A DNA stretch of 23,347 bases, from positions 1-23,347 of IMG/VR virus record IMGVR_UViG_3300022925_000184, one strand, 5' to 3'. Source of the stretch: a virus. Shown here in pieces: positions 1 to 23,347 of this stretch. How positions within the stretch are numbered: the stretch's first letter is position 1; every line of letters begins with the position of its first letter. The notes beneath the pieces were generated by a model. It had not been told where the DNA came from. It saw only the letters and a list, made by a program, of their open reading frames with translations, and ran no database searches. The position numbers were made by a program, and so were the translations under genes.

Positions 1-3000
1 TACATATCCCCTAAGTTTATTAAGGGTACTTCTTTTGGGGGACCGCCGCCTTGGATAACTCTAATAGTAGTCAAGTCTTCTAGAACATCTTGGTCTGCAA
101 GGTTCTTAAAGTTGTAGCCACCATTCAGTACACTAGAAGGTCCTTCTGTCTTTTCAAACACGGCTATGGCTCGCTCTGTCCAGTCGGCATAAACCTGTTC
201 GTGAAGTATATTCTGGATGGCCTTGAACTTGGCATTGCCTTCGGGAGTATCTAGATTGAATACTACCTGTCCGTTGACTCTATCGCCCCAGTCGGTTGCA
301 AGGTTTTCAATCATGGTTCGAAGAGCTTCTTGGTCTGCGGGCTTTCCTTGCAATGCTCCTGTTAGTTTAGCAGATATTGGTCGGGCATAACTGAGGGGAG
401 TCTCATTTGCGTAGCGATAGCGTGTCATATCAGATGCCTCTACGGACACCCTTTCTCCACCCTGTCTAGAATCATCCAGTTTGCGAACCGTACTTCCCCT
501 GCGGAGTCTATCGCCTATCTCATCTCTATATGTTATACGAGCTTTTGACAGCAAAGTGAACATATCTTCGTCTTGATTTCGAATAGCTCTATCCATAGTC
601 TGCCCAAACATCTTAGCCTCACGAGCTAATTCAGGCTTGGTTTTGCTAACACCATAGGCATAATCCCTAAAAGAACGTCGCATCTCGTCGACCTCGTAGG
701 CGTTTGCCTTGGCAAAGGGACGGAAGGTGGGCGAGATTCGCTGCATTTCAAGGGCTATTTCGAGATTTGTCATGCCATTCACGAGTTCTTCACTGCTCCC
801 ATTGCTAATTAGAACAGTTCGGATTTCAGCCATAGCGTCTTCAGGTATGGTTCGTTTTACCATGTCATCAAATGTTTTGTAAGCCATGCGACCCATACGA
901 CCTGCAAAGAACTGACCATCGGGGCTGAAGAATGTAGCCATATCCGTGTCACCTGCTTTATTCATCAGGTCAACGACAGCATCGTGCATGTCGATAGGCT
1001 CAGATGTTTTAGCGGCTTCGCGAACCCCGTTGTAAGCTGCCTTGCCCTTTGCGTACATGCTTTCTAAATGAGCATCTAGGGTATCTTCCATAGCGCGAGA
1101 CAATGCTGCCATGTATCCCTTGCCTTTTCCCCGACGACCCTTCAGGGCTGTCACTCGCTTTGTGATACCTTCATAGATGTCAGTAACGGTTTCGCCTATT
1201 GAGGTACGTTCGTCAACCAGCTTGCCCAATCTCTTTTTCAAAGCAACATCGACTTCTACTAGATTCTCAAGAAATCCTTCGGGTACGTCAATGGTAGGGT
1301 CTGCAAGAACCTGTTTGCGAATGTCTGTCATAACCTCTAAGGTTGTTTCTGCTCGCCTATTCAAGTCATCTTTAAATTTGTTTGTTGCCTTTCGCGTACT
1401 GTCAAGCATTGCCTGAAGCGATTCCCGGTCAGCAATTCCGTCAGTACCTCTCATAAACTCTTGGAAATTATCTAGGGCAGCCTCCGTTGCACGAACCTGT
1501 GCGTCGGCCTGTGCCATGATATCTGTCATGTAGGTTCCGTCAAACTTCTTCAACTGTTTAGCATCAATCTTATTTACAGCTAAAGAGTGCAGTGCCGCCA
1601 TAGGGCCTAGTCCAGAGGCAGTGGAGAATGATTGGGTGAACAACTCTCTTGCTTGAGCTTGTGCGGCTTCCGGGAACTGTCCCACAATCCTATCCTGTAA
1701 TTCAACGTAGTCATCAATTGCCTGCAAAATCTGTTCGCGGGCTTGGGGAGATGTGGTGTTGTTAATCAACCTGACTGAATAATTGATTGCCTTGCGCTGT
1801 TCTGATGTCAAATCAAAGCTGGGATTGTTGGTTTCGAGCCGTACTGCCTTTACGTATTCGTTTATAGTATTGTCTTGTAGCTGAAACCCCTTCATCTTTC
1901 CAAAGGTAACTATGTCTGCGATACTATGTGCGCTGTCTCCGAAACTCAGCTTGGGTGCGCTAACAAAATTAGCAGCCTTGCCGCCTACCCATCTAGTTAT
2001 AGAAGCTCCTCCGCCTGCCATAGTAAGCAGACCCAGAGCCTCTGATGTCATAGGGTCTAACCCAAAAGGTTCGGCTAGATACTCCCGCGCACCAAGTTGT
2101 GCAGCCGAAAGCAGTAAAGCATCTTCTACATTTTGCTTCAAGTAGGGATATGCCTTCAAGGTATACTTGGCGTTCATCTTGCGGTTAATTAGATTCTGAC
2201 GCTGGCCTTCCAGAATTTTGTATTCTGAACTGGTTTTGAGAGTACCTTGACGAACTAGGGAGTCCATTTCTAGGTCTAGTTCGCGCAGGTCATCATCTAG
2301 TCTGCTCATAGCTTGGGTAGCTCTCTGTTGAGCGATACCAACACTCAAGGCTTTCATATTTATCTTGGTTCGACCTGCTGCATTGTTAATTATCTGAGCA
2401 GCCTCGAACGGGTCATCTACATCAGCTAGTAAATCACCTATCGTAGTACCCTTGTACGAATCCTTTAACTTTTCGAACTTCCGAACTGCCCCTAGACTAC
2501 GAACTTGACCGGGACCTGCTAGGCCAATCACGTTCTCAAGAAACATAACGCCGAACTTTTGAGATTTAGGCAGTCTGTTGAATGCTAGGTCAATGAGGTT
2601 CGCGGCTGCTTCATCCGTAATGAACTCTTTTTTCTGTAACGTGCCGTCTTCTAACTCAATCATTGCACGAGAGTTGTATTCTTCTTCGGTAATCTCGTTG
2701 TTGTCTAGTTTGGTCTGTAGCTCATCGTGGATACTATCGTTGAACGCCATCTTCATAGTCGGGTTCGGAAGTACGCTGTCTATAGCTTTATAAGTAGACT
2801 CCAAGGCTTTGTCTATGTCGTTACCCCGCGAACCCCATTCGTCTGAAAAGGTAGTTCCCTTCTGTTGGGAATCAGTGTACGCACCCAAGGCGTGGTACCC
2901 CATGATACTAGCCATAGGAATACCTGTAACGATGAACTGCCCTGCTTCTGCTAGGCGTGTCTCTAGGGAGCTATAGAAGTCCCCAGTTTCAAACCGGTTC

Positions 3001-3569
3001 ACAAATATTTGCCGAACCACTGGGTCCTCTACATACTGAGAAACAAGGTTGTCTAGTTCCAAGCGACCTTGGGCGTATCGTTCTGCAGCCGGAACCATCA
3101 AGGGGTCTTCTACAACAGTAGAGGCAACCACCTCACCCTCACGAGTGAACGGTATGATAACGTCCTCGCCGGGAACCTGTGGCTGAGATGACTTTGCCCA
3201 TGCAGAACGTAAAGCAAGCATAGCCTTCGGATTGCTGTTCGCAAACTCCAAAACACGGTCATTAATCTTAATGTCGCCTACCTGCTCTACTTTACCAGCA
3301 AGAACATCTTCCCAAGAGGAACCTGTTTGCTGTGCTTGGATGTCTGCCGCTGCAGCAGGGGCCAAGGTAGTTGACTTTGTTGTGACTCCAAGAACAGGGT
3401 CTAAAACAACATCTGTCTTGGCAGCGTCACTTAACTCAACCATTCTTTCTACGGGAGCAATAGATATACGCTGGGGTCTGGTGTCCGTAGCCGGAGCATC
3501 CCCAGATGTATCAAACCCTACAATGTCCCGCTCTTCCACAGGTTTTGAAACGTCTTGTGGCTCTGCCAT
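1..3569 (-). CDS. Giant internal virion (ejection-type) protein, 3' end outside window
   Basis: An open frame begins at ATG 3569 and runs to the window edge, giving 1,189 complete codons with no stop; I checked the frame near the start, around 1140 and at the edge. The protein begins MAEPQDVSKPVEERD, is rich in Ala, Asp, Glu, Lys and Arg, and looks mostly helical. Two Gly/Ala-rich hydrophobic stretches lie near residues 206-232 and 505-530, and long coiled-coil-like helices fill about 630-760. No enzymatic motif was recognised in the visible part. Very large helical proteins placed after the tail genes in podoviruses are usually internal virion proteins (T7 gp15/gp16 type) that enter the cell with the DNA, and that is my inference here. 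The start overlaps the stop of the upstream gene (TAATG). A lytic transglycosylase domain could lie in the missing C-terminus. Confidence 0.75.
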   Translation of the reverse strand, partial: MAEPQDVSKPVEERDIVGFDTSGDAPATDTRPQRISIAPVERMVELSDAAKTDVVLDPVLGVTTKSTTLAPAAAADIQAQQTGSSWEDVLAGKVEQVGDIKINDRVLEFANSNPKAMLALRSAWAKSSQPQVPGEDVIIPFTREGEVVASTVVEDPLMVPAAERYAQGRLELDNLVSQYVEDPVVRQIFVNRFETGDFYSSLETRLAEAGQFIVTGIPMASIMGYHALGAYTDSQQKGTTFSDEWGSRGNDIDKALESTYKAIDSVLPNPTMKMAFNDSIHDELQTKLDNNEITEEEYNSRAMIELEDGTLQKKEFITDEAAANLIDLAFNRLPKSQKFGVMFLENVIGLAGPGQVRSLGAVRKFEKLKDSYKGTTIGDLLADVDDPFEAAQIINNAAGRTKINMKALSVGIAQQRATQAMSRLDDDLRELDLEMDSLVRQGTLKTSSEYKILEGQRQNLINRKMNAKYTLKAYPYLKQNVEDALLLSAAQLGAREYLAEPFGLDPMTSEALGLLTMAGGGASITRWVGGKAANFVSAPKLSFGDSAHSIADIVTFGKMKGFQLQDNTINEYVKAVRLETNNPSFDLTSEQRKAINYSVRLINNTTSPQAREQILQAIDDYVELQDRIVGQFPEAAQAQARELFTQSFSTASGLGPMAALHSLAVNKIDAKQLKKFDGTYMTDIMAQADAQVRATEAALDNFQEFMRGTDGIADRESLQAMLDSTRKATNKFKDDLNRRAETTLEVMTDIRKQVLADPTIDVPEGFLENLVEVDVALKKRLGKLVDERTSIGETVTDIYEGITKRVTALKGRRGKGKGYMAALSRAMEDTLDAHLESMYAKGKAAYNGVREAAKTSEPIDMHDAVVDLMNKAGDTDMATFFSPDGQFFAGRMGRMAYKTFDDMVKRTIPEDAMAEIRTVLISNGSSEELVNGMTNLEIALEMQRISPTFRPFAKANAYEVDEMRRSFRDYAYGVSKTKPELAREAKMFGQTMDRAIRNQDEDMFTLLSKARITYRDEIGDRLRRGSTVRKLDDSRQGGERVSVEASDMTRYRYANETPLSYARPISAKLTGALQGKPADQEALRTMIENLATDWGDRVNGQVVFNLDTPEGNAKFKAIQNILHEQVYADWTERAIAVFEKTEGPSSVLNGGYNFKNLADQDVLEDLTTIRVIQGGGPPKEVPLINLGDM

Positions 3570-5413
3570 TAGGATTTTTCTCCCGCGCCCATTGCTTTTA
3601 AAACATCATTCATATCTGCCGGTTGTGTACCTGTTTCATCTCTGAACCAGTTATTTTTACCATCTGTGTAATAACCAGAAGGGTCTAATGTGAGACTGGT
3701 CTGGGGTTGCTCTCCAGCGAGGGGTTTTGGCGGCTTATTCGCAGCGTAGGCTGCGTTCAAAGCACCGCGAGCAATTCTGTCGGCTTTTAAGAGACGGGCT
3801 TCCCGGATTCCAAACGTAGGAGCCGTGGCTACCTCATTTAAAAGTACGAGACGACGCTGGGTTCTTTGGAAGTCTTCAATAACTTGATTCAGACTAGCAC
3901 CCGCCTGCACTTTGGAAACAAACAAACCCGACTGTCCTAACCGCCGTAGTTGAATCTCAAAGTCTTGGTTCGACAAACGACCAGATGGGTCTACGGCACG
4001 AGCCATCTGTGCAGCCAAGGATAGTTTCAGAGAGTCGATAGTTGAAAGGTTCGTCGCCACATCTTTAGAAAGAAACCCCTTGTCAATCGCCCCTTGTATC
4101 AGGTTTTGTGAAGTTGTACCTTCTTCCAAGTTCCCAAAGAACTGGTCTATCTGGCCTGAATCTCCTGCAATAGCAAATCCTGCATCTTGAACAGCAGCCT
4201 TCAATCCTGTAGGTGTCATGTCGTCTGTAAGAAAACCCTGTAGCTTTCTCAACTGAGCAAGAGCGGTATTAGATGCTTGGTATTGGTCCATAATCTTGCT
4301 TCGATTGAGCTTGTTTCTTTCGAAGTAGTCTTCGGGAGGTGCTAGTTGAACTACATACCCTTTTCTTTTAGCGGCAGCATTCTTGTTATCTTCCCGGATT
4401 GTAACCAAGGGAAGTAAGGCTTGCGCTTCTAAGTAAGGGTCTCCGCCGAAATCTTCTTTCAAATCGTTGCCCAGACTAACTCGCATAGCCTCACTACCAC
4501 CACCCGTTAGGTTCAATTGTTGGTATCCTTTTGAATGGTAATCTGCAGAGGTTAGCAAAATGTCGTAGGCTTCTTGCCCTGTCGTAGCACGGACTGTATC
4601 AGGAAATTCATCAATAAATTCTTGAACGTCATTGAATCCTGCCTGTGTCGCCATGGCAGTTATAGAGTTTAATTGAGTTGTTGTGTAATCAAAGGGTTCC
4701 TTTTTCTGTTCGCCATCAGGAGCCGTGAACGTAAACACAAGGGCGTTCGAAGGGTCTTTGATTTCCCCATTTTCCGCAGCCGCAATCTTTACTTTATTGT
4801 TGACATCCACTACAGGCTTTGAAGGCAGGTTACTGAACAACACGTTAAACACTGATTCTGGTTCTCTATATGTACGGTCCCCAGATGGAGTCTTCATCTT
4901 ATCTAGGATTTGTCCATCTATATAGTAATTAGAATACTTTTCTAATTCGCCATACCACTGTTGTTTAGCTAACGGGTTTTTCTCAAGCTCTGACAGAAGT
5001 TCGTTTCTCTTCTGCTCATCTGCAAAGACGCTGTTAAAATAGCCCAGCCATGTACCGCCTGCTCGTACTCCGTTATCACTCCGCAAGTCCTCATCCCATT
5101 TTTTGCTGGGCTTTTGGAACTTGACAGAACCAAAATTAAAACTGGCATCTACATCAGCCATTTTATTTGCAATGCCGGTGAAGTCTTCTGTTTTATAACC
5201 GGCAGCAGTGAGGTTCTGTTGAAAATAATCGGTTTTCATACCGCCCGATTCAATAAAATCCTTATCAGCAACGAGGGTAGCTACGAGCTTCATAGCGTCT
5301 TTTTTTCTTTCGGCTTCAGCTTCAGCGGTTTTAGCACGTGCAGCAGCTTCTTCACCAGCCATTATGTTTCGCTCTCTAAGAAACCCTGTAATTCCTGCAA
5401 CGAACATACTCAT
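3569..5413 (-). CDS. Probable internal virion protein, 614 aa
   Basis: The family is not firmly recognised. The first 20 residues are mildly hydrophobic (MSMFVAGITGFL), followed by an Ala/Glu/Lys-rich helix at about 20-45 and then a mixed helical protein with no catalytic motif I can identify. The C-terminal region (about 550-614) is Pro/Gly-rich and contains a short YYTDGKNNWFRD stretch. The gene sits between a conserved small marine-phage protein and the giant ejection-type protein and overlaps both by TAATG junctions, so all are probably made together. Position and size suggest an internal virion protein delivered with the genome. The alternative is another minor structural protein. ATG 5413 is preferred because it overlaps the previous stop; a second ATG lies two codons further in. 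Confidence 0.75.
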   Translation of the reverse strand: MSMFVAGITGFLRERNIMAGEEAAARAKTAEAEAERKKDAMKLVATLVADKDFIESGGMKTDYFQQNLTAAGYKTEDFTGIANKMADVDASFNFGSVKFQKPSKKWDEDLRSDNGVRAGGTWLGYFNSVFADEQKRNELLSELEKNPLAKQQWYGELEKYSNYYIDGQILDKMKTPSGDRTYREPESVFNVLFSNLPSKPVVDVNNKVKIAAAENGEIKDPSNALVFTFTAPDGEQKKEPFDYTTTQLNSITAMATQAGFNDVQEFIDEFPDTVRATTGQEAYDILLTSADYHSKGYQQLNLTGGGSEAMRVSLGNDLKEDFGGDPYLEAQALLPLVTIREDNKNAAAKRKGYVVQLAPPEDYFERNKLNRSKIMDQYQASNTALAQLRKLQGFLTDDMTPTGLKAAVQDAGFAIAGDSGQIDQFFGNLEEGTTSQNLIQGAIDKGFLSKDVATNLSTIDSLKLSLAAQMARAVDPSGRLSNQDFEIQLRRLGQSGLFVSKVQAGASLNQVIEDFQRTQRRLVLLNEVATAPTFGIREARLLKADRIARGALNAAYAANKPPKPLAGEQPQTSLTLDPSGYYTDGKNNWFRDETGTQPADMNDVLKAMGAGEKS

Positions 5414-5964
5414 TATTTTATTTCCCTATCTGTAGTTGAGAGGAAACCTCTATCTTCTGGTTCTTGTGGAGTGGACCCCGCACGAATAGCAGCGTTTACG
5501 CTTTCCTGAATGTAGGAGAACATCTGAGGATTGTTTTCCTTCATCATGCGAAGGAAGGTTTCATCATCCATAGTGTCTTGAGATTCTGGGTCGTCCTTTT
5601 CGAACAGTCGGTAAGGTATACCCTCTTCTTCTGCCATGTCAGCAATCAGGATACCCAAGGCAGGCTTCATAAGAAGGCCCGTGTCCAAACTAAACGAACC
5701 ATCTTGGAACCCTTGTATGATGATGCCCTCTACGATAACCTCTACAGATATACCGACCATGAGCAGCTTCATCATTTCCTGCTTAGTCTTGGGTTTGCTC
5801 AACCGGTCAACAACCTCATCCAAGGCTACATCTGGGTCAGCATTCTTGGGAGCTTGTCCCCAAGCCCATCTGGAATTATCTTGTGTCAGGGAATGTCCCG
5901 GCGGTGGTGCCGCGAACGGGTCGATGTTTTCTACAGTTCCTGATAGGGGATTACGTTCTGCCAT
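5413..5964 (-). CDS. Conserved marine-phage protein of unknown function, 183 aa
   Basis: The protein opens with a Pro-rich segment (NIDPFAAPPPGHSLT, residues 14-28), followed by an acidic helical core and a hydrophobic middle stretch around VGISVEVIVEGIIIQGF (about 69-85). It is acidic overall, with clusters such as MAEEEG and EKDDPESQD. I recall proteins with this PxPGxSLT start, a DPDxALDxxxDRLS block and a central hydrophobic helix near internal virion genes in marine phages, but no function is known to me. Its place directly before two ejection-type genes suggests a virion component or an assembly partner. It ends in a TAATG overlap with the next gene. Several antisense frames cover this gene and are shadows. 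Confidence 0.75.
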   Translation of the reverse strand: MAERNPLSGTVENIDPFAAPPPGHSLTQDNSRWAWGQAPKNADPDVALDEVVDRLSKPKTKQEMMKLLMVGISVEVIVEGIIIQGFQDGSFSLDTGLLMKPALGILIADMAEEEGIPYRLFEKDDPESQDTMDDETFLRMMKENNPQMFSYIQESVNAAIRAGSTPQEPEDRGFLSTTDREIK

Positions 5965-5970
5965 ATTACC

Positions 5971-6444
5971 TTACACCGTATCTTTCATAACGCGAACACT
6001 TGCTGCTTTAATAGGGGTAGCTCCTGTTACTTTAGGAGACTCTAATCCTACAGTACGTCTTCCCGAACCTACTGTTCGCGGGGTTTGATATTGTTTCCAC
6101 AGATTAGTGTACTGAGCGTTACGACCCGCGCCAGAGAAGCCTCTTTGTATGGCTGCTTGGAGAGCGGCATTATTGCTACCTACAAAGGGACGACTTTGAG
6201 CAACCCCTTGAACTCTAGCTCTAGCTCCTGTTCCCAGTTTAGGAACATCCATACGTATGGCTTCTTCTTTCCTGCGTTCCGATGCCACACCTTTTGTGTC
6301 CAAAAATGTATCTGCCAAGAACCCTAATGCGCCTCTATCTGCAGAATCTTTTCCACCGGGACTTTTGTCATCTCCAAAAAGAAAATCTGCAGCTATGTTT
6401 AAATAGTTACCTACACTGTTGAATAAATCAAATCCGTTGCTCAT
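5971..6444 (-). CDS. Small basic virion-associated protein, 157 aa
   Basis: The start is placed at ATG 6444 (MSNGFDLFNSV), two bases after the previous gene's stop and preceded by AAGGA about ten bases upstream. A longer reading from 6468 would overlap the upstream gene by 22 nt and add eight residues that lack a better ribosome site. Residues 1-30 are amphipathic with an FLFGDD segment, and the C-terminal half is Arg/Gly/Thr-rich and basic (VGSGRRTVGLESPKV). No known domain is evident. It lies inside the run of probable internal virion proteins, so a small structural or DNA-contacting role in the particle is plausible. That role is inferred from position only. Confidence 0.65.
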   Translation of the reverse strand: MSNGFDLFNSVGNYLNIAADFLFGDDKSPGGKDSADRGALGFLADTFLDTKGVASERRKEEAIRMDVPKLGTGARARVQGVAQSRPFVGSNNAALQAAIQRGFSGAGRNAQYTNLWKQYQTPRTVGSGRRTVGLESPKVTGATPIKAASVRVMKDTV

Positions 6445-6446
6445 TA

Positions 6447-7865
6447 CTAAAGAATCCTTGCTAACCACGAACCAAGTTGAGATGCCATAGCGTCTTTCTG
6501 CTCTTTGTTGTAAGCAGACTCAGCAGCAGCAATTTCCATTGCGTTTACAGCCGTAGTGTGTTCGCGTTCTAGTGCGTTCTCACCCTTTTGGAAGTTCCAA
6601 GAGGCGTTGTCACGATACTGTTGCCAAAGACCGTTCAGGGCATTCTGACTTGCGTTATATAGGTTTTGTGTGTTGATACGATTTGTTTCGTTCTGGATGG
6701 CTGTTCCCGCAGTGTTGATTTCACGTCTCCACACGGCGTTGGATTGGTCTACCGCAAACTGCATGTTCGCATTGAACTTGTCGCGGGAGTCCTTCATCTG
6801 GTTGTCGAACTGCTCCATTGCGTTCTTCTCACTGGCATTGAACTGTCGCATAGCCGCTGTACGGTTTGCGTTCGCTGTCTCGACCTGTGAACCCAGTTCG
6901 GCAAAGAACTCTTCAACCTGCAACTCGTTCTTGGCGTTGAACTGGTTGCGGGCATTTTCTTCTGCCGCATCCTTGAACAAACCTTGAACCAAGCTACTAT
7001 ATGTTAGTGTATCACTTTTTTGTTTATTGTCAAGGTTTTTTAGGTCTACAGATAGAAGGGCTTGAGCTTCTGTAACCGCACCTTGCAGACGTGCATTTAA
7101 ATTTGCCTTGTCCATTGCAGCGTATGTGGCAGCATTAGCCAAAGCAGTTTGCTGCTGGTTGTTCAGGTTTTGTAACTGGATTGCAGCGTACTTATCAGCG
7201 TCTCGTGCGGCAATCTGAACTCCAGATTCCATGAGAGCTTGCGTAATTGCAGCCCCTGCCATCGAACTGGCACCCAAGCCACGAGCCTGCATAACACCAG
7301 ACACTTTGCGAACCGCCGGGGAAGCCCAAGGGGGAAGTGGCGCACCTGACTGAACTGCCGTCATTAGCTGCCCAAGCTGGTATTGCACAGTGGCCTGCGG
7401 GTCGAGTTGCTGAGTTGCAGCAGTGGCCTGCGAACCCGCAGATACCGTCCCCTGAACCCCCGTCATGTCCACGTATGGTTGTGTAGGGGTTAGCTGGGCA
7501 GCTTGCGCCCCCCCTAAGTTTGCTACATCGGGCGTGACAGCATCTACAGAAGCAATCTGACCCACATTAGCTGCAGGAGCAGTTGGAACAGTGGGGCGAG
7601 GGGTCCCGCCAACTGGGAAGAAACCGCTTGGGGGCATAACTGACGGACTTGCCGCCGGAAAAGCAAAGAGGGGCTGGCTGCCTAGCTCTGCCGCCGTCGC
7701 TGTTGTGGTTGTCGGACCTGTTCCTAGCTGCCCTGATGTCGTAGCAATATCTTCACCCGTTCCAACAGTCGGAACGATGCCAGTAACCGCTGGGACGTTC
7801 GTGGGGTCTGCCACAGCCAGTTTACCAACTTCGGTTTGTAGTTCTTCGTCTGTTGTTATAGCCAT
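6447..7865 (-). CDS. Ala/Gln/Asn-rich internal virion protein, 472 aa
   Basis: Residues 1-160 are low-complexity Thr/Ala/Pro/Gly sequence. From about 180 the protein becomes a long Ala/Gln/Asn-rich helical array with coiled-coil character. It carries the stretch RGLGASSMAG (195-204) followed by ALMESGVQIAARDADKYA. I associate this S-x-x-V...RGLGxSSMAxxA...QAxxES pattern with internal core/ejection proteins downstream of tail fibre genes in short-tailed phages, comparable in position with T7 gp14/gp15. It heads a run of internal-protein genes separated by zero to six bases. The C-terminus (QLGSWLARIL) is a short amphipathic helix. The alternative is a non-ejected scaffold-like component. The role is inferred from composition and context. 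Confidence 0.75.
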   Translation of the reverse strand: MAITTDEELQTEVGKLAVADPTNVPAVTGIVPTVGTGEDIATTSGQLGTGPTTTTATAAELGSQPLFAFPAASPSVMPPSGFFPVGGTPRPTVPTAPAANVGQIASVDAVTPDVANLGGAQAAQLTPTQPYVDMTGVQGTVSAGSQATAATQQLDPQATVQYQLGQLMTAVQSGAPLPPWASPAVRKVSGVMQARGLGASSMAGAAITQALMESGVQIAARDADKYAAIQLQNLNNQQQTALANAATYAAMDKANLNARLQGAVTEAQALLSVDLKNLDNKQKSDTLTYSSLVQGLFKDAAEENARNQFNAKNELQVEEFFAELGSQVETANANRTAAMRQFNASEKNAMEQFDNQMKDSRDKFNANMQFAVDQSNAVWRREINTAGTAIQNETNRINTQNLYNASQNALNGLWQQYRDNASWNFQKGENALEREHTTAVNAMEIAAAESAYNKEQKDAMASQLGSWLARIL

Positions 7866-7868
7866 ATT

Positions 7869-8093
7869 TTAATCCCTACTCAAAACCTTATCTAGCTTAT
7901 CCTCTACGCGGTGAAGGGCCTCCATAACACGACGCATATCATCTTTCATGTCCGCACGAGTAGCGTAGTCTTCGCGAGTCTTATTTAAAAGAATTTCGAT
8001 GCGCTTCTGTTCTTTGTTGATGCCGCTAGCCCACCAAGCACCACCCGCAAGGATTAAACCGACTAGAGTATCTATGAGGCTGTGCATTTCCAT
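7869..8093 (-). CDS. Small membrane-anchored coiled-coil protein, 74 aa
   Basis: One hydrophobic segment at residues 5-24 (LVGLILAGGAWWASGI) is followed by a charged helix with heptad spacing (EQKRIEILLNKTRED, then MRRVMEALHRVEDKLDKVL). This one-TM plus coiled-coil layout resembles small holin-like or spanin-like phage proteins, but no family is firmly recognised. Its position between tail-associated genes and the ejection proteins, far from the lysozyme, argues against a main holin. Two starts are possible, ATG 8093 and ATG 8087. Neither has a clear Shine-Dalgarno, so translation probably depends on reinitiation after the stop of the upstream gene two bases away. Confidence 0.7.
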   Translation of the reverse strand: MEMHSLIDTLVGLILAGGAWWASGINKEQKRIEILLNKTREDYATRADMKDDMRRVMEALHRVEDKLDKVLSRD

Positions 8094-8095
8094 CG

Positions 8096-8464
8096 TTATG
8101 CGTAGGGGCTATCGCCAAGTACACTTGTATCCCAAGCTGCCTTTAAGCTAGCAATGTCTGAAGCACTGTCGATTGCTGATGCGGCGGGTGCATCACGCAA
8201 GGCATCCTTTGCTGTTGCAATAGCAGTTGTGCTGGTGCCAGCCTCTAGTGCCTTCATCAGTTCTACGTCTTTTTCCTCAAGCAAAGGTTTGCGAACCTCA
8301 CGGATTTTGTCCTTGAAGATTGCTTTGGCTGCTGTCATGTCCTCTGAAATAACAGAGCCACTTAATGACCACGCACCACGAAAGTGACGGTCAGAAGGTA
8401 CGGTTGCTGTAGAAGCATCAATCTGATTACCGTCCTTATCTACGATGTATGTTGTTACTGCCAT
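8096..8464 (-). CDS. Tail assembly chaperone-like small protein, 122 aa
   Basis: The central part reads IREVRKPLLEEKDVELMKAL and then AKDALRDAP. This R-xx-LL-x-x-D...M-x-A-x-x-G...A-xx-x-ALRD-x-P pattern resembles the C-terminal motif of small phage tail-fibre assembly/chaperone proteins (Phage_tail_APC and DUF4376 style). The N-terminus (YIVDKDGNQIDASTAT) could be a short beta hairpin. The gene follows the fibre genes, which fits a chaperone of fibre folding or attachment. ATG 8464 has a strong GAGGAG ribosome site eight bases upstream. The family link is my motif reading and is only moderately secure; a minor fibre component is the alternative. Confidence 0.65.
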   Translation of the reverse strand: MAVTTYIVDKDGNQIDASTATVPSDRHFRGAWSLSGSVISEDMTAAKAIFKDKIREVRKPLLEEKDVELMKALEAGTSTTAIATAKDALRDAPAASAIDSASDIASLKAAWDTSVLGDSPYA

Positions 8465-8477
8465 TAGGTTTCTCCTC

Positions 8478-8951
8478 TTAGGCTGCTAAATCAGTGACTG
8501 TTAGTTCTTCAGTAATTTTCCAAGCGTTGCGCCACTCACGAGTGCTTGGTAACTGTTCTTTGCGGCAGATAACCAACTTGGGTTTGTTGCCTTCGTTCCA
8601 AGTCTGCCATACAGACTGTGGACAATCCTTCATTATTAAGTATTCAATTGCTTCTTCTTCAGTCATTGCTTCAACAGGCTCTGTCTGATGCAGCAAGTAA
8701 CCACGAGTGTGCTTCTTGAAGTCAGGTTGTGCTTCGTCCTTTGCTAATTCGTGGTAGACCCATACCGGTGGTAAAATACCGCCCTGCAATGCACACGCCA
8801 TCCAATTAGGGTCTGGCACAAGTATCTTGGCGCACTCGTCTACACTGTCTTCATAGACTACACGATAGTCTGATTGCACACCCTCTAGGTTTTCTTTCGC
8901 CCAGCATAGTCTGTCAAATAGGTGTGTGCCTTTGAACTGTGGTGTCTGCAT
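8478..8951 (-). CDS. Conserved phage protein of unknown function next to fibres, 157 aa
   Basis: An acidic soluble protein with several Trp, Cys and His residues (MACALQGGILPPVWVYHEL at about 51-69, then an EAMTEEEAIEYLIMKD helix). I recognise the general block (NWMACALQGGILPP...FKKHTRGYLLH...EEEAIEYLI...VWQTW) as recurring near tail fibre genes in marine phages. I know no function for it. Its ATG overlaps the stop of the third fibre-tip gene (TAATG), and a GGAGA element inside that upstream gene sits nine bases before the start. Co-expression with the fibre-tip cassette suggests a role in fibre maturation or host interaction, which is inference. Confidence 0.75.
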   Translation of the reverse strand: MQTPQFKGTHLFDRLCWAKENLEGVQSDYRVVYEDSVDECAKILVPDPNWMACALQGGILPPVWVYHELAKDEAQPDFKKHTRGYLLHQTEPVEAMTEEEAIEYLIMKDCPQSVWQTWNEGNKPKLVICRKEQLPSTREWRNAWKITEELTVTDLAA

Positions 8952-9337
8952 TATGCTAAGTCTCCGTGAACGGTTGGGAATACACCCGACTGGTCATTAT
9001 AATCAAAACCACTATGACCAGCCCAAATTTCAAATTGGCCTGTCTGAGAATTTGGTGTGTAAATTAATGCGACTCTATCAAAGTAATTTGTTTGGTCTCT
9101 ACCAAAGCCCACGTTCACACAATAGTCGTCATTGTTCATATTGTTATTGATGTTGCACTGTGTTCTTCCTGTGCCTAAATCTGAAATCGAACTTTGATTG
9201 AAACTATCCAATGTAGACATTGTTCCTTCTTGGTCTACATTAGCCCAATGCTTCGCACTACCATTAACAACGAAGTCTGTAGTGAGTGACCCTGCGGTTG
9301 AATGGGTCAGTGTATCCGCTGCGATTGTTCCAGCCAT
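8951..9337 (-). CDS. Fibre-tip-like protein, third tandem paralogue, 128 aa
   Basis: The start is set at ATG 9337 (MAGTIAADTLTHS), overlapping the preceding stop as TAATG; an upstream in-frame ATG at 9358 would read seven extra residues inside the previous gene. It shares a core with the two upstream genes: an AKHW segment, then DSFNQSSISDLGTG, then an Asn-rich strand region, ending in GDLA. This layout (a short oligomerising N-terminus with a K-x-W, SFN-S-x-(I/L/V)-x-D-x-G-T-G module) is known to me from C-terminal modules of marine phage tail fibres. It is probably a trimeric beta-rich tip or receptor-binding component. The sequence past the motif differs strongly from its siblings, as expected for a receptor-facing part. 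Confidence 0.75.
   Translation of the reverse strand: MAGTIAADTLTHSTAGSLTTDFVVNGSAKHWANVDQEGTMSTLDSFNQSSISDLGTGRTQCNINNNMNNDDYCVNVGFGRDQTNYFDRVALIYTPNSQTGQFEIWAGHSGFDYNDQSGVFPTVHGDLA
8961..8965 (-). promoter_or_regulatory. Ribosome binding site inside the GDLA codons of fibre-tip gene 3
   Basis: GGAGA formed by the Gly-Asp codons at the gene's 3' end lies nine bases before ATG 8951 of the next gene. Confidence 0.65.
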
Positions 9338-9738
9338 TATGCAAGGTCTCCACAACAATTCATAGTAGTGTTATTTACGTCAATATTAGTGCCGGTAGAA
9401 TTACGGGCAGGGAAAATTTCAATACTGCTGGTGAGTTGTTCATCAAGGACCGTGTAAGAACCCATAGAAGGTGATGATTGTAAAGCCACACTCATCGCTG
9501 ATGAATATTCTTCCTGTGCGTTAAAATTATTAGAGAAATTATAGCGGCATTGACCAGTTGCAACATCTGTCACGCTTCCAATGTTAAAACTGTCGAACAC
9601 ACTGTTGTTTATACTGTCATACGAAATCCACATTTTGTTCAGCGCAGATTGCATTTTGAAGGTAACAGAACTATCAGTCACTGTAACGTCACCAGCGGTG
9701 GTCTTGCCAGTGAGTTTGTCTGTAATAATCTCACTCAT
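9337..9738 (-). CDS. Fibre-tip-like protein, second tandem paralogue, 133 aa
   Basis: It starts MSEIITDKLTGKTTAG, a typical opening of short phage fibre modules, and has the shared core: KMWISYD, then DSFNIGSVTDVATG, then an Asn/Phe strand segment (YNFSNNFN), and the common GDLA end. It is the most divergent of the three copies. Cysteines appear near the end (MNCCGDLA). It overlaps the upstream copy by four bases (ATGA) and the downstream copy by one (TAATG). It is probably a beta-structured trimeric component at the distal fibre or tail tip. A different specificity from its siblings is suggested by the unrelated middle-to-end sequence, but no receptor can be inferred. Confidence 0.75.
   Translation of the reverse strand: MSEIITDKLTGKTTAGDVTVTDSSVTFKMQSALNKMWISYDSINNSVFDSFNIGSVTDVATGQCRYNFSNNFNAQEEYSSAMSVALQSSPSMGSYTVLDEQLTSSIEIFPARNSTGTNIDVNNTTMNCCGDLA
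9347..9351 (-). promoter_or_regulatory. Ribosome binding site inside the GDLA codons of fibre-tip gene 2
   Basis: GGAGA from the Gly-Asp codons lies nine bases before ATG 9337 of the third paralogue. Confidence 0.65.
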
Positions 9739-10109
9739 GCTAAGTCTCCGTGATTAGCAAGACCAACTATAGAAACGTCTTGTCTTGTGTTTGCTCCGTA
9801 GCGAAACGTAGAGATGTCGGTAGTCGTTGTTGTATAACTTATTGTTACAACATTTCCTGTGTCCGTTGTTACATCTCTCCCTGATGCTGGTACAGAAATA
9901 TAATTTGAATCTGCAAAAGCATTTGAAAAAGTTACTTTGTAATCACCTGTTCCAACATCAGTTAAACTAGAAACATTAAAACTATCTCGTTCAGCAATAG
10001 TTCCAGTCCCATTAAAATTAACCCAAGCCTTCGCCGCACTCTGCCCAGTCAGCGTAACCGGACTACTGCCATCATTCGCTACAATTGTATCTGCTTTTAA
10101 TGTACTCAT
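9735..10109 (-). CDS. Fibre-tip-like protein, first tandem paralogue, 124 aa
   Basis: ATG 10109 (MSTLKADTIVANDGSSP) is chosen because it overlaps the fibre stop as TAATG and gives the usual M-S-T-L-K-x-D/N-T-I start of such modules; the ATG at 10124 would add five residues inside the fibre gene. The core AAKAWVNFNGTG, then RDSFNVSSLTDVGTGDY, then VTFSNAF is the clearest match of the three to modules seen at the ends of long fibres in marine phages. The protein ends HGDLA. It directly follows the large fibre, so it may assemble onto it, or be a separately encoded fibre tip. The role is inferred from motif and context. Confidence 0.8.
   Translation of the reverse strand: MSTLKADTIVANDGSSPVTLTGQSAAKAWVNFNGTGTIAERDSFNVSSLTDVGTGDYKVTFSNAFADSNYISVPASGRDVTTDTGNVVTISYTTTTTDISTFRYGANTRQDVSIVGLANHGDLA
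9745..9749 (-). promoter_or_regulatory. Ribosome binding site inside the GDLA codons of fibre-tip gene 1
   Basis: GGAGA from the Gly-Asp codons lies six bases before ATG 9738 of the second paralogue. Confidence 0.65.
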
Positions 10110-11611
10110 TATACCACCGTCCAAGTTTCGCCAGTGCCAACTGTTACCGTCACACCAGTATTGATTGTGATTGGGCCAGCCGACATTGCGTTCTTGCCAT
10201 TTGTAATTGTGTAATTTGTGGTTACTGTTTGACCATTCTCATAGAATATCTGGTCAGAGCCACCGCCTGTTGCACCAGCCGAAATCCCTGTCAGGGCTGA
10301 ACCATCACCAGTGTAGCTTGTCGCCGCAACAGTACCGGTTACTGTTATGCCTGTAGCAGATGTTTCTAGTTTTTTACCATTGTCATAGTAAAGTTCCACG
10401 TTTGATGTTTCAGAACTAACTTCTTGAACTTTAATACCAGTTTCAAATCCACCACTGCCACCGTTCGCAGAAAAGATAAGGCTGCCTCCACGAATATAAG
10501 TAGTCCCAGAGCCTTGAATAAGAGCGTTTGAACCGTCACTTTTGATTGTCAAATCGCTTCCGGCACCGAACACGGCCTGCACATCATCGCTAAAGGTCAA
10601 GTCACCGGATGTCTTCGTATCCGCTGCATCTGAACGAAGAAACTGTGTGCTATCCAGTGAGTCTAACGTCGCGGCGTTACCTCCGTCCCCAGACGTAATA
10701 AACCCACTATCATTGTTGAAGCCGGAAATATTGATATTCCCTTTGGTTAGCTTCTTTTGATTACCGCCTGCATCGACTACAGCAAAGAAGTCACCGTCAC
10801 CATCCGAAGTTGACGTGGTGAGTTCGTTTAGGTCGAGAGAAAGGGTGTGTGCAATCCCCTCACCCGAAGTAGCCCCGGTAGAGTCGATACCAGTACCGCC
10901 AGTAATAGTACCAACGTAGTTTCCAGTCGTGTCGGTTCCCAGTGCAACAGAGTTAGCCTGAATCGTAGCTGTGCCTGTTACGTTGCCTGAACCGTCAAAT
11001 GAAGCAGATGTCCATACCACATCGCCAGTCATTCCAATGGTACGGCCTGTTGCAAGGGCGGTAGCCGTAGTAGCCGTAGCAGCATTACCTGAAGTGTCTT
11101 GATTGCCTGAAGTATTTACACCGGGAAGGTTGATATTAGCAGTACCATTAAAAGACACGCCACCTATGGTTCTTGCAGTCTCTAACGAAGTAGCCGTATC
11201 TGCGTTACCAGTCACATCCCCTGTTAGTGCAGCCGTTATTGTTCCGGCAGAAAAATTGCCACTTGCATCGCGGGAAACAATAGTGTTTGCCGTGTTTGCA
11301 TTAGTGGCATTGGATGTAACTGTAAATGTTGCGCCTTCAGCACTTGCTGAACCAGACAGACCCACACCGCTTACCGCTCCGGTTGCAACGTAGTTGCCGG
11401 TTGTTTTCGTACCTAGAGCAACCGCGTTGTTGGCGATACCTGCTGCAGCAATCTGCGGTCCTTCTCCGGTTGTGCCATCGTGACTATGCCCCGAAGACGC
11501 ATCAAATGCAGATTGAAGCGCATCAAACTCGCCGTCGAGGTCAGAAGCGTTGATTACGTTTCCGTCTGCTATATTGTTTGATGTGTCATTTCTGGTGTAA
11601 CCTGTACCCAT
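10109..11611 (-). CDS. Tail fibre protein, 500 aa
   Basis: The N-terminus (MGTGYTRNDTSNNIADGNVINASDLDGEFDAL in shape, with a later GHSHDGT) is the common virion-attachment start of phage fibres. Residues of about 60-300 are Gly/Thr/Asn/Ala-rich repeats, including LTGDVTGNADTATSLETART and two TTGNYV units, typical of trimeric beta-helical shafts. A KKLTKGNINISGF block and an ATSYTGDGSALTGI block occur further on. The C-terminus is short beta sequence ending GTGETWTVV, with no peptidase or depolymerase motif visible. A TAGGAGAT ribosome site precedes ATG 11611. It lies between the nozzle gene and three fibre-tip-like genes, consistent with the main host-binding fibre of a short tail. Confidence 0.88.
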   Translation of the reverse strand: MGTGYTRNDTSNNIADGNVINASDLDGEFDALQSAFDASSGHSHDGTTGEGPQIAAAGIANNAVALGTKTTGNYVATGAVSGVGLSGSASAEGATFTVTSNATNANTANTIVSRDASGNFSAGTITAALTGDVTGNADTATSLETARTIGGVSFNGTANINLPGVNTSGNQDTSGNAATATTATALATGRTIGMTGDVVWTSASFDGSGNVTGTATIQANSVALGTDTTGNYVGTITGGTGIDSTGATSGEGIAHTLSLDLNELTTSTSDGDGDFFAVVDAGGNQKKLTKGNINISGFNNDSGFITSGDGGNAATLDSLDSTQFLRSDAADTKTSGDLTFSDDVQAVFGAGSDLTIKSDGSNALIQGSGTTYIRGGSLIFSANGGSGGFETGIKVQEVSSETSNVELYYDNGKKLETSATGITVTGTVAATSYTGDGSALTGISAGATGGGSDQIFYENGQTVTTNYTITNGKNAMSAGPITINTGVTVTVGTGETWTVV

Positions 11612-11613
11612 AT

Positions 11614-13137
11614 TTATCTCCTACCATATGTGCCGTATTCTAGGGTTGCGGCATCGATGGTGAATACTGCGTCTGTGTTAAGCCCTGTTGTTTCGTACAG
11701 GATTGATACCGTAAAACCAGAGCCAACTGTCTGTACATCAAAAATAGCTTTTTGTTTGCTGCCAAATAGAGATGTACCAAATATACCTGAACCGTATGTA
11801 ATAGATGCCCCTGCGCTTGTACTCAAGATTGAATCTGGCTGGGGGCTGGTTGGTTGGTCAAAGTCAAACTTTAAAGAGTATTCTAAGTCAAAATCGCCGT
11901 TAACATCTAGATACGTAGTGCCTTTATAAATTGTTTTGCGAACAGCCGGGTCATTTAAAGGGACGAACGGAGTTGCAAAAGTTGCGGGTATGTCAACGCC
12001 ATCGAAACTATTGCCCTGCTCCATCTGATATACGTAACCATCTGATGCAGCAAAATAGATTCTTTCCGCGAACCCGTCGTACTCACTAAATGTCACGAAG
12101 GCGTTAATGCCTCGAATGTCATTCCAAGAAATGCCTTCCTGCAATTGTGTGCCTGCTATACCTTTTGCTGCTTCGTTACTAAACGCAGAGTTGTATCCAA
12201 ACAAACGATACTGACTCTTTTCCCGAATAACTGTGCTGCTAAATCCTCCCGGACTAGATGATATTAAATCAATCATTTCAGTCTGAATGGGTTTCGATAT
12301 AACTCCCAAACTAAAGTCGCCTACGCGGTCCGTAGCAGAAAACAAACGAAGGCCGTCGGGACCTAAGAAAACAACATCGCCGCCAATCTCTTGTATTGTG
12401 TCTGCTGCTACACAGCCCAAGTCACGTGACACAGGCTGAAGTTGAAAATCTGCGATACTGTTACCAACTAAGCGATTTATGGTGTTTTCACTAAATATAA
12501 TCAACTGTTCGCGAAATACAATCAAACCAGTAATCGTATCAGCTATGTTTATTATACCACCGCCGCTTGCACTTGTAAAGTCATCATCTTCATAGGGTGC
12601 AGAAAAAACGAGACTTTTGTCGTTTCCAAGAAAAACATGGTTCTTAAAATTGACGATATGGCTAGAACCAGACGTATCCGAAGGTAGCGAGGATAGCTGT
12701 TCGAAGGTTGTACCGTCAAAGCGAAACGGTTTACCCGTCCCGTCCACAATCATTAATTTATCGGTCCCATCTAAGTTGTACCTTAGAAATCGAAGTTTTC
12801 CAGAGCCACCTAAATTAACACCTGCGCTGCTATAGGTTGCGTTATCCGTTACCTGTGTCCAACCGGAACCTGTTGAAAAGAAAAGGTCATCCCCTCTAGC
12901 TGCAAACACTTTATCATCATATCGGGTTATGCCGCGAACATTATCTGCATTAGTCAGAGCATTAGTATCAAACTTCTCAAACCCTTCGATACGACGATAT
13001 CCACCAAAAACCGACGGTTCGAAATTACGAAGGATTCGTGCAGAACCCGGAGCCTGAATACCTTGTTGGAACGGAGAAAGGTTTGTAATCAAACCACCCT
13101 TGAACTCAAAGGCATGTGTTTGCCAACGGTCAGGCAT
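11614..13137 (-). CDS. Tail nozzle / tail tubular B-like protein, 507 aa
   Basis: The start (HAFEFKGGLITNLSPFQQG), then a GSARILRNFEPSVFGGYRRIEGFEKF block (shown here only as landmarks at about 30-55) and repeated strand motifs (VFAARGDDLFFST; FKNHVFLGNDKSLVF; REQLIIFSENTINRLVG; DVVFLGPDGLRLFS) indicate a beta-propeller-like protein. In short-tailed phages such proteins (P22 gp10, T7 gp12, SU10 nozzle) sit below the adaptor and form the lower tail channel. Its gene directly follows the adaptor (TAATG overlap at 13137) and precedes the fibre, which is the expected order. The last 100 residues are a separate beta-rich domain. The assignment rests on fold-type sequence pattern and neighbours. 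Confidence 0.78.
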   Translation of the reverse strand: MPDRWQTHAFEFKGGLITNLSPFQQGIQAPGSARILRNFEPSVFGGYRRIEGFEKFDTNALTNADNVRGITRYDDKVFAARGDDLFFSTGSGWTQVTDNATYSSAGVNLGGSGKLRFLRYNLDGTDKLMIVDGTGKPFRFDGTTFEQLSSLPSDTSGSSHIVNFKNHVFLGNDKSLVFSAPYEDDDFTSASGGGIINIADTITGLIVFREQLIIFSENTINRLVGNSIADFQLQPVSRDLGCVAADTIQEIGGDVVFLGPDGLRLFSATDRVGDFSLGVISKPIQTEMIDLISSSPGGFSSTVIREKSQYRLFGYNSAFSNEAAKGIAGTQLQEGISWNDIRGINAFVTFSEYDGFAERIYFAASDGYVYQMEQGNSFDGVDIPATFATPFVPLNDPAVRKTIYKGTTYLDVNGDFDLEYSLKFDFDQPTSPQPDSILSTSAGASITYGSGIFGTSLFGSKQKAIFDVQTVGSGFTVSILYETTGLNTDAVFTIDAATLEYGTYGRR

Positions 13138-13817
13138 TAAACAGACCTTGCATATACATGCTCATTTACAAGAAGAGTTCGCATCTGCTTAATACCATCT
13201 TCAAATTTACGAAGAGCGATAGACGCAGACTCTAAATTGTCGCGAAACATATAGGAGTGGTACATTGCACCATCTACAATTACGTGCTTAAACCGAAATG
13301 GAATAGTTGGCACATCATCGTAAACTTCTAAATCAGCAGGAAACATAAAGAACTCGTACTCAATCGTGTATGCTGCGTCGGGCATAGGAGCAACAATAAT
13401 ATCACCATCTTGAGAACGAACTACATATTCAGGTGCCTGACCTTTTGATGTGTCTGTTTCATATTCTTGGTCTATATATCGTGATATATACTCATCGTAA
13501 CTCATTTGCTTTAGGAGTCTTGCAGACCCTACACCTAATGCTGTGCTGCGAGCAAGACGAACCGTGTCAAAATCTGTATACTTGGCATTATCCGGCAAAG
13601 GATAGCGAAGTTCACCTGCGGTTAAAATAATATCATCTGTATTGTGATTAAAAGGCCAACTAAAATGTTTTTGATTCACATCACGAACAGAGGAATTTAC
13701 AGCATCTTTAATTTGCGAGTAAAAGCCTGTTGTCGATGCAAAGTTGCTAGATGTAAGTTCCGTTTCGTTGAGGCGGCGACAAACTTCGTTGGTTAAACTG
13801 AGGTAGTTATACGCCAT
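13137..13817 (-). CDS. Head-tail adaptor protein (SU10/T7 gp11 type), 226 aa
   Basis: The N-terminal helix (NYLSLTNEVCRRLNETELT), a FYSQIKDAVNSSVRDVNQKH helix, a Trp-Pro-Phe turn (FSWPFN) and a strand block starting LTAGELRYPLP match the layout I know from short-tail adaptor proteins that dock under the portal. Later landmarks are EYVVRSQDGDIIVAPMPD and IEYEFFMFPADLE, followed by a C-terminal helical bundle (about 165-226). Size (about 220 aa) fits the family. The gene order small Ig-like protein - adaptor - nozzle - fibre supports the call. Overlaps of the TAATG type join it to both neighbours. Confidence 0.78.
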   Translation of the reverse strand: MAYNYLSLTNEVCRRLNETELTSSNFASTTGFYSQIKDAVNSSVRDVNQKHFSWPFNHNTDDIILTAGELRYPLPDNAKYTDFDTVRLARSTALGVGSARLLKQMSYDEYISRYIDQEYETDTSKGQAPEYVVRSQDGDIIVAPMPDAAYTIEYEFFMFPADLEVYDDVPTIPFRFKHVIVDGAMYHSYMFRDNLESASIALRKFEDGIKQMRTLLVNEHVYARSV

Positions 13818-14137
13818 TAGTTCTTCTCCACTACACGGATGCGAACTTCCTGTTCGCGAACAGTTGCATCACTCGCTGTCATACGGCACACAATTTTATA
13901 GGTTGTAAAGGCTGTACCGCTTCCCAGATAAATAGTAGCTATAGTGTTCGTGTTAGTGCGGCTAACTAACTGTAGACCATTTACAATCTGGCTATCTGAC
14001 CACGTTTGTAACACACCATTCTCATCATATATTTTCCAAATAAGCGAAGAGATTGTGTCTGTATCTAAAGCCGGACCCCAGTTTATAGAATAATCTAACT
14101 GGTCATCCGGGTCTTTATCCTGCCATTTAAGAGACAT
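13817..14137 (-). CDS. Small Ig-like structural protein, possible fibre-tail adaptor, 106 aa
   Basis: Residues 1-25 (LKWQDKDPDDQLDYSINWGPAL) lead into a beta sandwich-like domain with IIWKIY-type strands, a GLQLVSRTNTNTIATIYLG middle and a C-terminal YKIVCRMTASDATVREQEVRIRVVEK strand pair. The pattern of D-x-x-L-D-Y...W...L...D-x-I-S...W...G-x-x-G-T-x-Y-x-V/I-x-x-x-x-T-x-D-G/A-x-x-R resembles small proteins annotated as fibre-tail adaptors or tail-tip Ig-like proteins. It precedes the adaptor gene and follows the repeat protein, with TAATG overlaps on both sides. A virion role is likely; the precise place is uncertain. Confidence 0.65.
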   Translation of the reverse strand: MSLKWQDKDPDDQLDYSINWGPALDTDTISSLIWKIYDENGVLQTWSDSQIVNGLQLVSRTNTNTIATIYLGSGTAFTTYKIVCRMTASDATVREQEVRIRVVEKN

Positions 14138-15471
14138 TATGCAGCCCTTCTTTGATTACTTGTTTCTTTTGGTTGGACAGTTACTACCCGGTCACGATTA
14201 TACGCACTCGCTGCTCCTACGGCTACGGAACGTAATATCAAAGCTTCTGGAACAACATGCACTACATGTTTTCTATCGTATGCTGAAGCAACAAATACGG
14301 TTACAATTCCGGTTACTGTCACAGTTCCTATGGAAAAAGTGCCTACAACTCCAGTTGGTGTAACACTGTTGCCAACACCCACAGAACCTATGGAGCCAGT
14401 ACCTGCAACACCTGTTATCGTAACAGTATTACTAATACCTACAGAGCCTATTAAACCTGTAGCTGATACACTGGCTAATGCTTCAGTTGGTTTTTCGTTA
14501 ACCGTGTTTACAAAACCAGTAGCTGATACTCCGGTTAATACCGTAGTGGCACCTAGTCTTGTTACTACTGTATTTACGGAACCAGTAGCTGATACTCCTG
14601 ATAGTGTAATACTACTATCTGCTGTTACGCCAACAGTGTTAACAGAACCTGTAGCAGATACTCCTGATAGTGTAATACTACTATCTGCTGTTATAGTAAC
14701 AGTGTTAACAGAGCCTGTTGCTGATACACTTGCAAGCTTTTCCGTCAAGTTAACTTGTACAGAATTAACTACACCAGTGGCACCTACGCCAGAAGCAATA
14801 GTCTCACTAACATCTACTTCAAATCCACCAACTACTACTGGAGCAATTGTTCCTGTAGAAGACACCCCTGTTAGTGTAATACTGCCATCTGCTGTTGTAC
14901 TGACAGTGTTAACAACACCCGTAGCAGATACGCCGGTTATTGTTACTCTAATACCTGTAGTAGTGTTAACAGTATTGACCGAACCAGTTGCAGAAACCCC
15001 TGTCAGTGTGGTGCTATTACCTATACCAACAGTATTGACAGAGCCTGTAGCTGATACGCCTGTTAAAGTAGTAGTGGCATCCGCTGTTGTATTAACTGTG
15101 TTAACTACGCCTGTAGCAGAAACACCTGTTAACGTGGTGCTAGTATCCGCTGTTGTACTGACAGTGTTAACTGTGCCTGTAGCAGATACTCCGGTCAGCG
15201 TAGTGCTGGCATCCGCTATTGTATTAACTGTGTTAACTGTGCCTGTAGCAGAAACACCTGTTAACGTAATGTTAGCATCTGCTATTGTATTAACTGTGTT
15301 AACTGTGCCTGTAGCGGATACACCTGCCAGTGCTTCACTAACATTTTCTGTGACAGAGCCTACAGACCCTGCGGCACCAACTCCAGTGTTTATAGTTACA
15401 AAGTATTCGCCATACCGTGCAGTGCCGTAGACACCAGTACCATAATTAGCTTGGTTTAGGGTAACGGACAC
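14137..15471 (-). CDS. Tandem-repeat beta-rich virion protein, 444 aa
   Basis: After an N-terminal Tyr/Gly segment (NYGTGVYGTARYGEYFV, residues 9-25), the protein consists of about 17 copies of a 20-22-residue unit with the consensus GVSATGxVNTV and then a variable TxAxxxxTLT linker. The C-terminus (390-444) carries two diverged copies of ASAYxRxxVVxVxPE. The unit looks like a stacked two-strand beta repeat, suggesting a fibrous shaft or a capsid/tail surface protein. No catalytic motif is present. Translation appears to start at GTG 15471, with only a weak ribosome site after the previous stop 13 bases away. Sequence upstream of that GTG is occupied by the preceding gene. Copy number probably varies between relatives. 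Confidence 0.75.
   Translation of the reverse strand: MSVTLNQANYGTGVYGTARYGEYFVTINTGVGAAGSVGSVTENVSEALAGVSATGTVNTVNTIADANITLTGVSATGTVNTVNTIADASTTLTGVSATGTVNTVSTTADTSTTLTGVSATGVVNTVNTTADATTTLTGVSATGSVNTVGIGNSTTLTGVSATGSVNTVNTTTGIRVTITGVSATGVVNTVSTTADGSITLTGVSSTGTIAPVVVGGFEVDVSETIASGVGATGVVNSVQVNLTEKLASVSATGSVNTVTITADSSITLSGVSATGSVNTVGVTADSSITLSGVSATGSVNTVVTRLGATTVLTGVSATGFVNTVNEKPTEALASVSATGLIGSVGISNTVTITGVAGTGSIGSVGVGNSVTPTGVVGTFSIGTVTVTGIVTVFVASAYDRKHVVHVVPEALILRSVAVGAASAYNRDRVVTVQPKETSNQRRAA
14301..15381 (-). repeat. Coding tandem repeat, about 17 units of 60-66 bp
   Basis: Period is 66 bp (22 codons), with some 60-bp units. The units between about 15060 and 15330 are nearly identical at DNA level, for example a repeated ttaactgtgcctgtagc segment, which indicates recent duplication. 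Units outside that stretch are more diverged. Boundaries are approximate. Confidence 0.8.
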
Positions 15472-15484
15472 GGGGGTTTACTTT

Positions 15485-15922
15485 CTAAGCTATGCGAATT
15501 ACAGCATTAGATGCGTCAGCAGCAGGAAATTCAATTGTTAAGTCACCGGCAGTAGCAGAAACAGTCCCACCAAAGTCGATAACGGCAATTGCAGAGTTAG
15601 AGTTTGCTGTATTGTAGATAATACAACCATCAGTTGATACAGTTACGTTTGAAAATACTTCATCAGTAAAGTCAACGATGGCAGTAGTACCGCTAACTGA
15701 AATAGACGCACCGTCTAAGACTTGTCCACCGGCAGAGTAGCCTGTACCTGATGCTTCGTCTGAATTTCCTGTCACGTCTGAGTAGTTAGTTGTTGCCGCA
15801 CCATAGGTTCCTGATGGGGACGCTTTGATGAGAGCAATTTTAAGTGAGTCTGTGTCTAAATCGTGTAAACCACCTAGAAGCTCGGACTTAAAGCTGGTAC
15901 ACATTGCAGTTGTGATTGCCAT
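15485..15922 (-). CDS. Beta-rich virion protein, 145 aa
   Basis: It starts MAITTAMCTSFKSELLGGLH, a pattern I recall from a widespread small virion protein of marine phages in which the N-terminal M-C-T-S-F-K block is followed by LKIALIKAS, a YSDVTGNSDEASGTGYSAGG loop and a hydrophobic CIIYNTANSNSAIAVIDFG block. Residues are rich in Ser, Thr, Ala and Asp, with no long helix. It is likely a tail or head surface protein. A strong AAGGAG ribosome site lies eight bases before ATG 15922. It is followed after 13 bases by the repeat protein, suggesting that both contribute to one external structure. The exact location in the virion is unknown. Confidence 0.7.
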   Translation of the reverse strand: MAITTAMCTSFKSELLGGLHDLDTDSLKIALIKASPSGTYGAATTNYSDVTGNSDEASGTGYSAGGQVLDGASISVSGTTAIVDFTDEVFSNVTVSTDGCIIYNTANSNSAIAVIDFGGTVSATAGDLTIEFPAADASNAVIRIA

Positions 15923-15945
15923 TTGGTATTCTCCTTATAGGCAGT

Positions 15946-16284
15946 TTACAAGGAAGTTTCGAAAAACTCCTCAAGGGATATTGAAATATTTACGGAACTA
16001 TTTGCGCTTGCAAGGCCCCTTAGTTTGTCACCACCGATTAAATACAAGGGGTAATCTGTAATCTGTAGTAACGAATTTGCTGGCAGTTCTACTGTTTCAG
16101 CAAGAGTGTGAAATGTTGTGGTTGATGCTTCGTACCAGTCTAGGCTAAACGTAACCGACGAGCCGGAAGCATTGTTGATGTAGATGCTGTTGATGTCGGT
16201 TGTGAACCGTGTCGGAACCGTATAAATGTCTTGGTTGCCTGTGGTGAGTTCCAGAGCAAGGGTGCGTTTTTTACGTTCTGGCAT
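15946..16284 (-). CDS. Small beta-rich structural protein, 112 aa
   Basis: After a basic start (MPERKKRTLALEL), the protein is a run of beta strands: IYTVPTRFTTDINSIYINNA, VTFSLDWYEAS, HTLAETVELPANSLLQIT and a final ISLEEFF. This looks like a compact beta sandwich of the kind used for head decoration or tail-tip parts in phages. It sits two bases after the 249-aa virion protein gene, so translation is likely coupled (no strong ribosome site before ATG 16284). No enzyme motif is present. The gene's family is not firmly identified; membership in the virion is inferred from fold type and neighbours. Confidence 0.7.
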   Translation of the reverse strand: MPERKKRTLALELTTGNQDIYTVPTRFTTDINSIYINNASGSSVTFSLDWYEASTTTFHTLAETVELPANSLLQITDYPLYLIGGDKLRGLASANSSVNISISLEEFFETSL

Positions 16285-16286
16285 CT

Positions 16287-17036
16287 CTAGTTCTCTATGT
16301 AAATGATATCGAAACTTGCTGCAACTCGTAGGTCAGCATTTGAACTGTCTGCTATCGCCCGAAACTCAATGTCTGTCTTTTCAGGAATTGGCTGTGGGCA
16401 TGTGATATCCAAATGATATGAACCCTCGAACAAATCGAACTTATTTTGTGTGCGAAATACACCGTTAAGTTCACGAGTAAGCATACGTATTGTAGCTACT
16501 TTGTTATTTTGAACTGTAAAAGCTGTTGTATCTACTTGAAACAAATAAGCTGTGTAACCAGCAGGTACAGTCCACAAGGCCATCAATGTTTGTTGGTCAG
16601 CCGCTGAAATATATGAGTAGGTAGTGCCGCCGTTGGCAATTGTAATGTTACCAGCAGATGCCGTGTCGCTAGACACAAAGGCACGATACATACGTAAGAA
16701 GCTGCCGGTGGTCGTTGCGGTTCCCGACGCATTTAGAGTTACTGTTTCAGATAACTCATTGTAACTTGCATCCACACCTTGAATGGTTACTTCGATATCT
16801 TCGTCTGTGGCACCCGAACTACTGGTCGCTGTCATGGTAACAGCACTAGATGGATAAGCATACAAGCCGCCTACATCCCAGATAGTCTCTTCTATGTTTT
16901 GAATTTCACCGTTGTATCCAAACTTAAATACACGTTTGTGTCCGGCAATTAATCCGCGAGATACCTGCAGGAAGTATGGAAACGAACCTACACCACCACT
17001 AAACGTCATCACATTAGGATACGAGGTGATGGACAT
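16287..17036 (-). CDS. Beta-rich virion protein, 249 aa
   Basis: The protein begins SITSYPNVMTFSGGVGSFPY and continues as a two-part beta-rich protein. Residues 65-115 are Thr/Ser/Ala-rich strands typical of Ig-like or jelly-roll folds, and the second half has WTVPAGYTAYLFQVDTTAF, a basic strand TIRMLTREL, a long VFRTQNKFDLFEGSYHL block and a KTDIEFRAIADSSNADLRVA end. The layout 'W-x-V-P-A-G...a-y-l-f...v-x-N-k...i-R-m...g-v-F-R' is one I associate with structural proteins of marine phages. Its start overlaps the preceding 36-aa gene (TAATG). It is probably a head or tail surface protein. No further role can be stated. Confidence 0.72.
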   Translation of the reverse strand: MSITSYPNVMTFSGGVGSFPYFLQVSRGLIAGHKRVFKFGYNGEIQNIEETIWDVGGLYAYPSSAVTMTATSSSGATDEDIEVTIQGVDASYNELSETVTLNASGTATTTGSFLRMYRAFVSSDTASAGNITIANGGTTYSYISAADQQTLMALWTVPAGYTAYLFQVDTTAFTVQNNKVATIRMLTRELNGVFRTQNKFDLFEGSYHLDITCPQPIPEKTDIEFRAIADSSNADLRVAASFDIIYIEN

Positions 17037-17146
17037 TACTTTTTATTCCAATTAAACACGTCGCGGTGCTTTTTCCAAAACCAGTTCCCGATGCAGGTAA
17101 AGGGCTTGCCAGTATTTAGCAAACCCAATGCAAGATACCTAACCAT
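17036..17146 (-). CDS. Very small basic/aromatic protein, 36 aa
   Basis: ATG 17146 overlaps the end of the 71-aa gene by eight bases in another frame and the ORF stops in a TAATG junction with the next gene, so it fills the space exactly. The sequence (MVRYLALGLLNTGKPF, then a Trp/Phe/Lys-rich tail with WFWKKHRDVF) has a hydrophobic start and a basic aromatic end, which could be a membrane-surface helix. The same frame is open upstream to 17299, but that part overlaps the better-supported 71-aa gene and looks random. No function is recognised. Confidence 0.55.
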   Translation of the reverse strand: MVRYLALGLLNTGKPFTCIGNWFWKKHRDVFNWNKK

Positions 17147-17354
17147 ACAAGCTTGCATGCCTTGTTTGGACGGTAAAATCGTAATCATCTTCGATGTCGC
17201 TGAGTGCAACAATCTTTTGGTCTGCTTCAACCCATTCTGCCAAAGCAGCATCAAGCCGTTCGAGATTGTCTGTACAATGTTTGAAAGTGTATTCCGCATT
17301 CTTCTTTTGTGCCTCGTATCTGTGCCGTAAGGCGTCTATAGCAAGAGTTCTCAT
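17139..17354 (-). CDS. Small helical protein of unknown function, 71 aa
   Basis: The sequence is a helical, charged protein (MRTLAIDALRHRYEAQKKNAEYTF..., landmarks only) with a C-terminal acidic patch (DIEDDYD) and an Ala/Trp middle (LDAALAEWVEADQKI). No domain is recognised. It is the first gene after a near-consensus promoter, and its ATG 17354 is preceded by AGAGGAG at an ideal distance, so it should be well expressed. Its end overlaps the 36-aa gene by eight bases. Position at the head of the virion-protein run does not by itself show a virion role; a small regulator or assembly factor is equally possible. Confidence 0.72.
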   Translation of the reverse strand: MRTLAIDALRHRYEAQKKNAEYTFKHCTDNLERLDAALAEWVEADQKIVALSDIEDDYDFTVQTRHASLYG

Positions 17355-17372
17355 GTATTCTCCTCTAAAGCT

Positions 17373-17401
17373 ATTATAGATAACTAGCAGGAGAAAGTCA
17401 A
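17373..17401 (-). promoter_or_regulatory. Sigma70-type promoter for the virion/tail gene run
   Basis: A TTGACT -35 box (17401-17396) and a perfect TATAAT -10 box (17378-17373) are separated by exactly 17 bases. The likely start site near 17366 gives a leader of about 12 nt that begins directly with the ribosome site AGAGGAG. It sits in the 51-base gap after the 162-aa gene, with the -35 box five bases after that stop. No terminator hairpin is seen in the gap, so upstream transcripts probably read through. Confidence 0.78.
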
Positions 17402-17405
17402 GTAA

Positions 17406-17894
17406 TTACATCAAGGATGCGCTTGCTGATACCATAACGCCAACCAACAAGGCTATTGCAGCCAGTATAACTCCACCTACTACAAGAAACATCTTAACTG
17501 ATTCCATAAACTCGTTATGTTCTTGTATAGCTTGCCGACGTGCTTTTAGGGCTGCTTCTTTTGCTTCTTGGATTCGTCTGGCTCGTTCATCAACGATACC
17601 CTTCCAAGTTCCCGGCCCAAACCGCATGTCAATCATCATAGATACCTCTTGCATCTTTTCTTGTGCAAGCTTGGCATCAATTGTCTCTTGGGCAACCGAC
17701 TGAACTCCGAACTGGTCGGTTAGACCGCTGCCTGATTTCTTGCTTCGTTGCTTTTGTATTTCTTTTTCGCCACGAAACAAATCGTCAATTTGACCCGCAA
17801 TCTGTCCGATATCTTGTACGGTAGAAATATTGGACTTGATAAAGTCTACACTTTGTTTTACCAAAGCAATCCCGGCAAGGGTTTCGGCAATCAT
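17406..17894 (-). CDS. Coiled-coil protein with C-terminal membrane segment, 162 aa
   Basis: The N-terminus (ETLAGIALVKQSVDFIKS) is an amphipathic helix, followed by a helical body with QIDDLFRGEKEIQKQ and an Ala/Arg/Glu-rich helix (ERARRIQEAKEAALKARR) that should form a coiled coil. A single strong membrane segment covers residues 135-156 (MFLVVGGVILAAIALLVGVM). A block around MIDMRFGPGTWKGIVDE looks conserved to me from other marine phages, but no function is known. Placement after the lysozyme region suggests a lysis accessory such as a spanin-like or holin-modulating protein, though a C-terminal anchor is unlike a classical i-spanin. A good AAGGA ribosome site precedes ATG 17894. Confidence 0.75.
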   Translation of the reverse strand: MIAETLAGIALVKQSVDFIKSNISTVQDIGQIAGQIDDLFRGEKEIQKQRSKKSGSGLTDQFGVQSVAQETIDAKLAQEKMQEVSMMIDMRFGPGTWKGIVDERARRIQEAKEAALKARRQAIQEHNEFMESVKMFLVVGGVILAAIALLVGVMVSASASLM

Positions 17895-17904
17895 GGTTGG
17901 TTCC

Positions 17905-18084
17905 TTACTTTGGCTGGGGTCGGCAAATTGCGGTTATATTTAGTCTTCTACCATCTCCTGTTGGAACAGACTGCTGTCGAGATAACTTTTCTGCGAAGTA
18001 CAAGCATCTGTCCATGTCTACAAACTTTTGGGTGTTGTCTATAACATTTGCACCTAGATATACGTAAAGAACAAAGAGTATCAT
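17905..18084 (-). CDS. Tiny membrane-associated protein, 59 aa
   Basis: ATG 18084 overlaps the stop of the preceding gene as ATGA, and the 59-codon frame ends ten bases before the next start. The protein opens with a hydrophobic run (MILFVLYVYLGANV), then DNTQKFVDMDRCLYFAEKLS and a C-terminal part with a second cysteine (ITAICRPQP). The N-terminus could be a signal anchor, leaving the rest in the periplasm with two cysteines that might pair. This resembles small accessory genes near phage lysozymes, possibly spanin-like, but no lipobox is present. The function is unknown. Confidence 0.65.
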   Translation of the reverse strand: MILFVLYVYLGANVIDNTQKFVDMDRCLYFAEKLSRQQSVPTGDGRRLNITAICRPQPK

Positions 18085-18242
18085 GTTACCTTTACGACGT
18101 GTATAAGCTTAAACAAATCTTTTTTCATATCTTTTCCGATGGCACTACCTGCAGGAGTGTGAAGAAACTTGCTATCATCTTTTATGATATTATATACAGA
18201 TGGTTTTTCTGCACTGCCTTGTGCTTTACGACCCTTGCTCAT
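18081..18242 (-). CDS. Tiny basic protein of unknown function, 53 aa
   Basis: ATG 18242 lies directly after the lysozyme stop with AGGGGA about eight bases upstream, and the frame ends in an ATGA overlap with the next gene. The sequence starts MSKGRKAQGSAEKPSVYNII, has a central FLHTPAGSAIGKDMKKD block and ends with a short hydrophobic helix. It is strongly basic. The tight fit between two genes and the good ribosome site make it a real gene in my view. No function is recognised; co-expression with the lysozyme is certain from the layout. Confidence 0.68.
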   Translation of the reverse strand: MSKGRKAQGSAEKPSVYNIIKDDSKFLHTPAGSAIGKDMKKDLFKLIHVVKVT

Positions 18243-18728
18243 TTAAAATTCCCCTGTTCTCATAGCTTCCGATAATTTAACTGACCTAGATTTTACCTGC
18301 TTTGCCCATCTTGAATCCATCATTTCCATTCCGGCTATGTCAAACCGTTCTTCGTGGATAGCATTCCACATCTTCACGAACTTACATAGGCGAGGGACAC
18401 CCATATTAAATGCCATGTCCATTAAGATTAGTTGACGAACAGAGTCTAGGTTTTCTACGCAGGGGTGAACCCGACACAGTTCGTTTTCTACGATGCGGAT
18501 ATCGTTGAGGGCAAGGTACCGTGCGTCAGCTTCGGTAATACCATGCTCATAAACAACCGCCATGCTAGGGATATCCATATACTCCAGTTCTTCTTTGGTA
18601 ATGCCTCTGTCTTTGAGGTTGCGACCAATGCCGATAGTTTCGATACCCAAGCTATCTTCATAGACAGTAAGGACCATACCTTCGTGTTCGATGAGTTTAT
18701 CTAAGAAATGTGAAGTATTGTATTTCAT
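18243..18728 (-). CDS. Endolysin, T4-type lysozyme (GH24), 161 aa
   Basis: The enzyme cleaves the glycan strands of peptidoglycan at the end of infection. The catalytic region reads LIEHEGMVLTVYEDSLG then ETIGIG: Glu16, Asp25 and Thr31 align with the T4 lysozyme triad Glu11/Asp20/Thr26 at identical spacing, and the TIGIG turn is conserved. Further landmarks are LILMDMAFNMGVPRLCKF (about 100-117) and a C-terminal RWAKQV...R block, both usual for the family; length is also normal. There is no signal peptide or SAR-type N-terminal helix, so it should need a holin. GAGGT lies eight bases before ATG 18728. The start overlaps the stop of the DUF1289-like gene (ATGA). Confidence 0.93.
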   Translation of the reverse strand: MKYNTSHFLDKLIEHEGMVLTVYEDSLGIETIGIGRNLKDRGITKEELEYMDIPSMAVVYEHGITEADARYLALNDIRIVENELCRVHPCVENLDSVRQLILMDMAFNMGVPRLCKFVKMWNAIHEERFDIAGMEMMDSRWAKQVKSRSVKLSEAMRTGEF

Positions 18729-18856
18729 CTAGTTTTACCTCGACTTATTATCTGCTCTATAGTTCTACCACAGCCAGTACAATACTTTCCTGCGGAATCT
18801 AATGTGCATATACCGACACACGGACTTTTAAGTTTTATTGTCGCCTTTGTGTTCAT
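18725..18856 (-). CDS. DUF1289-like small cysteine protein, 43 aa
   Basis: This gene is short and overlaps both neighbours. It starts at ATG 18856 inside the end of the two-TM protein gene (29-base overlap, different frame) and stops in an ATGA overlap with the lysozyme start. The protein holds SPCVGICTLD and YCTGCGRTIEQI, giving Cys13-x3-Cys17-x8-Cys26-x2-Cys29, which is the signature of DUF1289, a family predicted to bind a metal or Fe-S cluster. Bacterial members are usually somewhat longer; this one is nearly the bare motif. The role in phage is unknown. Its position inside the lysis run ensures co-expression with holin and lysozyme. The ribosome site is weak, so it probably depends on translation of the upstream gene. 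Confidence 0.78.
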   Translation of the reverse strand: MNTKATIKLKSPCVGICTLDSAGKYCTGCGRTIEQIISRGKTR

Positions 18857-19043
18857 GGCCCATCCAAATCCCAAATACACCTGTCATTACGCCCATCACT
18901 ACACTGACGAAGGCACTCTGGGCAGCGGTGGGAGTGTCTAACTCCATGAACCACTCAGCACATCGCCAAGACATAACAGTGCTTGCCAGCATCATGCAAC
19001 GAGGCAATATCTTCCAAGCAAGGAACTGCTCTACCGTAATCAT
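18828..19043 (-). CDS. Two-TM small membrane protein, possible second holin or antiholin, 71 aa
   Basis: Two hydrophobic segments (residues 8-28 and 42-62, the second AQSAFVSVVMGVMTGVFGIWMG) are separated by a short acidic loop (MELDTPTA), and the C-terminus is charged (HEHKGDNKT). This is the size and layout of class II holins. It overlaps the upstream 3-TM holin by four bases (ATGA), and its end encloses the start of the DUF1289-like gene. Paired membrane proteins upstream of a lysozyme are commonly a holin and its modulator, which is the inference here. Which of the two forms the lethal hole cannot be decided from sequence. Confidence 0.75.
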   Translation of the reverse strand: MITVEQFLAWKILPRCMMLASTVMSWRCAEWFMELDTPTAAQSAFVSVVMGVMTGVFGIWMGHEHKGDNKT

Positions 19044-19432
19044 TTTTTACCAAAGAATTTTGTTGCTGCTCGTGTTCCGAAACTTGCACTTACAATAACA
19101 CCCAGAGTATACCGATAGTATTCGGGCATAGTTTCTAAAGCTGTAAAACCATCTGTAACAATCTGCCGACCCCACTCACCGCAGAAGGCTAGAATTAATG
19201 GAACCGAAAACAAAATTGTTAACCACTCATCTTTCCATGATGATGCAGAAGCATCTGCCATCTTCAAGTCCCAATCAATTTCACCGGTAGCTTTCTTTTC
19301 CATGATGACAGCTTCAGCTTTTGCTTTGGCTACCTTCGCACCGGTTTCGGCTTTGGTCTTTTCAACCTTACCTTCTAGCCACGTTCCGGCTAAGTTTGAG
19401 ATTGGTCCGATTAGGGCTGCTAACATTTCCAT
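19040..19432 (-). CDS. Holin, GTA-type 3-TM family, 130 aa
   Basis: The N-terminal hydrophobic stretch (AALIGPISNLAGTWL, about 5-19) is followed by a Lys/Ala/Glu-rich helix (20-50), a SASSWKDEWLTILFSVPLIL segment (62-81), then GFTALETMPEYYRYTLGVIVSASFGTRA from 95 on (landmarks). The W-K-D-E-W/F-x-T...P-L-I...P-E/x-W/Y-Y-R-Y-x-L-G-V-I-V-x-A-x-F-G pattern is the one of the three-TM holins of gene transfer agents and many marine phages. It probably makes the membrane hole that lets the lysozyme out. It overlaps the DUF6321-like gene by 13 bases. ATG 19432 and ATG 19426 are both possible starts. Confidence 0.83.
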   Translation of the reverse strand: MEMLAALIGPISNLAGTWLEGKVEKTKAETGAKVAKAKAEAVIMEKKATGEIDWDLKMADASASSWKDEWLTILFSVPLILAFCGEWGRQIVTDGFTALETMPEYYRYTLGVIVSASFGTRAATKFFGKK

Positions 19433-19716
19433 CTCTTTCGTGCTTGACGCAAACGGCTGTTCGGGTTTGCTGCTGCTTTAGGAAACTTCTTCATCTGCCC
19501 AGCAGACCGCGCACAATAGGACTTGCGACGCTTAGCTGCAGCACTTCCCGGTTTAACTTTCCCCGTAACAGCAGTCTTCAGCTTACTGCCGGGATTTGCT
19601 TTACGATACGCCTTTACACCAGCCGCTGTCATCCCCGCCCCAGACTTCGTAGGACGGAAGTTCTTTTTGTTACGGGCTGGCATGTTGTCAGGTTTTCTAG
19701 GCTTTCTTGGTGGCAC
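19420..19716 (-). CDS. DUF6321-like small basic protein, 98 aa
   Basis: The core NKKNFRPTKSGAGMTAAGV, the NPGSKLKTAVTGKVKPGS block, the KRRKSYCARSAGQMKK segment and the terminal RQARKRWKC match what I know of DUF6321, a family of small phage proteins with conserved cysteines. Of 98 residues, 30 are Lys/Arg and only one is acidic, so strong nucleic-acid binding is likely. The start is taken as GTG 19716, which has AAGGA six bases upstream and overlaps the previous gene by 20 bases; ATG 19683 is the alternative. It is the last of four small basic genes placed between capsid and lysis genes. The biological role is unknown. Confidence 0.78.
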   Translation of the reverse strand: MPPRKPRKPDNMPARNKKNFRPTKSGAGMTAAGVKAYRKANPGSKLKTAVTGKVKPGSAAAKRRKSYCARSAGQMKKFPKAAANPNSRLRQARKRWKC

Positions 19717-19939
19717 TTTTCTTCCTTCGCTTTCCCGATGCAGTAACAGACCATTTTACTCTAGCTGGTCCTGTCTTCTTAGCCGCTTCTTTTTTGGTTA
19801 TACGGCTTGCGACTTTAGCAGGTCTACAGGCTGGGTACGGACGTTTCTTTTTCTCTGAACCAGAACGACCGCATTTCTTTCCGGTCTTTACATCTATCCA
19901 GTTTTCACCGAACCATTTTTTTAAACCAGTAGCAGCCAT
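19697..19939 (-). CDS. DUF5872-like small basic protein, 80 aa
   Basis: The start GLKKWFGENWIDVKTGKKCG (residues 5-24) followed by PYPACRPAK (34-42) is the recognisable core of DUF5872: a W-x-x-x-x-W-(V/I)-D-(V/I)...C-G-R...Y-P-x-C-R-P pattern. The two cysteines (23 and 38) could help bind a metal. The C-terminal half is a Lys/Arg/Ala tail much like a histone tail; 26 of 80 residues are basic and four acidic. Proteins of this type recur in marine phages, usually with the DUF6321 type as here, and no function is known to me. It starts two bases after the 108-aa gene stop. Confidence 0.8.
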   Translation of the reverse strand: MAATGLKKWFGENWIDVKTGKKCGRSGSEKKKRPYPACRPAKVASRITKKEAAKKTGPARVKWSVTASGKRRKKSATKKA

Positions 19940-19941
19940 GA

Positions 19942-20268
19942 TTACTTCTTCTTAGCTTTGCCGCCGTACTTCAGTTTTTGAAAAGACCCTTTTGCACCTG
20001 CCTTCATAGACCCTTGCTTTCTTTGTATATCCGGGTTTCCACCTTTTCTAGCTTTTAGTTCTCTATCTGTAGATATAACTTTTTTTGCTAAAGCGGCTGT
20101 ACTTTTTGGTCCTGCTACTTTCGCATTCTTATTCATTAGGGCATCTAGCTGTTTTCTTTTAGCAGGAACTAGGGAGCCTCTTATTGAGTTGTATTCTGCT
20201 GTTAAAGATGGGCTGAGAGGTTTCTTAATTTTTAAAGCGTTATCAAGCTTTTCCATAAGTGTTGCCAT
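19942..20268 (-). CDS. Small Lys-rich protein, 108 aa
   Basis: Residues 1-60 form a predicted helical part (MEKLDNALKIKKPLSPSL, then KRKQLDALMNKNAKVAG), and the C-terminal third is Lys/Gly-rich and probably disordered (MKAGAKGSFQKLKYGGKAKKK split as landmarks). By count 27 residues are Lys/Arg against seven Asp/Glu. No domain is recognised. A GGAGAAG ribosome site lies about six bases before ATG 20268. It is the second gene after the promoter at 20456-20484 and belongs to the set of four basic small proteins. Nucleic-acid binding is likely from charge alone; the specific role is not known. Confidence 0.7.
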   Translation of the reverse strand: MATLMEKLDNALKIKKPLSPSLTAEYNSIRGSLVPAKRKQLDALMNKNAKVAGPKSTAALAKKVISTDRELKARKGGNPDIQRKQGSMKAGAKGSFQKLKYGGKAKKK

Positions 20269-20282
20269 TATTCTTCTCCAAT

Positions 20283-20426
20283 CTATGCGTAGGTTCCGCC
20301 CCGCTTTTTGTAGGTTTTAACTAACCAAGCACTACCATAAGCACTAGGCCACTTCTTAAATTTCTTTTTAGCTTCAGCTTTTACCTTAGAGTACAAAGCT
20401 TTGTTTTTAGGTTTTGGACTAGCCAT
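20283..20426 (-). CDS. Tiny basic protein, 47 aa
   Basis: ATG 20426 opens a 47-codon frame: MASPKPKNKALYSKVKAEA, a KKKFKKWPSAYGSAWLVKTY block and a KKRGGTYA end. I recall near-identical patterns (SPKPK-x-K-x-LY-x-x-VK-x-EAK-x-KF...WPSAYAS-x-WLV-x-x-YK-x-RGG-x-Y) as free-standing small proteins in marine phages. Fourteen residues are Lys/Arg and one is acidic. It is the first gene after the promoter at 20456-20484, with a GGGGGT ribosome-site-like sequence about nine bases upstream. The next gene starts 14 bases after its stop. The role is unknown; DNA or RNA binding is likely from charge. Confidence 0.8.
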   Translation of the reverse strand: MASPKPKNKALYSKVKAEAKKKFKKWPSAYGSAWLVKTYKKRGGTYA

Positions 20427-20455
20427 TGTATATTTACCCCCGGCAAAGGTTATTG

Positions 20456-20484
20456 CTTATAACATAAATTATAATAGGTGTCAA
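20456..20484 (-). promoter_or_regulatory. Sigma70-type promoter for the basic-protein and lysis genes
   Basis: A perfect TTGACA -35 box (20484-20479) and a TATAAG -10 box (20461-20456) are spaced by exactly 17 bases. The AT-rich spacer also contains TATAAT, so a second overlapping -10 may exist. Transcription would start near 20449, about 23 bases before ATG 20426. The -35 box abuts the GC-rich hairpin that follows the capsid-associated gene. Confidence 0.8.
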
Positions 20485-20506
20485 GGGGGCAAGTTGCCCT
20501 GCCCCC
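20485..20506 (-). terminator. GC-rich hairpin after the capsid genes, terminator-like without U-tract
   Basis: On the transcribed strand GGGGGCA and TGCCCCC pair perfectly (7 bp) around an 8-nt loop; a nested GGGCA/TGCCC pairing is an alternative. It lies 10 bases after the stop of the capsid-associated gene. The following bases are CTTGACACC, not a run of T, so intrinsic termination would be inefficient. It may instead protect the 3' end of the capsid mRNA or lower read-through. Confidence 0.55.
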
Positions 20507-20516
20507 CGACAGTTAG

Positions 20517-20933
20517 TTAGGCAAATGCAGCCGCTGTACCAGCAGCGTTCATTGGCACCATCACGGCGAATACACGAACTTTACCGTCCATGATTGCAGT
20601 GATAGCTTTCACGTCGATGACATCAGCAGCCAAGTAGAACTTAGCAGCAGAGCCAGTTTCCTGAATGCCAACAGCACCGTCTGCATCTAGGTCAGTAACC
20701 CATGTGTCAGCAGCAGTACCGTCGCCCACATCAATTGTACCAGCGTTAGAGCTTGCGGTCACAAGTTCGATACCAACACACAGAACCAGTGTGTTTGCAG
20801 GAATTTGTAGCGCATCAATGTCTTCGTTGATACCTAAATTGGTTGTTGAGAAGTCGAGTACGACTTCCTGCATGTAGGGCTTTGCACCCGCTGAAACAGC
20901 AACGCTGTTGTCTGTAACTGAATAAGTAGCCAT
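20517..20933 (-). CDS. Capsid-associated (decoration-type) protein, 138 aa
   Basis: The protein is Ala/Val/Asp/Gly-rich and beta-structured: it starts MATYSVTDNSVAVSAG, has a VVLDFSTTNLGI strand pair, a block IPANTLVLCVGIELVTASS, a DVGDGTAADTWVTDLDADG loop and a final hydrophobic strand (VRVFAVMVPM). A protein of this kind immediately after the major capsid gene is usually a head decoration or stabilising protein in marine phages, and this pattern is one I recall in that position. It has no enzyme motif. An AGGGAGA ribosome site precedes ATG 20933, and the gene is followed by a hairpin that may end the capsid transcript. Confidence 0.72.
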   Translation of the reverse strand: MATYSVTDNSVAVSAGAKPYMQEVVLDFSTTNLGINEDIDALQIPANTLVLCVGIELVTASSNAGTIDVGDGTAADTWVTDLDADGAVGIQETGSAAKFYLAADVIDVKAITAIMDGKVRVFAVMVPMNAAGTAAAFA

Positions 20934-20948
20934 TCGTAAATCTCCCTA

Positions 20949-21929
20949 TTAAGCAACAGTGTCTACAACACCGCGAACGAGTGCTTCTGGGCGAAGAACT
21001 TTACGTCCAAACACATGAAGACCACGAACGATGTCGGAGAAGGTTTCAGTGGACCGAACTACTTCGGTTTTTGCAATGTGAGATGCAGTTGCAACGGCTG
21101 ACATGTGACCAGCCAAAACAACAGCTTCACCTGCTGCTGCAGTAACACCAGTGATGCTAACTGCGTCTGTGCCACCAGCTACGAGAGCAGTTGACTTGTA
21201 GCAGTTAAAGCCAGCAATCTGACCCTGCATTACAAGACCGTTCCGTAGTGGTGAGGTGCCGTCGCCAGTTACCTGAACTTCTGCAAACTTTGCACCGGCT
21301 GAGAACAGCTTGGCGTAGAAAGCAGGAGAAGCAACGAACCAACGGTTCTCTTCTGGAACAGACTGCTCGTCAAGTTCCTTTGCCATTTCTAGCATCAGGT
21401 TGACAGCGTTGTCTGGAGCAGTGTGAACTGCAATCGGTGTACCAGCAGTACCCAGAGCAGTGTTTGTGTTCAACAGGCCACCAGCAAGTGATGCGTCGTC
21501 AGCACCGGCAAGGCCAGCACCGTCAGCAATTGACTGTAGAACATTGAAGTCGTACTTGCGCTTCAAAGAAAATGCACCTGAAGAAGTAGCCAGTGCCTCA
21601 AAGTTAACATGAGACTGACGCTCTTCGATGTCATCAATTTTGAACGCAAATGCGTTTGCTTGGTCGACAATCATTGTTGTCTGGTCGTCAGCCAAGTCTT
21701 GTGGATTAACCACAGAGCCACGTGAGTAGGCACTTACTGTGATTGTAGGTTCTTTAATGATACGTACTGTATCGCCAAAGTTCTCAATTTCGCCAGCGTA
21801 ATCAGTATTCGTGATGTCTTCAGCAACCGAAGCGCGACGAAAAAACTTGAGGACTTTTTGGCTAAAGATTTCCGGTGTAAAGTTACCGGAAGGCAGGTTA
21901 TTGTAACCTGATGCCGAATTAAAAGCCAT
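20949..21929 (-). CDS. Major capsid protein, HK97-fold, 326 aa
   Basis: This is the head shell protein. The N-terminal arm (PEIFSQKVLKFFRRASVAED) is followed by the signature GDTVRIIKEPTITVSAYSRG and then LADDQTTMIVDQANAFAFKIDDIEERQ, read here as landmarks. This 'G-D-T-V-x-I...i-t-v-x-x-Y...l-x-D...l-x-I-D-q...a-F-x-i-D-D-I-e' pattern is characteristic of capsid proteins of P22/T7-like short-tailed and many marine phages. The central Ala/Gly-rich part (about 140-165) and the C-terminal GRKVLRPEALVRGVV also fit. Length is normal for the family. A GGAAGGA ribosome site precedes ATG 21929, and the scaffold gene lies directly upstream, as expected. Confidence 0.9.
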   Translation of the reverse strand: MAFNSASGYNNLPSGNFTPEIFSQKVLKFFRRASVAEDITNTDYAGEIENFGDTVRIIKEPTITVSAYSRGSVVNPQDLADDQTTMIVDQANAFAFKIDDIEERQSHVNFEALATSSGAFSLKRKYDFNVLQSIADGAGLAGADDASLAGGLLNTNTALGTAGTPIAVHTAPDNAVNLMLEMAKELDEQSVPEENRWFVASPAFYAKLFSAGAKFAEVQVTGDGTSPLRNGLVMQGQIAGFNCYKSTALVAGGTDAVSITGVTAAAGEAVVLAGHMSAVATASHIAKTEVVRSTETFSDIVRGLHVFGRKVLRPEALVRGVVDTVA

Positions 21930-21958
21930 TTGCTTTTCCTTCCATTTTGAGGTTTATT

Positions 21959-22870
21959 TTAAGAGTTGAAGTCGATTCGCCCTTCAGACCGCGCCGCGTC
22001 CAATTCACTTTCCAGCTTTTCGAACTCGTGTGCTTTCATCTTGGCGATTTGCGAAGCTTTCCAAATCTTTTTACCGTCTGTAGTTTCAGCCTTGATTTCC
22101 CGTGCAGGGGTTTTTGTTACGGCTTCTGCAGCAGATGCAGACTTGGTTTTCTTCTTTGTAGTCGTTAAGCCTATGTCGGCTTTGTAGAGGTCTACGACCC
22201 GTGCCGCCCATTTCGCATCCGTACTGTTCTTGTAGATGCCATCAGCGATAGAGCTTGGCTGCTCTTCTAACCATGTAAGAAACTGTTGGTCTGCTTTGAT
22301 GTCATTAAAGTCTGGGTGGGCATTGAGAAGCTGCTCGTAAGCTTTTTGTTTCTCTAGTTCCTTTTCCCGTTCCTTAATTGTACCTAGTTCTTCACGGAGT
22401 TTTGCAACCTGTGTTTCGGTCTGCATACTTGAAACCGTCTGAACAACTTCGAAGACATCTGGATAGCGTTCTTTAAACTCATCCAACTCTTCTTGTGTTC
22501 GTGGTGGCGTTACGCCTCGCGGCATTTCTGCTGCACGGTCTGTCATTGTTTTTCTAAGGGTTTCGATTTCGCCTTTGAACTCGTTCACCTTGTCGTCATA
22601 ATGACGCTTCAAGTCGTCATACCTTTTTTTGTAGTCGTGGTCCTCACTGGTTTCTTTCTTTGATTCCACGAAACTACTGCCCTTGTCTTCGTCCTGAGTA
22701 GCCGCTTGGCCTTCTGCGGGGTCAGTCTCCTGTTGGGCTTCTACATTCTCCTCGTCTTCTTCGTCTTTGTAGACTTCATCCCGGTATTTTCCGCGATATA
22801 AGTTAGCGTTGTTGACGGTTCCAAACGAGTCGTTTGCTTTGTTGGCACGGTGGCCTCTTGCTTTTGCCAT
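21959..22870 (-). CDS. Scaffolding protein, 303 aa
   Basis: The protein guides capsid assembly and leaves before or during packaging. Residues 1-30 are basic/polar, 31-64 are strongly acidic (YKDEEDEENVE), and coiled coils are predicted at about 78-112 and 145-182. A conserved-looking NAHPDFNDI block (183-191) precedes a W-containing helix, then a Lys/Ala-rich linker (about 237-262) and a final basic-to-acidic helix (KAHEFEKLESELDAARSEG) that could bind the capsid. High charge, coiled coils and position just before the capsid gene all support the call. GAGGT lies eight bases before ATG 22870. Two look-alike hairpins lie directly upstream. Confidence 0.85.
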   Translation of the reverse strand: MAKARGHRANKANDSFGTVNNANLYRGKYRDEVYKDEEDEENVEAQQETDPAEGQAATQDEDKGSSFVESKKETSEDHDYKKRYDDLKRHYDDKVNEFKGEIETLRKTMTDRAAEMPRGVTPPRTQEELDEFKERYPDVFEVVQTVSSMQTETQVAKLREELGTIKEREKELEKQKAYEQLLNAHPDFNDIKADQQFLTWLEEQPSSIADGIYKNSTDAKWAARVVDLYKADIGLTTTKKKTKSASAAEAVTKTPAREIKAETTDGKKIWKASQIAKMKAHEFEKLESELDAARSEGRIDFNS

Positions 22871-22885
22871 TTTATTTACCTCACT

Positions 22886-22953
22886 AGCGGGGCCACATGG
22901 CTGTGGGTAGCCGCTCCGGTTGTGCTGGGGCCACGAACTCGTGGGTAGCCAGC
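22886..22953 (-). ncRNA. Pair of look-alike RNA hairpins in the scaffold leader
   Basis: Two 30-nt hairpins (22953-22924 and 22915-22886) stand eight bases apart. The first has an outer stem GCTGG/CCAGC and an inner stem CCACGA/TCGTGG; the second has AGCGG/CCGCT and CCACA/TGTGG. Both have the same asymmetric internal loop, CTAC against CC. The stems differ by compensating changes, so the structure rather than the sequence is kept. The second hairpin ends five bases before the GAGGT ribosome site of the scaffold gene. Neither is followed by a T run. I do not recognise a described RNA family; an mRNA control or processing element is likely. Confidence 0.65.
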
Positions 22954-22960
22954 GGATTCT

Positions 22961-23347
22961 TTAGGCTAGGAAACCACCTCGCGCTGCTTGGACAGGCTGC
23001 TGCCCATTCTCTGCTATGCGCTGTTCGGTTTTTCTAATGCCTCGTTTATTAATCTTTTCTAGGCGGTCTTCGCCAATAATCTTTACTAGGTGTGGGGCTA
23101 CGGTTACTTCGCCACTCGACACCGCAATATCTACAAGGTTTGAATGCCGTTCGAAGTCGTCTGTGGACAGACCCCGGCGAACCGCTTCCTTTTGGGCATC
23201 CATAATCATCTTGCGGATATCTTGCTCTCCCGCGAACTCGACGGCAGCCGCATTTATAACGTATGTTCCCTCTGGAGCCTTCATAGGACGGTCGTCAGCG
23301 ACTTTACCGGCTTCGGAGACCTGTGAGGGCGGGCGGTCTACAAAACC
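22961..23347 (-). CDS. Conserved head-region protein, 5' end outside window (at least 128 aa)
   Basis: The frame is open to the window edge, so the real start lies upstream. An in-frame ATG at 23284 falls inside the conserved stretch and is not the likely start. The visible part reads ADDRPMKAPEGTYVINA, then AVEFAGEQDIRKMI, a helix ending RRGLS, SGEVTVAPHLVKIIGED, and finally KRGIRKTEQRIAENG and a GGFLA end. I recall the D-D-R-P...E-G-(T/S)-(Y/F)-V-(I/V)-N-A-x-A-V-x-(F/Y)-A-G block from proteins between portal and scaffold in uncultured marine phages. No function is known to me. It is likely a head-module protein from position. Confidence 0.75.
   Translation of the reverse strand, partial: GFVDRPPSQVSEAGKVADDRPMKAPEGTYVINAAAVEFAGEQDIRKMIMDAQKEAVRRGLSTDDFERHSNLVDIAVSSGEVTVAPHLVKIIGEDRLEKINKRGIRKTEQRIAENGQQPVQAARGGFLA

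Follow-up and report, generated by a model that had tools for sequence, protein, structure and literature searches.

In phage P22, scaffold synthesis is under autogenous control that acts post-transcriptionally, and we know of no RNA site of the hairpin kind that has been defined for it. The MS2-type coat hairpin and the RegA and gp43 operators of T4 are read through a hairpin loop or a bulged A. In such phage translational operators, a hairpin stands beside the ribosome-binding site and a structural or replication gene is controlled through the recognition of unpaired nucleotides. In bacteria, the pan motif RNA, found ahead of pantothenate genes, is a simple stem in which two bulged A residues form a highly conserved unpaired feature; it mostly occurs in tandem, and its authors suggest that it is a dimeric protein-binding motif of 5′ leaders (Weinberg et al. 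2010, PMC2864571). Among RNA 3D motifs, the C-loop is an asymmetric C-rich internal loop whose closing base pairs are included in the motif (RNA 3D Motif Atlas, PMC3854523).

Our results indicate that an ocean phage carries, upstream of its putative scaffold gene, two hairpins with the same asymmetric CUAC/CC internal loop, and that these are very probably a real, undescribed RNA switch controlling the amount of head scaffold made. The window analysed is the whole stretch of 23,347 nt, positions 1-23,347 of IMGVR_UViG_3300022925_000184, with the head genes on the minus strand (Table 1). As in P22, the putative scaffold gene stands ahead of a P22-type coat gene and feedback after transcription is proposed; unlike P22, this lineage has a defined, conserved RNA module, for which there are no functional data. 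The pan motif is the nearest described RNA in architecture, with its tandem stems and conserved unpaired feature. Identity with it is ruled out, as the hairpins have a CUAC/CC internal loop and precede a phage scaffold gene. The likeness to the MS2 and T4 operators lies in the hairpin beside the ribosome-binding site and the unpaired nucleotides; in the scaffold leader, however, what is fixed is the internal loop, with the hairpin loop left free, and the two copies are arranged in tandem, or nested and inverted. The resemblance of the CUAC/CC loop to the C-loop is a lead only, and no sequence consensus for the C-loop was found in the literature consulted.

Table 1. Features of the scaffold leader and its neighbours (coordinates of the window), with hairpins of related phages. 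SD, Shine-Dalgarno site.
Feature	Position	Strand	Sequence or description
ORF upstream of the leader	22961-23347	-	open at the window end; no family match
Gap between upstream ORF and scaffold-like ORF	22871-22960	-	90 nt
Hairpin A (SD-distal)	22924-22953	-	GCUGG-CUAC-CCACG-AGUU-CGUGG-CC-CCAGC; R1 model E = 7e-10
Hairpin A internal loop	22945-22948 and 22929-22930	-	CUAC opposite CC
Hairpin A parts		-	outer stem GCUGG/CCAGC; inner stem CCACG/CGUGG; loop AGUU
Linker between hairpins	22916-22923	-	ACAACCGG
Hairpin B (SD-proximal)	22886-22915	-	AGCGG-CUAC-CCACA-GCCA-UGUGG-CC-CCGCU; R1 model E = 3e-11
Hairpin B internal loop	22907-22910 and 22891-22892	-	CUAC opposite CC
Hairpin B parts		-	outer stem AGCGG/CCGCU; inner stem CCACA/UGUGG; loop GCCA
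SD of the scaffold gene	22878-22882	-	GAGGU, 3 nt past hairpin B
Putative scaffold gene	21959-22870	-	303 aa, phrog_13678; immediately upstream of the coat gene
Major head (coat) protein gene	20949-21929	-	phrog_267; start 29 nt past the scaffold stop codon
HTVC103P / HTVC104P hairpin 1			ACAAG-CUAC-CUUCUA-GAAA-UAGAAG-CC-CUUGU
HTVC103P / HTVC104P hairpin 2			UUAG-CUAC-CUUC-AGUUAA-GAAG-CC-CUAA; abuts AGGAGG
HMO-2011 nested form			GUUGG-CUAC-UCACU-CC-CC...GG-CUAC-GGUGG-CC-CCAAC
Coat-leader RNA motifs			GGA-UUAC-CUGA...UCAG-CC-UCU and GG-CC-YRU...AYR-CA-CC; NUAC/CC loop and CC/CA loop

The family of the scaffold-like ORF has no function assigned in PHROGs. Long helices are predicted for its product (model pLDDT 70.6), a PDB sequence search and a fold search with this model returned nothing significant, and no RNA-binding domain was recognised in the protein. 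The helical model and the place ahead of a phrog_267 coat gene are in keeping with a scaffolding protein. The leader is not, as had first been supposed for the head region, the only 90-nt gap, given that further gaps of at least 90 nt without a listed ORF occur downstream (20269-20516, for example). Elsewhere in the window, a 444-aa ORF (14137-15471) without a family match contains tandem 66-nt (22-residue) repeats at 14453-15339, and possibly encodes a repetitive tail or fibre protein.

Each hairpin is 30 nt long, with outer and inner stems of 5 bp and a 4-nt loop. Both are present in the MFE and centroid folds of the minus-strand leader RNA (-31.6 kcal/mol), and compared with shuffles the leader has a stability of z = -2.19 on the sense strand and z = -0.54 on the opposite strand. 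The pattern common to the two hairpins occurs twice in the window, against 0.02 expected. Folding and pattern count thus confirm the twin 30-nt hairpins, alike in their CUAC/CC loop and different in their stems, that a first-pass annotation had read at this site. Its statement that the stems differ by paired changes also stands, except that the 6-bp inner stem it gave for hairpin A (CCACGA/UCGUGG) would leave a loop of 2 nt, so that 5 bp and a 4-nt loop are more likely. It had set hairpin B five bases before the ribosome site, a spacing that comes down to 3 nt, and it had taken compensating change inside one genome for direct evidence of selection; two units alone would be weak evidence, and it is the relatives that provide the proof.

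An exact scan of viral contigs with GGCTACCCAC-N6-GTGGCCCC found at least 119 stretches, where a rough estimate predicts one or two, and the matches listed lie before the scaffold gene, in tandem, with differing stems. Further loci were gathered by scaffold-protein similarity and from phage records. Since the first 119 loci had been chosen by the motif itself, which is circular, the count was repeated without them. A strict descriptor, which requires CUAC with any dinucleotide opposite between an outer and an inner stem that each have at least 3 bp (8 bp in total), matches 163 of the 214 distinct leaders in the scaffold-similarity set that excludes the pattern-found ones, against a mean of 3.0 and a maximum of 6 in the shuffled control. 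CUAC comes first among all 256 tetramers, the runner-up reaching 23 leaders. With a relaxed loop ([C/A]NAC opposite CC, CA or AC), the number rises to 177 of 214, compared with 6.7 after shuffling. These shuffled counts, with the expectation for the window, rule out a chance origin of the pattern. When the pattern-found loci are included, 252 of 303 leaders have the strict hairpin; the misses, inspected by eye, are mostly nested or variant forms. At two loci (L182 and L319), the start picked by the script falls within coding sequence.

Twenty-two distinct units of equal length were compared for covariation. Paired cells make up 95.5% of the total (65.8% shuffled), 66 cells are double-changed (17.5 shuffled), double changes affect 7 of 9 pairs, and the covariation score is 0.816 versus 0.217 for shuffled units and at most 0.155 for slid controls. 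These units were chosen by descriptor and are thus biased towards pairing; the unbiased support comes from the count of 163 in 214 and from the variety of pair types. Among 214 distinct units, all four Watson-Crick types are used at outer pairs 3 and 4, and the closing pairs hardly vary, with G-C at the outer position in 213 units and C-G at the inner position in 188. When changes are mapped onto a scaffold tree with 301 tips, plain parsimony counts about 53 Watson-Crick-to-Watson-Crick double changes in the SD-proximal hairpin (10+5+5+3+13+6+11), whose closing G-C is unchanged in 212 of 212. In the same hairpin, G-U outnumbers A-C by 25 to 13, a modest point in favour of the sense strand. Taken together, base pairs kept by compensatory changes strongly support, on comparative grounds, a structured RNA element under selection upstream of the scaffold SD. 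The selected structure inferred in the first-pass annotation is therefore borne out by conserved pairing with free stem sequence in relatives. It would have been refuted by the absence of the hairpin upstream of relatives' scaffold genes, or by stems not preserved there, and the opposite was found, most relatives keeping the hairpin.

The position of the element is syntenic: across most relatives it lies in the scaffold 5′ leader and adjoins the ribosome site. The proximal hairpin ends 9-20 nt before the ATG and broadly 0-7 nt before the SD, and the SD starts between -1 and +9 nt from that end in 228 of 231 leaders. The sequence 5′ of the hairpins is unrelated between different relatives. The R1 model, built from the hairpin units, misses the nested form described below; at E < 1e-3 in 22 genomes or records, it finds scaffold leaders only, bar one match in an apparently coding region (G005:C1:14134-14160, E = 5e-4), where the loop is CCAC opposite C. 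This look-alike, GAG-CNAC-CUGC...GCAG-C-CUC, recurs at G002:C1:44310-44336, in what seems to be a conserved coding region in two relatives; it is taken as chance. Searches elsewhere in viruses for the motif with other stems gave, with one pattern, five matches of two kinds, none followed by a scaffold-like gene, and no match with a second pattern. In relatives, the linker nearly always contains AACC, the SD of the window group reads GAGGU, and a linker-SD helix of at least 3 bp is possible in 88% of leaders versus 61% of shuffled ones. Pairing of the linker ACC with the GGU of the SD could mask the SD, an idea that is suggestive, not convincing. A kissing interaction of the proximal loop AGCCA with a distal UGGCU was discarded, as the outer stem of the distal hairpin varies without constraint.

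Several cultured phages carry the element in tandem, single or nested form, among them phages of Pelagibacter, Roseobacter, SAR116 (HMO-2011) and Rhizobium. Those with 24-37% scaffold identity to the window have the hairpin with different stems (see HTVC103P and HTVC104P in Table 1). It is also present in HTVC115P, HTVC033P (with CUAC opposite CA), CRP-9, CRP-235, CRP-2 and HMO-2011. In HMO-2011 and many of its relatives, two loops are nested within one hairpin in opposite orientations; a nested descriptor matches 53 leaders, and a similar nested form was seen by eye in Rhizobium and Sinorhizobium phages. Variants, likewise read by eye, are AUAC opposite AC in Vibrio CHOED and ACAC opposite CC in two Aeromonas phages. 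The element is not universal: Pseudoalteromonas phage Slicky01 clearly lacks the hairpin, and the gap ahead of its homologous scaffold gene measures 25 nt. The distant coat relatives Jace, AP45, Che8 and AGM2, from Gordonia/Rhodococcus, Aeribacillus, Mycobacterium and Brevibacterium, have scaffold leaders of 68-101 nt without the motif. In the Roseobacter phage CRP-345 (MZ892990.1; L387:1354), the annotated scaffold start falls within the hairpin; the annotation is therefore probably wrong, and the true start is probably the ATG following AAAGGAAAACCAA downstream.

The gap between the scaffold and coat genes measures about 150-290 nt in HMO-2011-type phages, compared with 29 nt in the window. 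These longer gaps contain a conserved, structured RNA some 90 nt in length, as seen in the coat leader of HMO-2011 (L127:3176-3415) and in homologous gaps (L243, L287 and L265, for example). Of the 12 pairs predicted by RNAalifold, 10 show double changes; this prediction covers the inner part only, and the outer UUAC/CC stem was recognised by visual inspection. No Rfam match was obtained for the coat-leader RNA. A sigma-70-like promoter occurs in 8 of 71 scaffold-coat gaps and in none after shuffling. The coat-leader RNA is probably a second, related regulatory RNA, and the similar loop ahead of both head-assembly genes hints, provisionally, at a single ligand.

No Rfam 15 family matched the window at gathering scores, none matched 22800-23000 at E up to 10, and none matched eight loci of relatives, which excludes a known Rfam family as the identity of the hairpins. 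In the open-licence literature on HMO-2011-type phages and structured phage RNAs, no account of the hairpin turned up. In our view, the hairpins form an RNA family that is itself new but belongs to an established class, the cis-acting leader RNAs.

Conservation, covariation, location at the SD and the presence of two copies in many leaders are established here; the comparison of sequences does not decide among a protein operator, an RNase site and a switch. We hold with high confidence, in the absence of expression data, that scaffold expression is under cis-acting RNA control. What speaks for a protein-bound translational operator is that the asymmetric loop is invariant, that many leaders hold it twice and that the element abuts the SD. 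Translational control of scaffold through a bound protein seems to us reasonably likely, without binding, expression or probing data, and the best overall reading that we infer, with about the same assurance, is that the hairpins act in cis as an operator of scaffold translation, to which a protein binds via the CUAC/CC loop. Each hairpin would then present one recognition module, the asymmetric loop, usually 5′-CUAC-3′ opposite 5′-CC-3′, with its closing pairs (outer G-C, inner C-G, or U-G/U-A), and the stems would serve as frame only. An abundant phage head-assembly protein, probably, the scaffold itself or the coat, would bind the loop or pair of loops once free protein accumulates and would block the 30S subunit at the adjoining SD; scaffold synthesis would thereby track the needs of assembly. 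Brief linker-SD pairing might add weakly to the repression. No protein would need such control more than the scaffold, and a coat or host protein is still possible. That the scaffold protein binds the hairpins is a tentative idea, without binding data, which we would not call probable; by analogy, P22-like scaffold autoregulation is the leading candidate, and it is unproven.

Other explanations have been considered. The ligand may be a host RNA-binding protein or a component of the ribosome, with the hairpins activating or timing scaffold translation by recruiting or displacing it, without feedback from head assembly. A widely conserved factor could be shared by the hosts concerned, the loop being kept in Pelagibacter, Roseobacter, SAR116 and Rhizobium phages and present as a variant in those of Vibrio and Aeromonas. 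We nevertheless find this unlikely, because the genomes searched have the hairpin before scaffold only, and HMO-2011 types a similar loop before coat, which points to head assembly. That the asymmetric loop is the invariant part, in stems of just about 5 + 5 bp, also bears on the possibility of an mRNA stability or processing element (an RNase III/E site or a 5′ stabiliser) that sets the ratio of scaffold to coat message. A stabiliser or a double-strand nuclease site needs no invariant CUAC/CC loop, and the hairpin is always directly at the SD; this possibility, which draws some support from stable hairpins at a head-region gene junction and from the general resemblance of paired or nested hairpins to phage processing sites, appears to us quite improbable.

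If the element acted as DNA, for example as a protein-binding dyad or as a packaging or recombination site, the RNA fold would be incidental, and it is true that inverted repeats can fold on both strands and that the excess of G-U over A-C is just 25 to 13. Yet free stem sequence with kept pairing would be intolerable for a DNA protein that reads sequence, one strand alone conserves the asymmetric loop, the distance to the SD is fixed, and the window leader beats shuffles in stability on the sense strand only, so that we give this account very little credence. G+C-rich hairpins within an intergenic gap would also fit an intrinsic terminator, or an attenuator, that separates the scaffold and coat genes from those upstream. 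The window leader, however, lacks a U-tract, with AGUGAGGUAAAUAAA directly 3′ of hairpin B; in relatives, the tails downstream comprise the SD and A-rich sequence, and a search of both strands for terminator-like sites at the hairpins was negative. The first-pass annotation had rightly judged a terminator unlikely, and we consider it barely conceivable.

The protein-bound translational operator, which we prefer, may have implications beyond the window. HMO-2011-type phages have been described as dominant in the ocean, with a broad distribution (PMC9038755), and this leader RNA seems to have escaped notice so far. It is possible, as a conjecture that we advance with reserve, that throughout a large phage lineage the leaders of head-assembly genes (those of scaffold and, in HMO-2011-type phages, of coat as well) are marked by an undescribed CNAC/CC module, whether tandem, nested or single. 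The scaffold or coat protein would read this module, and procapsid building would thereby regulate the supply of its own parts. The hairpin marks the true scaffold start codon and aids the recognition of scaffold genes with proteins that resist annotation, and if its ligand is found, it would provide a small modular protein-RNA pair. The hairpins would supply a concrete RNA site for the post-transcriptional control of scaffold synthesis, a question that has been open since the work on P22.
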